DNA of 64,000 nucleotides from Verrucomicrobiota bacterium (GTDB lineage: Bacteria; Verrucomicrobiota; Verrucomicrobiia; Limisphaerales; J093), in contig JAKLFY010000024.1 in assembly GCA_022710935.1 (NCBI GenBank), forward strand, positions 1 to 64,000, read 5' to 3'. Positions 1 to 64,000 of this stretch are shown here, piece by piece. The translations under genes and the position numbers were made by a program. The first letter of the stretch is position 1; each line of letters begins with the position of its first letter. Below the pieces are notes generated by a model. The model was not told the DNA's origin. It did no database searches and worked only from the letters and a program-made list of their open reading frames with translations.

Positions 1-882
1 GGCCCGGGACGACGCCGGCGCCGGACGACCCGGCGTGCGACTCGCACCGGGCGCCGGGCTGAAGGATCTCGATGAGCGCAGGTCGGCGCCGGACTGGAGC
101 CATTCGTGGAGGACGCCCTGGCTGCGGTTGGTGCGGATCTCGCCCAGAGTCACCGGCAACAAGCCGCGCAGCCACTTCAGGCTTTCGATGTCCTGGGCCT
201 GCTCGGGAGCGACGACGAGGTGTCCGCCCCCATGCACCCACGCGAGCAGGGCGTTGACCTGGTTCACCTTCAGTTCCAGCGCCTTCTCGGAATTGAGGTA
301 GAGCGTGCCCAGTCCCTCGAGCGCCAGCGACTGGTCGGGAAACTGCTCGGGCGTCATCCGCGCCACCTGCGGCTGAATCTCGGGACGCCCCCCGCGCACC
401 TCGGGCAGCGTCGGCAGCCCGCCGAACGTGCGGGCCAAGCCGCCCACCATGAACGTCTCCCATCCGATATCCTTGGCCCGCAGATCGAGCCGTTCCCCGC
501 GCAGCTTGCGCTTGGCATCGTAGAGGCGCGCATCCCAACTGGCGTAGCGGCTCGCCCCCGCAAACACCGGCAGGGAAAACCGCTTCCGCGTGTTTGTCGG
601 CAGCTCGATACGCATGCGTCGCGCCTGGCCGGCCCCGACCTGCCGCGACGAAAGCTCGAACACGGCGTCGAATGCCGGACCGTCGTTGTAGATCTCGCAC
701 GCCACCGGGAACCACGCCGCCTCCCGGATGATCCCGTCGTTGCCACCGCCGCTCCCGTAGCCAAGAAAGACGTCGAATTGCAGTTCCGCGCGCGCACGTG
801 CGCCGGACAGAACCAACCCGACGGCCAGCGTCAACCAAGCCAACGCCCGGCGGCGCTGTCCGCTCTGCCGCAAGCTCATCAT
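1..882 (-). CDS. Exported protein of unknown family (partial, 3' end outside window)
   Basis: The frame is open for 294 codons from two adjacent ATGs (882 and 879) to base 1, so the C-terminus is missing. About 27 hydrophobic residues ending in ARARA form a signal peptide, followed by a mature part starting [10 protein letters not shown]. Around residues 165-245 there is a pattern [15 protein letters not shown], then [13 protein letters not shown]. This resembles the glutamine-amidotransferase-like segment of large exported proteins that in other bacteria are encoded near MoxR/DUF58/VWA clusters; that resemblance is from memory. No enzymatic motif is visible and no function is assigned. It is divergent from the glycoside-hydrolase gene that begins at 1111. 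Confidence 0.75.
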
Positions 883-1110
883 GACGTTGTCGGTTCGCTT
901 CACGTCGCCCTAAATCCAGCCACCAGCGTTATAGTCCACCCCATCCCGGACGCAACGCCCGAATTCCGTCTTTCCGCTCCTGCGTCGCGGAAAGATGCGG
1001 CCCCGCTGCGCGGAGCTCCGTCGGGACCGACAACATGTTGGATCTGTTCCGACAAGCCCGGTTTTCTCTATCATCTTCCCGGTTGTGAGAAATCCCCATA
1101 GAATCCACGC

Positions 1111-4100
1111 ATGCGCCTGCCCCTGCTACTCATGCTGACGCCGCTGGTGGTTCGAACGGTGATTGGATCGACCGCGGCCTCCGAACCCCCGCCAACCCCG
1201 CGCGCCGCCGTCTGGCAAGGCGACGCGACTTCCGAAAACAGAGGGTTTGCCCGCGAGATTGGGCGGCTGGTGCAGAGTGCCGGCTGGGAGATCGAATTCC
1301 TCGACAGCGCGGCCCTGACCAATGTCACGCAGTTGACGGCGGATCGCTACGGACTCCTGGTTCTCCCCGGCGCCCGCCGCCTGCCGATGGAGAGCATCGC
1401 CTCGATTCAGTCCTACCTCGGGGCCGGCGGCGACATGATCGCCCTCGGTCTGCCGGCCTGGGACACGCCCGTGTTCAGCCTGGGCGACCGTTGGATGACC
1501 CGAGGCGAATACGAGGGCGCACTCGCCGATCAGAAGCCCCGGCGGTACTTGCTCCGGTTCGCGCCCGAACCCCAGACCCAAAACCAGCCGCCCGACACAT
1601 CCCGGATCGAGCCGGCACCGGTGCCGACCGATTCCGCCGCGCTCGAACTCTGGAGCCGGCACACAAACCTCCCGGACGCGCGCGCTGTGCGCACGGTGGA
1701 TAAGGGTCAAAACGGCGGCGCGCTGCACGTCACCCTGGATCGCCTCGAGGGCTGGGAGACTCTCGAGCCGCCGTCCCAGGCCTGGCCCTTTGCTCCCGAT
1801 CATACCCTCACTTGTTTCGAGGCCAAAGGCAGCGCCAACACCCGTCAACTGGCGGTCGAGTGGATCGAGCAGGACGGCTCGCGTTGGATTGCCACCGTCG
1901 ACCTCGCCCCGGAATGGCGCCGCTACGCCCTGCCCCCCGAGTCGTTCCGACCCTGGCAGCCTCCAGCGGGCCGAGGAGGCGCGGGCGATCGGGTCAACCT
2001 CGGCCGGTTGGCCCGCTTCACGCTGGGCCTGGCGCTGACCCACACGAGCGTCGAACCCGGAAAGCAGGAGTACTGGTTCGCCAATCTGGGCACCGCGCCA
2101 AATCCCTTCGGCGCCGCATCCGCCCCCGCAACCCTCCCCGTGCCCCGAATCGAATCCTTCGCGCCGGACTCCGTGGTCTATCCAGTCGGCACCGCGGTGA
2201 CAATCCGCCCGCCGCACTGGCAGGCACTGCTCGGCTCGAACAGCCCGGATGCCGCCCAAACCGGCGCGGCGGCGGTCGATGGCGTCGCCATCCCTGCCGG
2301 CCAATCGCTCGTGGCGATGCATCCGCGCCCCCGCGGTATCGGCTTTGACCAGGATCGCCCCTATCGCTGGCAGCCCATTCTCGAAGCGCTGGACCTCGAG
2401 ACATCGGACTTCCGGGGAACCATGGCGGCGCTGATTGCGCACCTCAAACCGCCGTATCGCGACAGTGTCTGGGCACTCTTCACCCCGGGCGATCCCGCGT
2501 TCTATCGCCAACCGGCGGTCGCCGGCTGGATCGAGCAGATGGCACGCCGGCTGCGCACACCCGTCTACCTGGCCGAGGGCGGCAGTCAGTTCTTCACCCT
2601 GTTTCCAGATCAGACGGCGCCGATCGGCGCGCGCGTGGCGAATGTGGGAGGGCGCGCCGCAGCGAACCTGCAAGTCGTCCTGACCGTGAGCGACAGAGGC
2701 CTCGGGACCCCGATCCACCTTCACCAGCAGGCGCTGAACGTCGAGGCTCATGGGACGGCGATCGTGACAAATGCATGGACTCCGGGTCCGTGGCCCGAGC
2801 AAGGCTGCGTCGTCGCGGCCCAACTGCTGGCGGACAACCGGGTCATCGACGAACTGCGCCACGATTTGAACCGCTGGCAACCGAAGGCCGAGCCCGAGTT
2901 CCTCGAAGCGCGCGACGGCGCCTTCTGGATCGCGGGGCGGCGGTGGAAGGCCCATGGCGTGAATTACATGCCCTCCTCGGGCATCGGGGTCGTCAGCGCG
3001 TTTTTCGAGTACTGGCTGGGCCGCGGAGCATACGATCCCGAGGTGATCGGACGCGATCTGCGGCGCATCAAGGCGATGGGCCTCAATTCCATCAGCGCGT
3101 TCGTCTACCATCGCGACCTGCGCGCCCAGCACCTGCTCGATCTGCTCTTCCAATGCGAACAACTCGATCTCAAGGTCAATCTCTCGCTCCGGCCCGGCAC
3201 GCCCATGGACTTTCGATGGGACGAAATGCGCGCCCTCATCGAGCATTACCGCATCGCGCGCAACGACACGGTCATCGCCTACGACCTCGCCTGGGAACCG
3301 AGCCACTACGATCAGCGCCATCAGCAACGCCACTACACGCAAGCCTGGGCGGATTGGGTGCGCCGCCGCCACGGTTCCCCCGCCCAGGCTCTCGAAGCCT
3401 GGGGCGAACAAAGCACAGACTCCCGCCCCTCGACGCCGAGCACCGACAACACCGCGGACGTGCCCGTGCCCGCGATGTCCGAACTGACCCGGGACGGCCC
3501 GTGGCGCAGGCGCGTCGCCGATTACCGCGCCTTCCTCGACGAACTGCTGGCCGGCAAATACGCCGAGGCGGGCCGCCTGGTCCGATCGATCGACCCGAAT
3601 CACCCCGTCAGTTTTCGAATGCAGCACGCGGGCGACCCCACCTACAATGCCGAGGGGATGCTGCCCTATGATTTCTACGGCCTGCGCGACGCCGTGGACA
3701 TTTGGGAACCCGAGGCGTACGGACGCATTGGCGACTGGGAGCGCGTCAAGCCGGGCCACTTCACCGCCGCCTACGCCCGCCTCTGCGATCCGGCCAAACC
3801 GGTCCTCTGGTCCGAGATGGGCTACAGCGTCTGGGATCCCCAACGCCGCGCGCCCGATCGAGGCAGGCTCGAGTTCGCCGCGCGCTATTACCGGGACTTC
3901 TACCGCATGCTGCGCGAGTCGGGCGCGGACGGCGTCTTCTTCTGGTGGTACCCCGGGGGCTACCGGGCGAATGAAAACAGCGACTTCGGCATTCTCCATC
4001 CCGACGGCACCGACCGCCCCGTCACCCGCGCGATCCGTGACGCGGGGCCGGCGTTTCTCGCCGCGCCAAAGCCGCCGCCGCCCACCCATTGGATCACGGT

Positions 4101-4227
4101 GGACCGCGACCGCGATGCGCGCGGCCTGCACGGAATCTACGAGTCGGTCAAAACCGAGTACTGGAGCATCGTCGAGGCCAGTGGCCAGGCCGGCCTCAGA
4201 TGGAAACGAACACCCGGCACGCGCTAA
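1111..4227 (+). CDS. Large exported glycoside-hydrolase-like protein (TIM barrel)
   Basis: This is a 1038-residue protein with a signal peptide (about residues 1-24, MRLPLLLMLTPLVV then a small-residue cleavage site). Residues 30-130 look like a class-I amidotransferase/ThuA-like fold (YGLLVLPGARRLP). A beta-sandwich, carbohydrate-binding-like stretch follows near 180-310. The C-terminal third reads as a beta/alpha barrel of the cellulase/GH2/GH42 type, with WEPS (E729) as candidate acid/base and LWSEMGYS (E902) as candidate nucleophile. It probably hydrolyses a glycan in the periplasm or outside the cell; the substrate cannot be told. Its TAA stop is the first three bases of a palindromic repeat (4225-4295). 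A 1064-1095 segment upstream resembles the repeat found near 12540. Confidence 0.8.
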   Translation: MRLPLLLMLTPLVVRTVIGSTAASEPPPTPRAAVWQGDATSENRGFAREIGRLVQSAGWEIEFLDSAALTNVTQLTADRYGLLVLPGARRLPMESIASIQSYLGAGGDMIALGLPAWDTPVFSLGDRWMTRGEYEGALADQKPRRYLLRFAPEPQTQNQPPDTSRIEPAPVPTDSAALELWSRHTNLPDARAVRTVDKGQNGGALHVTLDRLEGWETLEPPSQAWPFAPDHTLTCFEAKGSANTRQLAVEWIEQDGSRWIATVDLAPEWRRYALPPESFRPWQPPAGRGGAGDRVNLGRLARFTLGLALTHTSVEPGKQEYWFANLGTAPNPFGAASAPATLPVPRIESFAPDSVVYPVGTAVTIRPPHWQALLGSNSPDAAQTGAAAVDGVAIPAGQSLVAMHPRPRGIGFDQDRPYRWQPILEALDLETSDFRGTMAALIAHLKPPYRDSVWALFTPGDPAFYRQPAVAGWIEQMARRLRTPVYLAEGGSQFFTLFPDQTAPIGARVANVGGRAAANLQVVLTVSDRGLGTPIHLHQQALNVEAHGTAIVTNAWTPGPWPEQGCVVAAQLLADNRVIDELRHDLNRWQPKAEPEFLEARDGAFWIAGRRWKAHGVNYMPSSGIGVVSAFFEYWLGRGAYDPEVIGRDLRRIKAMGLNSISAFVYHRDLRAQHLLDLLFQCEQLDLKVNLSLRPGTPMDFRWDEMRALIEHYRIARNDTVIAYDLAWEPSHYDQRHQQRHYTQAWADWVRRRHGSPAQALEAWGEQSTDSRPSTPSTDNTADVPVPAMSELTRDGPWRRRVADYRAFLDELLAGKYAEAGRLVRSIDPNHPVSFRMQHAGDPTYNAEGMLPYDFYGLRDAVDIWEPEAYGRIGDWERVKPGHFTAAYARLCDPAKPVLWSEMGYSVWDPQRRAPDRGRLEFAARYYRDFYRMLRESGADGVFFWWYPGGYRANENSDFGILHPDGTDRPVTRAIRDAGPAFLAAPKPPPPTHWITVDRDRDARGLHGIYESVKTEYWSIVEASGQAGLRWKRTPGTR

Positions 4228-4295
4228 CCCGCATAGCAGTCATCTTGCGAAGTCCGACCGCCCTGTGCCCTATCGGGGTGTAAATATGCGGGTTA
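4225..4295. repeat. Palindromic border repeat, copy 1
   Basis: The arms TAACCCGCAT (4225-4234) and ATGCGGGTTA (4286-4295) are perfect inverted repeats of 10 bases around a 51-bp centre. The left arm supplies the TAA stop of the upstream glycoside-hydrolase gene. The same arm motif recurs near 14553, 21362, 37849, 51114 and 61628. Confidence 0.75.
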
Positions 4296-4393
4296 AAGCC
4301 GCTCGATTTTAATTAAACAGTACTTGACAGTGTCGTCCTTCGCAGGCAGTGTGGTCCGCGATGGATGCCCCGCGCATTTGACCGGACGTTGTT

Positions 4394-4795
4394 ATGGGAT
4401 CAGGAACGGAGACGATGACGCTGGTGGAGTTGGCCGAACGGTCCGGTGTGCCGGGGCGAACCATTCGGTTCTATGTCAGTCGCGGGCTCCTGCCCGGCCC
4501 GGTCAAGGCCGGTCGCGGGGCGACTTACGGAGAGGAGCATCTGCGGCGGTTGCGGGAGATTGCGAGCCTTCAAGCGGCGGGGCTGACGCTGGGGGAGATC
4601 GCGGGGCGCCTGGGCGGCGGGCGGGACGGGATCGAGCGTCTGGAGGCGGCGGCCTGGTGGGAATACCGGGTTGCGGCGGACGTCTCGGTGCATGTTCGGG
4701 CGGGGATCAGCCCGTGGCGCCTGCGGCAGATCAGGAAGCATGTGGCGGACATGGTCTCGGGCCTCCGGAAACAAGAAAGCGAGGAACGATCATGA
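4394..4795 (+). CDS. MerR-family transcriptional regulator
   Basis: This 133-residue protein opens with a MerR winged helix-turn-helix (residues 8-75: MTLVELAERSGVPGRTIRFY, then the wing RGLLPGP and a YGEEHLRRL helix). It lacks the cysteines of metal-sensing MerR proteins and ends in a short basic/helical tail, so the ligand is unknown. An alternative start is the ATG at 4415, which fits the domain edge better. The stop overlaps the ATG of the VIT/VWA gene as ATGA, so the pair is translationally coupled. A TTGACA hexamer (4324-4329) and a 9-bp palindrome GACAGTGTC (4326-4334) lie upstream and could be promoter and operator; no convincing -10 was seen. Confidence 0.88.
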   Translation: MGSGTETMTLVELAERSGVPGRTIRFYVSRGLLPGPVKAGRGATYGEEHLRRLREIASLQAAGLTLGEIAGRLGGGRDGIERLEAAAWWEYRVAADVSVHVRAGISPWRLRQIRKHVADMVSGLRKQESEERS

Positions 4796-7170
4796 ATGAC
4801 GAAGCGAGCGGATTCACGGTGTTGGATGTCAAGACCGGCCAGGCGGCGCCGCTGGCCATGGAAGGGCTCTGGCTGGCCGGGCGGGTGCTGCCGGTTGGAG
4901 CGCGTCTCCTGGTGGTTCACACCTTTCGTTCAGCGGAGGCGCGACCACTCGAAGTCGTGTACGCGTTCGGGTTGCCCCGGGATGCGGCCTTGAGGCGATT
5001 CAGGATTGTGGGCGATGGCTTTCAGGTGCGATCCGATCTCCGACGACTCGGGGAGGCGCAGGCGGAGTACGAGCGGGGGATCAGCCAAGGCCACCTGGCG
5101 GCGCTGATGCGGACATACCGGGACGGGCGCGTCAACCTGAGCGTGGGGAACATCCGCCCGGGCGAATTGGTGAAAGTCTATCTGGAACTGGTGGCGGGGG
5201 TGGATCTGAGCGATGACGGGTTGCGTTTCCGTTTTCCATTCACTCTGGCGCCCTGCTACCACCGCGGCGCCCGCGCAGTCGAGATCGAGCCCGGGGCGGG
5301 TGAGATGGAGCTGCCGGAGGCGGAGTTTGGGGACTTGCTCCTGCCGCGGTATCTGACCGACACGGGCGCCCTGCACAGCGTCGGTTTCGATTTGTCTGTC
5401 GGAGGGGGCGGCGCGATTGGCGCCGTGGGTTCGCCCTCTCACGCCCTGCGCATCGCGAATCTCGGGACGGACGATGTGCGCGTCGGTTTGAGCCGGGAGA
5501 AGGACGTGCCCGACCGCGACCTGGTGCTGGACATTCGCATGAGGCAGGCGGCGACCCGGTTTTCCGGGGGGCGCTGCCGCGACGGCAAGGCCCGGTTCAC
5601 GGCGGTGGTCCCATCGACACTCCTGGGCAAGGCCCCGCGGACATCGAAGTCCGTGGTGTTTGTCCTCGATCGCTCGGGGTCGATGGCGGGGCCGGCCATC
5701 GAGCAGGCGAAGAAGGCGGTCGAGGCGTGCCTTGGAACGCTCGGGGAGTCGGATCGTTTTGGGTTTGTGGCTTTCGACGACCAGGCGGATCTGTTCGCGC
5801 CCAGCCTGGCACACGCAAGCATCGAGAACCGTCAACTCTTGCGCCAATTCCTGCTCGGGATCGACGCGCGCGGCGGGACGGAACTGGGTCAGGGCCTTCG
5901 GGAGGCGGTTCGATTGGCCGGTGCGGACCGCGTCGAGCTGATTCTGATCACGGACGGACAGGTGGCTGGGACCGAGGATCTGCTGGGACAGGTCCAGGCT
6001 GCCGGCGCGCGGCTGCATTGCCTGGGCATCGGCGCGGCCAGTCAGGACCGTTTCCTCACGCTGTTGGCCCGCACCTCCGGGGGCGTCAGCCGCTTTCCGA
6101 CCCCGCGCGAGCGTGTGGACACGGCGGCATTGGATCTGTTTGCGGCGATTGGCGCGCCGGTGGCGTCGGACGTTCAGGTGGATTTCGGCGAACTTCCGGG
6201 CGGGCGCGGCATCCTGAAGACCGTGTCGAGTGTTTACGCGGGGCATCCTCTCGTCGTGATGGGCGAAACCTCTGGCGAGGCAAGAGGGAGCCTGCGCGTC
6301 ACCTGGAACAGCGGAGGCAGTGCCGGTGAACTTCGGGTGGATCTGCAACCCAGCCGAGATTGCGAGGCGGAGACTGTGCGATTGCTGCAAGGGGCGCGCT
6401 TGATCACCGAACTCGAATCGGGCGTGAGAGGAGAATGGCCGGCCAACCCGCAGCGCGCGGAGGCCAAACGTGAGGATCGCCGGCTAATCGAAAAGTTGGA
6501 GGCGACGAGCCTCGAGTATGGCCTGGCCAGCCGAGCCATGGCTTTGGTGGCGATCGTCGAGCGTCAGGGTGACGACGCCTCCCAGGTGCCAACGACGCGC
6601 GTGGTGCCGCTCGGCATGCCCCAGGATGTGGCGTTCAAGAGCTACTTCATGGCGGCCTCGGGCCCTCCGGGCGCGGCGGGACGGATGGCGCAGGACTTCG
6701 CGCTGAGATGCGCACCCCCAAGTCATTTCGCGGACATCCGATGCGCATTTCTCAGGTTCCCACGCCCCGGCATGCCGACGGAGAGTTTAAACACAGTCGA
6801 CGATCGGCTTGTGGACTTCGCCGTGCGTTTACAGCCCGACGGAGGCATGCCGGGACAAACCGATGGCGAGCGCGTGGTGCGAACGCTGATCCTGTTGGTC
6901 GCGTTCCTGGCATTTGGGCACACCAGCCGGAGCGGCCCGTTCCGCCTGCATGTGCAAAAGATGGTCTCGTTCCTCAAACAGCAACTGCCAAACGCGGTTC
7001 CGACCGAGCGCCGGGAACCGATCGCGCGGATGCTGGCCAACGTCGAAGCCGGCGGGTCCTGCACCCTGCGGAAGCCGGAGGCGGCCTTGGACCTGCTCGG
7101 ATCGTCCCGTGCGATCGACTGGCCGGCGTGGGAAGCAATCGAAAAGGGGATCGCCGCGCCGACTCCGTGA
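4792..7170 (+). CDS. VIT and von Willebrand A domain protein
   Basis: This is a 792-residue protein without a signal peptide. Residues 1-130 form a VIT (vault/inter-alpha-trypsin) domain: PLEVVYAFGLPRDAALRRF and the typical QAEYERGISQGHLAAL helix. Residues 285-450 are a VWA domain with an apparently complete MIDAS: D293-R-S-G-S297, T363 in RGGTELGQGL, and D388 in LITDG. The C-terminal part has an AVRLQPDGGMPGQ segment, like the tail of VWA5A-type proteins. A metal-dependent protein-protein interaction role is likely; the partner is unknown. It starts at the ATG overlapping the merR stop, since upstream in-frame sequence lies inside merR. VIT-VWA proteins are common in Verrucomicrobiota, but the one-to-one coupling to a MerR regulator is notable. 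Confidence 0.92.
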   Translation: MNDEASGFTVLDVKTGQAAPLAMEGLWLAGRVLPVGARLLVVHTFRSAEARPLEVVYAFGLPRDAALRRFRIVGDGFQVRSDLRRLGEAQAEYERGISQGHLAALMRTYRDGRVNLSVGNIRPGELVKVYLELVAGVDLSDDGLRFRFPFTLAPCYHRGARAVEIEPGAGEMELPEAEFGDLLLPRYLTDTGALHSVGFDLSVGGGGAIGAVGSPSHALRIANLGTDDVRVGLSREKDVPDRDLVLDIRMRQAATRFSGGRCRDGKARFTAVVPSTLLGKAPRTSKSVVFVLDRSGSMAGPAIEQAKKAVEACLGTLGESDRFGFVAFDDQADLFAPSLAHASIENRQLLRQFLLGIDARGGTELGQGLREAVRLAGADRVELILITDGQVAGTEDLLGQVQAAGARLHCLGIGAASQDRFLTLLARTSGGVSRFPTPRERVDTAALDLFAAIGAPVASDVQVDFGELPGGRGILKTVSSVYAGHPLVVMGETSGEARGSLRVTWNSGGSAGELRVDLQPSRDCEAETVRLLQGARLITELESGVRGEWPANPQRAEAKREDRRLIEKLEATSLEYGLASRAMALVAIVERQGDDASQVPTTRVVPLGMPQDVAFKSYFMAASGPPGAAGRMAQDFALRCAPPSHFADIRCAFLRFPRPGMPTESLNTVDDRLVDFAVRLQPDGGMPGQTDGERVVRTLILLVAFLAFGHTSRSGPFRLHVQKMVSFLKQQLPNAVPTERREPIARMLANVEAGGSCTLRKPEAALDLLGSSRAIDWPAWEAIEKGIAAPTP

Positions 7171-7285
7171 GGTGAAGTTCCGTTTCGGCCTCATGCCTTG
7201 GCGCTGCCTGCGCACGGCTTGCCTCGGGGTTGTCTGTCGCCGGGCTGTCTTGCCTCTGCGCCATCGAGAAGGCACGATCCCGCGG

Positions 7286-9175
7286 ATGAATCTCCGCGTG
7301 TTGTGGCTCGGAATGATGATTGTCCTGCCGGCGCTCTCAGGAGCCCCGGCGCCCGCGCAGGTCAAGACCTTCGACGCGCGCTCCTATCGGCGCATTGATG
7401 TCCGGGACCCGGCGCAGGCCCGTCGCGCGTGGGATGCCCTTCATCTGCTCGCCGCCCTGCAGGGCCTGGCCAATCGCGACGCGCCGCGTTTCTACGTCTT
7501 GTTCGCGCAGGACTTTCAGGTTGATACAGATCAATTCTGGCTTGACTGGCTGCGCGGGGAGGACGGCTGGCTCAAGGACACGCTGCCGCAACCGGTTGCC
7601 GACATCGATGCCGCGCTGGCCGCCTTGAGACCGCACTACACCGGGCTCGTGGTCTACGATCCGAATGTGCCAGCCACCGCATGCGTCGCGTCGACCGCGG
7701 CCGGGTGTGAGCGGCTCCTGCCGGTGCGCTACGATCCGTCTCCCGACTCGCTCTTCACCCGCTGCGCGCGCACACTCGACCTGCCGGTCGGCCTCTGGCT
7801 GGTCCATCCCGACGGCTCGAGCAAGTTCACCGGCTCGGGTCAGATTCCGGACTCGGCCAAGCCGTCGTCGGGAAGCGCGAAAATCGACGCGTACCGCTGG
7901 GCTGCCGCGCGCTACCTCGCAACGGGCCGATGCGATCCGCGTTTTGCGGCGTATTACATGGATGCCGACTGGCTGCGGCGCCCGGGCAATGCGCCGGCGG
8001 ACAACCACACCCTGCCCAACCACGACTATTTCATTGCCCGTCGCGCCTTCTTCTTCGATCTCTCGCCGTGGGGGGACGAGGCCCCCGTGGACGATCCCGG
8101 ACAATCGGTGGGGCTCGATCGCCGAATGCTTCTTGACCTCCTGCGCGCATTCCACGACGGGACCCGGGGCGGCATCACCAAGATCGGCGGCTTTCCCCCC
8201 TGGCCTTTCAAGTACACAACCCACGGCGGGGCTGGGCGACACCAACCCGTCCCCACCGAATGGGAATTCACCCGGCTCATTTCCCAGTTCAATGCCTACC
8301 ACGAGGCCGACGCCGCCAGCCACGGCGCGATGGCGAACGCCTCCTTCTTTCAGCACTACCCGCTGGCCACTCCCTACCGCCAGCCCAATCCAATCCCGTC
8401 ACGCGCCCAGTGGCAGGCCCGGGGCTATGTGACCCCCGACGGACGGGTCGCGTCGAAGTTGTTCGTCGGGCACTACGTCGGCGACTACGATGCGCCCTCG
8501 TGGCTCTACAAAGCCGTGCCCGCCTTCTTCCGAGATCCCGCTCGGGGACAGGTGCCCCTGGGCTGGGCCTTCGATCCCAACCTGGCCGATCGCGCCCCGC
8601 AGGCGCTGGTCTATGCCTATCGCCATGCCACAACCAATGACTTCTTCATCGCAGGCGACTCCGGCGCCGGGTATCTGAACCCACGCGCCCTCACGGCGCG
8701 TCCCGACTCCGGTTTACCCTCGGGCCTGGCCGCCTGGGAAGCGCACTGCCGGCGCGCCTACGGAGACTGGGGAATGACGATTACCGGTTTCGCCCTCGAT
8801 GGATCGGCCGGCGCGTCCACCGCCACCGAGTTCATGGCTTACAAATCCTTCAGTCCCGATGGCATCGGCACTCACTTCGAGCCTCAGCCGCGCCTGATCG
8901 CCGGAATCCCGACCTGTCCGGAGAAGGACCTTCCCAACGGCGCGGCCGAAGCCGCCGCCCTGATCGCCCGACGCGCGGAAGCTCGCGGTGCGGGCCCGGG
9001 ATTCCTCTGGGCGCGGAGCATCCTGAAGCCGCCCCGGTGGTATGCCGAGGTGTCGGCGCTGCTGCGGGAGCGGCATTCGCACCTGGCAATCGAGGTCGTC
9101 GATCCCTATACGTTCTTCGGGCTGATCCGACTGGCCTTGGACCCCGGCGGCGCGGGAGGCAGCCCGGGCTACTGA
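7286..9175 (+). CDS. GxGYxYP-family exported protein
   Basis: This is a 629-residue protein with a signal peptide (MNLRVLWLGMMIVLPALSGA, cleaved near PAPAQ). The signature motif that names the GxGYxYP family is present as G460-A-G-Y-L-N-P466, and the N-terminal half matches the family's conserved HLLAALQGLANRDAPRFYV segment. The family is widespread in carbohydrate-degrading Bacteroidota and Verrucomicrobiota and is suspected, not proven, to act on glycans. The start is at ATG 7286, because the in-frame sequence before it overlaps the VIT gene and is not protein-like. The gene ends tail to tail with the minus-strand DUF2959 gene, sharing 7 bp (9169-9175). Confidence 0.9.
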   Translation: MNLRVLWLGMMIVLPALSGAPAPAQVKTFDARSYRRIDVRDPAQARRAWDALHLLAALQGLANRDAPRFYVLFAQDFQVDTDQFWLDWLRGEDGWLKDTLPQPVADIDAALAALRPHYTGLVVYDPNVPATACVASTAAGCERLLPVRYDPSPDSLFTRCARTLDLPVGLWLVHPDGSSKFTGSGQIPDSAKPSSGSAKIDAYRWAAARYLATGRCDPRFAAYYMDADWLRRPGNAPADNHTLPNHDYFIARRAFFFDLSPWGDEAPVDDPGQSVGLDRRMLLDLLRAFHDGTRGGITKIGGFPPWPFKYTTHGGAGRHQPVPTEWEFTRLISQFNAYHEADAASHGAMANASFFQHYPLATPYRQPNPIPSRAQWQARGYVTPDGRVASKLFVGHYVGDYDAPSWLYKAVPAFFRDPARGQVPLGWAFDPNLADRAPQALVYAYRHATTNDFFIAGDSGAGYLNPRALTARPDSGLPSGLAAWEAHCRRAYGDWGMTITGFALDGSAGASTATEFMAYKSFSPDGIGTHFEPQPRLIAGIPTCPEKDLPNGAAEAAALIARRAEARGAGPGFLWARSILKPPRWYAEVSALLRERHSHLAIEVVDPYTFFGLIRLALDPGGAGGSPGY

Positions 9176-9834
9176 GGAAGGGTTTTGATGAAGTTGTCGG
9201 CCTCGGCGATGCTGGCATTCATCCGGGCGATCAGCTCCTCGATCTGCCCCTGGATGGCGGACGCTTCGCCCTTGAGCGATCCGATCGCAGCCGCATTGAG
9301 GTTGTGCTTGAGATAGAGCACGTGGTCCTTGAGTTGGGTCAGAACAGGCTTCATCGACTCCTCCGAGGCGTGCACGGATCGGGAGAGCTGGCCGAAGCGG
9401 TCCTTGGTCTCCTGCAACTGCCGCCGGCTGTTCTCCGCAAAGGCCGGGTTGCTGAACTGCCCGAGTTCCTTCTCCCATTCGCTGAACATGGACTTGGCGA
9501 TGCCCTCCATGTTCTCGATGCGTTTGCGGACCTCCTTGGCTTGGGCATCGCAGGCCTCGTGCGACGATTTCAGCTTGTCGTACACCTTCTCGAGTTCGCC
9601 CCCGTCGAAGGCGTACAACTCCTTCAGCCGGGTCATGGCGTCCTTGAATTCCTCCTGGGTCTGCTGCTGCTCCTCCTGCAAGGCGGCAACCGATTTCTTC
9701 AGCAATTCCCGCTTCTCGTAGCCAAACACGTTTTCGAGTGTCTTGTTGTAGACGGTCTGACAACCGCTCCCCAAAACGGCCAGCGCCGCCATCACACACC
9801 AGACAGCCGACCCGGCAGACGAACGATGTCTCAT
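9169..9834 (-). CDS. DUF2959 family lipoprotein
   Basis: This is a 221-residue protein with a lipoprotein signal peptide whose lipobox is LGSGC. The mature protein begins QTVYNKTLENVFGYEKRELL, the hallmark opening of the DUF2959 family, and is almost entirely helical and charged, with heptads over residues 45-210. It is probably an outer-membrane-anchored, coiled-coil periplasmic protein of unknown function. The ATG at 9834 follows the wrbA stop by only 2 bases, so both genes belong to one minus-strand operon. Confidence 0.92.
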   Translation of the reverse strand: MRHRSSAGSAVWCVMAALAVLGSGCQTVYNKTLENVFGYEKRELLKKSVAALQEEQQQTQEEFKDAMTRLKELYAFDGGELEKVYDKLKSSHEACDAQAKEVRKRIENMEGIAKSMFSEWEKELGQFSNPAFAENSRRQLQETKDRFGQLSRSVHASEESMKPVLTQLKDHVLYLKHNLNAAAIGSLKGEASAIQGQIEELIARMNASIAEADNFIKTLPQ

Positions 9835-9836
9835 AA

Positions 9837-10436
9837 TCAGTCCTTCAGTTTGGCCGCGATTCCGGCGACATGAGCGCCCTGGAAGCGCGCCTGAGCCAGT
9901 TCCTTGGCGCTGGGCTGACGCGTCCCGTCCGATCCGGCGATTGTGCCAGCGCCCCAGGGCGAGCCGCCTTTCACCTCGCCAAGATCGATCAGGTCGGGAC
10001 ACGAATACGGCAGTCCCACATAGATCATGCCGTGATGGATCAGGGTCGGAACAAAGCTCAGGATCGTGCTCTCGTTGCCCCCGCCAGTGCCTGTGCTGAC
10101 AAAGACGCTGCCGACCTTTCCGATGAGCGCCCCCTTGAGCCACAACTTGCCCGTCTGGTCCAGAAAGTTGCGCATCTGCGCGGCCATGTTGCCGAAGCGG
10201 GTCGGCGTGCCGAAGAGGATGGCGTCGTAGTCGCCCAGTTCGCCCGGATCGGCCACCGGCGCAGGCTGGTCGAGCTTGGCTCCGTGCTGTCGCGCCACAT
10301 CGAGCGGCATGGTTTCCGGCACGCGCTTGAGGGCCACCTCGACACCCTTCACCGAACGCGCCCCTTCTGCGACCGCATTCGCCAACGTTTCGACGTGCCC
10401 GTAGGTCGAGTAGTAGAGAACAAGGACTTTGGTCAT
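9837..10436 (-). CDS. wrbA: NAD(P)H:quinone oxidoreductase (WrbA, flavodoxin fold)
   Basis: The 199-residue length matches WrbA. The FMN phosphate loop is [12 protein letters not shown] at the N-terminus, followed by the family's [24 protein letters not shown] block (in pieces along residues 78-105) and [15 protein letters not shown]. The enzyme carries out two-electron reduction of quinones with NAD(P)H in the cytoplasm, limiting semiquinone stress. MTKVLVLYY (10436) was chosen as start over the ATG seven codons upstream because the beta-1 strand normally begins the protein. It is the first gene of a two-gene unit with the DUF2959 lipoprotein. Confidence 0.95.
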
Positions 10437-10574
10437 AAGACTTCTCTCGGTTTTCAAGTTCGATTCGATTGAGGAGACGATGGAGTCAGACCGTCACAAC
10501 CGCAAGCGCGAGTTGTTCCCAGCGACCGTGGGGTGATCCCACCGACGACAGAGCATTACGATGACGATTGGAGC

Positions 10575-10640
10575 GGGGACGTCCTCGTCCCCGACCGATG
10601 GAGTCGCGGAATGTGTTCGCGGGCGACGAGGACGTCGCCC
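10575..10640. repeat. Double hairpin with GACGTCCTCGTC core
   Basis: GGGGACGTCCTCGTCCCC (10575-10592) and GGGCGACGAGGACGTCGCCC (10621-10640) each form a small hairpin, and their 12-base cores are exact reverse complements of each other. The element lies in the 272-bp gap between wrbA and the M28 peptidase gene; nothing else is evident in that gap. It could act as a terminator for the minus-strand peptidase gene. Confidence 0.6.
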
Positions 10641-10708
10641 CTCCGGCGCGGCGGTTGAGCGCCACTTTCCGAGGGCGGTTCTCCGCGCATTCCCGATGCC
10701 AATTCCCG

Positions 10709-12643
10709 TCACTCTTGCATCGGCTTGCGCGGGAGCTTCTCATCGAGCATGGCCGTCTGGTAGACGAACGTCGCCATGACAATCGCAGCCTGCTGAAGGT
10801 CCGGCACGGACGCCCGTTCGCGGACGTCGATGCTGGTGTGATACGAGCGCCAGTATTCGAGCGCGTCCTGAATGAACTGGAAGCCGGGCAGCCCAATCTC
10901 GTCGAACGGGATATGATCCGTCCCGCCCGTGTTCGCGGCAGTGATCGTGTGCGCGCCCAGGTCGCGCAGTGCGTCCAGCCACGGACGGAAGATCGGACGG
11001 AGCGCTTCGTTTCCCTGAAGATAGATTCCGCGGATCCGCCCTGCCCCATTGTCCAGGTTGTAATAGGCGGAGAAGTGCCGATAGTCCGGGCGTTTGACCA
11101 GGGCGCGCCGCGTCGTCGAGCGTGAGGCCTCCTCGGGATGCTGAGCGGCGTCCCTGGGCGAACGCACGGTCTCGGGCCGGGTCCGTTCGGTATAATGGCC
11201 CAGGTGCTGCGCGACGTAGGCTCGCGATCCGAGATAACCCTGTTCCTCACCGGTCCACAGGCCGATGCGAATGGTGCGCCGCGGATTCACATCGAGGCTT
11301 TGAATCAATCGAACCGCCTCGAGACAAACCGCCACACCGGCCGCGTTATCCGTCGCCCCCGTGCCGCTCGCCATCGAGTCGAGGTGCGCCCCCAGCATCA
11401 CGATCTCCTTGCGCCGATCCGTGCCGGGGATCTCGGCCACTGTGTTGTAGCACATCAGATCGTGATCGTGGAATTGGGTCTGGACCTCGACGGCCAGGCG
11501 CACCTTCTCGCCCGCTTCGAGCATGTGGACGAGCCGATTGTACTGCTCGGCCGCCACCACGACCTGGGGCGGCCCCGCGGGCGCATTGGTGGCCCAGGCG
11601 CGCATCGAACGCCACCCTCCCTCCGCGCCCGATTCGGGCAGCACCACCTGTGTCTCGCCCACCAACAAGGCCATCCCGTCCCGCGAACCGCTGATCGACA
11701 CCGTCATCGCCGCGCCTTCACGCACGGCGAACCGCAGACGCGCCGACGGGTCCATCGAGCGGGGCGGGCGGCGGGGCGGCGCATTGGTGCTCACGCTCGG
11801 CGGCGCATTGGAGACCGCGGGGGCCGCCGCGCCCTCGATCGCGGGGGGCCGAGAAGGGGCCGCCCGACCGCCCGGCGGCGCCATATTCGCGGCGGGCGGA
11901 CGCCGACGCGGGCTCGATCGCGTGCCTGGCGGGGCGTTGGCCAATCGCAGCAGATTCGTCTCGTCCTGCCGGGTCGCGAGCGGCCCAAACTGAAGCGGCA
12001 GGTCGCGCGGTGTGCTGACCAGGACAATGGCGCCCTTGAGTTTGCCTTTGTAGTTCTCGAGTTCGGCCTCGCTCTTGTCCCCGATGTACACCGCCTCGCC
12101 GACAATCGGCCAGTCGCAGCCGTGCGACCACGCCTTGGGCCAGGCCACCAGCGGGATGCCCTGAGGCTCGATCACCTGCGCCGAGAAACGCCGGACCGAC
12201 CAGCCGCGTCCAAAGGGCCCCCAGGCCTCGACATGCGCATTGGTCAATCCCCACGCACTCAGTGTGTCGCGGGTCCAGTCGTTCGCGCGCCGGCAATTGG
12301 GCGATCCTGTGAGCCGGGCCCCGATCACGTCGGTCAGGTGCCCGAAGATCTCGGCGACCTGGGATCGGTTGGTGCCTTCGTCGCAAAGCCGCGCCACGGT
12401 CTCCGAGAGCGATGGGAGATCCGCCTGAGCCGGATTGTTCGTCGCCGATCGGTCAGTTGGACCGGGCTGCGCCTGGATCGTCGCCAACGCGGCGAGCAAT
12501 GCCCCCCAAAAAACTCCAGTCCTTAGCCCGGATTTCTCACCACCGGGAAGATGACAACGAAATCTGGGATGTGGCAAAACCGCGCCCAGACAGGGGAAAA
12601 CGAGGCTCGGAGGATTTCCCAAGCCACGCTGGTCTGGCGACAT
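10709..12643 (-). CDS. M28-family zinc aminopeptidase-like protein, start uncertain
   Basis: The catalytic region shows the M28 (Leu aminopeptidase/PSMA-type) ligands: GAHLDSMASGTGATDNAAG (His and bridging Asp), WTGEEQG (catalytic Glu and Zn Glu), YYNLDNGAG (Asp) and GGTDHIPFDEIG (His). An insert between residues about 130 and 330 resembles a PA (protease-associated) domain with a Pro/Ala-rich, low-complexity segment. A hydrophobic signal stretch (VFWGALLAALATIQAQ) indicates export. No start codon lies directly before that stretch; the sequence upstream is a repeat (12523-12763). The ATG at 12643, inside the repeat, is the nearest in-frame start and may not be the original one. Confidence 0.85.
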   Translation of the reverse strand: MSPDQRGLGNPPSLVFPCLGAVLPHPRFRCHLPGGEKSGLRTGVFWGALLAALATIQAQPGPTDRSATNNPAQADLPSLSETVARLCDEGTNRSQVAEIFGHLTDVIGARLTGSPNCRRANDWTRDTLSAWGLTNAHVEAWGPFGRGWSVRRFSAQVIEPQGIPLVAWPKAWSHGCDWPIVGEAVYIGDKSEAELENYKGKLKGAIVLVSTPRDLPLQFGPLATRQDETNLLRLANAPPGTRSSPRRRPPAANMAPPGGRAAPSRPPAIEGAAAPAVSNAPPSVSTNAPPRRPPRSMDPSARLRFAVREGAAMTVSISGSRDGMALLVGETQVVLPESGAEGGWRSMRAWATNAPAGPPQVVVAAEQYNRLVHMLEAGEKVRLAVEVQTQFHDHDLMCYNTVAEIPGTDRRKEIVMLGAHLDSMASGTGATDNAAGVAVCLEAVRLIQSLDVNPRRTIRIGLWTGEEQGYLGSRAYVAQHLGHYTERTRPETVRSPRDAAQHPEEASRSTTRRALVKRPDYRHFSAYYNLDNGAGRIRGIYLQGNEALRPIFRPWLDALRDLGAHTITAANTGGTDHIPFDEIGLPGFQFIQDALEYWRSYHTSIDVRERASVPDLQQAAIVMATFVYQTAMLDEKLPRKPMQE

Positions 12644-12763
12644 TCTGTTGCCCCGGTGGTCCCCGCCACTCGGGCGCGGTTTTGCTTTTCTAGCGCGCAT
12701 GGCTGTCTCTCTGGATGACATCGGCTTCGCGTGGTACAAAACCTGGTGAGAAATGCGCGTTAG
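12523..12763. repeat. Composite inverted repeat overlapping the M28 gene start
   Basis: Outer arms of 19 bases (12523-12541, TTAGCCCGGATTTCTCACC; 12745-12763, GGTGAGAAATGCGCGTTAG) are imperfect inverted repeats of the border-repeat family. Nested inside is a 120-bp element (12570-12689) with perfect 14-base terminal inverted repeats GCAAAACCGCGCCC / GGGCGCGGTTTTGC. The latter element recurs at 18417-18536. Confidence 0.75.
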
Positions 12764-12816
12764 CCCGGACACTTCACGGCGCGGCCGAGTGATGGAGAGT
12801 GGTTTCATTGTGGGAT

Positions 12817-14493
12817 TCACTGTGGGGAACCGGCATCGAGGATCTGCCCGTCTCCGAGCAACCGCTCGCGCAGTTTGGGATAGGGCACATCCTGAACGGC
12901 CACGGCGCCGTCCAGGGCCAATGCCGCGGCCGTCGCGGCGCTCTGACCCAGGATCATGAAGACAGGTTCCATCCGGATCGACCCGAACGCGATGTGCGAG
13001 CTCGAGACGCACACGGGCACCAGGAGGTTCTCGGCCTGTCCGCGCTTGGGCACGAGCGCGCCATACGCAATTGCGTAGGGCCCTTTGGTCGGCACGCCAA
13101 TGTCGCCCTCGTTCTGCACCTGCCCCTCGGGCGTGATGTAGCGCTGCACGTTATGGGAATCGATCGTGTACGAACCCATGCCGACGGAGTCGGGCGTGGG
13201 GCGCTTCTTGAGCAGTTCGTTCTCGGTCATGACAGAGTGCCCAATCATGCGCCGCGCCTCGCGGACGTAGATCTGATGAGGCCAGCCGCCGTTGTCCTTG
13301 AACTCGTCCGCGGCCAGCCCCCAGCGCCGCATCCTCTCGCGGACCTCCGCGGGCACGCGCGCATCGTTGGCGATGAAATAGAACCAGCCCTTCTGGTAGT
13401 TTTCGTGCTCTTCGAGAATCTCGCGGCGCCGCTCGTAACTCGCCTCGGGATAATCGTAGTTCTGACCAATGTTGTCGGTGCTCATCGGCCCGTGATTGTT
13501 CGTGTCCGTCTTGCGGTTCGGGATCGGGTCGAACTTGTCGAAGGTCTCGCGCCAGCCGGCGTCAAAGATCCGCGCCAGCAGTTCGTACTGCCCGGGATCG
13601 TAGCCCGCGGGCCTGGGAAAAGGGATGCGATTGTCCGGATGATCGCTCAGGCACACGCGGTAGCAATACGCTTGGACTCGACGGTCGCCCTGGCCGTACT
13701 CGCCCGGCGGCGCACTGCTGATGCGGGGCAGCACCCCGCTCCGAGGGTCGCCCGGCACGACGTAGGGACTGATCGGCTGGCTGAGCACGCCGAAATGATG
13801 CCGGTGATGCAGGACGCCGGTCTGCACTCCGTTCCACTGTTCGTCATAGACGCTGCGCGCCTCTCGCCCGACGTGGTAGGAAACCCCCGCCGCCGCCATC
13901 AGGTCGCCTTCATAGGTCGCATCGATGAACATGCGGCCTGCAAACGTCCTGCCACTGAGCGTGGTGATCGAGGCGACGCGCGCCCCCTGCTTCGCGACCC
14001 CTCGGGTGCGGTCGAGCCACTCGCCGCGGTGCACGGGAATCTCATGCTCGCGCACAAAATCCTCGAAAATGCGCTCGGCCACATGCGGTTCGAAAATCCA
14101 CATCGTGCGCTGAGCGCCGTCGATGGCCGGAGTGCCCTGTCCTTTGTTGCCATACGCCTCCTTCTTCTGCCAGATCCAGGCGTCCGGTTTGTCGTAGTGC
14201 CGCCACACACGATGATAAAACTCGCGGGCGAGCCCGCCGATCACCGCTTTGTTGCCCGTGTCCGTAAAACCAAGACCGCCGCTGGAAAGGCCGCCCAGAT
14301 GCCGGTCCGGACACACGATGACGACGGACTTGCCCATCCGCCTGGCCTGCACCGCGGCCATGACCCCGGCCGCAGTGCCGCCATAAACGACAAGGTCCGT
14401 CCCGGCGCCCATGGCCCCGACCTCGAAAAGCAGGCCGCAGAGAAAGCCCCGCCACACCGCGGCGGCCCGGACGCCGCCTCTGGGCGAGCGCAT
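12817..14493 (-). CDS. Exported FAD-dependent oxidoreductase (FAD_oxidored type)
   Basis: This is a 558-residue protein. After a signal-like segment (residues 1-30, VWRGFLCGLLFEVGAMG) comes a Rossmann dinucleotide motif VVYGGTAAGVMAAVQARRMG and HLGGLSSGGLGFTD, typical of the FAD_oxidored family (PF12831) common in Planctomycetota and Verrucomicrobiota. The second FAD segment is IDATYEGDLMAAAG, and the C-terminal SSHIAFGSIRMEPVFMILGQSAATAA closes the FAD site. Its substrate is unknown, often presumed to be a carbohydrate. The start at MRSPRGG (14493) is preferred: the longer start at 14547 (MFERI) falls in a sequence shared with repeat copies near 37927. Confidence 0.88.
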   Translation of the reverse strand: MRSPRGGVRAAAVWRGFLCGLLFEVGAMGAGTDLVVYGGTAAGVMAAVQARRMGKSVVIVCPDRHLGGLSSGGLGFTDTGNKAVIGGLAREFYHRVWRHYDKPDAWIWQKKEAYGNKGQGTPAIDGAQRTMWIFEPHVAERIFEDFVREHEIPVHRGEWLDRTRGVAKQGARVASITTLSGRTFAGRMFIDATYEGDLMAAAGVSYHVGREARSVYDEQWNGVQTGVLHHRHHFGVLSQPISPYVVPGDPRSGVLPRISSAPPGEYGQGDRRVQAYCYRVCLSDHPDNRIPFPRPAGYDPGQYELLARIFDAGWRETFDKFDPIPNRKTDTNNHGPMSTDNIGQNYDYPEASYERRREILEEHENYQKGWFYFIANDARVPAEVRERMRRWGLAADEFKDNGGWPHQIYVREARRMIGHSVMTENELLKKRPTPDSVGMGSYTIDSHNVQRYITPEGQVQNEGDIGVPTKGPYAIAYGALVPKRGQAENLLVPVCVSSSHIAFGSIRMEPVFMILGQSAATAAALALDGAVAVQDVPYPKLRERLLGDGQILDAGSPQ

Positions 14494-14545
14494 GCGTTCA
14501 CGTCTTCGCGTTTCCGGCTTCGTGATGATCATGATCCGCTCAAAC

Positions 14546-14555
14546 ATGCGGGCTA
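14546..14555. repeat. Border-repeat arm supplying the pseudopilin stop
   Basis: ATGCGGGCTA is a single arm of the border-repeat family. Read on the minus strand it is TAGCCCGCAT, whose TAG is the stop codon of the pseudopilin gene. The following minus-strand bases (GTTTGAGCGG) also occur next to the repeat at 37849-37923. Confidence 0.55.
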
Positions 14556-15467
14556 GTCCCCGGCCACCATCGTCCACATGCCTCTCGGCGCGTTGGTGGT
14601 CCCGCGACCGACGGTTTCGGTGACTTTATGAATCGACACATGGCCGTCGTGAAAGAGGTAGTTGAAGCGCCGTGCGTGCAATCCGTAAGCAGCCAGGCCG
14701 TAACCGATGGCATTGAATGACGTGGCGCGCCCGAGTTGGACGCAATCGGGGGTCAGATTCCCGGGCACTCCATAGCCCGGGCCAGCGCAAAACGACGGCC
14801 AGTCGTTGCCGGCCGCGTTGCGGCCGTTGGGCAACTCCGCCAGCAGGATCGTTCCGGCGGGATCTTCGACCGCACTCTCCTTGTAGCCCCGCGGTTCCCA
14901 GTCGGGCAGTGCGCCCGGCGCGCTCCCGCGCAGGTTATAATACAGGCCCACCCCGTATTGAGCCGGAGGCAGCCCGGACGTCCCGGACGTCAGAATGAAG
15001 GACGGCCCGGCCCAGTTCAGGGCGTAGGTGCGGCGACGGCTGAATGAAGCGTACTCGATGCTGATCTCGATGCGGTCGGCGGGGCACTTGAGAATCTTGG
15101 GGATGGTGCCGGGATCGGCGACGGCGCCCGAAATGCCGAGGATCAGATCCGCCTCCGGGGCGGTTCCGCCGATGTACCTGTGGATGTAATCGTCCCACGA
15201 CAACTGGTACTGGAAATCGCCCGTCGAGTAGGCGGCGGGCGGGTACTGATCGTCGCGCTCGGCCGAGAACAGGGCGAACCCGAGTCCGAGCTGCTTCATC
15301 TGGGCGGTGCATTTGAGCCGTTGCGCGCGGGACTTGGCGCCCGAGAGCGCCGGCAGCAAAAGGCTGGCCAGGATGGCGATGATCGCGATGACGACCAGAA
15401 GCTCGATCAACGTGAACGCGAGCATCCCCCGGGCGGGCGTCGCCAACGCGCCTTCCTCGCGCCTCAT
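14553..15467 (-). CDS. Type II pseudopilin-like protein with H-X9-DG motif
   Basis: This is a 304-residue protein with a class-III signal: RG^[23 protein letters not shown] is a prepilin peptidase site followed by the N-methylation/assembly helix. The C-terminal [12 protein letters not shown] fits the H-X9-DG signature of the large prepilin-like families of Verrucomicrobiota and Planctomycetota. These are surface or periplasmic proteins of mostly unknown role; many copies per genome are usual. The start at MRREEG (15467) gives a short leader; a longer leader from 15539 is possible. The stop is provided by a repeat arm. The FAD oxidoreductase follows on the same strand after about 60 bp. Confidence 0.9.
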
Positions 15468-15585
15468 CCTGGCCGCGGCTCCAGTCGCCCCAAGAAGATC
15501 AGGCACAGCGGCACAGCCAAATGGCGAGGGAGAGTGCATAATCGCAGTTCACGATTCGAGGGCGCTCGAGCCGCGCCATTCGCTC

Positions 15586-16149
15586 TCAGGGATCGCCGGG
15601 CGGACGCCCGACGGTCTTTTCGAGTTCGAAATAAATGCCGTCGTACATATTCCACAGGAAGTAACGCAGCGCGTTCCGGAACGGCAACAGATTCCTGAAC
15701 CGATGGCGCCAGGTCGTGCTGTCGGCGTAGAGTCTCGCCTCGCGGAGCGCGAAGCGGATGCTCGAGTAAAAGTTGTAGGGGTGGTCTTCGACGAAGTAAT
15801 TCAGGCTGTGTTCGGTGAAGAAGTGCTTGTGCGTCGGATCCTGCAGGGCCCAGTCCGTCTTGGCGTACGGGACATAGATCCGCAGCCGCCCCCCCGGACG
15901 CAGGATGCGATGGAATTCGGCCATCACCCGCGGGATATCGTCCAGATGCTCGAGGACATTATCGAGCAGGATCTCATCCGCGACGTCCGCATCGAACGGG
16001 TACGGAACCACGTCGAGATCGAAGCGACGGTCCGCCCGGACGTGAGGCGAGATGTCGCAGTTCACGTAGTCCGGCAGGTACTTGCGTCCGCAACCCAGGT
16101 TGATCTTCAAGCCAGGGGGGACTCTAGGGACGCCCATGCCGTCCATCAA
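15586..16149 (-). CDS. Class I SAM-dependent methyltransferase
   Basis: This 187-residue protein has motif I as KINLGCG, the acidic residue after beta-2 in VNCDIS, EILLDNVLEHLDD as motif II/III (LEHLDD is common in Methyltransf_11 proteins linked to glycan biosynthesis) and LRPGGRLRIYVPY. The C-terminal FYFELEKTV region is similar to methyltransferases found in polysaccharide clusters, which suggests, but does not prove, a sugar substrate. The start overlaps the end of the DUF2085 gene by 26 bases (ATG 16149) or 14 bases (ATG 16137), so it is the third gene of the operon that begins at 17930. Confidence 0.88.
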   Translation of the reverse strand: MMDGMGVPRVPPGLKINLGCGRKYLPDYVNCDISPHVRADRRFDLDVVPYPFDADVADEILLDNVLEHLDDIPRVMAEFHRILRPGGRLRIYVPYAKTDWALQDPTHKHFFTEHSLNYFVEDHPYNFYSSIRFALREARLYADSTTWRHRFRNLLPFRNALRYFLWNMYDGIYFELEKTVGRPPGDP

Positions 16150-16759
16150 GGCGAATCAGGTTCGAATCAGGTGCGCGCCACACGGTCGCCACGACATTCC
16201 AGACGACCAGGAGCGTCAGGATCAGCGCCCCGGCCGCGATGCCGGCCGCGAGAACACCGGCTGCAATCGCCCCGCCAGAATCGCCAACGACGGGCAGAAC
16301 AACGGCCGCCGCGCCCAGCCCGATCACGTAGCACCCGGCCCCGGCCCGACCGCGAATCCGCAGGCGAGAGAGGCCCGGCGCGCCCGCTCCACCGGACCTC
16401 GGGGGCGACTCGACCCGCTCCGAGCCGGTCCCGATGCCAAAGACGGTCATCGGCCAAAGCGTGAGAAAGAGAACCACGGCGGCCCCGAACACCAGGCCGC
16501 TGATCGTCCGGGCTTCCGGTCCGTTCCCGATCCAGTGCAGGCCGCACGGCGCCATGGCCACCAGGAACACTCCATGCAGCCAGAGAAACCATCCTTCGAG
16601 TCGTGGACGAAACCAGACCAGGAGCGCCGCGGCCAGGACCGCACCGATGTACAAACCTGTGCACCGCTGACAGACCGGCAGGGGCAGGCCGCCTGGGAGC
16701 CACGTGTGGTCGATTTGCTGGCCGCAGAGGTGGCTGAAGACATGAAACAAGGTGTCCAT
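16124..16759 (-). CDS. DUF2085 integral membrane protein
   Basis: This is a 211-residue protein. The N-terminal block FSHLCGQQIDHTW...LPVCQRCTGLYIG is the DUF2085 signature, with three conserved cysteines suggesting a metal or redox site at the membrane face. About five transmembrane helices follow (near 30-50, 55-75, 80-105, 150-170 and 180-205). The start at MDTLFHVF (16759) is chosen because it opens the conserved block and lies 13 bp after the PD40 gene stop. Function unknown; it belongs to the PD40/DUF2085/methyltransferase operon. Confidence 0.88.
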   Translation of the reverse strand: MDTLFHVFSHLCGQQIDHTWLPGGLPLPVCQRCTGLYIGAVLAAALLVWFRPRLEGWFLWLHGVFLVAMAPCGLHWIGNGPEARTISGLVFGAAVVLFLTLWPMTVFGIGTGSERVESPPRSGGAGAPGLSRLRIRGRAGAGCYVIGLGAAAVVLPVVGDSGGAIAAGVLAAGIAAGALILTLLVVWNVVATVWRAPDSNLIRLDGRHGRP

Positions 16760-16772
16760 GGCGGTCTCGGAG

Positions 16773-17930
16773 TCAATCCAGCGCGTCCGGCGGCCAGGGA
16801 ACAGGCACGCGCGTGACCTTCCGCTCCGGATCGGAGAGGTCGACAAGGAACAACGCGCAATCGCTCTTGGCAACCTGAGCATCCCCGGCGACGAGGTAGG
16901 TGCTGGCGATGGCCAGGGTCTTGCCATCGTGCGACACGCTCGGTTGAAAACACCAGGCCCCCGCCCCCTCGCCCGACTTTATCCGTCCGATCAGAGGCAC
17001 ACGACGCGGTTGGCCATCCGGAAACGGGAGTTCGAGAATCCCGGCCTCGATGTCCGTGTCGCCTTTCGTCTTTTTCCAGTAGGGTGCATAGGCCGTCTGA
17101 TTTTGCGTGGAGATGGCAAAGACACTGACGTTGACCTCCTCGCCTTCTCCACCAAGCGCCACCCGCCGCTTCACTTCGCCCCCCTCGAGAAACAGCACCT
17201 GCGGGGGGTCTTCCTGATGGCCGATGGCCCATTTGCCGTCGGGCGAAACCGCGGCCAACTCGACATCCTTCAGCGACTCGTCCAACTCGAACCGGGCGGT
17301 CGGCTTCAGCTCCCATGTGTCAGCATCGATAAGCCCGAACTCCCACTTCGAATCGTCCTCGTCGATCTGGGACAAATAGAACGCCCGATCGCCGCCGGGC
17401 GAGGCATGGGGCACAATGTCCTTGGACACGGCGCGCTGGCTGACTTCGCCTGTGAGCAGATTGACGCGCACGAGCGTGTTGGATTCGCCGCGCAGGAACA
17501 GATGGCCGCCGGCGGTTGCCAGCGGCATCCGCATCTGGCTGACACCCTCATCCAGGCCTTCCAAGTGAATGAACCGTGTCGGCCCGACATGCCCGTACGG
17601 CAGAACCGCCAGGTCCAAATCATCGTCCTCGACGTCGCGTCCCCAGCTCACGAGGATATGGCGCCCATCCGCCAGCCATTGGGCGCGAATCAACGCCGGC
17701 TCTCCTCGAGACGAGTCGGACTGGTGCTCTTGGGGAACGAACAGCGTGGTGGTTGCGCGCGTGCTCCGATCATAGAGACCGACGCCGTACGCTTGCGCCT
17801 CCGGATCGTACGTGGAAAACAGCACCTTCGAGTCGTCGGGACTGAACGAGGTGCAGGCAATGATAAAGACGACCAACGCGGCCAGGGCGGTCAGGCTCAG
17901 AATGCCGCTCGATAATGGCTGGACTTTCAT
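16773..17930 (-). CDS. PD40/beta-propeller lipoprotein-like protein
   Basis: This 385-residue protein starts with a hydrophobic helix ending VVFIIAC, a plausible lipobox, so it may be lipid-anchored. The rest reads as TolB-like blades: CTSFSPDDSKVLFSTYD, AAVSPDGKWAIGHQ, QPSVSHDGKTLAIAST. It probably binds a partner protein rather than acting as an enzyme. It is the first gene of the minus-strand operon with DUF2085 and the methyltransferase. The 654-bp region upstream (17931-18584) holds only repeats. Confidence 0.82.
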   Translation of the reverse strand: MKVQPLSSGILSLTALAALVVFIIACTSFSPDDSKVLFSTYDPEAQAYGVGLYDRSTRATTTLFVPQEHQSDSSRGEPALIRAQWLADGRHILVSWGRDVEDDDLDLAVLPYGHVGPTRFIHLEGLDEGVSQMRMPLATAGGHLFLRGESNTLVRVNLLTGEVSQRAVSKDIVPHASPGGDRAFYLSQIDEDDSKWEFGLIDADTWELKPTARFELDESLKDVELAAVSPDGKWAIGHQEDPPQVLFLEGGEVKRRVALGGEGEEVNVSVFAISTQNQTAYAPYWKKTKGDTDIEAGILELPFPDGQPRRVPLIGRIKSGEGAGAWCFQPSVSHDGKTLAIASTYLVAGDAQVAKSDCALFLVDLSDPERKVTRVPVPWPPDALD

Positions 17931-18221
17931 AGGTCAGAGTTGTTGCAGACCGCGGCCCGCCTCGCTCCACCAGGCGCGGTCCGCGCCTGTGCCGAAAGAC
18001 GCTCCTGGGTCCGATCCGGACGATCTCTACCACAAACGCCTCGGCATGGGTAATTGGTTTTTTTGTCATCCGGATTGCCGACGTCGATGGACGATCGATC
18101 GACTGCTGCTCCCCAGGGCCGGCACTCGCCGAGCAACCCGGCGTAAACCGGTCTGAGCCGCGCTTCATGGACAACATTGACAGTTAACGGTTGAATGGGC
18201 ACGGGGACCATGAACCGGTCT

Positions 18222-18297
18222 GTAGCCGCCGACGTGAGTCGGCGCTAATCCCTGCCTTTGACGGAGCGAGATGGCGCGGACTTACGTCCGCGGCTAC
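18222..18297. repeat. Inverted repeat of GTAGCCGC-type units
   Basis: GTAGCCGCCGACGTGAGTCG (begins 18222) and CGCGGACTTACGTCCGCGGC (begins 18275) are the two arms of a 23-base inverted repeat with three mismatches. Each arm is itself nearly palindromic. The 17931-18584 gap otherwise contains the 120-bp element at 18417-18536 and no credible gene. Confidence 0.65.
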
Positions 18298-18416
18298 GCG
18301 CGCCAAATCCAGTTGCCAGCGCACCGCAGCGCGGCGTACGGTGCTGCCCGCATGTTCCATCGAGTCAGGACCACAGCGGAGCCGAAAACTCCAAAACGTG
18401 GACTCACGCGGGCTGG

Positions 18417-18536
18417 AAAAGCAAAACCGCGCCCGAGCCGAGAGATCGAGGAATGAAACGCACCACTCAGATGGCAGAACGCATCGAGAACTGTCAGGGA
18501 ACTCCCAGTTCCACTTCTGGGCGCGGTTTTGCCACA
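18417..18536. repeat. 120-bp element with 14-bp terminal inverted repeats, copy 2
   Basis: The ends AAAAGCAAAACCGCGCCCGA and CTGGGCGCGGTTTTGCCACA match the ends of the element at 12570-12689 (reverse orientation there) exactly over about 20 bases. Both copies are 120 bp. The 80-base interiors show no clear similarity. In both places the element lies directly upstream of, and in the same orientation to, a gene for an exported hydrolase. Confidence 0.75.
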
Positions 18537-18584
18537 GCCCGGAAATCTGTGTCCTCGTCCCGGCATCCGATTTGCGGGCTCGCC

Positions 18585-20021
18585 ATGCGGTTTCCTGCTG
18601 TCTTCCTGCTGACTCTGGCCGTCGGCGCCGGCGTCGCCCGGGCCGCCGCGCCCATCGCGCTGCATCCGGAGAACCCCCACTACTTCCTCTGGCGCGGCCA
18701 GCCAACCGTTCTCCTCACATCCGGCGAGCACTACGGCGCGCTCTTGAACCGGGACTTCGATTTCCGGACGTACTTTGACACGCTGGCGAAGGACGGTCTC
18801 AACAACACGCGCACCTTCGCCGGCGCGTACTGCGAGCCCCCGGGCGCATTCAACATCGCCCGCAACACTCTCGCGCCGGGGGCAGGCGCCCTGCTTTGTC
18901 CCTGGGCGCGCAGCGGCGAGCCAGGCTACGCCAACGGCGGCAACAAATTCGACCTGACGCGTTCGGACGACGCCTATTTCGCGCGGCTCGATCAGTTCCT
19001 CGAATACGCATCGAGCCGGGGCGTTGTGGTGGAACTGAACCTGTTCTGTCCGTTCTACGAGGAAACGATGTGGGCGCTCAGCCCGATGAACGCCCGCAAC
19101 AACGTCAATGGCGTCGGGGCGGTCGCGCGCACCAATGTCTACACCCTCGACCGCCACGGCGGGCTCCTGGGCATTCAGGAAGCCATGGTCCGAAGGATTG
19201 TCCAAGCCGTTCAAAAACACGACAACCTCTATTTCGAAATCTGCAACGAGCCGTACTTCGGCGGCGTGACCATGGCCTGGCAACACCACATCGCCGACGT
19301 CATCCACGCGGCCGAGCGGGGCCTGAAGTCCCGCCACCTGATCTCAATGAACATCGCCAACGGCCAGGCCAAGGTGGAACAACCGCACCCCGCCGTCTCG
19401 ATCTTCAACTTCCATTACGCCTATCCGCCCGACGCCGTCGCCCTCAACTTCGGCCTCAATCGAGTCATCGGGGACAACGAAACAGGTTTCCGCGGCACGA
19501 ACGACCTTCCCTATCGGGTCGAGGCCTGGAGTTTCCTCATGGCGGGTGGCGGGCTCTTCAACCACCTGGATTACTCGTTCGTGGTCGGGCACGAGGACGG
19601 GACGTTCGTCTACGGAGAGAAGCAGCCGGGCGGTGGCAACCCGATCTTTCGCAGGCAGATGAAGATTCTCGGCGATTTCCTGCGCAGCTTCGATTTCATC
19701 CGGATGAAACCGGACACGGCAGTCATCGCCGGAGGCGTGCCGGCTCGTCACCGCGCATATGCCCTGAGCCAGCCGAACGAAGCCTGGGCGGTCTACCTCG
19801 CGCGCGACACCAAGGACAAACAGGCGCCAACCGGCCCGCAGACCGCGACGCTCGAGCTCAAACTGCCGCCCGGCGCCTATTCAGTCGAGTGGCTCGATCC
19901 AAAAACGAACAGACGCGACTCAAAGAGAATCGAGGTCAGAGCCGACGCCTGCACGGCCCGTCTGCCAACCCCAACCTTCGAGGAGGATATCGCGCTGGCT
20001 GTCCGCAAGCTGAGGCCTTGA
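18585..20021 (+). CDS. Exported glycoside hydrolase (DUF4038/cellulase-like barrel)
   Basis: This is a 478-residue protein with a clean signal peptide (MRFPAVFLLTLAVGAGVARA^AAP). The mature part opens HPENPHYFLWRGQPTVLLTSGEHYGALLN, as in the DUF4038-type and GH5-like barrels of PVC bacteria. The candidate acid/base is E222 in FEICNEPYFGG and the candidate nucleophile is E299 in IGDNETGF. A small C-terminal beta-sandwich (residues 390-478) follows. It likely cleaves a plant or algal glycan outside the cytoplasm. The ATG at 18585 is chosen because it begins the signal peptide; upstream in-frame codons lie in the 120-bp repeat. The neighbouring minus-strand sugar oxidoreductases fit a glycan-use region. 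Confidence 0.9.
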   Translation: MRFPAVFLLTLAVGAGVARAAAPIALHPENPHYFLWRGQPTVLLTSGEHYGALLNRDFDFRTYFDTLAKDGLNNTRTFAGAYCEPPGAFNIARNTLAPGAGALLCPWARSGEPGYANGGNKFDLTRSDDAYFARLDQFLEYASSRGVVVELNLFCPFYEETMWALSPMNARNNVNGVGAVARTNVYTLDRHGGLLGIQEAMVRRIVQAVQKHDNLYFEICNEPYFGGVTMAWQHHIADVIHAAERGLKSRHLISMNIANGQAKVEQPHPAVSIFNFHYAYPPDAVALNFGLNRVIGDNETGFRGTNDLPYRVEAWSFLMAGGGLFNHLDYSFVVGHEDGTFVYGEKQPGGGNPIFRRQMKILGDFLRSFDFIRMKPDTAVIAGGVPARHRAYALSQPNEAWAVYLARDTKDKQAPTGPQTATLELKLPPGAYSVEWLDPKTNRRDSKRIEVRADACTARLPTPTFEEDIALAVRKLRP

Positions 20022-20045
20022 CCGTCGGTTTTCGCTTTGATCCTC

Positions 20046-20094
20046 GAGCGTTGAACGTTGAGCGTTGAGCGTTGAGCGTTGAACGCTGGGCGTT
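20046..20094. repeat. Heptamer tandem repeat (GAGCGTT/GAACGTT), 7 units
   Basis: Seven consecutive 7-base units, each GAGCGTT or a one- or two-base variant, follow the glycoside-hydrolase stop. Arrays of the same unit occur at 25117-25172 and 39031-39065. The units are too short and spacerless to be CRISPR. Confidence 0.85.
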
Positions 20095-20132
20095 TTCATG
20101 TTTGCGGGTCCAATGCGTTCTGAAGAAAGTCA

Positions 20133-21218
20133 TCATCCAGACGGCCCAACGCGCAACGCCTGGGCCTGGGTCCTTAAGGCCAATTCCGCGGCGAGGAACG
20201 TGTGGCGCTGCGTCATGGCCGTCTGGGTGCGATCCAGGCAGTCGCGAATCAACCGGCCGAAGTAGGGGAACCCGACCTTGCCATGGACAGCCAGGTGGTG
20301 TTCGCCCCGCTGATCCACCAGGTAGACATGATCCCCTTCGGAATCGCGCGCGATATCGAGGTACTTCCGCAACTCGATGTAGCCGTCGGTGCCGACGATG
20401 ATGGTCCGGCCGTCGCCCCACGAACCGAGACCGGCGGGCGTAAACCAATCCACCCGGAAATAGAAAGTGGCGCCTGTGTCGGCCAGCAGCGTGGCGTCGC
20501 CGAAATCCTCGAACGCGGGGTGCTCCGGGCAGTTGTAGTTGCCGACCTTGCTGTGGAGTACACTCGCCTCGTGCGCGGAGGCGTAGTGGAGGAATTGCTC
20601 GATCTGATGGCTGCCCAGATCAACCAGGATCCCGCCGTATTGCTCCGGATCCCAGAACCACGGCGGGCGGCTCGGGGCGTTGAGGCGATGCGGCCCCAGG
20701 CCAAGCACCTGCACCACATGCCCAATGGCCCCATCCTCGATGAGCCGTCCGGCATGCACCGCCGCCTCGACGTGGAGACGCTCGGCATAGTACACCGCGA
20801 AGATCCGCCCCGTCTCGGCGCTCTTGCGGCGGGCCGCTTCGAGCGCCTCGATCGACGTGAACGGCGGCTTGTCCGTGAAGCAGTCCTTGCCGTGATCCAT
20901 CACGCGCACCCCCAACGGACCCCGCGCGCAGGGAACGCACGCGCTGCAAACAAGCTGGACCCCGGCATCCTCGAGGATCTCCTGCTCGGCTCTCGCGGCT
21001 CTCACCCCCGGATACGTCCGACAAAACTGCTCGACCTTCTTCGGATCGGGATCGAAGACCCAGGTCAATTCGCCGCCGGCCTCGATCAAGCCGTTGCACT
21101 CGCCATAGATGTGCCCGTGGTCGAGCCCGATGGCGGCAAACCGAAACTCGCCGGGCGCGCACACGGCTTTGGCCTGCCCTTTCGGGGCGTAGTTCATGCC
21201 GTCGGATTTCTGATGCAT
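20133..21218 (-). CDS. Gfo/Idh/MocA-family oxidoreductase with DKP motif
   Basis: The protein has about 361 residues, with an N-terminal Rossmann domain (FRFAAIGLDHGHIYGEC, where the usual G-x-G-x-x-G is replaced by GLDHGH) and a C-terminal alpha/beta domain containing GGILVDLGSHQIEQFLHYA. The catalytic EKP triplet of the family is DKP here (CFTDKPPFT). There is no Tat or Sec signal, so it is cytoplasmic. It probably oxidises or reduces a sugar or cyclitol derivative, but the altered glycine motif and DKP leave NAD(P) use uncertain. Start candidates are 21218 (MHQKSDG) and 21197 (MNYAPKG). It is the last gene of the minus-strand sugar cluster, separated from the next Gfo gene by a palindromic repeat. 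Confidence 0.87.
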   Translation of the reverse strand: MHQKSDGMNYAPKGQAKAVCAPGEFRFAAIGLDHGHIYGECNGLIEAGGELTWVFDPDPKKVEQFCRTYPGVRAARAEQEILEDAGVQLVCSACVPCARGPLGVRVMDHGKDCFTDKPPFTSIEALEAARRKSAETGRIFAVYYAERLHVEAAVHAGRLIEDGAIGHVVQVLGLGPHRLNAPSRPPWFWDPEQYGGILVDLGSHQIEQFLHYASAHEASVLHSKVGNYNCPEHPAFEDFGDATLLADTGATFYFRVDWFTPAGLGSWGDGRTIIVGTDGYIELRKYLDIARDSEGDHVYLVDQRGEHHLAVHGKVGFPYFGRLIRDCLDRTQTAMTQRHTFLAAELALRTQAQALRVGPSG

Positions 21219-21361
21219 AAAAGATCGCTTAGACACAGCGTTAGAAGTTCCGCCGCGTGAGGGCACGCGGCCTACAGGCTTGTAGGCCGGGTCCCCTGAC
21301 CCGGCGCGGCGCTGCGTCATATATGTCGCTCTCTCGAGTCGCTTCACGTCCGCTCGCCCTC

Positions 21362-21435
21362 CTAGCCCGCATGGGTCCACATCTTGGAGTTTCCCGCTTC
21401 GCGGTGGTCACAAGTCCATCAAACATGCGGGCTAG
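21362..21435. repeat. Palindromic border repeat, copy at 21.4 kb
   Basis: CTAGCCCGCATG (21362-21373) and CATGCGGGCTAG (21424-21435) are perfect 12-base inverted repeats around 50 bp. The right arm read on the minus strand supplies the TAG stop (21432-21434) of the upstream Gfo gene. Between this repeat and the next gene (21256-21310) is another palindromic stretch, CCTACAGGCTTGTAGG and CCGGGTCCCCTGACCCGG. Confidence 0.8.
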
Positions 21436-22589
21436 TTGCCAAAGTCGCGCCCGAACGTGATGTCGTTTGTGGCGAAGTTGGCGACACTCTTCGTCTTCTC
21501 GTGAAACCGCCGGGCGCGTTCGAGAATGCCGGCGCGCGTGTAGAACGGGGCGTCCGCGGACAGGGGCAGGACGACCCGCTGCTCGAGGTGGCTCGACTGA
21601 TAGATCGCGCTGATCAACTCGATTGTCCGCCGCCCTTGGGCGCCATCGACCAGCAGCGCCCCACGCCCCTCGATCGCCTCGAGAAAGTTCCCAATCTGGC
21701 CGTCGTGCCCCTCGTGGCACACCGCGGGCAGCGCGTCATAGAACGCCTGGATTTGAGCCGCCGCCTCCGCATTCTCATCCGGAAACCCGTTTTCCCTGGG
21801 CCGCATCGCCTTGACCTGCCACGGGACCGCGACTTTGGCGCGCGCGCCCTGAAACGCCAATTGCTGTTCCTCGCCATGATGAACCAGCGACGCCGTGACC
21901 TGCCCGACGCTCCCGTTGGGATAGCCGAGGATGCTGGTCGAGAAATCCTCGGTCTCCGAGTTGTCGTGCGCCAGATTCAACGACACCGATTGCACCCAGA
22001 TCGGGGCACCCATCATCCAGAGGAAGAGATCGATGTGATGAACGGCGTGGTTCATGGTGCAACCGCCGCCCTCCTTCTTCCACGTGCCGCGCCACCACAG
22101 GTCGTAATAGTTGCCCCCGCGCCACCAAAAGGAATCGACCTGGCCGTGCAGGACGCTGCCGAGAAGCCCCGATTCGAGGATGCGCTTGAGCTTCATCATC
22201 GGAGTCCTGAAGCGATTCTGAGCCACTACGGACAAAACCCGGCCGCTCGATTCAGCGGCCTGGAGCATCGCATCGCATTCTTCGAGACAGGTGGCCATCG
22301 GTTTCTCGACCAGCACGTGCTTGCCGGCCCGCAGCAGACCGATAGTCGCCTGGGCATGCTCGAACGGCGGCAGACAGACGGACGCAGCGTCGAAGTCCGC
22401 CTGGCCAATCGCAGCCGGGAGATCTTTGAATACCGCCGCCCGCAGGCTGTGTTTCGCGACTTTCTCCGCCGCTTTCTCCGGATACAAATCCACGACAGCC
22501 ACCACGTCGCAGCGGTCCTTGAACTTCCGATACGACTGGATGTGCGCGTCGGCGATCGCGCCGGCGCCGAGAATGGCAATCTTGATCAT
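21432..22589 (-). CDS. Gfo/Idh/MocA-family oxidoreductase
   Basis: This 385-residue protein has a standard nucleotide-binding motif IAILGAGAIADAH, the catalytic HVLVEKPMAT triplet and NHAVHHIDLFLWMMG in the substrate domain (the HHID motif with the catalytic His). It is cytoplasmic and probably an NAD(P)-dependent sugar dehydrogenase or reductase. The start at 22589 places the Rossmann beta-1 strand at residue 3. It follows the URO-D gene by 78 bp on the same strand; the gap contains the GCGTGCGCTTCAGCGCCGC repeat. Its stop lies inside the palindromic repeat 21362-21435. Confidence 0.93.
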   Translation of the reverse strand: MIKIAILGAGAIADAHIQSYRKFKDRCDVVAVVDLYPEKAAEKVAKHSLRAAVFKDLPAAIGQADFDAASVCLPPFEHAQATIGLLRAGKHVLVEKPMATCLEECDAMLQAAESSGRVLSVVAQNRFRTPMMKLKRILESGLLGSVLHGQVDSFWWRGGNYYDLWWRGTWKKEGGGCTMNHAVHHIDLFLWMMGAPIWVQSVSLNLAHDNSETEDFSTSILGYPNGSVGQVTASLVHHGEEQQLAFQGARAKVAVPWQVKAMRPRENGFPDENAEAAAQIQAFYDALPAVCHEGHDGQIGNFLEAIEGRGALLVDGAQGRRTIELISAIYQSSHLEQRVVLPLSADAPFYTRAGILERARRFHEKTKSVANFATNDITFGRDFGN

Positions 22590-22606
22590 ACGAGGCGGTT
22601 TGAAGT

Positions 22607-22650
22607 GCGTGCGCTTCAGCGCCGCTTTCCTTGTCGAGGTTTGTTGGAAG
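22607..22650. repeat. Interspersed repeat with GCGTGCGCTTCAGCGCCGC core, copy 1
   Basis: GCGTGCGCTTCAGCGCCGCT continues as TTCCTTGTCGAGGTT. Copies are found at 26756-26794 (opposite strand) and 28912-28946. It fills much of the gap between the first Gfo gene and the URO-D gene. Confidence 0.7.
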
Positions 22651-22667
22651 TCCTGACATTGAACGGC

Positions 22668-23732
22668 TCACTGCGCATCGGGACCGCGCACCGCTCCGCC
22701 GCTCTCCGCGCGCGCCGCGGCAATCAACGCCGCGACATTCTCGCCCGGTGTGCCCGGCGACACCCCGCCTCCGGCGGACAGCAGCAAACCACGCCGCCCG
22801 CCGTGGGCGGCCATGCACTCGAGTGCCTTCGATCGCACCGTGTCGGGCGCGCCCTGGGCCAGGACCTCGAGCGGCGGCACATTCCCCATCAGACAGAGGT
22901 CGGGGCCGGTCAAAGCGCGCACCTCCGCCAGAGGCTGCTCGTGCGTGAAATTGAAGATGTCCGCGCCCAGGGCGCGGATGTGGCGATAGGACACGGGATT
23001 ATTCGTGTCGTTGTGAAAGAGCTTGAGCGCCCCTGGGAACGCGTCGAACACCTCCTTGAGATATGGATGGGCGAACGCCAGGTAGTCCTTTTCCGAGATG
23101 AATCCCGCGATGTCATCGAGCATCAGCACGCCTTCCACGTCGTGGAGCGCGTCCGCCTGCGCTTGAAGCCAGTTGCGGGCCGTCGTTGCGGTGACCCGCA
23201 GCAGACGATGCGCGGCGCCGGGATCCAAACGCAACGCCAGGAGAAAGGCGCTCACCCCGACCAGGTGTGTCGCCAGAGTCAATGGGCCCCGCGCGGCAAC
23301 GATCTTGATCAGGTGCCCGGCCTCCCTGACCCGCGGTTCGGCCCGGCGATAGTAATTGAGCACCAAAGGCATCAAACCGTCCGTCAGCGGGTTGGGCGGC
23401 GCCACGCCCTCGAGAGCATCGAGCGAGTCGCAGATCGGGTGCGCCGCGGGCGGGCGGTCCGGATAAAAACTCACCTTGCACCCAAACGCGCTCGGCTCCG
23501 TCGCCATCCCCATCTCGACCCAGAAGCCCGGGATGAAAATCGCCTCGGTGAAACGCCGCTCGACCTCGAGATTCGCCTCGAACCACACCTCGGGCACCGT
23601 GAGGTAATCGAGTGTCGAAAGACCCAGGTAACCCGGTATCCACGGGCTGTCGATAATCAGCGCCACCTGTGTGTGGCCGACGTCTTCGCCGCGGGCGCAA
23701 CGGCGAAGAATCTCCCATTGGGCCTGGTTCAC
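22668..23732 (-). CDS. Uroporphyrinogen decarboxylase (URO-D) superfamily protein
   Basis: This 354-residue protein starts with GTG at 23732, whose bases overlap the TGA of the Tat-exported Gfo gene (GTGA), so the two are translationally coupled. Recognisable parts are the LRRCARGED opening common to URO-D/MtaA-like proteins, LMLDDIAGFISEKDYLAF, LFHNDTNN and LMGNVPPLEVLAQGAPDTVR (the substrate-barrel end with the NVPP turn). These proteins are not heme enzymes; the characterised relatives move methyl groups. Its place inside a sugar oxidoreductase cluster suggests it handles a (possibly methylated) sugar or related metabolite, which is inference. Confidence 0.85.
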   Translation of the reverse strand: MNQAQWEILRRCARGEDVGHTQVALIIDSPWIPGYLGLSTLDYLTVPEVWFEANLEVERRFTEAIFIPGFWVEMGMATEPSAFGCKVSFYPDRPPAAHPICDSLDALEGVAPPNPLTDGLMPLVLNYYRRAEPRVREAGHLIKIVAARGPLTLATHLVGVSAFLLALRLDPGAAHRLLRVTATTARNWLQAQADALHDVEGVLMLDDIAGFISEKDYLAFAHPYLKEVFDAFPGALKLFHNDTNNPVSYRHIRALGADIFNFTHEQPLAEVRALTGPDLCLMGNVPPLEVLAQGAPDTVRSKALECMAAHGGRRGLLLSAGGGVSPGTPGENVAALIAAARAESGGAVRGPDAQ

Positions 23733-25060
23733 ACCGGCTCGGGCAACACCCACGGTTTGCGACGCTCGCGATCGAGATACTGGTTCGCGTCCATGTCGTC
23801 CGGAAAGATCTCCTTGGCCGGATCCCACCGCAACCGGCGCCCTGCCCAGCGTGCGATGTTGCCCAGGTGACACACGGTGGCCGAGCGATGGCCGGTCTCG
23901 ACATCGGCCACCGGCCTGGCGCGGCTCTTGATGCAATCGAGCCAGTTCTTCATGTGGCTCTGGTTGCCGCCACCCGGCTGGCTGCGCAGCGCCTCGACCA
24001 TCAGTTCCTCGGGATCCGACTCGAACACGCCGCGATCGATCTTCACTTCGCCTTTCTCACCCTGGAACAGCGCGCCGCCATCGGGCCCGTTGCCCAACTC
24101 CATCACAATGTCCCCGGCATAGCGGAAGAAGACCTTGGGCACACTGCAGATCTTGTCCCCTCGAGCCTTCGGCTCGGCCTCGGTGTACGTGGGCGGATCG
24201 AACTTCGAGCCCTCGACCCAGACCTCGATCGGGCCGCTCTCGTCCATCCCCAGCGCCCATTGCACCTGGTCAAATCCATGCGCTCCCCATCCGGTCATCT
24301 CGCCGCCCGAAAACGGACGGAACGAGAGCCAGCCGGGATTGGCCCGCGGCAGAAACAGATCCTTGTTGTACGGCACGACCGGCGCAGGTCCGCACCACAT
24401 GTCCCAATCGAGTTCGGCGGGCACCGGTTGAGCCGGCAGCCTCCCTTCCCAGGGCGTGGGATAGTTGTGGGCGATGACGCGCTTGATCTTTCCAAGCTTG
24501 CCGGTCCGTATGAACTCGCACCCGATGCGGTTGCGGCTCATCGACCGCTGCTGGCTGCCCACCTGGAAGACGCGATTGTACTTGCGCGCCGCCTGCACGA
24601 TCAGCCGCCCCTCGCGAATGGTGAGCGACATCGGCTTCTCGGCATACACATCCTTGCCCGCCTGGCAGGAGTGGATGCAGATCGGGCCGCGCCACTGCTC
24701 CGGCGTCGCCGTAATCACCGCGTCCACCTCCTTGAGTTCGAGCAACCGCCGGTAGTCCTGAAACGCCTGACCGCCGTGCTTGGACGTGACGGCTTGAGCG
24801 CGGCCCAGATGGACATCGGCCACGGCGACCAGCCGCGCCGCCGGCAGACGCAGCATCTCCTGGAGCAGGCCGCCGGCCTGCCTGCCCATGCCGATGAACC
24901 CGATGCCGATGCGATCGTTGGCGCCGGATTGGCCTTCCGCCGCCAGCAAACCCGAACGGAGCAGCAACGGAAACGCAGCCGCGCCTGAAGCAAGCGTGCC
25001 GCCGCGTGCCAGAAAGCAACGACGGGATAAAGGGGAGTAGGATCCAGGACTTGATTTCAT
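23729..25060 (-). CDS. Tat-exported Gfo/Idh/MocA-family oxidoreductase
   Basis: This is a 443-residue protein. Residues 1-40 are a twin-arginine signal (LSRRCFLARGG then a hydrophobic stretch, cleaved near LLAAEG). The Rossmann motif is IGIGFIGMGRQAGG, followed by DVYAEKPMSL with the catalytic Lys and a GWGAHGFDQVQWALG substrate loop. The C-terminal WAGRRLRWDP ending is typical of exported PVC oxidoreductases. It probably acts in the periplasm with a cofactor loaded before export. The ATG at 25060 was chosen because it opens the Tat signal; the in-frame sequence upstream translates the heptamer repeat. Its stop overlaps the URO-D start. Confidence 0.93.
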   Translation of the reverse strand: MKSSPGSYSPLSRRCFLARGGTLASGAAAFPLLLRSGLLAAEGQSGANDRIGIGFIGMGRQAGGLLQEMLRLPAARLVAVADVHLGRAQAVTSKHGGQAFQDYRRLLELKEVDAVITATPEQWRGPICIHSCQAGKDVYAEKPMSLTIREGRLIVQAARKYNRVFQVGSQQRSMSRNRIGCEFIRTGKLGKIKRVIAHNYPTPWEGRLPAQPVPAELDWDMWCGPAPVVPYNKDLFLPRANPGWLSFRPFSGGEMTGWGAHGFDQVQWALGMDESGPIEVWVEGSKFDPPTYTEAEPKARGDKICSVPKVFFRYAGDIVMELGNGPDGGALFQGEKGEVKIDRGVFESDPEELMVEALRSQPGGGNQSHMKNWLDCIKSRARPVADVETGHRSATVCHLGNIARWAGRRLRWDPAKEIFPDDMDANQYLDRERRKPWVLPEPV

Positions 25061-25420
25061 ACGCGTATTATGGCGGTTGATCGTGCCGACGAACAGCGGA
25101 AAAACGGTTGGACGTCGAGCGTTGAGCGTTGAGCGTTGAACGTCGAGCGTTGAACGTTGAGCGTTGAACGGTTCTGGTTCATGGGCCCGATGCGGATTGA
25201 ACCTTGGAATGTCAAAGCTCTCTGTACTGCAATCGGTGACAGTCTTGCATTTCTGGCAAGATTCCCGCACTCCTATTCTCCAGCGCTGCGCAGCAGCGCC
25301 GGTTCATGTTCCCCGAGCAGTTCCGCAAGGGACAAGCCGCTTTGCCAGAGCCTCGTTCGCGCGAGCGATGGCGCTCTGGCCCGTGCGGCCGGGGGAGGGT
25401 GCCGGCCATGGTCATCGTCC
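25061..25420. other. Intergenic region with heptamer array
   Basis: This 360-bp gap between two Tat-type Gfo genes contains eight GAGCGTT/GAACGTT-type units at 25117-25172, followed by a GGTTCTGGTTCATGGGCCCG segment that recurs reversed near 28985. The remainder (25220-25420) shows no gene, hairpin or clear promoter. Confidence 0.7.
25117..25172. repeat. Heptamer tandem repeat, about 8 units
   Basis: Eight consecutive units of GAGCGTT, GAACGTT or GAACGTC lie just upstream of the Tat-exported Gfo gene that starts at 25060. They form the same family as the arrays at 20046 and 39031. Confidence 0.85.
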
Positions 25421-26758
25421 TCAAATGGACCACGGCGCACGCAACGGACGTTCGAGCAGACTGTTGGCAGCGTCGTTGTCGTCGAACCGTTCGCGCACCG
25501 GATCCCACTTGAGCTTGCGTCCCAGCTTGATCGCGATCAATCCCAGGTGGCACATCGTGTTGGTCCGATGACCGACTTCGGCGGGAATCAGCGTCGGCGT
25601 CCGCCGCTTCACCGACTGAATAAAATCGATCTTCTCGCTGACCAACGGCAGGCGCAGGTCGTTCGGCCCAAAGGGCTCTTCGAGAATTGCCTTCGGATGC
25701 GCCTCGACGCCCTTGTTCCAGACCGCCTCGATCCAGCCGTCATCGCCTTCGAACCGAACGGCGGGGCGCCCGGTCATCTGGTACTCGAGTTCGACGCCGT
25801 CCGCGTACCGATAGAGCACGGTAAAGTCACGCAACACATCCGACAAACCGCCGGCCGGATGGAACTCGCCGCACCCCTCGACCTCGACCGGCCCCGTCAA
25901 TTCGCTGTTGTGGCCCCATTGAACAATATCGAGGAGATGCGTGCCCCAGTTGCCAATGATCCCGTCGCAGTAGTCCTGAATGATCATCCACCCGGGACGC
26001 GCCGACAGGTTGTCGCGGGTGTGGACCCGCTTCTCCGTATACGGCGCTTCAGGCGCCGGGCCAAGCCACAGCCTGTAATCCAGATCGGCCGGCACGGGCA
26101 TCGTCGGTTGAGCGGGGACAGGGTCGGCCTCGTTGGGAACCTCGGCGCGAATGCGCCGCACGCGCCCGATCCGGCCATTCCGGACACACTCGCACAACCG
26201 GCGAAAGTCGCCCGAGAACCGGACCTCGGTGTCCGTCCGAAAAACCCGATTGTGTTTCACCATCGCGTTGCTGATAGCGCGCCCCTGCGCAATCGACAGT
26301 GACATCGGTTTCTCGAGGGCTACGTCCTTGCCGGCGCGGGCGGCCTCGACCGCCATGATCGCGTGCCAATGGTCGGGCGTGGAAATCATGACCGCATCGA
26401 TGTCGGTGCGACCCAAAACACTGCGAAAAAATCGGGTGGCCATGCATCCCTTGAACGAACCGCTCGACGTCTGCGCCGCGTAGTACTCCTCGATTCGCTT
26501 GCGACCCTGCTCGAGCCGCCAGGCATCCACATCGCACACCGCAACCACCTGTGTGTCCGGCGACGCGAGGAACGGCAGCAGATTGGCGTGATAGGCCTGC
26601 CGCCCCATGCCGATCATCCCAATCGCAATTCGATCGTTGGGCGCCGCGCGATCGGTCGCGCCCAAGGCGGCCCGGGGAAGAAACCTCAGGCCGGCCCACG
26701 CGGCAGCGCCGGTTCGGACCGTTGCACCGAGGAAGTTGCGCCGGGTGAACTTCCCCAT
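25421..26758 (-). CDS. Tat-exported Gfo/Idh/MocA-family oxidoreductase
   Basis: This is a 445-residue protein. The Tat signal is MGKFTRRNFLGATVRTGAA followed by a hydrophobic stretch and an AALGA-type cleavage site. The Rossmann motif is IAIGMIGMGRQAYH, the catalytic motif is DVALEKPMSLSIAQG, and the substrate domain has GNWGTHLLDIVQWG. The C-terminus KLGRKLKWDPVRERF is the same as in the preceding exported paralogue. It is probably a periplasmic dehydrogenase acting on a glycan-derived sugar. The start at 26758 opens the Tat signal. It lies at the edge of an interspersed repeat copy, so the upstream region of this gene was reshaped by that repeat. Confidence 0.92.
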   Translation of the reverse strand: MGKFTRRNFLGATVRTGAAAWAGLRFLPRAALGATDRAAPNDRIAIGMIGMGRQAYHANLLPFLASPDTQVVAVCDVDAWRLEQGRKRIEEYYAAQTSSGSFKGCMATRFFRSVLGRTDIDAVMISTPDHWHAIMAVEAARAGKDVALEKPMSLSIAQGRAISNAMVKHNRVFRTDTEVRFSGDFRRLCECVRNGRIGRVRRIRAEVPNEADPVPAQPTMPVPADLDYRLWLGPAPEAPYTEKRVHTRDNLSARPGWMIIQDYCDGIIGNWGTHLLDIVQWGHNSELTGPVEVEGCGEFHPAGGLSDVLRDFTVLYRYADGVELEYQMTGRPAVRFEGDDGWIEAVWNKGVEAHPKAILEEPFGPNDLRLPLVSEKIDFIQSVKRRTPTLIPAEVGHRTNTMCHLGLIAIKLGRKLKWDPVRERFDDNDAANSLLERPLRAPWSI

Positions 26759-26794
26759 GAACCTCGACACGGAAAGCGGCGCTGAAGCGCACGC
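26756..26794. repeat. Interspersed repeat with GCGTGCGCTTCAGCGCCGC core, copy 2 (reverse)
   Basis: Read on the minus strand this is GTGCGTGCGCTTCAGCGCCG, then CTTTCCGTGTCGAGGTTCAT. The last three bases are the ATG of the Tat-exported Gfo gene. The rest of the 26759-27024 gap shows no gene. Confidence 0.7.
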
Positions 26795-27024
26795 ACTCCA
26801 AGCGCTCCGCGTCTTCGAAGGCGGGCCGCAAGATCGCGAAGCCTCTGGAGTGCCTGCCTGCCGCGCTGCGCTTGGCCCAGGCAGGCGCCGGTTGACCGCC
26901 GCATCAGAATCCTTGACCGGTGAAACTTGTTGCAGGCAAGTCCGGTTTTTGGGCTGCGTTAAAGGGGTCAAGGACTCTACAGAGCGAGGCGCGGGAGAGG
27001 GGGGATCGGCGGCATGGGGACTGT

Positions 27025-28032
27025 TCATAAGGCTGAGAATCGCAAATGGTCCGAGGCGCGCCTCGCCAAATAATCTCGAATCAGGCGCACGTTCCCGGAC
27101 GGGGTCTCGAAGGGCAAGGCGCCCGTGCCAATCAGGCAGTTGGATCGCTCACCGATGATCTCGAGAACGCGATCCACACCCGCGTGCATCCGTTCGAGTT
27201 CGGACGAAGCGACCACGGCCGGATCAAGGTTCACCCGCAGGCGCACATGCGGGTGCGTCCGGGCCACCGACTCGACGAAGGCTTTTTGGTCCGTTTCCAC
27301 ATTGCAGGCCAGGTAGGTTGTCCCCGTCGAGAGCAGGTCGGCCAGAATCGGATACGTGTTGCCCCCCATGATGCACGGGACGGGGTGTCCCAGACACTCG
27401 GACGCCAGGGCAAGGATGCGTCGCAACGCCGGCAACTCGAGCTCATGAAACTGGCGCGGCGAAAGGAGTGGAGGCGCGGCGGCCGATTCGAAGAACGCAA
27501 TGTCGAGCCCGGCTTTTGCGACCGCGCGGCAGAACTCGGCCTGGTTCTCCGCCAACCGAAACAGCAGGCGCGCGGTGGCCTCGGGCCGCAGGATCGCATC
27601 CTCACAAAGTCGGGTGATGCCGCGCAGGTTAAAGGCGATGCTGAAAGGGCCGGCCACCGGAATGCGGACATCGGCCTCCGGGAATTCCCGCTTCAAGCGC
27701 TGCCCGACGGCGAGGACCATCGGGATGCGTCCCGCGCGAGCCGGATCAAAGGGCGGCAGGTCATGGCCATCCTCCGGGCAGTCGAGCAACGGTTCATGGA
27801 TTGCGGGGATGGCATCGCCTTCCGCAATCTCGACGCGGGCGCCGTACGCCTCGGCTTCGAGGTTATAGATGTCGATGCCGACCGCGATCACATCGTGGCG
27901 GTACTCGAGAAAAGCCGCGCGATGCGCCTCGAAGAGCAGTTCCGCATCCCGCGACACCTCCCACGGCGTGCGTCCCACGAATCGAGCGGCGTGCTCGTAA
28001 ACGACCGGAGTAAACGGAATGCGCGCCCGCAT
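27025..28032 (-). CDS. Uroporphyrinogen decarboxylase (URO-D) superfamily protein
   Basis: This 335-residue protein shows a URO-D-like barrel: HAARFVGRTPWEVSRDAELL, DVIAVGIDIYNLEAEAYG, VAGPFSIAFNLRGI, FFESAAAPPLLSPRQFHELELPAL, GGNTYPILADLL and RVNLDPAVVASSELERMHAGV. It is cytoplasmic and more distant from the other URO-D gene of the cluster than a recent duplicate would be. The ATG at 28032 shares one base with the stop of the pseudopilin gene (TGATG), so the two are translationally coupled. The substrate is unknown; methyl transfer is the activity known for most non-heme relatives. Confidence 0.85.
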   Translation of the reverse strand: MRARIPFTPVVYEHAARFVGRTPWEVSRDAELLFEAHRAAFLEYRHDVIAVGIDIYNLEAEAYGARVEIAEGDAIPAIHEPLLDCPEDGHDLPPFDPARAGRIPMVLAVGQRLKREFPEADVRIPVAGPFSIAFNLRGITRLCEDAILRPEATARLLFRLAENQAEFCRAVAKAGLDIAFFESAAAPPLLSPRQFHELELPALRRILALASECLGHPVPCIMGGNTYPILADLLSTGTTYLACNVETDQKAFVESVARTHPHVRLRVNLDPAVVASSELERMHAGVDRVLEIIGERSNCLIGTGALPFETPSGNVRLIRDYLARRASDHLRFSAL

Positions 28033-28772
28033 CACGGTTTGGATCGGAGCCGGGCGATATTCTTCTCGATGTCGGGCCCCAGATCCTCCTGATAGAAGTA
28101 CGCATCCCGATCCCCGCCGGCGCTCCAACTGTGAATGAAGAGCATCTTCTCGAAGCGAATCCACCGCGCCGAGCCGTCCATGGTCAGCACGTTGCCGCCA
28201 TCCGGAATCCCGCCACGTCCGCGATGCGGCGGCATGTCCTTGAACGCGCTGTCGCGACCGCCGCCCCACTTGCCGTCGATCTTCATGACGGCGTCCGCCG
28301 CCAAAGCCCAGGTGGGCTGGGCGGTCGAGGCCCTGATCGGGCTGCGGGAGTTGAACGTGCCCGCGGGGTTGATCCATTTCGGGATGCCACCGTAGTACTG
28401 ATACCCGATGACCCACTGGGGATACTCCGCTTCGTATGTCGGGAAGGTCGGACGATTGGGACAGGTCCAAATCTGACTGACGGTGCTGTTCGTCGTGATC
28501 GTCAAACCGATCGTGGCGGCCGCGCTGCGCTCGGGCGGATTGAGGCAGATCTGCACCTCGCCATTGCGAGCCTCGATCACCAGGTCATTGTTGTCCCCGG
28601 CGTAGACTGTCATGCCAATGCCAATCTGGCGCAGGTTGTTGAGGCATTTGGCGCGCTTGCCATTCTCCTTCGCTCGAGACAGGGCCGGCAACAGAAGACC
28701 GGCAAGGATCGCGATGATCGCAATCACCACCAGCAACTCGATCAGGGTGAAGGCTGTCTTAACTGGTTTCAT
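28032..28772 (-). CDS. Type II pseudopilin-like protein
   Basis: This 246-residue protein has a short leader MKPVKTA then [28 protein letters not shown], the prepilin signature helix. The usual glycine before the cleavage site is replaced by alanine here (KTA^FTLIEL). The region [14 protein letters not shown] is the conserved follow-up of this superfamily. Near residue 203 a His is followed 15 residues later by Asp-Gly (a longer spacing than the classical H-X9-DG). It overlaps the following URO-D gene by one base, an unusual pairing of an exported assembly-type protein and a cytoplasmic enzyme. Confidence 0.9.
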
Positions 28773-28911
28773 AGCGCTGAGCTGTTTCCCTCATGAGCCG
28801 CTGCGGCACGTCGCGCGCGTCAAGCCGGCTGCAAGCCGGCGCTCCGGACCGCTTCGCGACCTCGCCGCTCGATTGCGAAGACGCGCAACCTCCGCGCTGC
28901 GGGAGAATGCG

Positions 28912-28946
28912 TGCGCTTCAGCGCCGCTTTCCATGTCGAGGTTCAT
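28912..28946. repeat. Interspersed repeat with GCGTGCGCTTCAGCGCCGC core, copy 3
   Basis: GCGTGCGCTTCAGCGCCGCT continues as TTCCATGTCGAGGTT. It is followed by a GGACCCACGAACCAGAACCG stretch that matches the reverse complement near 25165-25200. The gap 28773-29105 holds this repeat, the hairpin at 29060-29091 and no credible gene. Confidence 0.7.
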
Positions 28947-29059
28947 GGATAGCCTTGATATACAAAGGTTTAATGCGCATTGGACCCACGAACCAGAACC
29001 GTTCAAGGTCCAACTCTCAACTTTCAACTCTTAGCCCTTAACTCGTCTTGATTCTCCGC

Positions 29060-29091
29060 CGGCGCCCGGGGCGGATGGCCTCCGGGCGCCG
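29060..29091 (-). terminator. Strong hairpin after the LamG protein gene
   Basis: CGGCGCCCGG (29060-29069) and CCGGGCGCCG (29082-29091) form a perfect 10-bp GC-only stem with a 12-base loop, 15 bases past the stop of the minus-strand LamG gene. There is no U tract, so it may be a stabilising hairpin rather than a classical intrinsic terminator. Confidence 0.5.
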
Positions 29092-29105
29092 AGGATCTTC
29101 GGTCT

Positions 29106-32051
29106 CTACCTCTTAGCCCGATAGAACTTCTGGGCGCCGCTCGCCGGAATGGTCAGCGGGCTGGTCCCGGCCACGTCGGTCCACGGTCCCGTCAACTGGT
29201 CAGCCGCCGTCAGGGTGCCCGTAAAGGTGACAACCACGTTGGCGCCTTGGATGGCGATGCCCACTTCGGGCGTGCCGCCTTCGTTGAAGGGGGCGGGTTC
29301 GGTGGCGTTATAGCCCGACTTGCTGATGAAAAAGTCGTCGAACCAGAGGCTGGCGTTGGCGTTGTTGCACGTGACGAACAACTTGTCGAGATTGGGCATC
29401 ATCGGCCCCAAAACGACATCCGGAGTCAGGGCATCCCGGTCGCTGATGTAATCCTTGAACAACTCGGTGCGCTCCGTCGCGCCGTCCTTCTTGATGTACA
29501 CCGAGAAGATGTCGTAGGGCGAAATCGCATCGTTCATCGGCTCGTTCTTGATGTCGATCCAGACGGAGTAGAGTGCCCCCGTCTCGAGCGGGTCGACGGC
29601 GTACTCGATCGTTCCGCCCACGCCATAAATGACCCCCAGGAACCAGGGAGGGGCGGCCGTGTCGAAGTTCGCGTGAAGCACCGGGCCGATGTTGCTGGTG
29701 CTGTCGCCGTGATTGCGGATGTTCTTGTCGGTCAGCCCAATCACGTGTCGGAGGGCGGCCGTCGGTTCGCCCTGGATTAGCATGCGGAAGAACAGGGTGC
29801 GTTGCTCTCCTTCGGCCACCTTGAGCGCGCCGATCGGCAGGACGGCCGCGCTGCTGCCGCTGCGCACGCTCAGCATGCGGTTGCCGTTCAGATCTTCAAT
29901 CCGGGCAAAATTGCCGGCGGTATCGCTCCACCACGGCGTCTGGGACAGGAAGCCGACGCTGTATTCGTCGAAGTTGTCGAGCGCGGCCCAATCGGCCTCG
30001 ACGCCCTTGAGAACGGTCACGGTCGCCTGGGCGGTCAGTTGGTCCGTGCCCCTCTTGATCGTCAGCGTATAGGTGGTGGTCGATGTCGGGCTGACGCTCA
30101 ACGTCCCCGCCCCGGCCACGGTCTGTGACGTCACATCCCCCACCCCGTTGTCGATCATGATCTCGGTGGCCGTCTTGCTCACATCCCAGCGCAGAAGAAC
30201 CGAATCGCCCTCGACCACTTGAGGCATGTCCGACCTGAACGCGCTGATGGCCAGGGGTTGCACATTGGGCGGCGGGTCGGGCATGGCCGTCGTCGCCAGC
30301 AGTTGCGCCTCGGCCCCCGTCAACCCGCGGTTCCACACGATCACGTCGTCGATCTGTCCCGTGAACCAGGCCGAAGCTGCATTGCGCAGGATGCCGCCGA
30401 TAGTTGTCGTGTCGAGCGTGAGAGGCCGCACCGGATCGGGCCTCATCGTGTCGAGCACGCCGTCCACGTACAGGTGCGCGGCCATCGTGCCGCCCAGATC
30501 GCGCTGCGTATAGAGGATGTGATGCCAGGTGCCGTCAAAGGCAATCCCGACCGAGTGATGATGATCGCCAATTACTGCGCCGCTGTCCGTTCGAATGTAG
30601 ATGTCCACAGTCTCATCCGGCGCGGTGGCACTGTTGTGGGTGCCGATGTTGAAAAGCGGGTTGGTGGTCTTGGTCGATCCCTCCGAGAAGACGCGCCGGT
30701 CGGTCTGGAGAATGGTGATGCCATCCTCGGCCAAAACCCGCCCCTTGACCCAAAGCGACACCGAGAAGTCGGGGTGCTGATAGATGGGCAGGTTCTCGCC
30801 GGCAATGTTGTTGCGCTTGAGCATTGTCTGGCGCGCCGCATCGAACTGGAAGCACTGGCCCCATTTGCCCGGAACCACGTCGGCGGCCGTCAGGTTGACC
30901 AGGTCCATGTCGTACCCGCTGACGATGTCGGGCGTCTTCGTGCCCTGCACCTCGTCCAACCGCCACAACGCGACGACCTGGCTGATCAGGTTCGGCTCGG
31001 GAGGCGGGCTGACGACCAGCGTGGCGGCGGCGGATTCGGCGGTCCCCTCGCTGTTGGTCACCCGGAGTTTGTACTCGCCCGAGTCCGCAACCTGCAAATC
31101 GGTCAGCGCCAAGGTGGGCGATGTGGCATCCGGAATCGCAGTCTCCCCCTTGAACCACTGGTAGGTCAGCGGACGCACGCCGCCGGCTGCAGCGGTCAGC
31201 GTGAACGTATCGCCGACGCGGAGCTTGGTCGAGCCGGCCGGATCCCTTGTGATGAAAGGACCGAAAGCGGGGACCGGCGTCTGGATGCCGTTGTTCATCA
31301 CGTCCTGGATTTCCTCCATGCTCAGGGCCCGTTCCCAGACCGCGACGTCGTCGATCGTCCCCGTGAAGCGGGCTCCAATGTTCGAGCCATTGCCGCGGAC
31401 GATGGCGCCGATCGAGAGGGTGTCCTGGATCGGAGTCGCCTCGCGTGTATACGTCGCCGTCATGGTGTTGGTGCCGTCCAGGTAGAGGGTCACCGCACCC
31501 GAGACATCGACCAAAGCCACGTGATGCCACGTGTTGTCATAGGCGGTGCCGGGCGAATGCAGGTGATTCAACTGCACGCCGCCCGTGCTGTTCCGGAAAA
31601 AGAGGTCAATCGTTCCGTCCGTGCCCGCGTTGTGCGTGCCGATGTTCACCAGCGGATCGTTGTCGCTGAGGAGGCTGTTGCTCTCGGAAAAGACGCGCCG
31701 GTCGCTCTGATTGGGCGCTGCCTTAACCCAGAACATGACGGTGAAACTCGCCGCCTTCGAGATGGGCAGCCGGTCTGTCTCCAGGCCCTCCATGGTGCGA
31801 TAGGCGTACTGCGAGGTTCCATCGAACTGAAAGGCGTTCCCGCGCTTGCCCGGCACGACGCCGGATGTGTCAAACCAGTTGACGGTGTTCAGGTCATAAC
31901 CGGAAACCAAGTCCGTTGTGGTGGTGAAATCTTCGGACATGGCGTCCAGCGGCCAGTACGACACCAGGCCTTGACGCACGTCGGCGGCCAGGAGAACGGC
32001 GCCGCCGAGCCAGGCGGCCATGCACCCGGCGATGAGTTGAGAGGTTTTCAT
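29106..32051 (-). CDS. Exported LamG/immunoglobulin-like domain protein
   Basis: This 981-residue protein has a signal peptide (MKTSQLIAGCMAAWLGGAVLLA). Two LamG-type jelly-roll domains occupy roughly residues 30-255 and 365-605, each with the pattern W-P/R-LD near its start, FTVMFWVKA or FSVSLWVKG, TWHHVALVD or TWHHILYTQ, and GTIDDVAVWERALS or GQIDDVIVWNRGL. Between them is an Ig-like domain (YQWFKGETAIPD). An Ig-like stretch follows the second LamG, then a beta-rich C-terminal domain. It is probably a surface glycan-binding or adhesive protein. It starts at 32051 at the signal peptide. The gene is monocistronic, ending at the hairpin 29060-29091. Confidence 0.92.
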   Translation of the reverse strand: MKTSQLIAGCMAAWLGGAVLLAADVRQGLVSYWPLDAMSEDFTTTTDLVSGYDLNTVNWFDTSGVVPGKRGNAFQFDGTSQYAYRTMEGLETDRLPISKAASFTVMFWVKAAPNQSDRRVFSESNSLLSDNDPLVNIGTHNAGTDGTIDLFFRNSTGGVQLNHLHSPGTAYDNTWHHVALVDVSGAVTLYLDGTNTMTATYTREATPIQDTLSIGAIVRGNGSNIGARFTGTIDDVAVWERALSMEEIQDVMNNGIQTPVPAFGPFITRDPAGSTKLRVGDTFTLTAAAGGVRPLTYQWFKGETAIPDATSPTLALTDLQVADSGEYKLRVTNSEGTAESAAATLVVSPPPEPNLISQVVALWRLDEVQGTKTPDIVSGYDMDLVNLTAADVVPGKWGQCFQFDAARQTMLKRNNIAGENLPIYQHPDFSVSLWVKGRVLAEDGITILQTDRRVFSEGSTKTTNPLFNIGTHNSATAPDETVDIYIRTDSGAVIGDHHHSVGIAFDGTWHHILYTQRDLGGTMAAHLYVDGVLDTMRPDPVRPLTLDTTTIGGILRNAASAWFTGQIDDVIVWNRGLTGAEAQLLATTAMPDPPPNVQPLAISAFRSDMPQVVEGDSVLLRWDVSKTATEIMIDNGVGDVTSQTVAGAGTLSVSPTSTTTYTLTIKRGTDQLTAQATVTVLKGVEADWAALDNFDEYSVGFLSQTPWWSDTAGNFARIEDLNGNRMLSVRSGSSAAVLPIGALKVAEGEQRTLFFRMLIQGEPTAALRHVIGLTDKNIRNHGDSTSNIGPVLHANFDTAAPPWFLGVIYGVGGTIEYAVDPLETGALYSVWIDIKNEPMNDAISPYDIFSVYIKKDGATERTELFKDYISDRDALTPDVVLGPMMPNLDKLFVTCNNANASLWFDDFFISKSGYNATEPAPFNEGGTPEVGIAIQGANVVVTFTGTLTAADQLTGPWTDVAGTSPLTIPASGAQKFYRAKR

Positions 32052-32619
32052 GAGTTGGCTTTTTATGGAGGTACAATGGTGTTGTGTCACATGACTTGAG
32101 CTATGGCTGATTTCGCAAAGAGTTTGCTGCATGGCCAACGAGGCCGCAAGCGTTTATTGTCAGCGTTTATTTCGAGCGGTTCTTCAGTCTCAGAAGACCA
32201 AGCTCCCGCCTTCGCCCGTGTCGCTTCGGTGTGCAGCGTGTGACCGACCACGACCTCGGCCGGCAGGCCGCGAGTCCCTGGCCCAAGACAACCATCGTCA
32301 CCCATCAGTGCCTCGTGTAACTCGGCCCTCCGAATGAACGCTGACATTCGACCGCTGGATGCGCTCTCGTCAGTAGCCGGCTCCACATTGACGCCCAGGT
32401 GCCGTTCCGTCACAGTCACCCCACACATGGCATACATCCATGATTCACCCCGGACACCCGTCCGGTCCGGCTCCGCCCGTGCGTGTCCGCGGCCGTTGGG
32501 CTGCGGCGCCGATCCTCGGATGCGCCCGCATCGCGAGCCTCGATCAGGCCGCACCCCGACGCTTGCGTCCTGAGTCCTTCAGTCTGACGCTCTCCGCCCC
32601 GCCCTGACCACGCTTCCGC
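32052..32619. other. Intergenic region, no confident gene
   Basis: This is the 568-bp divergent gap between the LamG gene (minus) and the MFS gene (plus). A minus-strand frame (32087-32554) is open for 155 codons but has weak third-position GC compared with neighbours and no recognisable motif. I see no clear promoter or hairpin; both flanking promoters should lie here. Confidence 0.6.
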
Positions 32620-33828
32620 ATGTTCTCGCCCCGCGTCAAAATCGGCGCCTTGGTGCTCGAAGGCTTGAACGCCCTCGCCACGACGATCTACTTCAGCTAC
32701 CTGTATTTTTACATGCGGGACCGGTTCGGCTTCACGAACCTCGAGAACCTCTCTCTCGCCGCGCTCAACGGCCTGGTTTACTCGATCGCGGTCTGGTTCG
32801 CCGGCAAGTTTGCCCAGAATCGCGGATACTTCTTTGCCCTGCGGCTCGGGTTCGGAACGATGGCGGTCGCCACGGGCATTGCCGGCCTTGCCCAGAGTGT
32901 GCCTGGGCATGTCGGCGCCGCTCTGCTGTGCAGTCTGGGCATGAGCCTGACGTGGCCGACCCTCGAAGCCATCGTCAGCGAACACGAGTCGCCCGCACGG
33001 CTCAAGCATCTGCTGGGCGTTTACAACGTGGTCTGGGCCGTGTGCGGCGCCGCTGCCTATTTCATGGGCGGCGCAATGATCGAGCAATGGGGCCACTCGA
33101 GCATCTTCCTCGTCCCCTCGACAATCCACTTCGCCCAAGTCCTCCTCACGATCCGGATTGCGCCCGCAGTCAATCCGTCCCGCCCGATTCCCGTCATCCC
33201 TGCGCCGCCTCCGCCCCACGGCGAGGGCCTGGCCAGCGAGGCCGAACGGCACCGGTCGCTCCTGCCGCCGCGGCGGTTTCTTCTGATGGCATGGGTGGCC
33301 AACCCGTTTTGCTACATCGCCATCAACGCCATGTTGCCGGTCATCCCCAAGATCGCCGAGCGCTTTTCGCTGGGGCCGATGCTGGCCGGGTTCTTCTGCT
33401 CGACCTGGTTCTTCGCGCGCACCCTGGGTTTCGTCGGGCTCTGGCGCTGGGACGGTTGGCACTATCGCTTTCGCTGGCTGCTGAGCGCCTACGTCCTGAT
33501 GGTTCTGGGCTTCCTGGGGGTGCTGATCGGACGCCAACTCTGGCTGCTTCTCGCCGCGCAGGTTGTGTTTGGCCTGGCTGTCGCCCTGGCCTACTACTCA
33601 TCCCTGTTCTACTCGATGGATGTCGGCGAAACCAAGGGCGAGCACGGCGGATTCCACGAAGCCGCCCTGGGCGCGGGCATCTGCACCGGGCCGGCCGTCG
33701 GCGCGCTCTCGCTCCGCTTCTTTCCCCAGCACACGGACATGCACGCCTGGGCCGTGGCCGGCCTCCTCGTGGCCGGGATGATCTGGCTGCTGGCCCTGCG
33801 CTATGCGCGTGCGCCAAGATCTGCTTGA
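32620..33828 (+). CDS. MFS-type transporter
   Basis: This 402-residue protein has about 12 hydrophobic helices in two halves separated by a cytoplasmic loop near residues 185-215 (Pro-rich, HGEGLASEAERHRSLLPPRR). The first half has YFYMRDRFGF between helices 1 and 2, and SPARLKHLLGVYNVVWAVCGAAAYFMGGAMIEQWG across helices 5-6, typical of the major facilitator superfamily. Substrate unknown; given the surrounding carbohydrate enzymes a sugar or glycan breakdown product is possible. ThuA follows 105 bp downstream on the same strand. Confidence 0.9.
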   Translation: MFSPRVKIGALVLEGLNALATTIYFSYLYFYMRDRFGFTNLENLSLAALNGLVYSIAVWFAGKFAQNRGYFFALRLGFGTMAVATGIAGLAQSVPGHVGAALLCSLGMSLTWPTLEAIVSEHESPARLKHLLGVYNVVWAVCGAAAYFMGGAMIEQWGHSSIFLVPSTIHFAQVLLTIRIAPAVNPSRPIPVIPAPPPPHGEGLASEAERHRSLLPPRRFLLMAWVANPFCYIAINAMLPVIPKIAERFSLGPMLAGFFCSTWFFARTLGFVGLWRWDGWHYRFRWLLSAYVLMVLGFLGVLIGRQLWLLLAAQVVFGLAVALAYYSSLFYSMDVGETKGEHGGFHEAALGAGICTGPAVGALSLRFFPQHTDMHAWAVAGLLVAGMIWLLALRYARAPRSA

Positions 33829-33933
33829 ACACCACGGCGTTCTCACGCATTTTCACACGCGGAAGACCCCAGAACGCATGAAACAGAACACTTTCCCGGG
33901 GCGGACCAGGCTGGTCTGATCCTGCGCCAGATT

Positions 33934-34707
33934 ATGACAACACAGTCCTCGAACCTCAATCGCCGCCGGTTCCTCGCGCGCGCCGCCGCGCTGGCCACCG
34001 TGCCGTTTCTCCCCCAATCGCTGCCCGCCGCTGAGAACGCGCCGGCCTCAAAGAAACGCGTCCTCCTGGTCACCGGCGTCGATTACCCGGGCCATCCGTG
34101 GCGCGAAACCGCGCCCGCCCTGGTCGCAATGCTGCATCAGGACCCGCGCCTGGCCGTCACGGTCATCGAGGATCCGCATCTGCTCGATTCGCCGTCCGTG
34201 CACACCTACGACACCGTGCTGCTGCACTTCATGAATTGGGAGGTGCCCGGTCCAGGCCAGGCGGCCCGGACCAACCTCCGGAACTTCGTCGAGGCCGGCA
34301 AAGGACTCATGCTCGTCCACTTCGCGTGCGGCGCCTGGCTGGATTGGCCCGAGTTCAGGAATCTGGCGGGGCGGGCCTGGGATCCGAAGCTCCGCGCCCA
34401 CGACCCGCGCGGCCCATTCACCGTCCGCATCCAGGACACCGAACACCCGATCACGGCCGGACTCGAAGACTTCGAGATCGACGACGAGCTCTATACCTGC
34501 CTGGCCGGCGACGCGCCGATCCGGATCCTGGCGACCGCCAAATCCAAGGTGGACGCCATCGACTACCCAATGGCATTCGTCCTGAACTACGGAAAGGGAC
34601 GCGTCTTCCACAGCGTGCTCGGACACGACGCCAAAGCCCTCGCCGCCCCGGGCGTCGGCGGTCTCTTCCGCCGCGGATGCGCGTGGACGGCGGGTCTCAA
34701 CCCTTAG
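33934..34707 (+). CDS. Tat-exported ThuA-domain protein
   Basis: This 257-residue protein has a twin-arginine signal NRRRFLARAAALATVPFLP (residues 9-27). The remainder is a ThuA domain: KKRVLLVTGVDYPGHPWRETAP, LLHFMNWEVPG, GLMLVHFACGAW, HPITAGL, and NYGKGRVFHSVLGHD near the end. ThuA is a class-I glutamine-amidotransferase-like fold linked to trehalose and other sugar utilisation, with unclear chemistry. The last 11 bp overlap the convergent SUMF1-type gene. Confidence 0.93.
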   Translation: MTTQSSNLNRRRFLARAAALATVPFLPQSLPAAENAPASKKRVLLVTGVDYPGHPWRETAPALVAMLHQDPRLAVTVIEDPHLLDSPSVHTYDTVLLHFMNWEVPGPGQAARTNLRNFVEAGKGLMLVHFACGAWLDWPEFRNLAGRAWDPKLRAHDPRGPFTVRIQDTEHPITAGLEDFEIDDELYTCLAGDAPIRILATAKSKVDAIDYPMAFVLNYGKGRVFHSVLGHDAKALAAPGVGGLFRRGCAWTAGLNP

Positions 34708-35725
34708 ACAGAACAACCCGGAATCCGAAGTTGCTGTACCCCGACTCCGGGAAGTACGAGTTGCGATAGGCCGATCGGCAGTGCGCCGCGCCATTGCCCC
34801 AGTAGACCCAGTCGCCCCCGCGATGCACTCGAGTCTCACCCGTGGCCGGTCCCTGCGGATCGACTGAAATCCCCCCCGGCAGACTCGCGGCATACCAATC
34901 CTGGCACCACTCCGACACGTTCCCGTGCATGTCGCACAAACCCCAGGCGTTGGGCAGTTTCTGCCCGACCGGATGCGTCTGCTCGCCGCTGTTGATCTCA
35001 TACCACCCGAAGTTCAACAGCTCGAAATAGCCCGGATCGTCTCCGTAACTGAACCGCGTCGCCGTCCCCGCCCGCGCCGCGTACTCCCATTCCGCCTCGG
35101 TCGGGAGCCGGTACAGCCAGGTGGGAGGAATCCGCCCGGCCGCCCTTTCCCGCTGCGTGAGCTTGAGACAATAGAAGATCGCGTCGTTCCAGCTCACACT
35201 GTCCACCGGACGGCTCGAGTCGCCCCTGAACTCGCTCGGGTTGTTGCCCATCAGCGCCTCATACTCGGCCTGTGTCACCTCGCATCGGCCCATCCAAAAC
35301 CATCGGCTCATGACGACAGCCGTCCGCGGACCTTCATCGCCCTGACGATCGGTCTCGTCGGCCGGACTCCCCATCGTGAATGTCCCGGATGGGATGAACA
35401 CCATGCCCGCGGGCGCCTGCACTTGAACCGCGCGGTAATACCGCGTCTCGGTCGCCGGGGCCGATGTATCGGTCCACAGGCAAGGGCTGGATGCCAATCG
35501 CACGTAATCCAGGCACTGCCAGGCGCCCGGTGTGTTCGCCTGGGCCAGGTCGGTGACATACTCGATCGAATAGACGGTGCCCACCGTCCCCGTGATCGTC
35601 AGCCCGGCGTAGAGTTGAATCTCGAGGTCCGCGGGCGTCTGGGCCGCAGCCCGCGGGCCCGCCGCCCAACAAGCCAAAGCCCCAACCAATGCCAATCCGG
35701 CGCGCTTCAAGGATCGTGTTTTCAT
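34697..35725 (-). CDS. Exported formylglycine-generating enzyme-like (SUMF1) protein
   Basis: This 342-residue protein has a signal peptide (GLALVGALACWAAGPRAAA). Residues 30-110 form a short beta domain (IYSIEYVTDLAQANTPGAWQ-type stretch) seen before SUMF1 domains in this phylum. The FGE-sulfatase domain runs from about residue 112 with MVFIPSGTFTMGS, RCEVTQAEYEALMGNNPS, RPVDSVSWNDAIFYC, YRLPTEAEWEYAARAG, CDMHGNVSEWCQDWY, RVHRGGDWVYWGNGAAHCRSAYR and GFRVV. The paired catalytic cysteines of true formylglycine enzymes are not evident, so a binding or structural role is more likely. It starts at 35725. Confidence 0.92.
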   Translation of the reverse strand: MKTRSLKRAGLALVGALACWAAGPRAAAQTPADLEIQLYAGLTITGTVGTVYSIEYVTDLAQANTPGAWQCLDYVRLASSPCLWTDTSAPATETRYYRAVQVQAPAGMVFIPSGTFTMGSPADETDRQGDEGPRTAVVMSRWFWMGRCEVTQAEYEALMGNNPSEFRGDSSRPVDSVSWNDAIFYCLKLTQRERAAGRIPPTWLYRLPTEAEWEYAARAGTATRFSYGDDPGYFELLNFGWYEINSGEQTHPVGQKLPNAWGLCDMHGNVSEWCQDWYAASLPGGISVDPQGPATGETRVHRGGDWVYWGNGAAHCRSAYRNSYFPESGYSNFGFRVVLSKG

Positions 35726-36010
35726 AAAGGCATAAAGAGACGTGTCAGGATGATTGTCTGCTGCTTGAACCCATGAACGCCGCCTCGGAGCCCCCCGGTT
35801 CAGAGAAGACGGCAAATCACGGGCTCAACCAAAGCTGTTGTTGCATAGGGCAGCCGATTCAGCAAGGCCATCGTGCCCGAATCGTGAATTCTGCCCGTGA
35901 ACCTCAAAAGCGCCATCGTCGATTGTCAACACGTCGCGCATCTCGAGATTCATGGGCAGAATGACTGGTTTTCGGGTTGAAGCGCCGCGACTGCCCCGCA
36001 TACTCACCGC

Positions 36011-37762
36011 ATGGACAAAGACCAAGTCGCAGCCGTGCTGTCGGAGATCGGCGTCTGGCTCGAACTCAAGGGCGAGAATCCATTCAAGACGCGCGCCTAC
36101 GCCAATGCGGCCCGGATTGTCGAGTCGCTCACCGAACCGCTCGAGACGCTGGTGGCCGAGCAACGTCTGAGCGAAATCAAGGGCATCGGCCAGGCCCTCC
36201 AGGAGAAGATCACGACACTCGTCACCACCGGACGCCTGCCTTACTACGAGGAGCTGAAGGCGTCGTTGCCCGCGGGTTTGACCGATCTCCTCCACATCCC
36301 CGGACTCGGCCCGAAAAAGGTCAAGGCGCTCCACGAACAACTGAAGATCGCTTCTGTCGAGGCCTTGGAAGCGGCCTGCCATGCCGGGCAGGTTGCGGGC
36401 CTGCCGGGCTTTGGCGAGAAATCGCAGGCCAAGATCCTCGAAGGCATTCAGTACCGCCGCCAATACGCCTCGCGCCACCGCCTGGACGACGCGCTCGAAC
36501 TGGCCGAGCCCATCCTCGAATCCCTGCGCGGCCATCCCGATGTCCTCCGCTGCAGCACGGCCGGGAGCGTCCGGCGCTTCAAGGAAGTCATCGGCGACAT
36601 CGATTTCCTGGTTTCGTCCAGGAATCCGGCGTCCGTGATCGAGTTCTTCACCACACAGCCGGGCGTCCTGAGCGTCAGCGCCAAAGGCGACACCAAGGCC
36701 AGCGTCATTCTCGAAGGCGGTATCCAGGCCGATTTGCGCGTTGTCAGCGATGCCGAGTACCCGTTCGCCCTGGCCTATTTCACCGGCAGCAAGGAACATA
36801 ACATCGTCATGCGCCAGCGCGCCATCCAGCGCGGCCTCCGCCTCAACGAATACGGCCTGTTCCGCTCGACCGAGGAAACACGCGACCCCGCGTTGCGCCT
36901 GTCCTGCCAGACCGAGGACGACATCTTCGCCGCGCTCGACCTCGCTCCCATACCGCCCGAACTGCGCGAGGATCAGGGGGAATTCGCCGCCGCCGAGCAG
37001 AACGCACTGCCGCGCCTGCTCGAATGGACCGATCTGCGCGGCTCGCTGCACAACCACTCGAATTGGAGTGACGGACGCAACGCGCTCGAAGACATCGCCA
37101 GCCATATGCAGGAGCTCGGATGCGCCTATTGGGCGATCACAGATCACTCGCAGGCGTCGTTCCAGGCGAATGGGCTCGACCCGGCGCGCCTGCGCCAGCA
37201 GATCAAGGCCATCGAGGCGGTCAATGCCGCCCTGGCCGACGCGGGAAGCGCGTTCCGCCTCCTCGCAGGCACCGAGGTCGACATCCTGCGCGACCGGCTC
37301 GATTTCAAGGATGACCTGCTGTCCGAGCTCGATGTCGTGGTCGCCAGCCTCCATGTCCCCGCCAGCGACGAGGCCGAAAACACCAAGCGCCTCATCCGCG
37401 CCGCCCAGAACCCGTGCGTCCATATGCTGGGCCACCTGACCGGACGCCTCCTGCTCGAACGCGAGCCCTGCAAGGTCAATGTCCAGGCCGTCATCGACGC
37501 CTGCGCCGAGACGGGCACGTGGATCGAACTCAACTCGAATCCCTACCGTTTCGATCTCGACTGGCGCCTCTGGCCTTACGCGCGCAGCAAAGGCGTCAAA
37601 TGCGCCATCAACGTCGACGGCCATCGGCACGAACACGCCCGCTTCCTCCGCCTTGGCGCCGGCGTGGCGCGCAAGGGATGGCTCACCAAAGCCGACGTGG
37701 TCAATACGCTGCCGCTGGCGAAACTGCGCCAGGCACTGGCCGCCAAACGACAAAAACTTTAA
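36011..37762 (+). CDS. polX: DNA polymerase/3'-5' exonuclease PolX
   Basis: This 583-residue protein has family length and domain order. An N-terminal 8-kDa-like domain (GVWLELKGENPFKTRAYANAARIV) is followed by helix-hairpin-helix pairs (IKGIGQALQEKI, IPGLGPKKVKAL). The polymerase-beta palm has D196 and D198 (GDIDFLV) and D241 (ADLRVV). The C-terminal PHP metallo-exonuclease domain begins LHNHSNWSDG with H347 and H349 and continues YWAITDHSQA, GTEVDIL, HMLGHLTGR and NVDGHRHEH. It acts in base-excision repair gap filling. The TAA stop is the first part of an inverted repeat (37760-37851). Confidence 0.96.
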   Translation: MDKDQVAAVLSEIGVWLELKGENPFKTRAYANAARIVESLTEPLETLVAEQRLSEIKGIGQALQEKITTLVTTGRLPYYEELKASLPAGLTDLLHIPGLGPKKVKALHEQLKIASVEALEAACHAGQVAGLPGFGEKSQAKILEGIQYRRQYASRHRLDDALELAEPILESLRGHPDVLRCSTAGSVRRFKEVIGDIDFLVSSRNPASVIEFFTTQPGVLSVSAKGDTKASVILEGGIQADLRVVSDAEYPFALAYFTGSKEHNIVMRQRAIQRGLRLNEYGLFRSTEETRDPALRLSCQTEDDIFAALDLAPIPPELREDQGEFAAAEQNALPRLLEWTDLRGSLHNHSNWSDGRNALEDIASHMQELGCAYWAITDHSQASFQANGLDPARLRQQIKAIEAVNAALADAGSAFRLLAGTEVDILRDRLDFKDDLLSELDVVVASLHVPASDEAENTKRLIRAAQNPCVHMLGHLTGRLLLEREPCKVNVQAVIDACAETGTWIELNSNPYRFDLDWRLWPYARSKGVKCAINVDGHRHEHARFLRLGAGVARKGWLTKADVVNTLPLAKLRQALAAKRQKL

Positions 37763-37851
37763 CGAGGCTTCCCCTCAGACTGGCGAGGCTGGAACCAACG
37801 CTCAGAGAGCTACGGACTCACGCGCCTAGTCGGTCTGGCGAAGCCTCGTTA
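37760..37851. repeat. Inverted repeat with TAACGAGGCTTC arms
   Basis: TAACGAGGCTTC (37760-37771) and GAAGCCTCGTTA (37840-37851) are perfect 12-base arms. The left arm's TAA is the polX stop. The inner GAGGCTTCCCCTCAGAC matches 16 of 17 bases of the element at 52797-52891. It abuts the border repeat 37849-37923, so the two palindromes fill the gap to the next gene. Confidence 0.75.
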
Positions 37852-37923
37852 GCCCGCATTTCTCACCAACTTTTGATGTCATCTGACCAGTCAGCCTCAC
37901 ATTTCACCTGAAATGCGGGCTAA
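37849..37923. repeat. Palindromic border repeat, copy at 37.8 kb
   Basis: TTAGCCCGCATTTC and GAAATGCGGGCTAA are perfect 14-base arms of a 75-bp element. The interior (TCTCACCAACTTTTGATGTC, then ATCTGACC...) is nearly identical to the element at 51114-51189. Confidence 0.85.
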
Positions 37924-37950
37924 ATCATGTTTGAGCGGTCAAGGATTCTG

Positions 37951-39018
37951 ATGACCCGATTCTTCGAACCCAAAGTCCGCGTCACGGGCTTGCTGCACGC
38001 GACGGGCGCCTTGGCCGGCCTGTGCACGGTTGCGGGCTTCTTCGCATCCTCCTCGTGGCTGCTCGAGTTGGCATGCCATTTCCGGCTCCAATACGCCCTC
38101 GCCCTCGCCGCCGTGGCTGTGCTGACTCGAGTCTCGCCCGGCCCGAACCGGGCGAGCGCCGGTGCGGCAACCCCGCCCGCCCATCAGCCGCGCTGGCCTT
38201 CACTGGTCTACGCCGCCCTGGCCCTCTCGAATCTCGCAGTCCTGCTCCCATCCTTCGTCCCGCCCGCCACGCGCCCGCCGGCCGGCGACTCGACACGGCG
38301 GCGCGTCGTCACGGTCAACGTGCACACCGCCAATCCGCGGCATGACCTGGTCGAGGCCTTCCTGCGCCGTGAAGATCCGGATGTGATTCTCCTGATCGAG
38401 GTCGATGCGCGCTGGCTGACGCAACTCGAGGCACTGACCAACGTTTGGCCCCACACAATCCAGGCGCCGCGCGACGACAATTGCGGCATTGCGCTGTTCA
38501 GCCGCCACCCGTTCTCCGAAGCCCGTATGATTGGATTGGGCGAGGCCGGCCTGCCGTCGATCGAGGCCGAAGTCCAAATCGGCGGGCAGCCGGTCTGGAT
38601 CTTCGGAACCCATCCCCTTCCCCCGAGCGGGGCCGAAAACGCCCGGCTGCGCGATGCGCAACTCGAACATGCCGCCGATCACGCCGCCGCTCGGACGGGC
38701 TCGAGACTCCTCCTGGGCGACCTCAACACAACGCCCTGGTCGCCGGTCTACCGTCGACTCCTGGCCCGCAGCGGACTCATCGACACCCTGCGCGGACGCG
38801 GCTACCAGCCGACCTGGCCAAGCCATTTCGTCCCGCTCTGGATCCCGCTCGATCATTGCCTCGCATCGCCCGACCTAACGGTTCTCGATCGCCGCGTTGG
38901 CCCGCACGTCGGCTCCGATCATCGCCCGGTCATCGTGGATTTGGCCTTTCCATTTGGCGATTCGCCATTGTCCATGAGCCATTGTCCATCAACTGTGGCT
39001 TTGAGCCTTGGCCATTGA
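37951..39018 (+). CDS. Membrane-anchored endonuclease/exonuclease/phosphatase (EEP) family protein
   Basis: This 355-residue protein has three N-terminal transmembrane helices (near residues 13-35, 40-60 and 80-100). They are followed by an EEP domain with VILLIEVD (metal Glu), CGIALFSRHPF, IFGTHPLPP, LLLGDLNTTPWS (catalytic Asp/Asn) and GSDHRPVIVDL (Asp-His pair). The domain probably faces the periplasm and cleaves a phosphodiester or phosphoester. The start at 37951 is preferred over 37927 because AAGGA sits 6 bases before it and the MFER... codons upstream repeat a sequence found near another copy of the border repeat. The last residues (FGDSPLSMSHCPSTVALSLGH) are translated intergenic repeat. 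Confidence 0.88.
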   Translation: MTRFFEPKVRVTGLLHATGALAGLCTVAGFFASSSWLLELACHFRLQYALALAAVAVLTRVSPGPNRASAGAATPPAHQPRWPSLVYAALALSNLAVLLPSFVPPATRPPAGDSTRRRVVTVNVHTANPRHDLVEAFLRREDPDVILLIEVDARWLTQLEALTNVWPHTIQAPRDDNCGIALFSRHPFSEARMIGLGEAGLPSIEAEVQIGGQPVWIFGTHPLPPSGAENARLRDAQLEHAADHAAARTGSRLLLGDLNTTPWSPVYRRLLARSGLIDTLRGRGYQPTWPSHFVPLWIPLDHCLASPDLTVLDRRVGPHVGSDHRPVIVDLAFPFGDSPLSMSHCPSTVALSLGH

Positions 39019-39030
39019 GCCTTGGCCATT

Positions 39031-39065
39031 GAACGTTGAACGTTGAACGTTGAGCGTTGAGCGTT
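39031..39065. repeat. Heptamer tandem repeat, 5 units
   Basis: Three GAACGTT and two GAGCGTT units follow a run of CCATTG-type repeats (38965-39030) that reaches back into the end of the EEP gene. The family is the same as at 20046 and 25117. Confidence 0.85.
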
Positions 39066-39150
39066 GAATACTCCCTCCCTTCCTCCACCCCGCAGCCGCC
39101 TGCCACGCAGAGCCGCTGACGCCGCCGTTCCTGGATCTGCACCACCCGGG

Positions 39151-39234
39151 CTTGGTGCGCGCGAGAGGACTCGAACCTCCACTCCTTTCGGAACCAGATC
39201 CTAAGTCTGGCGCGTCTGCCATTCCGCCACGCGC
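39151..39234 (-). tRNA. tRNA-Leu (anticodon UAG)
   Basis: This is an 84-nt cloverleaf read on the minus strand. The acceptor stem is GCGCGCG/CGCGCGC. The D arm contains GGCGGAAUGGCAGACGC. The anticodon stem-loop is CCAGA-CUUAGGA-UCUGG with anticodon UAG. A class-II variable arm (GUUCCGAAAGGAGU) marks it as Leu. The T arm loop is UUCGAGU, and the encoded 3' end is ACCA. It is followed by a hairpin-forming GCACCA...TGGTGC. A decayed integrase fragment lies on its 5' side. Confidence 0.97.
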
Positions 39235-39263
39235 GCAACGTTTCGAAAACAACAACTTACAGA

Positions 39264-39458
39264 CACGTTCCAGGCAGGAACTTCTATGCCAGGGTCAAGC
39301 GGCATGGCAAGGTCATTCGCCAAAGCCTGGCAACGTCGTTGTGGACGACGGCCAGGCTGAGGCTGCTCGATTCTCTCAAGGAGCAGCAGGCGGGGGCGAC
39401 GAACGAAATCGAGTGCATCGGCTTCGACGAAGCGGTCGAATTGTACAAGCGGGCAAGA
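39264..39458 (+). pseudogene. Remnant of a tyrosine recombinase/integrase N-terminal region
   Basis: The plus-strand frame reads NFYARVKRHGKVIRQSL, then LWTTARLRLLDSLKEQQAGA and IGFDEAVELYKRA. The pattern Y-ARV-x-GK-IRQSL followed by A-LRL-D-L is the arm/core-binding entry typical of phage-type integrases in this phylum. There is no start codon and no catalytic R-H-R-Y region; the frame then runs into the signal peptide-like sequence of a truncated repeat protein. Its position 30 bp from tRNA-Leu fits an old integration at the tRNA gene. Fragment length is about 65 codons. Confidence 0.6.
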
Positions 39459-39478
39459 GGTCAACGAACCCGAACAAC

Positions 39479-39958
39479 ACGCCAACCAATCATTCACGCC
39501 ACTACGCCGGCAGGCTTCTGCCGCTGCTGCTCCTGTTGGTGCTGTCGGCTGCGGTGCAGGCGCAGTTCAACTACACCACGAACAATGGCACGATCACCAT
39601 CACCGGATACACCGGCCAAGGTGGTGCGGTGACAATCCCCGACACGATCGAGGGCCTTCCGGTCACCAGCATCGGGTACAGGACATTCCTCGTTTGCACC
39701 CGCCTGACCAGCGTCATGATCCCGGACAGCGTCACCAGCATCGGTGGCTCGGCATTCCAGGGTTGCACCAGCCTGATCAGCGTCACGATCGGCAACGCTT
39801 TCACCGACATCAATGCTCTTGGGATGCTCGATTATCCACGTCTCGCCTTGATAACGGTCGGTGAGAGCAACGCCTCCTATAGCAGTATGGATGGAGTCCT
39901 TTTCAACAAGAACCGCACCATGCTCATCCGATGTCCGAAGGGCAAAGGCGGTAGCTAG
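39479..39958 (+). pseudogene. Truncated BspA-like leucine-rich-repeat (LRR_5) protein
   Basis: In frame with stop 39958 is a signal-like stretch (RLLPLLLLLVLSAAVQAQ) followed by FNYTTNNGTITITGYTGQ and two to three LRR_5 units (VTSIGYRTFLVCTRLTSVMI, SVTSIGGSAFQGCTSLISVTI). The second half loses the repeat pattern and the frame stops after about 155 codons, whereas relatives have many more repeats. No ATG precedes the signal-like stretch; the frame before it passes through the integrase remnant and the tRNA. The sequence 39235-40201 thus holds only gene remnants. Confidence 0.6.
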
Positions 39959-40201
39959 ACCATCCCCTTGCCATTCTGTCGGTTACACCTCGCTGTCGCC
40001 CTTCTCCTCCATGAACCGTAAACAGCACGACCCGCTGGAAATGAACGTGGCGGCCCGCGGCTCGCGGTGGGGCCCAGCGCGTCTTTCGGGCCCGCCTGTC
40101 AAGCGATTAACTTGGACCGCCCGCGCTTTTCTGGATTGGCAGATTCCCGGAACCGCCGTAAATCGCGAGCGCATGAACGAATCGTCGCGCAAGGAACTGC
40201 C

Positions 40202-42535
40202 ATGAGCGCCGCTCTCGAGATGCCCGCGGCTGAGAGCGCGGCGCGGCTGGTATCGACTGTCGCCGCAGAACTCAAACTCCCGCCCTCGGGCGTTGCGGCC
40301 ACCGCGCGCCTGCTCGCCGAGGGGGCGACCGTGCCGTTCATCGCCCGTTACCGGAAAGAGGCCACCGGGTCGCTGGACGAAGTCGCGATCACATCGATCC
40401 GCGACCGGCTCGCCCAACGGGTCGAGCTCGAGACGCGGCGCGCCAGCATTCTGAAATCGCTCGAGGAACGTAAGCTGCTCACGCCCGAACTGGCCCGGCG
40501 GATCGGTGCTGCCGAGACGATGAGCGCGCTCGAGGACGCGTTCGCGCCATTTCGGCCCAAGCGCCGGACACGGGCCATGATCGCCAAGGAGAAGGGCCTG
40601 GAACCGCTTGCAGACTGGCTGCTGGCCAACCAGTCCGCTCCCGCCGATCCCCAGGCCGAGGCGGCCAGGTATGTCGTGGCCAGCGCGGACAAGGATAAGG
40701 CGGTTCCGACGGCCGAAGACGCCCTGGCCGGAGCGCGCGACATTCTGGCCGAGCGATTCAGCGAGGATGCCGAGGCGCGGCGGTCGGTCCGGGCGCTGTT
40801 CGAGCGCGGCGCGCTCTTGACAACCAAGCTGATCACCGGCGCCGATGCGAAACCGGAGGCGCAGAAATTCCGCGACTACTTTGCGTGGTCCGAACCGCTC
40901 GCCCGCGTTCCCTCGCACCGCCTGCTCGCGATGCGCCGGGGCGAGGCCGAGGGGTATCTGCTCCTGCGCGTGACGGTGGACGAAGGTCCGGCGATCGGGC
41001 TGCTCGAACAGCGTTTTGTCACGGGCGGCGGCGGTCCGGCCGAGCACGTGCGGCGCGCCTGCGCCGACGGCTACCAACGCCTGCTCGCCTCCCAGATGGA
41101 GACGGAGGCCAGGATCGCCTCGAAGAAGCTCGCCGACACCGAGGCCATCCGCGTCTTTGCGGAGAACATCCGCGAACTGCTCATGGCGCCCCCTTTGGGC
41201 CAGCGCAAGGTGCTTGCGATCGATCCCGGTTTCCGCACGGGCTGCAAGCTGGCCGTGCTCGATGCCCAGGGCAAGCTGCTCTTCGACGACGTGGTGCAGA
41301 TGGCCGGGGCCTCGGACTTACAGCTCCGCCAGGCCCGCGAACGGGTGCAGAAGATCGTCGCCCATTTCGGCATCGAGGCCGTGGCGATCGGCAACGGCAC
41401 GGCCAGCCGCGAGACCGAGGCATTCATCGCCGCGTGCGCCCTGCCCAAATCGGTGCTGGTGGTGATGGTCAACGAGAGCGGCGCATCCGTCTACTCCGCG
41501 AGCGATGTGGCGCGCGACGAATTCCCGGACAAGGACATCACCGTGCGGGGCGCGGTCTCGATCGGCCGGCGGCTGATGGATCCCCTGGCCGAACTGGTGA
41601 AGATCGAACCCAAGAGCATCGGCGTCGGGCAGTACCAGCACGATGTCGACCAGGGGGCGCTCAAGCGGGCGCTGGACGACACGGTGATGTCCTGCGTCAA
41701 CCGCGTCGGCGTCGAGGTCAACACCGCGAGCAAGCAACTCCTCAGCTACGTCTCGGGCCTGAACGCCACCGTCGCCGAGAATATCGTCAGGTTCCGCAAC
41801 GAGCACGGCCCGTTCGCCTCGCGCGCGGCACTGAAAAAAGTGCCCCGGCTCGGCGACAAGACCTTCGAGCAGGCGGCCGGGTTCCTCCGCATCCGGGGCG
41901 CCGCCAACCCGCTCGATGCCAGCGCGGTGCACCCGGAAAGCTACCCGGTGGTCGAACGGATGGCCCGCGACGCCGGCTGCGAGGTGGGCGACCTGGTGAA
42001 GGACGCCACCCGGCGGACGCGCATCCAGCCCGAACGCTACGTCACCGACACCATCGGTCTGCCCACCTTGCACGACATCATGGCGGAACTGGCCAAGCCC
42101 GGACGCGACCCGCGCCAGCAGTTCGAGACCGTCCGGTTCGCCGAGGGCGTCGCGAAGCCCGAGGACCTCAAGCCCGGCATGAGGCTGCCGGGGATCGTGA
42201 CCAACGTGACTGCCTTTGGCGCGTTCGTGGATGTGGGGGTGCACCAGGACGGCCTGGTCCACATCAGCCAGTTGGGGGACACGTTCGTGAAGGACCCGGG
42301 CTCGGTCGTCAAGGCCGGCCAGCGCGTGCAGGTTACCGTGCTCGAAGTCGATCTCGAACGTAAACGCATCGCCCTCTCGCTCAAATCCCGCCCGGACCTG
42401 ACGCCGAAGCCGGCGCACGCCAGCGACCGGACGGCGCCCCGTCCGCCGGCGGGCGCAAAAACGAACAGCGGGAGCGGATTCAACTCGGGTTTGTTCGCGG
42501 CCGCCTTCGACAAGCTCGGCCCGAAACCGCGCTGA
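40202..42535 (+). CDS. tex: Tex-family RNA-binding transcription accessory protein
   Basis: This 777-residue protein has the Tex architecture. An N-terminal helical domain (EGATVPFIARYRKEATGSLDE) comes first, then a YqgF/RNase-H-like domain (LAIDPGFRTGCKLAVLD, VAIGNGTASRETEAFI). Helix-hairpin-helix motifs follow (SVGVGQYQHDVDQ-like IGVGQYQHDVD, IVRFRNEHGPFASRAAL). The C-terminal S1 RNA-binding domain spans about residues 655-727 (VTAFGAFVDVGVHQDGLVHISQL). The start at 40202 fits the family N-terminus; the upstream in-frame extension is not conserved-looking. Confidence 0.96.
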   Translation: MSAALEMPAAESAARLVSTVAAELKLPPSGVAATARLLAEGATVPFIARYRKEATGSLDEVAITSIRDRLAQRVELETRRASILKSLEERKLLTPELARRIGAAETMSALEDAFAPFRPKRRTRAMIAKEKGLEPLADWLLANQSAPADPQAEAARYVVASADKDKAVPTAEDALAGARDILAERFSEDAEARRSVRALFERGALLTTKLITGADAKPEAQKFRDYFAWSEPLARVPSHRLLAMRRGEAEGYLLLRVTVDEGPAIGLLEQRFVTGGGGPAEHVRRACADGYQRLLASQMETEARIASKKLADTEAIRVFAENIRELLMAPPLGQRKVLAIDPGFRTGCKLAVLDAQGKLLFDDVVQMAGASDLQLRQARERVQKIVAHFGIEAVAIGNGTASRETEAFIAACALPKSVLVVMVNESGASVYSASDVARDEFPDKDITVRGAVSIGRRLMDPLAELVKIEPKSIGVGQYQHDVDQGALKRALDDTVMSCVNRVGVEVNTASKQLLSYVSGLNATVAENIVRFRNEHGPFASRAALKKVPRLGDKTFEQAAGFLRIRGAANPLDASAVHPESYPVVERMARDAGCEVGDLVKDATRRTRIQPERYVTDTIGLPTLHDIMAELAKPGRDPRQQFETVRFAEGVAKPEDLKPGMRLPGIVTNVTAFGAFVDVGVHQDGLVHISQLGDTFVKDPGSVVKAGQRVQVTVLEVDLERKRIALSLKSRPDLTPKPAHASDRTAPRPPAGAKTNSGSGFNSGLFAAAFDKLGPKPR

Positions 42536-42614
42536 CCCCGGAGCTGCAGGGACTCCTGCTCAATGACCTGGGTGGGCGGGCGAATCGAGCCACCGGGGCT
42601 TCGGTCCGCGCCAG

Positions 42615-42792
42615 GACCATGTCAAGGCCCGCCTGCGCGAGGGCTGAAACGACCTCCTCCTCAAGACCGTCAACCGCGGCGGCGGCTGGGGCTTTGCCTG
42701 CCGCATCCGCCAACCCGACGCCGGCGCCCTCGATGCCCTCAAGACCGATGCCCGGCGAGGCGGGCGACCTCGGACCAGGTTCGCGGTCTGGT
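42615..42792 (+). pseudogene. C-terminal fragment of a degraded exported protein
   Basis: The plus-strand frame reads DHVKARLREG, an in-frame TGA, then NDLLLKTVNRGGGWGFACRI. The phrase L-x-x-V-x-N-x-G-G-x-W-G-F is common at the end of beta-sandwich domains in exported hydrolases of this phylum. The TGA and the missing upstream part show it is a relic. It fills most of the 42536-42792 gap between tex and the DUF4838 gene. Confidence 0.5.
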
Positions 42793-44706
42793 TCAGGGAT
42801 TCTCCGGGCGCGACGCGGAGGCCGGAGGGCGGCTCGACGCGGTCTTTTCGAGGTAAGCCCGTCGCCCTTCGACCATGTAATCCCAAACGCCGGTTCTCCA
42901 GAGCGACACGCGCTGCTTCTCCTCCGGCGACACCGCCAGCTTCTCCGCTTCGCGCATCAGGACGGCCAGACGCGCCATGAGGGCTTCGGTCCCGAGCGTC
43001 TCCCACGCAACCTGTTCGGTCTGGTGATGACCGCCGTTCTGGTCCCAATGGGCCGGATTCGAGTACGTCTCTTCGATCAGGGCATAAAACGACCGCATGG
43101 GTCCCGACGCCGCACCGAAGTAGAGGCGGAAGAACTCCTCGAGCAGCGTCTCGAGGTCTTGCGCGGCGTCGTCATAGAGCTTCGCCGTGACGTAGAAGTC
43201 GACCTGCTCGCCAATGCCGCAGAAGAACGTGCCCGACACCCCGTCTCGGGCAAAACGACGCGCGAGCTTGGCGAGTTCGTGGACGGCGAATCCGGGAAAG
43301 CAGTGCCAGCGGTTGATCACGGCAGGTTCCTCCGGGAAGCAGTAGTAGTTCCAGAGAAAGACCGGACGCCCGTCGGTAACCCACTTCGAGTAGTGCCCGA
43401 GTTCGTTGGCGTAACTGGGCATGTGCCAGTAGTTGCGCGTCTGCATGCACGGAGCGATCGCCACGTTCGACTCGAGCCGGAAGCCGGTGGGATACCAGTA
43501 GTAGGTCTCGTAGGCCAGCGTGCACAGATACTTGTCCGGGTGCGTCCGACGCAGATCCCGCGCCACCTGGTTCACGAAGGAAAACCAGAGGTGCGAGCTG
43601 CGTCCGTCGTTGAACAGCGCCCGCCCGGAAGGCGTCCGCGGCACGTCGTTCACATGCGGATCGAGCCAGCGCCGGCACTCCGCACAGCGACAGAACCGCG
43701 CGGCGTCCTCCGGCACAACCGGATAGTAAACGCTCCCCGGCGGGAGGGTCAGATCGGGCACGGTCTTCCCGTCGAAATAGTCGCGCGCGTCCTGCGCCAC
43801 CTGTCGGGCCAGGGCTGCCGATGAGTAGCAGAGCTTGCCGCCGCCATCGTCCGCGTAGAACTCAGGGTGCTGATCCCGAGGAAACCGCTTCGGATAGTGA
43901 TGCAGGGTGTGATTCGTGTACCACGGAATGCCGCCCAGCCGCAGCCGGCGTTCGTACAGCCGCAGCGCGTCCTCGGAGGGATTGCCGTATTGGCCGTTCA
44001 TCAGCGGCCATCGCCAGGTGAGGCTCCCGGAAATGTGCGGGATCGAAGGCTCCCGCCGAAGGTCCTCTCCGCTCACCGTCAGCGTCCGTCGCTGCGGACA
44101 CACCACCGAAAAGGCAGCCGGGCCGTAGAAGCGGACACCGCAAAACCGTTCCAGGAAATCGTAGACCGCGCGCAGCGTCCCCTGGTCATCGAACAGGCCC
44201 GGCAGAAGGATCCGTTCCGGACCGAAGCCGCTCGAGGTCGCTGCGGCATAGTCGATCTCCGACCCCGTGCTGCCCGCCGCATCGTGACCGAGCAAAACCA
44301 CGCTCTCCACACCCCAGAGAATCGCGTGCTCGTACCGCTTCAACCCGAGCCCCTCGGCGGTCATCGGCGATGCCTCCGCGGCCGAAGAAGCACGCGCCCC
44401 AACGACCCGAACTCCGGATAAGGCCGGTCGTCCGACAATCGGGAGACGGGCGCCGGTGATTCGTTCGATGAGGTGCTGAAGCTCCCGTGCCGCGAGCCGG
44501 GCTGCCGGAGCAGGTTGCTCTCCCAACTCGATCAGCGCCACCCCGACGCCGTCTTCGACCATCGTGAAGGCCTGGGCGCCGGATGCGGCAGTCAGGGCAG
44601 AAGCGGCCAGGACGAAACCGGCGGTAACCAGCCCTGTAATCTCATGCCGGAACGGGGAGACGGTCTTTCGGGCTCCCAGGGCCCTCTGAAGAATGGACGT
44701 GTGCAT
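42793..44706 (-). CDS. Exported DUF4838 protein (GH20-type N-terminal domain)
   Basis: This 637-residue protein has a signal segment (residues 25-46, VTAGFVLAASALTAASGAQA). An N-terminal GH20b-like domain includes AARELQHLIERITGARLPIV, followed by a barrel with VYDFLERFCGVRFYGP, a CxxC pair in FCRCAECRRWLDP, YLCTLAYETYYWYPT and LWNYYCFPEE. This is the typical course of DUF4838 proteins, uncharacterised relatives of beta-hexosaminidase-like enzymes in glycan-degrading bacteria. The membrane protein gene lies 9 bp upstream on the same strand, suggesting co-transcription. Confidence 0.9.
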   Translation of the reverse strand: MHTSILQRALGARKTVSPFRHEITGLVTAGFVLAASALTAASGAQAFTMVEDGVGVALIELGEQPAPAARLAARELQHLIERITGARLPIVGRPALSGVRVVGARASSAAEASPMTAEGLGLKRYEHAILWGVESVVLLGHDAAGSTGSEIDYAAATSSGFGPERILLPGLFDDQGTLRAVYDFLERFCGVRFYGPAAFSVVCPQRRTLTVSGEDLRREPSIPHISGSLTWRWPLMNGQYGNPSEDALRLYERRLRLGGIPWYTNHTLHHYPKRFPRDQHPEFYADDGGGKLCYSSAALARQVAQDARDYFDGKTVPDLTLPPGSVYYPVVPEDAARFCRCAECRRWLDPHVNDVPRTPSGRALFNDGRSSHLWFSFVNQVARDLRRTHPDKYLCTLAYETYYWYPTGFRLESNVAIAPCMQTRNYWHMPSYANELGHYSKWVTDGRPVFLWNYYCFPEEPAVINRWHCFPGFAVHELAKLARRFARDGVSGTFFCGIGEQVDFYVTAKLYDDAAQDLETLLEEFFRLYFGAASGPMRSFYALIEETYSNPAHWDQNGGHHQTEQVAWETLGTEALMARLAVLMREAEKLAVSPEEKQRVSLWRTGVWDYMVEGRRAYLEKTASSRPPASASRPENP

Positions 44707-44715
44707 GGCCTCAGA

Positions 44716-45435
44716 CTACGGGGCCAACGGCGTCCGCGGCAATGCTGTTCCCACCCGCCACGTCGTCCGCCGTTCGGGTCGGAGCTGGAAGGCGAGCGCC
44801 ACCGGCGAGAACATCAGCCAAAAGGCACCCCACTGAAGCCGGTACACCCAGTCGAGCATCGGACTCCGAATCCGCCGCCCCGCCAACCGCCCGGGATAGC
44901 GGCGCTTGACAAAGTCCCGTGCGGCCCTGCGTGTCGACCGCAGCTCGACGAGCGATCCAAAGGGCGCCACCGCGTCTCCGTGCAACTCGCTCTTGCTCTC
45001 GGTTCGCCCCCGCCACCAGGACAGTCCCATCGAAACCACTCCCAAGGGGATGTTGAAGACCAACAGGTGGTTGCCCCACCCGGTCTTCCACACCGTCCAT
45101 CCGGCCACCACAAGGCCAGCCGCGGCGATGGCCTGTCTGGCCGTCCACCTTGCCTTGCCCGTTTCGACCACCACGCTGGCATCCGACTTGAGCAATAACA
45201 GGAGGCGCTGGATCATGTCCCACTCGGTCTTGTCGCACACGACCTTGTGATCATCACAGTCGTCGTAAAAGCCCCAGAGTTGGGCCCGCACCCACTTGAC
45301 CGTCTCGTCGTTGGTCCGCGCCTCGATCTCGGACAGTTTCTCATCGAACACGAACGCGCTGATCTCCTCGCGGAGGTACTGGTTGGCCACATCGATCAAG
45401 GCGTCGCGGTCCGCACGGTTCACCGGGGAGTTCAT
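44716..45435 (-). CDS. Membrane protein of unknown function
   Basis: This 239-residue protein has a soluble N-terminal half (DALIDVANQYLREEISAFVFDEKLSEI), rich in acids and aromatic residues. Three likely transmembrane segments follow (AIAAAGLVVAGWTVW, LLVFNIPLGVVSMGLSWW, WGAFWLMFSPVALAFQL). I do not recognise the family. The start at 45435 (MNSPVNRAD) is preferred; an upstream start at 45486 would add 17 atypical residues. It lies 9 bp before the DUF4838 gene on the same strand. Confidence 0.75.
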   Translation of the reverse strand: MNSPVNRADRDALIDVANQYLREEISAFVFDEKLSEIEARTNDETVKWVRAQLWGFYDDCDDHKVVCDKTEWDMIQRLLLLLKSDASVVVETGKARWTARQAIAAAGLVVAGWTVWKTGWGNHLLVFNIPLGVVSMGLSWWRGRTESKSELHGDAVAPFGSLVELRSTRRAARDFVKRRYPGRLAGRRIRSPMLDWVYRLQWGAFWLMFSPVALAFQLRPERRTTWRVGTALPRTPLAP

Positions 45436-45582
45436 GGCAATCAGTCGCGAAGAGGTCGGCGAACAGACTAAACAAAGGCCAGCCAACGCGTGACAACATC
45501 CCGGGGGTGTCCTTCGGGCCGAAGTGTCGTCCGAGCAGATCCATGCGATTCAACTGCTGAACCCGGTGCATCCCGGCTGCCA

Positions 45583-47088
45583 TCAGCGCACGGACACCGT
45601 GGTTTGGTTGTCGGCAGGCGGCGGGTCGTTCCAGATGCCCCACAGCAGGAGGCCGAAGGTGTGCGTCGGTTCCGGGCTCTGGATCATGCTGACCAGGATC
45701 GCCTGGGTTTCAGCGTCCGGCACTTCATCGCCGGCGTAGTTGGCCAGCAGGGCCTGTGTCGCCAACGGCGCGAGCAGTTGCGCATCCTCGAACGGAACTT
45801 GAAAGTCATTGACCAGGATGTAAACCACCATGGGCAGCAGGCGGGCGGCCTCGAAGTTCCATGCGTATTCCGGGAAGGGCACACCGCCGAGGTCCAGCGG
45901 AATCGTGGTCACGCGCGGACTGGTAATCGCCAAATCACCGTTGGCCGCCAGATCCGCGATCCGATAGGCGCAGGGGTACTGCGCCGCTGATCCGGTTTCG
46001 ACGTCATACAGGTCGCCGCCGGGGAAGTTGCCTTGCACGCTATCCTGGGCGTGATAGTGGCCGGTGAAAACCAGGTTCAATCCCAGGCCGGCGAACTGGG
46101 CGGCGACGTTCTGCCAATCGGTCAGCAAGTACTCGCCGAAGAGGTATTCCTGGCCCTCGTAGTGTTGGACCAGGCCATGGTGCATCAGACCGATGACTGT
46201 CTTGCCCTGGGCGCGGGCGGCCACCAGTTGATGGATGATCCAGTCCAAACGCGCGGCGTCGAAGGAACCTCCGGTGTAAGGGGAGAGGGCGTTGCTGACG
46301 TCATCGTAGCGGCAGGCGTCCATCGACAGAATCCACAGACCCGGCACCGGCTCGGCAACGTACGACAACGAGTTGGGGTCGCGCGCCAGAGCCGCACCGT
46401 AACCGAAGTCGGCATAGAGCGTGGCAAAGTCTGCCGGCGTGATCGACGGCACGCGACTGGTCACCGCGTCGTCGAAGCTGACCGCGTGCGGGTTGTTGAT
46501 GTCATGGTTGCCGGGGCAGACAAAGACGTGGGCCCCAGCCGCTTCGAGCCGTTGCAGGTAGGGGATGACGCCTTCATGCGACACGCGCTCGCCGTCCTTG
46601 GTCAGGTCGCCAGCGACCAGAACGATCTGTGGCTGTGCCTGGACCACTTCGGTGGCGATCTGTTCGCAGATGGCCGGGCTTTCCCTGAGCAGCTTGGGGT
46701 CTTGGGCCAGGTAGGTCTGGAAGGCAGGGCCGTCGCGCACGAGCAGGCTCGGCGCCATGTAGTGCAGGTCGCTGAGGACGGCGAATCGGAGTTGGGGAAA
46801 CTGCGCTGCCACCGACGCCTTCACGCGGAAGAACATCGGCACGTCCACCTGGTAGGTGTCGTTGGTGGCGGGGAGGGTGGCGAACTCTCGCCAGACGGTG
46901 TCGGGACCGTCCAGGCGCGGCGCCCACTCCACCGTGTACGATTGGGCCTGCACGAAGGCGGTCGAGATGTCGTCCCAGGCCAACACGCCATTGCCGGTGA
47001 ACGGCTGGAGGGTTAAGGATTGGCCCAAGGCGACCGCGCTGAGCCAGGCAACGCAACCAGTCACCCAGTGGAGAGTCTTTCGCGTCAT
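45583..47088 (-). CDS. Exported calcineurin-like metallophosphoesterase
   Basis: This 501-residue protein has a signal peptide (MTRKTLHWVTGCVAWLSAVALG). Residues 25-95 are a small beta domain (TVEWAPRLDGPDTVW). The metallophosphoesterase motifs are complete and in order: VLSDLHY (D, H), VAGDLTKDGE (GD), FVCPGNHDIN (GNHD), GLMHHGLV (H) and VFTGHYHAQD (GHxH). It hydrolyses a phosphoester in the periplasm; the substrate is unknown. The C-terminal 110 residues are helical and not typical of the core fold. The 401-bp gap downstream of the WD40 gene (47089-47489) separates it from that gene. Confidence 0.92.
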   Translation of the reverse strand: MTRKTLHWVTGCVAWLSAVALGQSLTLQPFTGNGVLAWDDISTAFVQAQSYTVEWAPRLDGPDTVWREFATLPATNDTYQVDVPMFFRVKASVAAQFPQLRFAVLSDLHYMAPSLLVRDGPAFQTYLAQDPKLLRESPAICEQIATEVVQAQPQIVLVAGDLTKDGERVSHEGVIPYLQRLEAAGAHVFVCPGNHDINNPHAVSFDDAVTSRVPSITPADFATLYADFGYGAALARDPNSLSYVAEPVPGLWILSMDACRYDDVSNALSPYTGGSFDAARLDWIIHQLVAARAQGKTVIGLMHHGLVQHYEGQEYLFGEYLLTDWQNVAAQFAGLGLNLVFTGHYHAQDSVQGNFPGGDLYDVETGSAAQYPCAYRIADLAANGDLAITSPRVTTIPLDLGGVPFPEYAWNFEAARLLPMVVYILVNDFQVPFEDAQLLAPLATQALLANYAGDEVPDAETQAILVSMIQSPEPTHTFGLLLWGIWNDPPPADNQTTVSVR

Positions 47089-47489
47089 AGAATGTCTTCT
47101 TTTGTCTTCAGGTTGAGGTTCGTCAAGTAACGCGCAGTTTGGGTGTCAAACGGATCAGAAAGGATACCGGGCAGGCCGCGGTGTCCGGACGCGGCGAACG
47201 GCCGATGCCCAGAGGGTTCTCATGACGAAAGATCTGGAAAAGACAGGCATGCTATTAAGTGCCATTCAGGGGCCGTCTCTGCTTTGTGGACTCAGACCGA
47301 TGGGACATTGACCGATACTGGCACATCAGCCACAGCGATGCGGCGGGTGCTGAGGTTGCGGTGATTCCAATTCTTCATTCTCCAGAGCATGATGCCGTTC
47401 CAGAAGATCGTTGGCGAGTGCCAGGTCCGGGCGGTAGGAAGTCAAAGTCCAACCGTTGGTGGCCTTGCCCGCTTTGATGGACACAGTCG
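47089..47489. other. Intergenic region, no supported gene
   Basis: This is a 401-bp gap between the WD40/TPR gene and the metallophosphoesterase gene, both on the minus strand. Several short overlapping frames exist on both strands, the longest of 72 to 128 codons, but none has a recognised motif or matching codon bias. No clear hairpin or repeat from the families above was found. Confidence 0.6.
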
Positions 47490-50400
47490 TCAGGGCTCGG
47501 CAGTCACTGCGATGAGGAAGGGCGCGCACATTGTCCGTGTCGAGACAAAGTCCAGCGACGCGATCTCGCGATCGGGAAACGGGTTCTCCCAGACCCGGTG
47601 ATAGATGCAGACTCTCTCCCCACCAGGAGTCGCCCCAGCCCAGGCCACGACGGCGTTGGCAGGCGGTCTGGACAAGCCGTCCACCCACCAGTCTCGCAGG
47701 TCCCGGCCGCAAAGCAGCGGCAGGACCTCGGTTTTTCCGTCGGCGTAATGGATGACGTACCGGCCCACTTCCACGCCCTCGTCCACGGTCCAGCCGGTGC
47801 CGTGCAGGAAATGCAGTCGGCGGGCTTTCTGTCCCAAGGGAATGCCCTGCACCTGGTCGGGGAATTGCCGGCCCTGAGCCTGGGCGCTGGCTTCGCGGGC
47901 GAGCTGCACGATACCCCGCGCGTCGAACCGGATACGGTCGAACACCTGGAGGCCCGCCGGGAGGTTGCCGAGGTTGTTGCGGGCGTCGAATCCCAGGCAG
48001 GCCACACCCAAGCCGGCGTTGTAAAACTTGGTCAGGTCAATCTGCGCCGCGGTCGCCTCGGGATCGCGCGGCAAGGCCTCGCCTCGGAGGACCGCAGCTT
48101 TGTCGTAGGGCCGGACACGGAAGAAGGAAGCGGGCTGGAGCGTCGACGCTTCAGCGTAGGCACGCTCGGCGCCCGTGGCATCGCCGGCCGCCTCCAGCAC
48201 GTACGCGCGCAGGAACCAGTCGGAGGCCTTGTTGGGGGCGGTCCGCACATGGGCCAGCGCCTGGACCGCGGCGTTGGTTTGCCGCAGGACGGCATGGCCC
48301 AGGGCACTGAGCTTCCAGGCCGCCTCTGAGTCGGGGACCAGCCGGAGAACGTGCTGCGCAAGGCGAAGACTGTCGTCGGCATGAATGTCAGTCATTTCCT
48401 GCCCTGCGATGCCATAGCGACGCAGTCGGGCGGCGTCGGCGGGCGGGTTCGCGGCGCGTGCGAGCGTCGCGGCGAGTGATTCACTGGCGATTTCGGCCCG
48501 GGCTTGCTGCAACACCGGGTCGAGAGGGGCAAACTCCAGTGCCCGGTTCAGGGCCGGGAACTCGACGGAATGGGCCACCCTCCGGACCACCTCGCCTCGA
48601 GTGACCTGCGTGCCGGGGTGAAGCGGACGATCGAGGCCGTCCGCCAAGTACCAGCGCAGCCAACAACCGTAGGCGTCGGTCCCTCCGATCGCGCGGAGCC
48701 TGTCAAACACCTGGCGCGATTCGGCGAACGAATAACTCACCGCCGCGCCTTGCTCAGTCAGGCGCTTTCCGACAATGGCCTCGGCGAGTTCGGCTAACCA
48801 GGCGGGCGCCGGACCTGGGACCTCCGGCAGGGCCAGAGCGGTCAGCCCCAGTCCGAGGAAACCGGCGATGACAACGCCGTTGCGGCTGACCACCACCGGC
48901 CCGTCGGATGCGTAGGATTCGATCGGGACTCGATCGCTCAAAGGCAGCCAAGTGGTCGGGTCGTAAACGCACGACTCACCACCTGCCACGAGCAGGAGCG
49001 TGCCGCCGGACGCACGACGGACTTCAGTCGCTCCGAAATAGCCTGTGCCGGGCTGCAACGCGCGCACAAAGGCGCCCGACCGCAGTCTCCACAGCTTCGC
49101 CGGTTGCTCCTCGCCCGCCGTGACGAGGTGGCTGGACTGATCGAGCACGATGATCCGGGTTACAGGACTGCCATGCCGCAGTGGAGTGCCGCGCGGGTCA
49201 CCCGTGCGGAGGTCCCAAATCCGCGCGTTCCCGTCCTGCGCGCCGGTGACCAGCACTTCGCCCGCCTCCGCCCAGTCGAGGGCGTTCACCGCCGCGGGGT
49301 GCTTGAGAGGCACAGCCACCTCTTTGCCCGTGTCGAGGTCCCAGACCCGCACAGTCGCGTCGCCGCCGACGGTGGCCGCCCGCCGACTGTCCGGGCTGAC
49401 ACTGACCGAGACATCGCGGGCGCCATGGGGGCCGAAGGACCCGATAGCGGCCCACGGTTCCACCCGCCAGACCTGGCCACTGCCTGTCTCCGACCAGGTG
49501 AGCACGCGGCTGCCGTCGGGCGTGAATGCGCCATCCGCAACCCGCTCCGTTCCCGTAGCGCCGAAGGGTGCCGAGCGCGGGCGTCCGTCGGCTGCCGCGC
49601 AGAGTCGTGCTTGCCCGGCGCCGACCAGGAGCACCCACTCGCCGTCCGGGCTCAGATGCACCCGCTCGGTCTTGGTTGAAGCGAGGTCCCACGAGGACAA
49701 CCGGGTGCCGTTGGCCAAGTCCCAGACGACCAGGTTGCTGCCCGCGGTGTTCGGCGCCGTGGACGAACGGCCTTCCTTGTCCCAAACCACCAGGTTCGTC
49801 GCGTAACTGCGCAGGACGCGGCGGCCAACCGCGTCGATCTCGGGTGCGGAACCCGGGGGCTGGGGGTCTCGCCAGGCGGGGTCGAGGACGTCCACCGGAC
49901 GCATGGCGGTCGGGGTGACATCCCAAAGTCGGACCCGGCGATTGTCCGGGCCGAGCGTCGCCAGCCTTTGTCCGTCCGGGGCAAAGGCAGCCCTGGTCAC
50001 TTCGCGAATCGCATTCGGGAGGGTGATGGTGCCGCCCGGAAGCCAGTCCGGCCGCCGCAACTCTTCCGTATCCCCAAGCTGCGGCTCATCGGCCACTCCG
50101 TCCGACACGGCCAACGGGGGCAGCCCCGGCGGCAGCTCAGTGACGTTGCCGCTTTCGACGTTCCAGAGGCGGCTCCGCTCTTGCATCACGAGTGCGGGAA
50201 TCAGCACGCGATGTCCTCCCGCTACGAAGCGCACCCGTGCAGTCATGGTTATGCCGCCGCTGCCGTACTCGAGCGGCTTGCCAATCAACTGTCCGGCGCG
50301 GAAATCGTACACGTGCAGCGAGGGCGTGTAGCCCGCCGTTCCGCGCGCGATCACGCCAATCGCGACGCGTTGTTCCGTCGCTTCCGGCACCACTTGGTGG

Positions 50401-51110
50401 ACCTGTCCGGGCAACGAGATGGGCGGGCCGACGGCTTTGCCGGTCGAACTGTCGCAAATCCACAACTCTTCCTGTGGCCCCCCTTGCGCCAACCGCGTCA
50501 CCCAAAACAGTCGGCCTTCGGCGATGAACTTGAACTCGCGGAAACCACGCTCCTCACCGAGGGGACGCAGAACGACGTCGCCGGTCTCGAAGCTGACCAG
50601 GGCAACGGGGCGATGGATTGCCTCGGGGGTGCCGTCGCGCACGGCCACGACCAGGCCGTGGCCCGTCCACGCCAGGCCGACGACTTCGCGATCGAATACC
50701 CTCTCGGCCAGGGGCCGAGCAAAGTCGCGTTGCGAGAGCAGCGCCATCAGACGGTAGGTGGCGCGCACGTCTGTGGGGCTCTCGCGAATGGTCCGGGCCA
50801 GCAGGGCGGCCGCCTGCGCCACGTCGACGGTCGCGTCGAGTTGGCGTTCGAGGAGCTTCGTGACTTCTTCGAGGCGCCTCTGGCTGAGGGCCTCGTCAAG
50901 CTCGCTGGCGGTGGCCTGAGCCTGCGCGGTGGCTTGCTGGGCCAGTGCGGCTTGCTGGGCGGACGAGGCGCGCTCGGCCTGCAGTTCGGCCTGGTGACGA
51001 CGGTCGCGGATCGCGCCGCGGATTATGACCCCGGCGGTCAGCAGGACCAGCACGCTGAACGCGGCGGCAACGAGTTTGTCAGCCGAGGGTTTTGGAGTCA
51101 TGGGATTCAA
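47490..51110 (-). CDS. Membrane-anchored WD40/TPR signalling-type protein lacking a kinase domain
   Basis: This is a 1206-residue protein. One N-terminal transmembrane helix (LVAAAFSVLVLLTAGVII) is followed by an Ala/Gln-rich coiled coil (residues 35-85). Then comes a beta-propeller with weak and strong WD40 units, the clearest near VSPDSRRAATVGGDATVRVWDLDTG and GEVLVTGAQDGNARIWDLRTG. A TPR-like segment follows (PDSEAAWKLSALGHAVLRQTNAAV). The C-terminal module (LQVFDRIRFDARGIVQLA, VEVGRYVIHYADGK, CGRDLRDWW, ASIDFVSTRT) is the one usually attached to Ser/Thr-kinase-WD40 proteins of Verrucomicrobiota and Planctomycetota. The kinase domain itself is absent here. It begins in the gap occupied by the repeat 51114-51189. 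Confidence 0.87.
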   Translation of the reverse strand: MNPMTPKPSADKLVAAAFSVLVLLTAGVIIRGAIRDRRHQAELQAERASSAQQAALAQQATAQAQATASELDEALSQRRLEEVTKLLERQLDATVDVAQAAALLARTIRESPTDVRATYRLMALLSQRDFARPLAERVFDREVVGLAWTGHGLVVAVRDGTPEAIHRPVALVSFETGDVVLRPLGEERGFREFKFIAEGRLFWVTRLAQGGPQEELWICDSSTGKAVGPPISLPGQVHQVVPEATEQRVAIGVIARGTAGYTPSLHVYDFRAGQLIGKPLEYGSGGITMTARVRFVAGGHRVLIPALVMQERSRLWNVESGNVTELPPGLPPLAVSDGVADEPQLGDTEELRRPDWLPGGTITLPNAIREVTRAAFAPDGQRLATLGPDNRRVRLWDVTPTAMRPVDVLDPAWRDPQPPGSAPEIDAVGRRVLRSYATNLVVWDKEGRSSTAPNTAGSNLVVWDLANGTRLSSWDLASTKTERVHLSPDGEWVLLVGAGQARLCAAADGRPRSAPFGATGTERVADGAFTPDGSRVLTWSETGSGQVWRVEPWAAIGSFGPHGARDVSVSVSPDSRRAATVGGDATVRVWDLDTGKEVAVPLKHPAAVNALDWAEAGEVLVTGAQDGNARIWDLRTGDPRGTPLRHGSPVTRIIVLDQSSHLVTAGEEQPAKLWRLRSGAFVRALQPGTGYFGATEVRRASGGTLLLVAGGESCVYDPTTWLPLSDRVPIESYASDGPVVVSRNGVVIAGFLGLGLTALALPEVPGPAPAWLAELAEAIVGKRLTEQGAAVSYSFAESRQVFDRLRAIGGTDAYGCWLRWYLADGLDRPLHPGTQVTRGEVVRRVAHSVEFPALNRALEFAPLDPVLQQARAEIASESLAATLARAANPPADAARLRRYGIAGQEMTDIHADDSLRLAQHVLRLVPDSEAAWKLSALGHAVLRQTNAAVQALAHVRTAPNKASDWFLRAYVLEAAGDATGAERAYAEASTLQPASFFRVRPYDKAAVLRGEALPRDPEATAAQIDLTKFYNAGLGVACLGFDARNNLGNLPAGLQVFDRIRFDARGIVQLAREASAQAQGRQFPDQVQGIPLGQKARRLHFLHGTGWTVDEGVEVGRYVIHYADGKTEVLPLLCGRDLRDWWVDGLSRPPANAVVAWAGATPGGERVCIYHRVWENPFPDREIASLDFVSTRTMCAPFLIAVTAEP

Positions 51111-51113
51111 CGG

Positions 51114-51189
51114 TTAAGCCCGCATTTCTCACCAACTTTTGATGTCATCTGACCGGTCACCGTCACATTTCACCTGAAATGCGGGTTAA
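51114..51189. repeat. Palindromic border repeat, copy at 51.1 kb
   Basis: A 76-bp element nearly identical to 37849-37923; its arms are TTAAGCCCGCATTTC and GAAATGCGGGTTAA. The right arm supplies the TAA stop (51186-51188) of the PD40-thioredoxin gene on the minus strand. The left edge is 3 bp from the start of the WD40/TPR gene. Confidence 0.85.
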
Positions 51190-52685
51190 GGATCGGTGTG
51201 CAAGAGCCTGTCCAGCGTGGCGCGCAGATCCTGGCCCGCCTCAGGCGAGGCCCCCACATGAACATGCCGCACGATGTTCTCGCGATCCACCACGACCATC
51301 GTCGGAATGCCCTGGATGTGAAACGCCTGGGCCATGCGCCCCTGGGCGTCCAACGCCACGGTAAGCTCGAGTTGAGCGGAGGCGAGGTAGCGCCTGATGA
51401 CCTCAGGCTCTTCGCGCAGGTTCACCGCCACGTAACGCACCCCGCGCGCGGCGTAATCCCGACCGATTTGCGCGAGCACGGGCATGACCTGCCGACAGGG
51501 CCCGCACCACGACGCCCAGAAATCGAGCAGCAGAATGTTCGTGGTCTGGGGATTGGGCAGCAACAACTCGCCAGCTTCGAGCAGGGGCAACTTGAACGGC
51601 CCCGGAACCGGCATATCCACCAGCGCCATCACAGGCGAGTCCCCCAGCCGCGGACCGGCGGGCACGCGGGTCGGAAGTTGGTTGGTCAAGACCGGCTCGC
51701 GCGGTAGAGATCGGGTATTGACGATCCAGACCTCGTTCGTTTGCCCGCGCAGATCGAACGCGAGGCGTTCACCATCGGGCGACCAGGCCGGCATGGTGCA
51801 GCCGGGGTTCTTTGCCACTTGAAAGGCCCCACCACGCTCGACGTCAAAGACCCACAATCCCGCCTGGCTTGCCGCGAATCCGCCGAAAGCGACCTGCCGC
51901 CCATCTGGCGACCACGCCGGCAGAAGACCGCCTTCACCCGGCGTCGCCAAACTCGCAACGATCCGACCTGTCTCCCGGTCAACCACCGTCAACGTGCCCG
52001 GTGTGCCGAAGGCGATGCGAGAGCCGTCGGGCGAAATGGCTGGATACCACGAGAGGGGGTGCGCGTAGAACTCCGTGGGCGGCTGCTGCGGCGCGTTCAC
52101 CCGGGCTTCGAGAATCCGATTCAGACTGCGGCTATGGAAGCGGACCTGTGCGCTGTCGCTCGACCACGATGGGAAGCCGCCCTTTCCGATTCTCACCGGA
52201 TCACCGCCCGCGGACGGCACGATCCAGACCTCCTCGGACTCATAGTCTTCGCCCTCTGCCGTGACATAGGCGATGGACTTCCCGTCTGGCGACCAGGCGG
52301 GGTCCTTACCTTCGGAGGCCAGGCGCGTCACCCGTTGGGACTGAAGGTCGAGCACGGCGATACCACCGCCCTGTTTGGCAAACGCAATCTGTTGGCCATC
52401 GGGCGACCAGGAGGCCTTCCAAGCCGCCGGCAACAGCAGTTCGGCGGAAGAGTCGCAGCCCAGCCTGACGCGAACCATCTCATCGAGCAACGGCCCCAAT
52501 GCGCGGTAGAGCCGGTCGAGGCGCTTGGTCTGCTGATCGACCTGGTCCTGGAGGCGCTGGACTGCGGCGGGCGCGTCCGGCGTCGACGCTTCTGTGGCGG
52601 CCAGTGCGATGGGCGCAGACACGGTGAACATGACACCCACCAGAAGGAGGCGACTGAACTCAAAGGGGCAAGACAGAGTTTTCAT
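51186..52685 (-). CDS. PD40 beta-propeller fused to a TlpA-like thioredoxin domain
   Basis: This is a 499-residue protein. A signal peptide (FEFSRLLLVGVMFTVSAPIALA) is followed by a short coiled coil (LQDQVDQQTKRLDRLYRAL). Five or six PD40 repeats run to about residue 330 (KASWSPDGQQIAFAKQ, DPAWSPDGKSIAYVT, PAISPDGSRIAFGT, LPAWSPDGRQVAFGG, MPAWSPDGERLAFD). The C-terminal TlpA/thioredoxin domain has the redox site WASWCGPCRQV (C394, C397) and the cis-Pro region IQGIPTMVVVD. A TolB-like propeller joined to an exported disulfide reductase is an uncommon combination. It is divergent from the TPR/Sel1 gene. Confidence 0.9.
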   Translation of the reverse strand: MKTLSCPFEFSRLLLVGVMFTVSAPIALAATEASTPDAPAAVQRLQDQVDQQTKRLDRLYRALGPLLDEMVRVRLGCDSSAELLLPAAWKASWSPDGQQIAFAKQGGGIAVLDLQSQRVTRLASEGKDPAWSPDGKSIAYVTAEGEDYESEEVWIVPSAGGDPVRIGKGGFPSWSSDSAQVRFHSRSLNRILEARVNAPQQPPTEFYAHPLSWYPAISPDGSRIAFGTPGTLTVVDRETGRIVASLATPGEGGLLPAWSPDGRQVAFGGFAASQAGLWVFDVERGGAFQVAKNPGCTMPAWSPDGERLAFDLRGQTNEVWIVNTRSLPREPVLTNQLPTRVPAGPRLGDSPVMALVDMPVPGPFKLPLLEAGELLLPNPQTTNILLLDFWASWCGPCRQVMPVLAQIGRDYAARGVRYVAVNLREEPEVIRRYLASAQLELTVALDAQGRMAQAFHIQGIPTMVVVDRENIVRHVHVGASPEAGQDLRATLDRLLHTDP

Positions 52686-52796
52686 GGCTTTGGAATTTCG
52701 GGAGGCATGCCAATACCCGCTGTTGATTGTGGTATTGGCCGCTGTCTCAGTTTCCACTTGGCAACGCGCATTCTGGTGTCGAAAGGGATCAGCCGT

Positions 52797-52891
52797 CTTG
52801 GCGAGGCTTCGCCTCAGACCGAGGCGGCACGCGAGCAACTCGTCTGCGCTGGGCGGCCACCCCCATCACCGGCGCCCGACGCCTCGCCAAG
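52797..52891. repeat. Inverted repeat with CTTGGCGAGGC arms
   Basis: CTTGGCGAGGC (52797-52807) and GCCTCGCCAAG (52881-52891) are perfect 11-base arms. The inner GAGGCTTCGCCTCAGAC is shared (16 of 17 bases) with the element 37760-37851. It lies in the divergent gap 52686-53269. Confidence 0.7.
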
Positions 52892-52959
52892 TGGCGCCGC
52901 TGCGCGGCGCAAAGACTTGACTCGTTGGGTACGGATTCTGGAAAGGAGGTCACTCGGGC

Positions 52960-53069
52960 CTACTGCCGCGGCCTGAAGTACCGCGCCTGATTCGTGGGAG
53001 ACAACGTCACTGTCTGCTGATCGCCCTCCGGAACAACGGGCGCGCTCACCGGTTGCCATTGAAGGTGTG
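52960..53069 (-). pseudogene. C-terminal remnant of an exported protein
   Basis: The minus-strand frame reads HLQWQPVSAPVVPEGDQQ, then TVTLSPTNQARYFRPRQ and a stop. The ending V-x-x-x-x-N-x-A-R-F/Y-F-R-x is a very frequent C-terminus of exported LamG- and Ig-type proteins of this phylum. No upstream part fits it, so it appears to be a leftover in the divergent gap 52686-53269. Confidence 0.4.
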
Positions 53070-53269
53070 GTTGGAGACGGCCCCCACCGACTCGATGGTG
53101 AATTCGGAAAAGGGGACGATCATTGATCCGGTCGGCTGGGAAAGTGCGCGTTACGAGGTGGAACCTGCATCGCCAAGGGTGGTTCCTCGGCGAAGGGAGC
53201 CTGCCGATGTTAGCACAGAACTCAGTTGACTTGATTGAAAAACCGGTGTGCGACAACTTGCTCTCAACC

Positions 53270-56038
53270 ATGAGTGTTTCTCCTGTTCGACTGACACTGT
53301 TGTTCCCGCTTATCGTTAGTCTCGCCGCGCTGGACCAGCCGACCGCGGCTCCGGGTTCATCAGAGGCGGCTCGGGACGCGATCGTCAACGTCCGCCCCGA
53401 TGCCTCGGACGCCTCCACAACGCCTGCGGACCCACGCACGCCGTCGGGTCCGCCGCGCCTTGTGGTGGCCGTGCTGCCGTTCGAGAATCGGACTGGCGAC
53501 TCAGCGCTGGACGATTGGCAACAGGCATTGGCGAGCTTGGTGCGACCGTGTCTGGAGCGGGCCGATTCGACGCGCACTCCTGGTCGGGACACGATCCAAT
53601 CCGCTCTGAAACGGTCCGACTGGACCGCCGGCAATGGGGTGGACACCGCACAGGCTCTCGATCTGGCGCGCGAGGCCAAGGCGAACGTGATTGTGTGGGG
53701 GAGGTATCGACGCCAGGGCGATGATTGGACGGCCGACCTCCAAGTGCTGCGCGTGGGTGGCGAGACGCCGCAGGTCGAAATCCAGGCAACGGCTCCGCAG
53801 TGGGTTGACCTCGCGGAATCGATCGCCTTGCACGTAGCCGAGCAGTTGGACCGCCGCATCGCGGAGGACGAACGCCGGCTTTGGCGGATGACAGTGCCCA
53901 GCACGGAGGCGGGGGCGACTCGCTTCGCCCATGCCGTCAACCTCGAAATCCGTGAAGCACCGGCAGCGGAGCGGGAGTCGGCCTGGCGGGAGGTGCTCGC
54001 CGCCGATCCACAATGCGGCATGGCCCATGGTTCGTTGATCCGGCTGCTGAGCGAAGCTCAGCGGAAGTCCGAATGCAGGCAGGCGGCGGACGAGTTCATC
54101 CGCCAGCAGCCGAGTTTGTGCTACGCACACCTGACCCATGCCTGGATGCTGGGGATGGATGGCGAAGTGGCCGCCGCTGAAGCTGCTCTGCGCGAAGCCT
54201 TGCGGCTCCATCCCGACTGTCCGGAAGCCACCGAGGGCCTGTTCGATGTGCTGGCGACGACCGGGCGCTGGGCCGACTTGGTCTCTGCTCTCGAAGGGAC
54301 GCTTGATCGACGTCCGGACGACGAGCCTGCCCGGGCCTTTCTTGCGGCGGCGCTGGCCCAGACTGGCAAGCTGGCGGAAGCCCGCGACCTGCTGAAACCG
54401 ATCGCTGAGCCGCCTGAGGAGAGCGAACTGGTGGACCTCGCCCTGCTGCAAGCGGCCCTGGCGGTTGGTCACATCGAGTTGGCCGGCCTCGAGCTCCAAC
54501 GGCTCGGGACAAAGACCGCCACGAACCCCCAAATCCGCAGCACGCTCGATTCGACCAAGCTCATCATCCGGCGTCCGCCTGGCGGTCAAGCCGACCCGCC
54601 GATCCTGCGGCCGCGCGCCTTCACCCCGGAGGAACTCAACACCGAGTTGGAACGTCGTCTCACGCCCGAGGAGCAGAAACTCGCGGTGAATCCCCTCGAG
54701 ACCACGCCAGAACTCGTCGCCGAGGCGCGCCGCCTCACCACCGGGCTCACCAATGACGCCCTGCGTTCGTTCGCCCTGTTCGCCGAGGTGTGCCGTCGCG
54801 GTCGCGGTTCTGGCGACGGCGGACAGCGGACCGCCAGCGAGGCGTTGAAGGACTCGCGCGATCCGGAGACCCGTCTTTCCTGTCAGGAACACGCCAAGTT
54901 GTTCGTAGCGCTGGCTCGCGCCATCGGACTCGAAGCCTGGCTCGCTCACATCGAACGCGGCGCCGACGGTTTGTCGGCCTACCATGACTGCGCGGCGCTC
55001 TTTCTCGAGGGACAGGGTCTGCTGGTGGATCCGGCCTGGAGTGTGTTCGGTGTCCGGCACGAGGAATTCACCGTGCTGGACGACCTTCAGGCCATTTCTC
55101 ATCAAGCGATGCAGTCCCATCCCAACCCCGATCCACGGTCCTTTCGCATGGGGCTGAAGCTAAACCCGGACGACCGCTGGACGCGTCTCCAGTTCGTGCG
55201 CGGCATGGCTCGGGCCGGTGAACTGGACGCGGCGGACAGAGTGCTCGAGCAAGTGCGGTCCGGCGGCACTGCGACCTGGGACGTTCATGATGCGGCAGCC
55301 GTCGTGGCGATCGGACGCGACCAATGGCGTCGTGCCCTCGCCGACTTGCAGCGCGCGCTCGAGTCGAGCCCGAGCAACGTGGTGGTCCACCTGCGACTGG
55401 CGGGGGTTTTCGCGGAACTGGGTGACCCGCTCAAGTCCGCGCACCACATGCAGAAGGCCCTGGAGCTGAATCGCGGCGGGATCTCGAAGGAGACATGGCG
55501 TGAGCATCAGTTCGGCATCGAGGTCATGAACGCGTTTACCCAGGCCCGCTCGGATTCGACGGGTTCCCTCGAGACACTCGAGCGTCGGGCGCAGGCTGGC
55601 GATCTGCCCGCGCAAATGGCGATGGCGAGGGCGTGCTTCGAGACCAGGCCTCCGCGGACCGATGAAGGCATGCGCTGGCTCAAGAAGGCGGTCGAACAGG
55701 GTGATCCCCAGGCGCAGTTCCATTATGCCCGCAACCTGCTCCTGGTGCGCGGCCAGTCAGCCATCGCGGAGTCGATGCAGTGGCTGACTCGATCCGCCGA
55801 GCAAGGGTATGACGACGCCCAGTACCAACTCGGCTTGGTCCTCTACGAAGGCGAGTTGGCACCGCGTGACAACGTCGCCGGCGCCCAATGGGTTTACCTG
55901 GCGGCGGACCAGGGCCACGTCGAGGCGCGGCGGCTGCTCAAGGAGCTACAGATCATCCTCAAGCCTCAGGAAATGACTGACGCGCGCCAGCGAGCCGATG
56001 CCTTCAAGCCGGTGAAACAGAGGGGTACTCCTCCATGA
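53270..56038 (+). CDS. Exported TPR protein with transglutaminase-like and Sel1 repeats
   Basis: This is a 922-residue protein. A signal peptide (LTLLFPLIVSLAALDQPTAA) is followed by a TolB-N-like domain (LVVAVLPFENRTGDSALDDWQ). TPR units span about residues 200-430 (AYAHLTHAWMLGMDGEVAAAEAALREAL in pieces). Near residues 480-600 a transglutaminase-like core shows the ordered triad C538 (LSCQEHAKLF), H572 (AYHDCAALF) and D587 (VDPAWSVFG). More TPRs follow, then three Sel1 repeats (EGMRWLKKAVEQGDPQAQFHYA, ESMQWLTRSAEQGYDDAQYQLG, AGAQWVYLAADQGHVEARRLL). Probably a periplasmic scaffold with a cysteine-peptidase-type core. The lipid operon starts 67 bp downstream. Confidence 0.88.
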   Translation: MSVSPVRLTLLFPLIVSLAALDQPTAAPGSSEAARDAIVNVRPDASDASTTPADPRTPSGPPRLVVAVLPFENRTGDSALDDWQQALASLVRPCLERADSTRTPGRDTIQSALKRSDWTAGNGVDTAQALDLAREAKANVIVWGRYRRQGDDWTADLQVLRVGGETPQVEIQATAPQWVDLAESIALHVAEQLDRRIAEDERRLWRMTVPSTEAGATRFAHAVNLEIREAPAAERESAWREVLAADPQCGMAHGSLIRLLSEAQRKSECRQAADEFIRQQPSLCYAHLTHAWMLGMDGEVAAAEAALREALRLHPDCPEATEGLFDVLATTGRWADLVSALEGTLDRRPDDEPARAFLAAALAQTGKLAEARDLLKPIAEPPEESELVDLALLQAALAVGHIELAGLELQRLGTKTATNPQIRSTLDSTKLIIRRPPGGQADPPILRPRAFTPEELNTELERRLTPEEQKLAVNPLETTPELVAEARRLTTGLTNDALRSFALFAEVCRRGRGSGDGGQRTASEALKDSRDPETRLSCQEHAKLFVALARAIGLEAWLAHIERGADGLSAYHDCAALFLEGQGLLVDPAWSVFGVRHEEFTVLDDLQAISHQAMQSHPNPDPRSFRMGLKLNPDDRWTRLQFVRGMARAGELDAADRVLEQVRSGGTATWDVHDAAAVVAIGRDQWRRALADLQRALESSPSNVVVHLRLAGVFAELGDPLKSAHHMQKALELNRGGISKETWREHQFGIEVMNAFTQARSDSTGSLETLERRAQAGDLPAQMAMARACFETRPPRTDEGMRWLKKAVEQGDPQAQFHYARNLLLVRGQSAIAESMQWLTRSAEQGYDDAQYQLGLVLYEGELAPRDNVAGAQWVYLAADQGHVEARRLLKELQIILKPQEMTDARQRADAFKPVKQRGTPP

Positions 56039-56105
56039 CCATTTCTTTCTGACGGATGCCTTTTCAGAATCTGTCGGCCAACCCATAATCAAAGGATCGA
56101 CCCCA

Positions 56106-57584
56106 ATGAAGCTCGTGTTTGTCAACATCATGCAGGAGTTGCACCGATTCGATTCGACCTCGTACATCACGCAGCCGCCAGTGCCCCTGGCCGTGCTCAA
56201 TGGCGTCACGCCCCCAGCCATCGAAACCAGCCTGCTCGACGAGCAGACGGACGACATTCGCTTCGAGGGGGACGTCTTCGCGTTCACCCTGTCAACCCAG
56301 TACGCCCGCAAGGTCTATCGGTACGCGGACGCTCTGCGCGCGGACGGGAAGAAGGTGATCCTGGGCGGCATTCATCCCACGGTGTGTCCCGAGGAGGCCA
56401 TGCGCCACGCCGACGCCATTGTGACCGGCGAGGCCGAACTCCTCTGGCCGACCGTCTGCGCCGATCTTCTCGGAGGCAGACTGCAGCCCCGGTACGACGG
56501 CTCGCCCACGCCGCCCTCGCGGATGAGACCGATCGACTACCGGTTTTTCGGAAAGCGGCGGTATCTGACCCCCGCGTCGCTCTTTGCCACCCGCGGCTGC
56601 AATCGCCGGTGCTCCTTCTGTGTGAGTTCGCGCTACATGGGGCCGTTCCGGACGAAACCCCTGGACGTGCTCGAACGCGAGATTGATCAACTGGAGGAAC
56701 TCTATCCGGCGGCGTTCCTGCAGTTCACCGACGACAACCTGTTGGCGGATCGGCAATACGCGACCGCTCTCCTGGGTCTGGTCCGACACAAGCGACGGCG
56801 CTTCGTCACCATGGTGACGGTCGATCAGTTCTGTGACACCACGCTTCTCGAAGAGATGGCGTCGTCCGGCTGCCTGGGTGTCGCGGTGGGACTCGAGTCC
56901 GTGGACGACGACAACTGCGTTGCCGTGCGGAAGTTCCAGAATGTGGGGCGGTCGTTTCCCGAGGCCGTCCGACGGGCGAACGATCTGGGCATCCAGGTGT
57001 GCGGTCTGATCATGCTGGGCCTGCCGCACGACACCCCGGACCGGCTCGCCGCCACCCTCCGCCACCTCGGGGAGATCCCGTGCAGTCTGTACGACCTGCG
57101 CACGTTGCGCCTTTACCCCAGCACGTCGCTCTACAAGGAGATGCTTCCTCGCGGAAAGGTGATCCCTGAGTGGTGGTTGAGCGAAGAGACCGAGCCGGGC
57201 AACCGGCTGCTCCCCGGCTGCCTTGGGGTGCACTACCAGCATGACCATTTCGCGCCGATGCAACTCCAGCATTGGGCGTTGCGGTACACCATCGAGTTGG
57301 GCCACATGCGACCGGCCGCGGTCGCCAACGTGGTGCGCATCGCGCGGCGGGGCCGGGGGCTGAAGTTCGCGGGTCTCCTGCTCGCGGCCCGCCAAAGGGG
57401 CGCCAAACAAGCGCGGATACTCCTGGCCCGACTCGAGGAGGCGATGGGGGCGAATGGTGAGCCGCCGCGGGAAGAAGAGACCGCCCGGCAAGCGGTCGCT
57501 GAGCCCCTCCTCAATTCTGTACCCGAATCGAGCCCGTCCACGCTGTCCTGCAATCGTTCAGATTGCTCGCCGCCTGTGACATGA
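56106..57584 (+). CDS. B12-binding-type radical SAM protein
   Basis: This is a 492-residue protein. The N-terminal domain (residues 1-115) has the cobalamin-binding Rossmann fold (LNGVTPPAIETSLLDEQ, KKVILGGIHPTVCPEEAM, DAIVTGEAELLWP); the classic DxHxxG histidine is not evident. The radical SAM core has RGCNRRCSFC with C165, C169 and C172 as cluster ligands and TDDNLLADRQYA downstream, as in BchE/HpnP/HpnJ-type class B enzymes. The gene is translationally coupled (ATGA) to a PlsC-type acyltransferase, so a lipid or membrane terpenoid substrate is plausible. Confidence 0.93.
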   Translation: MKLVFVNIMQELHRFDSTSYITQPPVPLAVLNGVTPPAIETSLLDEQTDDIRFEGDVFAFTLSTQYARKVYRYADALRADGKKVILGGIHPTVCPEEAMRHADAIVTGEAELLWPTVCADLLGGRLQPRYDGSPTPPSRMRPIDYRFFGKRRYLTPASLFATRGCNRRCSFCVSSRYMGPFRTKPLDVLEREIDQLEELYPAAFLQFTDDNLLADRQYATALLGLVRHKRRRFVTMVTVDQFCDTTLLEEMASSGCLGVAVGLESVDDDNCVAVRKFQNVGRSFPEAVRRANDLGIQVCGLIMLGLPHDTPDRLAATLRHLGEIPCSLYDLRTLRLYPSTSLYKEMLPRGKVIPEWWLSEETEPGNRLLPGCLGVHYQHDHFAPMQLQHWALRYTIELGHMRPAAVANVVRIARRGRGLKFAGLLLAARQRGAKQARILLARLEEAMGANGEPPREEETARQAVAEPLLNSVPESSPSTLSCNRSDCSPPVT

Positions 57585-59047
57585 GAGTCTCCCTCAACAT
57601 CGCGTACCGTTTGGGCCGGTGGGTGTTGCGGGCCGCCCTGGGTTTCTACTTCGCGCGCATCGAGCGATTCCACGGGGAGCGGGTGCCGGCGACGGGCCCC
57701 GTTCTGTTCACGTCCAACCATCCGAACTCGGTCGCGGACGCCTTTGTGATTGGGACGTCCGTGCCGCGCAAGGTGAACTTCGTCGCCACCGTACGGCTTT
57801 TCCAGATCGCCCCGATCCGCTGGTTGCTGACCCAGTGCGGTGTGATCGCGATCAACCGGGTGAAGGACGACGCGCGCGCCATGCGCACGGTGCGGGACAG
57901 TTTCGAGGCGTGCTACCGCGTGCTGGAAAAGGGTGAGGCTGTGGGGATTTTCCCGGAAGGCATCACCCATGACGATCCCCAACTCAAATCGGTCAAGACA
58001 GGCGCGGCGCGCATGGCGCTGGAGTTGGAGCATCGCCACGGCGGCAAACTGGGTCTGCAACTGGTGCCCGTTGGTCTGACCTTTTCCGCTAAGGAACGCT
58101 ATCGCAGCGAAGTCCTGGTGAACTTCGGCGAGCCGATCCGTGCCGCCGCGTTCCTCGATGGTTACCCCGAACGGAAGCATGATTGCATCCGCACACTCAC
58201 GGGTGAGATGGAGCATCGGATTGAGACGCTGATACTCCATGTGCCCAAGCTGGAGCAGGCGCGTGTCATCGAAGCCGTCAAACGGCTGTATCTGGATCGG
58301 CTGTTCGTGGGCAACCGGGTCATCCACGAGCCGGTCCCGCCTCGCGTGGGCGAGCTGCTGCTCACGCAGGCCATCGCCCGAGCGGTCGAGTTCACCTGCG
58401 AACACCACCCGGAACGCGCCACCGACTTTGTCACGCGCCTCGACCAGTATGAGCGCAGGTTGAAGCGGCTGAACTTGTCCGACGCCGAGCTGGAGTCCTT
58501 GAAACTCCAGACTGATCGCGATCCAGTCCTGTTCAGCCACGCCTCGCCGGCCCTCTTCCCCACAACGGGTTCACTGATCGGGCGCAGCCTGGTTTGGGCG
58601 GTGCCGGGTGTCCTGCTGTTTCCCGTGGCCGCGTACGGCTGGGTGCATCGGCTCTTGCCCATCATGATCGTGGACTGGGCCATCCAACGCTTCGCCGAGA
58701 CCTCGACCAACAGGACGCGCGTGACGACCACCGCTCTGCTCGCCGGGATACTCAGTTTCGGGCCGTGGTACGGCTTGTTGATCGCTCTTTGTCACGCCAT
58801 TCTTGGATGGCCCGTGAGCCTCATCTACGGGCTGTCACTCCCCGTGGCAGGCCTGGTGGCCCATTACTACGCCCGCGGCGCCCATCGGTTCGCGGCCGCT
58901 GTCCGTTCCACTCTGGTGATGATTCGCGCGCCGATCGCCGCTCATCGCCTGCTCCGGATGCGCGAGGCGCTGATCGCGCAAATCCAAGCTGCCCGGTGGG
59001 AGGTTCCGGCCCAGGCACTCACGTCGGATCCCGTCAAATCCCAATGA
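57581..59047 (+). CDS. PlsC-type glycerophospholipid acyltransferase
   Basis: This is a 488-residue protein. The acyltransferase motif is NHPNSVAD (H47, D53; spacing HX5D as in the HPN-type members), followed by GIFPEGITHDD (glycerol-phosphate binding) and LVPVGLTF. The long C-terminus (residues 210-488) has a helical region then three or four transmembrane helices (SLVWAVPGVLLFPVAAYG, LLAGILSFGPWYGLLIAL, VSLIYGLSLPVAGLVAHYYA). It is membrane-bound and probably acylates lysophosphatidate or a related lipid. Start ATG 57581 overlaps the radical SAM stop as ATGA. Confidence 0.93.
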   Translation: MRVSLNIAYRLGRWVLRAALGFYFARIERFHGERVPATGPVLFTSNHPNSVADAFVIGTSVPRKVNFVATVRLFQIAPIRWLLTQCGVIAINRVKDDARAMRTVRDSFEACYRVLEKGEAVGIFPEGITHDDPQLKSVKTGAARMALELEHRHGGKLGLQLVPVGLTFSAKERYRSEVLVNFGEPIRAAAFLDGYPERKHDCIRTLTGEMEHRIETLILHVPKLEQARVIEAVKRLYLDRLFVGNRVIHEPVPPRVGELLLTQAIARAVEFTCEHHPERATDFVTRLDQYERRLKRLNLSDAELESLKLQTDRDPVLFSHASPALFPTTGSLIGRSLVWAVPGVLLFPVAAYGWVHRLLPIMIVDWAIQRFAETSTNRTRVTTTALLAGILSFGPWYGLLIALCHAILGWPVSLIYGLSLPVAGLVAHYYARGAHRFAAAVRSTLVMIRAPIAAHRLLRMREALIAQIQAARWEVPAQALTSDPVKSQ

Positions 59048-61275
59048 AACCTCCTCTCTTGCGTTGTTTCCTCTGGCTATTCACCCGCCTGTTCTATCGG
59101 GTGACCGTCCTGCATCCGGACAATATCCCGCTGGCCGGCGGCGCGTTGCTGGTCAGCAACCACGTCTCCTTCGTGGACCTGCTGCTCGTGCTCGCCAGCA
59201 CCCGCCGGATGATCCGCTTTCTCCTCCCCCAGGACATCTGCGACCGCCGATGGCTGAAGCCGTGCCTGCGTTACCTCCGCGCGATCCCGCTCCCGTCCGA
59301 GGCCCACCCGCGCGACCTGATCCGTGCCCTGAACCTGGCCCGCGAGGCGATCCAGCAGGGCGAGGTGGTCGGCGTTTTCGCCGAGAAGACCATCTCGCGC
59401 ATCGGTGTGATGCTGCCGTTCGGGCGGGAGTTCGAGCGGATCATGGAGGGAGTCAACGCCCCGATCATCCCCGTCTGCCTGGACGGCGTCTGGGGCAGCA
59501 TCTTCAGCTACCAGAGCGGCCGGTTCCTCTGGAAGCTCCCGCGCCGCATCCCGTATCCGGTGACGATCAACTTCGGTTCGGCGATGCCGGCGAGCGCCAC
59601 GGCCGCCGAGGTCCGCACCGCCATTCAGGAACTCAACACCGACGCCTGGGCGCATCGGCGCGCCAGCATGAAGCCCCTGCACCGCGCCTTCGTCGACCGC
59701 GCCCGGAAGTGCCCCTCGAGATTCGCGATGGCCGATGCGCGCGTGCCGCGCCTGAGCTTCGGCGGCGCGCTCACCAAAACGGTGTTTCTCGCCCGCCGGC
59801 TCCGGGCGTCTTGGGCCGGCCAGGAAATGGTCGGGCTGTTTCTCCCGCCTTCCGTCGCTGGCGCGCTCGTCAACTTTGCCGCTTTGCTTTTGGGCAAGGT
59901 GCCCGTGAACCTCAACTACACGCTTTCCGAGACCCAGCTCGCCTCATGTGCGCGCCAATGCAACCTGCAGACCGTCCTGACCTCTCGAGCCTTTCTGGAT
60001 CGGATCAAGGTGAAGCTCCCTGTCCGCGCGCTGCTGCTCGAGGACCTTGCTGCCAAACCGCGGCTCGGCGAGAAGCTCGCCGCGCTCGTGCTGGCCTGGC
60101 TGGCACCCGTGGGCGTTTTGGAGCGAGCGCTCGGTCGCGAACAGGCCTGCACACTGGATGACCTGGCCACCGTCATCTTTTCGAGCGGCAGCACGGGCGA
60201 GCCCAAGGGCGTCATGCTCACGCACTACAACATTGCCTCGAACGTCGCGCAGCTCGGTCAGACGTACGATTTTGGTCCGCAGGATCGCTTCCTGGGGATT
60301 CTGCCGTTCTTCCACTCGTTCGGCTTCACGGCGACGCTGATGGCGCCTGCACTCATCGGCATCGGCGTCGCCTTTCACCCCAGCCCGCTTGACGCCAAAC
60401 CGATCGGCGAACTGGTCCGGCGCTATGGTCTGACCTATCTCATGGCCACGCCGACTTTCTTGCAGATCTATCTGCGCAGTTGCGAGCCCTCTGATTTCGG
60501 GAGCCTGCGCTGTGTGATGGTGGGGGCGGAGAAGCTGCCGGAGCGGCTCGCCTCCGCCTTCGAGGAGAAGTTCGGCCTCCGCCCCGTCGAGGGGTACGGC
60601 TGCACCGAGTGCTCGCCCGTGGTCACGGGCAACACCCACGATTTCCGCGCCGCGGGCGTCCGGCAAGCCGGCAGTCGGCGCGGCAGCATTGGGCGTCCGC
60701 TGCCCGGGGTCAGCCTGCGGATCATCGATCCCGAGACCGGCGCGCCGCGGCCGGTGGGACAGTCAGGGTTGCTGCTCGTGCGTGGACCGAACGTCATGCG
60801 GGGTTACCTGGGTCTCCCGGAGAAGACCGCCGAGGTTCTCCGCGACGGTTGGTATGTGACCGGTGACATCGCCCTGCTGGACGAAGACGGCTTTGTGCAG
60901 ATCACCGATCGCTTGAGCCGGTTCAGCAAGATTGGCGGCGAGATGGTGCCGCACGGGAAAGTGGAGGAGAAACTGCACGAGGCGGCCGGAGTGACCGACG
61001 CGACCTTCGCGGTCACCGGTGTGCCCGATGCCAAGAAGGGCGAGTGCCTGGTTGTCCTGCACACCCTGCCAAAGGACCGTCTGCAAGAAGTGGTCAAGAA
61101 ACTCCCGCAGCTCGGGCTGCCCAATCTCTGGCTGCCCCGGGCCAGCCAGTTCTTTCACGTGGACGAATTGCCCCGCCTGGCGAGCGGCAAGATGGATCTG
61201 CGCCAGATTCGCCAGACGGCCCTCGGGCTGGCGTCAGCCCAGGAGAACCAGGGCGAAGGAGGCGGACGGACGTGA
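59044..61275 (+). CDS. aas: Bifunctional acyltransferase/acyl-ACP (CoA) ligase (Aas-like)
   Basis: This is a 743-residue protein. The N-terminal acyltransferase has NHVSFVD (H40, D45, HX4D), a GVFAEKTISRIG block in place of FPEG, and IPVCLDGVWGS. The C-terminal AMP-binding ligase begins near residue 200, with the P-loop SSGSTGEPKG (380-389), YGCTECSPVV, LLLVRGPNVMRGYLG, WYVTGDIALLDEDGF and the Lys-containing LASGKMDLRQI end. This matches Aas, which reacylates lysophospholipids with acyl-ACP. Start ATG 59044 overlaps the upstream stop (ATGA). Confidence 0.95.
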   Translation: MKPPLLRCFLWLFTRLFYRVTVLHPDNIPLAGGALLVSNHVSFVDLLLVLASTRRMIRFLLPQDICDRRWLKPCLRYLRAIPLPSEAHPRDLIRALNLAREAIQQGEVVGVFAEKTISRIGVMLPFGREFERIMEGVNAPIIPVCLDGVWGSIFSYQSGRFLWKLPRRIPYPVTINFGSAMPASATAAEVRTAIQELNTDAWAHRRASMKPLHRAFVDRARKCPSRFAMADARVPRLSFGGALTKTVFLARRLRASWAGQEMVGLFLPPSVAGALVNFAALLLGKVPVNLNYTLSETQLASCARQCNLQTVLTSRAFLDRIKVKLPVRALLLEDLAAKPRLGEKLAALVLAWLAPVGVLERALGREQACTLDDLATVIFSSGSTGEPKGVMLTHYNIASNVAQLGQTYDFGPQDRFLGILPFFHSFGFTATLMAPALIGIGVAFHPSPLDAKPIGELVRRYGLTYLMATPTFLQIYLRSCEPSDFGSLRCVMVGAEKLPERLASAFEEKFGLRPVEGYGCTECSPVVTGNTHDFRAAGVRQAGSRRGSIGRPLPGVSLRIIDPETGAPRPVGQSGLLLVRGPNVMRGYLGLPEKTAEVLRDGWYVTGDIALLDEDGFVQITDRLSRFSKIGGEMVPHGKVEEKLHEAAGVTDATFAVTGVPDAKKGECLVVLHTLPKDRLQEVVKKLPQLGLPNLWLPRASQFFHVDELPRLASGKMDLRQIRQTALGLASAQENQGEGGGRT

Positions 61276-61454
61276 ACGCGGGGCAACCCAGGAAGCCCGA
61301 AGCCAGGAGACCGCGCGTGGTGCGCTGGCTGGCGTGGATGGTCACCCAGTGGCACCTGGTTGAACGAAGCCATGGTCACGGCTTTGGCGAGACTGGACGG
61401 TTGGTCTTGGCAAAGCGGAACCCAACTTGCCCGCTCTGTCCCCCCTTCAAATAA
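61272..61454 (+). CDS. Small ORF coupled to aas, unknown function
   Basis: This 60-residue ORF starts with GTG 61272, overlapping the aas stop as GTGA, like the other junctions in the operon. It begins basic (PRKPEARRPRVVRW), has an aromatic WLAWMVTQWHLVE segment, and ends TCPLCPPFK with a CxxC. No family is recognised. It could be the truncated start of a longer, lost gene, or a real small protein. The region that follows (61455-61793) shows no gene on the plus strand and contains a border-repeat arm at 61628. Confidence 0.4.
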   Translation: MNAGQPRKPEARRPRVVRWLAWMVTQWHLVERSHGHGFGETGRLVLAKRNPTCPLCPPFK

Positions 61455-61627
61455 ACCTCGATGTCGGGTGGGTTAGGCCGGTTGGCGTTGAGCGAACTCG
61501 GCTTGTCTGCGTTGAGGAATCTCGCCAATGACAAGCTCGCCCTTGGGCTTTCCTTCATCGAGATCCGGTAGCCGTAGGTCTGGCACCAATCGGCTCACGT
61601 CTAAAGCCGGCTTCCGCTCGACGGCCC

Positions 61628-61647
61628 CAGCCCGCATTTCTCACCAT
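61628..61647. repeat. Single border-repeat arm
   Basis: CAGCCCGCATTTCTCACCAT matches the left arm and flank of the elements at 37849 and 51114. No matching right arm follows within 150 bases, so this is a fragment. The 61455-61793 gap holds nothing else that can be supported. Confidence 0.5.
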
Positions 61648-61793
61648 CGGATCTCATCGGATGGGGAGAGGGACGGGGTGAGGGGTCAGTGTCGCACATC
61701 CCGCGGACTGCAAAGTACGTCCCCCCGGGCTGTGCGAGCACTTCGCGGCGTGGCGGACGACTATTCGTGCCAGCTTGTGTTCCTCGTTGGCCA

Positions 61794-63065
61794 TTACTTC
61801 GGAAGGCCTGTTTCGATCACCTCAGCGCCTTTGACCTTGCAGGGTCCTGAGATGTTCTCCGCAAAGCTGACGTGCTGTAACCGCAGCAGCCCGGTGCCTT
61901 CGTCGCCTTGGGTGAGATTCAGGCCGTATTTCTTGCTCTTGAGGATTGTGGAATTAACGATGCGCACGGCAACATCGCCCGGACCGATCTCCTCCACCTG
62001 CATCCCGTCATCCGTGTTGTTCTCCAGGTACGCATTGTGCAGTTCGACTTCCAGGTCCCCGCCATCGCTCTCGTCCAACTTGACGCCTTCCTTCTTGTTG
62101 CCGATGGCGATGATTTGGCTACACACCGCCTGGATATTGCCGTCCCCGGTTTCCTCGGCAGTTAGACCTTTGTCGACGTTGTCGTTGGCCGTGACCTGGC
62201 TGAACAAAGCGAAAAGGCTCCCCGTTCCGTCCTCATTCAAGTCCGTCGCCTCGTCGCCGTTGCCATCGAGCCGGCAGTCAACCATTAAGGCCACGATGTC
62301 ACCGTCCCCCGCCTCGTCGACATCGATGCCATCTTCCAGGTCTTCGATGTCGAGGAAACCGTTCTCGATGAAATCCGAGTGCAGGACTTGGACGAGAACA
62401 TCTCCCGAGTCTCCTTCGTCCAATTCAACCCCGTCAGCCCCGTTGGCCTCAAACAGGCACTGCTTGAACGAAGCCGAGATATTGCCCGGTCCCCGCTCAT
62501 TGACACGCAGGCCGTCGTTGTCGATTGCCCCTGTGCCGTTCGCTGTCACGACACAGCGCTGCGCGTTCAACAGCACACCTGCCGGTGACCCCAGTGAGTC
62601 GTCGATCAGGAGACCAAACAGGCTGTTGCCAGTCAGGATCACCTCCCAAAGATCGACTCGCACCTCTCCCCCAGCCTCCGCGGGAATACTCACCACGATC
62701 CCGTTCGCGTGACTTCCAACCAGGATTAACCGGCTGATTTCCAACCAACCTCCTCCCGTGGCTGCAAACAGATCGAACGCTTCGCTGCCGGCGGCAGTAA
62801 GTGTCGCCTCGTGTCCGTCGATCCTCAGCGCCTGAGTGCCGTCAAAGGTGACGGTGCTTTGGAGTCCAATGGATCCAAGACCGCGAGCGAATGTGATCCA
62901 GTTGACTGAAGTATCTCCATTCGCAGCCGTGATCGCCTCGCGAAAAGAGCCCGGTCCGGAATCGCTGTTGTTTGATACCCAGATCCCTCGGGCCACGGCG
63001 TTGCTTGCCAAAACGGCAAGTGCGCAGGCCGTTCCGAGGGTGACGAACCGATGTCTGTGTTTCAT
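61794..63065 (-). CDS. Exported acidic right-handed beta-helix protein
   Basis: This 423-residue protein has a signal peptide (RFVTLGTACALAVLASNAVA). After an N-terminal cap (GIWVSNNSDSGPGSFREAI, the usual opening of CSLREA/parallel beta-helix proteins of PVC bacteria), residues 170-410 consist of about eight coils. They contain DGLRVNERGPGNISA, DGVELDEGDSGDVLVQ, DGIDVDEAGDGDIVA, ATDLNEDGTGSLFA, GVKLDESDGGDLEVE and DGMQVEEIGPGDVAV. Each coil has a stack of Asp/Glu residues that could bind Ca2+. It is a surface or secreted structural/adhesive protein with no clear catalytic site. Confidence 0.9.
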   Translation of the reverse strand: MKHRHRFVTLGTACALAVLASNAVARGIWVSNNSDSGPGSFREAITAANGDTSVNWITFARGLGSIGLQSTVTFDGTQALRIDGHEATLTAAGSEAFDLFAATGGGWLEISRLILVGSHANGIVVSIPAEAGGEVRVDLWEVILTGNSLFGLLIDDSLGSPAGVLLNAQRCVVTANGTGAIDNDGLRVNERGPGNISASFKQCLFEANGADGVELDEGDSGDVLVQVLHSDFIENGFLDIEDLEDGIDVDEAGDGDIVALMVDCRLDGNGDEATDLNEDGTGSLFALFSQVTANDNVDKGLTAEETGDGNIQAVCSQIIAIGNKKEGVKLDESDGGDLEVELHNAYLENNTDDGMQVEEIGPGDVAVRIVNSTILKSKKYGLNLTQGDEGTGLLRLQHVSFAENISGPCKVKGAEVIETGLPK

Positions 63066-63471
63066 ACGTTTGACTGATTGTTCGACTCGGCGCACGATGT
63101 GGCCTGCCTCATCTCCTCGACGGGCCCCAAAGCGTTTGGTCGACTATCTCTTCGCACACCGATGTTCTACCGGCCTCCGCCCCCTGTCCCCGCCGGCCGG
63201 AGGGACACCCAAAAGGCTCTTCACGATCCCGGCGCTGCCGCGCGGCGAATCGCAGCGTCCGGATGCATGGGTTCAAGAGATCTCTCTCGCTCATTCTACC
63301 TAACCGCAGAGCTGTCCACTCCTATTCTGAAGCAAAAGCGCGCAAAGGTAACGGGCTGCGACGCGTTTGGTGGACGCACGCGTCAGCACCAAGGCCCCGC
63401 GCGGCCGAACCGGCGGTTCCGAAGGGCGGAATTGCGCTTGAATTAGCGACGAGAAGGCCTAGAAGTGCTCC
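63066..63471. other. Intergenic region, no gene seen
   Basis: This 406-bp divergent gap between the beta-helix gene (minus) and the sigma factor gene (plus) contains only short overlapping frames and no repeat from the families above. Promoters for both genes should lie here, but no convincing -35/-10 pair was identified. Confidence 0.6.
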
Positions 63472-64000
63472 ATGAGCGTGGGCAGCTCCACCGCCTGCAA
63501 GCACGATTCTGGGGGGACCGGTTTTGCGGCCACACAATGGTCGGTGGTTCTCAAGGCGGGTCGGTCTTCCTCATCGAGTGCTCAGGCGGCGCTGTCGGAG
63601 CTGTGCCGCGGTTACTGGTATCCCTTGTACGCTTATGTGCGCCGCCGAGGTTATGCGCATCACGAGGCCCAGGATTTGACCCAGGAGTTTTTCACCCGGT
63701 TTCTTCAGAAAGACTACGTGTGCCAGGCCGATCGGCAGCGGGGACGGTTTCGCACATTCCTGCTCACGGCGCTGGAGCATTTTGTGGCCAATGAGTGGGA
63801 CAAGCGCAACACCGTGAAACGGGGCGGGCGTTATCTCTTTGTCTCCTGGGAAGAACTACGCGCGGAGGACTGCTACGGGGCCGAGCCGTTCCATGACTTG
63901 ACACCCGAGAAGTTGTACGACCGGCGGTGGGCGCTCGCCCTCTTGGATCGTACGCTGAAGGCCTTGCGTCGTGAGCACGAAATCAGCGGCGACCTCGCAA
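63472..64000 (+). CDS. ECF-type RNA polymerase sigma factor (5' part)
   Basis: The gene is cut by the window end after 176 codons. Region 2 is clear: WSVVLKAG, ELCRGYWYPLYAYVRRRGY, EAQDLTQEFFTRFLQKDY and RGRFRTFLLTALEHFVANEWDKRNTVKRGG. This matches the ECF subgroup of Planctomycetota and Verrucomicrobiota that begins with ATQWSVVL, commonly followed by a Ser/Thr protein kinase gene with WD40 or TPR repeats. Region 4 and any downstream kinase lie outside the window. The start at 63472 is the first ATG upstream of region 2. Confidence 0.93.
   Translation, partial: MSVGSSTACKHDSGGTGFAATQWSVVLKAGRSSSSSAQAALSELCRGYWYPLYAYVRRRGYAHHEAQDLTQEFFTRFLQKDYVCQADRQRGRFRTFLLTALEHFVANEWDKRNTVKRGGRYLFVSWEELRAEDCYGAEPFHDLTPEKLYDRRWALALLDRTLKALRREHEISGDLA

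What the first reader, a model, noticed from the sequence alone, without database searches (positions are those of the whole stretch)
4394..7170. Translationally coupled MerR regulator and VIT/VWA protein
The MerR stop and VIT start overlap as ATGA, and the VWA domain has a complete-looking MIDAS (D293/S295/S297/T363/D388). The MerR lacks metal-binding cysteines. A sensor regulator paired one-to-one with a metal-dependent interaction protein could form a small two-gene regulatory system, with the VWA protein acting as ligand, partner or anti-regulator.
Basis: partly seen in the sequence, partly recalled or inferred. Interest (0 to 1): 0.6.

Follow-up and report, generated by a model that had tools for sequence, protein, structure and literature searches.

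The report
Conserved self-regulated MerR–VIT/VWA gene pair
A small DNA-binding regulator and a large cytosolic protein resembling the human vault protein PARP4 sit as one overlapping gene pair in bacteria of at least 16 phyla, behind a DNA switch that controls nothing but the pair itself, which makes it a widespread and, as far as I could find, undescribed bacterial circuit.

Summary
A MerR-family gene (4394-4795) overlaps a VIT/VWA gene (4792-7170) by ATGA, the MIDAS is complete, and the MerR has no cysteine. The pairing is not local: the same MerR–VIT/VWA order occurs in 70 loci from at least 16 phyla, half of them with the same 1-nt stop/start overlap. No third gene is conserved beside it. 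The window pair belongs to a small clade otherwise known from Acidobacteriota; most Verrucomicrobiota that have a pair carry a separate clade of it. An exact TTGACA with ACTGT/ACAGT half-sites lies upstream of MerR in 38 of 67 loci (0.02 expected), typically 35-36 nt before the start codon with 17-18-nt promoter spacing, which implies a leaderless, self-repressed promoter. The operator is private: one site per genome wherever the full operator could be searched. The best explanation is a GlnR–GlnA-like circuit: MerR represses its own operon, and the co-translated VIT/VWA protein is its output and probably its protein effector. Local autoregulation is well supported; a direct MerR–VIT/VWA contact is inferred and untested. 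The VIT/VWA protein is closest in sequence to PARP4 and ITIH. I found no paper on the pair.

The parts
4318..4334 (+).
   Evidence: The 17-mer occurs exactly once in the 7.5-Mb genome. (A/G)ACAGTACTTGACAGTGTC or a near copy stands upstream of the five nearest MerR–VIT/VWA pairs, whose VIT/VWA proteins are only 39-49% identical to the window's. General motif: 38/67 loci against 0.02 expected.
4394..4795 (+). MerR-family regulator, 133 aa, no cysteine; alternative start ATG 4415
   Evidence: Pfam MerR_1 E 7e-17; AF2 model pLDDT 89; VIA Z 10-12 to SoxR, CadR, MtaN and CvkR over residues about 5-75.
4415..4606 (+). MerR winged helix-turn-helix (aa 8-71)
   Evidence: Pfam coordinates.
4655..4789 (+). 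MerR C-terminal module: beta hairpin (aa 88-102) and helix (aa 107-132), conserved in MerR-linked relatives and joined through a linker of very variable length
   Evidence: AF2 secondary structure; alignments.
4792..4795 (+). ATGA stop/start overlap (translational coupling)
   Evidence: Sequence; 35 of 70 pairs have ATGA or GTGA at this point.
4792..7170 (+). VIT/VWA protein, 792 aa; no secretion or membrane-anchor segment evident
   Evidence: Pfam VIT and VWA; AF2 model pLDDT 84; best PDB sequence match PARP4, E 7.9e-104 with the family profile.
4891..5187 (+). VIT domain (aa 34-132)
   Evidence: Pfam PF08487.
5650..6096 (+). VWA domain (aa 287-435) with MIDAS D293/S295/S297/T363/D388 (codons starting 5668, 5674, 5680, 5878, 5953)
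   Evidence: Pfam PF13768; the five residues are invariant in 40 homologues.
6676..7152 (+). C-terminal helical region (aa 629-787), variable between relatives
   Evidence: AF2 secondary structure; weakly conserved columns in A1.

Best explanation
The pair is a self-contained, autoregulated operon. The MerR protein binds a private operator that overlaps the -35 box and the spacer of its own promoter and represses the operon (supported by conserved DNA footprints, not by experiment). The downstream VIT/VWA protein is made together with MerR by translational coupling and is the only transcriptional output. Most likely (inferred) it also serves as MerR's protein effector: ligand bound at the invariant MIDAS or the VIT face decides whether the VIT/VWA protein engages the conserved C-terminal module of MerR and so holds or releases the operator. 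This would be the logic of GlnR with glutamine synthetase, the product of the second gene of the glnRA operon. When the cytosolic ligand changes, repression is relieved and more of the VIT/VWA scaffold is made.
For: Pairing: MerR directly upstream of VIT/VWA on the same strand in 70 loci, at least 16 phyla, 35 with a 1-nt ATGA/GTGA overlap and 60 within -25..+15 nt. Homologues without the MerR gene fall mainly in a separate, 99%-supported clade that holds no linked pair. No third gene family recurs outside the closely related Actinomadura set. Operator: 38/67 loci against 0.02 expected in dinucleotide shuffles; TTGACA lies 35-36 nt before the MerR start in 39 cases; spacer 17-18 nt in 34/48. 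Private site: one full operator locus in each of six Actinomadura genomes and the exact 17-mer once in the window's genome; a class-wide pattern found 9 sites in 286 genomes, 7 of them at these promoters and 2 inside long reading frames. MerR and VIT/VWA distances correlate at r 0.86 (permutation maximum 0.17). MIDAS is invariant in 40 homologues. Precedent: GlnR is a MerR-family protein with optimally spaced promoters and a glutamine synthetase partner from its own operon (PMC6191146); the CvkR authors raise a protein effector for their coiled-coil-free MerR (PMC9938897).
Against: No interaction has been predicted or measured. Everything except the contact is equally expected if MerR senses a small molecule and VIT/VWA is only its output. 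In genome G059 a paralogous MerR of the Verrucomicrobiota type stands before an M48-type protease gene with no VIT/VWA gene near it, so the MerR can work without that partner. In the window the start codon expected from leaderless spacing (4361) runs into an in-frame TGA (4379-4381) and the -10 box is poor, so the window's promoter departs from the family rule. The r of 0.86 shows co-inheritance, not contact.
Confidence: 0.5

Rival explanations
1. MerR is a self-contained sensor of a small molecule or stress, through its C-terminal hairpin-helix module, and represses its operon. The VIT/VWA protein is simply the response protein and never touches MerR.
For: Private operator and autoregulatory geometry; conserved C-terminal module in MerR; an orphan MerR paralogue before a protease gene in G059.
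Against: Strict one-to-one pairing with stop/start overlap over at least 16 phyla, with no other recurrent target or neighbour, is more than an ordinary effector gene needs. The C-terminal module is small and has no cysteine or recognised ligand-binding domain.
Confidence: 0.38
2. Toxin–antitoxin-like pair: MerR is an autorepressing antitoxin and VIT/VWA the toxin.
For: Operon order, overlap, tight autoregulation, and some copies on plasmids.
Against: The 792-aa protein has VIT, VWA and a tail without any catalytic or toxic domain in Pfam or PADLOC. Its nearest solved relatives are scaffold-type PARP4/ITIH regions. A same-genus genome kept only a broken remnant of the large gene, and a search with the MerR found none there, so loss is tolerated.
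Confidence: 0.05
3. The VIT/VWA protein is a surface or adhesion protein (sortase-target type) and the MerR neighbour is incidental.
For: NCBIfam TIGR03788 (marine proteobacterial sortase target) is the best named family, 221 bits.
Against: The score is well under the TIGR03788 cut-off of 551.65. No N-terminal signal or C-terminal membrane segment is evident. MerR linkage is conserved, and the unlinked homologues form their own clade.
Confidence: 0.03

Closest known systems
GlnR–GlnA (glnRA operon; GlnR/TnrA branch of the MerR family)
   Same: MerR-family winged HTH first in an operon with its protein partner; optimally spaced promoter with an inverted repeat; repressor; flexible C-terminal effector region (PMC6191146).
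   Different: Different partner (an enzyme, glutamine synthetase, against a VIT/VWA scaffold); GlnR controls many genes, while this operator is private; the GlnR C-terminal tail is not shown to be homologous to the hairpin-helix module here.
CvkR, MerR-type repressor of type V-K CAST
   Same: MerR wHTH (VIA Z 10.3 over 70 residues), repressor, no classical C-terminal coiled coil; its authors consider a protein effector (PMC9938897).
   Different: Regulates cas12k and tnsB; its C-terminal region did not align in the structural comparison, which is inconclusive.
HspR–DnaK and CbpM–CbpA (MerR-like proteins tied to an operon partner protein)
   Same: A MerR-like protein encoded with its protein partner; the CbpM–CbpA complex 3ucs is among the structural matches. 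The operon logic of both is from general knowledge, not tested here.
   Different: Chaperone partners; no VIT/VWA.
PARP4, ITIH1/ITIH4 and VWA5A-type VIT-VWA proteins
   Same: VIT followed by VWA with MIDAS; family profile matches PARP4 at E 7.9e-104 and ITIH4 at 1.6e-67; fold match to ITIH1 6fpy at E 1.2e-30. Dictyostelium Vwa1, of this kind, is cytosolic and controls development with an F-box protein (PMC10539598).
   Different: Eukaryotic; no dedicated transcription factor; PARP4 carries an ADP-ribosyltransferase domain (general knowledge) that is absent here.
ArnA–ArnB, archaeal FHA–vWA regulatory pair
   Same: A vWA protein of the same broad fold (8s05, 5a8j) acting with a partner to repress gene expression (PMC6509490).
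   Different: FHA and phosphorylation instead of MerR; no VIT domain was shown.

Membership tests
MerR family of transcription regulators | N-terminal MerR winged HTH | tested here: met
   Pfam MerR_1 61.7 bits against cut-off 21.6; Z 10-12 to known MerR members.
MerR family of transcription regulators | Metal- or redox-sensing cysteines (MerR, CueR and SoxR subfamilies) | tested here: not met
   No cysteine in the protein; all equivalog scores far below cut-off. So it is not filed in those subfamilies.
MerR family of transcription regulators | Classical antiparallel coiled-coil dimerisation helix | tested here: inconclusive
   The model shows a hairpin plus a helix after the HTH; the C-terminal part is barely tested by the structural search.
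Classical MerR activators | Target promoter with over-long 19-20 bp spacer | tested here: not met
   Best -10 at 17-18 nt in 34 of 48 family promoters.
GlnR/GlnA-like autoregulated pair (works like) | Operator overlaps own promoter; operon partner encoded immediately downstream | tested here: met
   (by footprint, not by experiment).
GlnR/GlnA-like autoregulated pair (works like) | Partner protein binds the regulator and changes DNA binding | not testable with these tools
TIGR03788 marine proteobacterial sortase target | Score over the curated cut-off | tested here: not met
   221.2 bits against 551.65.
TIGR03788 marine proteobacterial sortase target | Signal peptide and C-terminal sorting signal or membrane segment | tested here: not met
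   Hydropathy of the last 60 residues at most 0.63; no dedicated signal-peptide predictor was available, and the first 60 residues fold as VIT strands in the model.
VIT-VWA proteins (PARP4/ITIH/VWA5A type) | VIT domain followed by VWA with complete MIDAS | tested here: met
PARP4 | ADP-ribosyltransferase domain | tested here: not met
   No such Pfam hit at E 0.1.
Toxin–antitoxin system | Toxicity of one partner neutralised by the other | not testable with these tools
   No toxin-like domain found.

The most novel reading that the evidence does not exclude
The pair is an ancient bacterial signalling unit in which a PARP4/VWA5A-like VIT-VWA protein directly controls a dedicated MerR repressor through its MIDAS. 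That would be a MerR circuit gated by a metal-dependent adhesion-site protein, and the bacterial root of cytosolic VIT-VWA regulators in eukaryotes.
Probability: 0.3. Interest if true: 0.82.

Novelty: new variant of a known kind. Interest (0 to 1): 0.6.

Why it matters
Cytosolic VIT-VWA proteins (PARP4, VWA5A, Dictyostelium Vwa1) have poorly known functions and ligands. A bacterial version with its own one-site repressor gives a built-in reporter: whatever switches the operon on is likely to be, or to report, the protein's physiological input. The pair spans at least 16 phyla, has a recognisable operator, and appears to have no published description in the library searched, so a large set of gene pairs of unknown function could be annotated and tested at once.

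Tried and rejected
A single-protein scan of genome contigs found nothing; the alignment query found 170 relatives and kept 80. A conserved third gene was looked for and not found outside the Actinomadura set. Other targets of the operator were looked for: next-best sites in the window's genome have 3 mismatches and are near the control level (18 against 10), and two extra class-wide hits lie inside long reading frames. Defence association: only a weak HTH hit to mad1. Phage families: HTH-type hits only. A first motif scan with a 50-nt window was cut at the region end for many loci and was replaced. MerR–VIT/VWA gene fusions were not seen in the 70 pairs. CvkR's C-terminal dimerisation region did not appear in the structural alignment. 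Literature searches for MerR with VIT, vWA or COG2304 gave nothing on this pair.

Full report
OBSERVATION. The MerR gene is 4394-4795 and the VIT/VWA gene is 4792-7170, both on the + strand, overlapping as ATGA at 4792-4795. Pfam supports MerR_1, VIT and VWA well above the curated cut-offs. The MerR has no cysteine, and all MerR equivalog scores (MerR, SoxR, CadR, ZntR, CueR) are far below cut-off. GACAGTGTC is at 4326-4334.

THE NEIGHBOURHOOD SURVEY. In 286 genomes of the class, independent searches with the MerR and with the VIT/VWA protein hit neighbouring genes in several genomes, and inspection gave ten MerR–VIT/VWA pairs. A homology scan of named genomes and three plasmid-collection hits gave 83 further VIT/VWA loci. 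In 59 of these a MerR gene lies directly upstream on the same strand. Inspection added L156, whose MerR my filter had missed, and L082, where the operator and the 3' part of the MerR survive. Several of the remainder begin at a contig edge. Altogether 70 pairs were catalogued, from 16 named phyla, with 35 showing ATGA or GTGA at the junction and 60 starting within -25 to +15 nt of the MerR stop. Public annotation already calls the pair on a Massilia plasmid 'MerR family transcriptional regulator' and 'VIT and VWA domain-containing protein', and on an Aquabacterium plasmid 'helix-turn-helix domain-containing protein' and 'VIT and VWA domain-containing protein', without a function.

PHYLOGENY. 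In a tree of 110 VIT/VWA proteins the unlinked homologues from Verrucomicrobiota, Nitrospira and Pseudomonadota form their own supported clade (29 rows, SH-aLRT 99), and MerR-linked proteins make up most of the rest. Support is by SH-aLRT only, and 29 rows have unusual amino-acid composition, so deep relations are unsure. The window protein sits in a fully supported clade of six with Acidobacteriota and one single-cell genome (39-49% identity), apart from the 13-member clade to which the other Verrucomicrobiota pairs belong. A same-genus genome (G135) keeps only two adjoining fragments of the gene at 83% DNA identity (window 6171-6279 and 6841-7046), so the gene was present in the genus and decayed there. 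MerR and VIT/VWA tree distances correlate strongly (r 0.86), as expected for co-inheritance; this does not prove contact.

THE OPERATOR. Upstream of MerR, an exact TTGACA occurs within 130 nt of the HTH in 58 of 67 loci, and TTGACA with at least two ACTGT/ACAGT half-sites occurs in 38 of 67, against 0.02 expected and at most 1 in 200 shuffled sets. TTGACA lies exactly 35-36 nt before a MerR start codon in 39 cases, and the best -10 is 17-18 nt downstream in 34 of 48. The simplest reading is a promoter whose transcript begins at or next to the MerR start codon (leaderless), with the dyad between and over the -35 and -10 boxes, for example TTGACACTGTCATATGACAGTGTTAGATTG in L094. Canonical spacing argues for repression rather than the spacer-distorting activation of classical MerR proteins; PMC6191146 makes the same contrast for GlnR/TnrA. 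The 67 loci include groups of close relatives (ten Actinomadura, for example), so they are not all independent, but the motif spans the phyla listed.

A PRIVATE SITE. The full operator was found once in each of six Actinomadura genomes, at the pair. The window's 17-mer is unique in its genome, and other sites have three mismatches at close to control frequency. A Verrucomicrobiota-type pattern found nine sites in 286 genomes: seven are promoters of these pairs, and two lie inside long reading frames of repeat-rich proteins. Four of the ten genomes gave no match to the Actinomadura-type pattern, because their operators differ from it. So the regulator appears to control only its own operon, with the limit that degenerate sites would be missed.

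THE WINDOW'S OWN PROMOTER is slightly off the rule. The operator is intact, but the start codon that leaderless spacing predicts (ATG 4361) is in the MerR frame and meets TGA at 4379-4381; MerR must start at 4394 or 4415. The -10 at 17 nt (CAGTGT) is poor.

PROTEINS. The MerR model (pLDDT 89) has a standard winged HTH followed by a two-strand hairpin (88-102) and a helix (107-132). The HTH matches many MerR proteins at Z 10-12; the C-terminal module is not covered by these matches, so its fold is open. Across relatives this module is conserved while the linker before it varies from a few to hundreds of residues in Actinomadura, as expected of a tethered docking, sensing or dimerisation unit. 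The VIT/VWA model (pLDDT 84) resembles ITIH1 over about 600 residues. The family profile hits PARP4 at E 7.9e-104 and ITIH4 at 1.6e-67, with the archaeal regulator ArnB further off. No signal peptide or anchor is evident.

MECHANISM. Supported by footprint: a two-gene unit, translational coupling, and a dedicated operator on its own promoter. Inferred: MerR represses; the VIT/VWA protein is the output and, through contact with the MerR C-terminal module, the effector. The closest working model is GlnR–glutamine synthetase, and the CvkR authors raise the same idea for their MerR-type repressor. The main rival is a self-sufficient MerR sensor with VIT/VWA as output. One orphan MerR paralogue before a protease gene gives that rival some weight.

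NOVELTY. Both protein families are known. I found no description of the pair, its operator or its distribution in the open-access library searched, which lacks most subscription journals. I therefore call it a new variant of a known kind, the autoregulated MerR operon with a co-encoded protein partner.

Noticed in passing
G135:C93 (L075 9050-9366): A same-genus genome holds a remnant of the VIT/VWA gene: window segments 6171-6279 and 6841-7046 joined, about 83% DNA identity, with the rest lost. The gene has decayed in a sister species.
   Followed up: yes
L069 7474-8424 (G059:C15): An orphan MerR paralogue of the Verrucomicrobiota pair type, with its own TTGACAGTAAGACTG upstream, is followed by what looks like an M48-family metalloprotease gene and no VIT/VWA gene.
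   Followed up: partly
L131 3911-7078 (Rhodopirellula rubra): The MerR-linked VIT/VWA protein is fused to a C-terminal MshEN domain and part of a type II secretion ATPase domain, hinting at a nucleotide-linked tail in that lineage.
   Followed up: no
window 4361-4418: Between operator and MerR lie a 6-codon ORF in the MerR frame (ATG 4361, TGA 4379) and a 17-codon ORF (ATG 4365) whose TGA overlaps ATG 4415 as ATGA. Possible leader peptide or upstream coupling.
   Followed up: no
L109, L117 and L145 (Actinomadura MerR genes): The MerR carries a very long, low-complexity Pro/Ala/Ser-rich linker (up to about 300 aa) between HTH and the conserved C-terminal module.
   Followed up: no
G000:C219 and G000:C2: The window's genome has three further VIT-domain loci; the only MerR of this type found in the genome is the window's, so these appear unlinked.
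   Followed up: partly
window 15330-15419 and 28671-28754: Two similar stretches (79%) look like the N-terminal methylation/transmembrane segment of PulG-type pilins read on the minus strand, ordinary for this phylum.
   Followed up: partly
window 1111-4227 and 7286-9175: The flanking genes are a 1038-aa protein without any Pfam hit and a GxGYxYP putative glycoside hydrolase; neither recurs beside other MerR–VIT/VWA pairs.
   Followed up: partly
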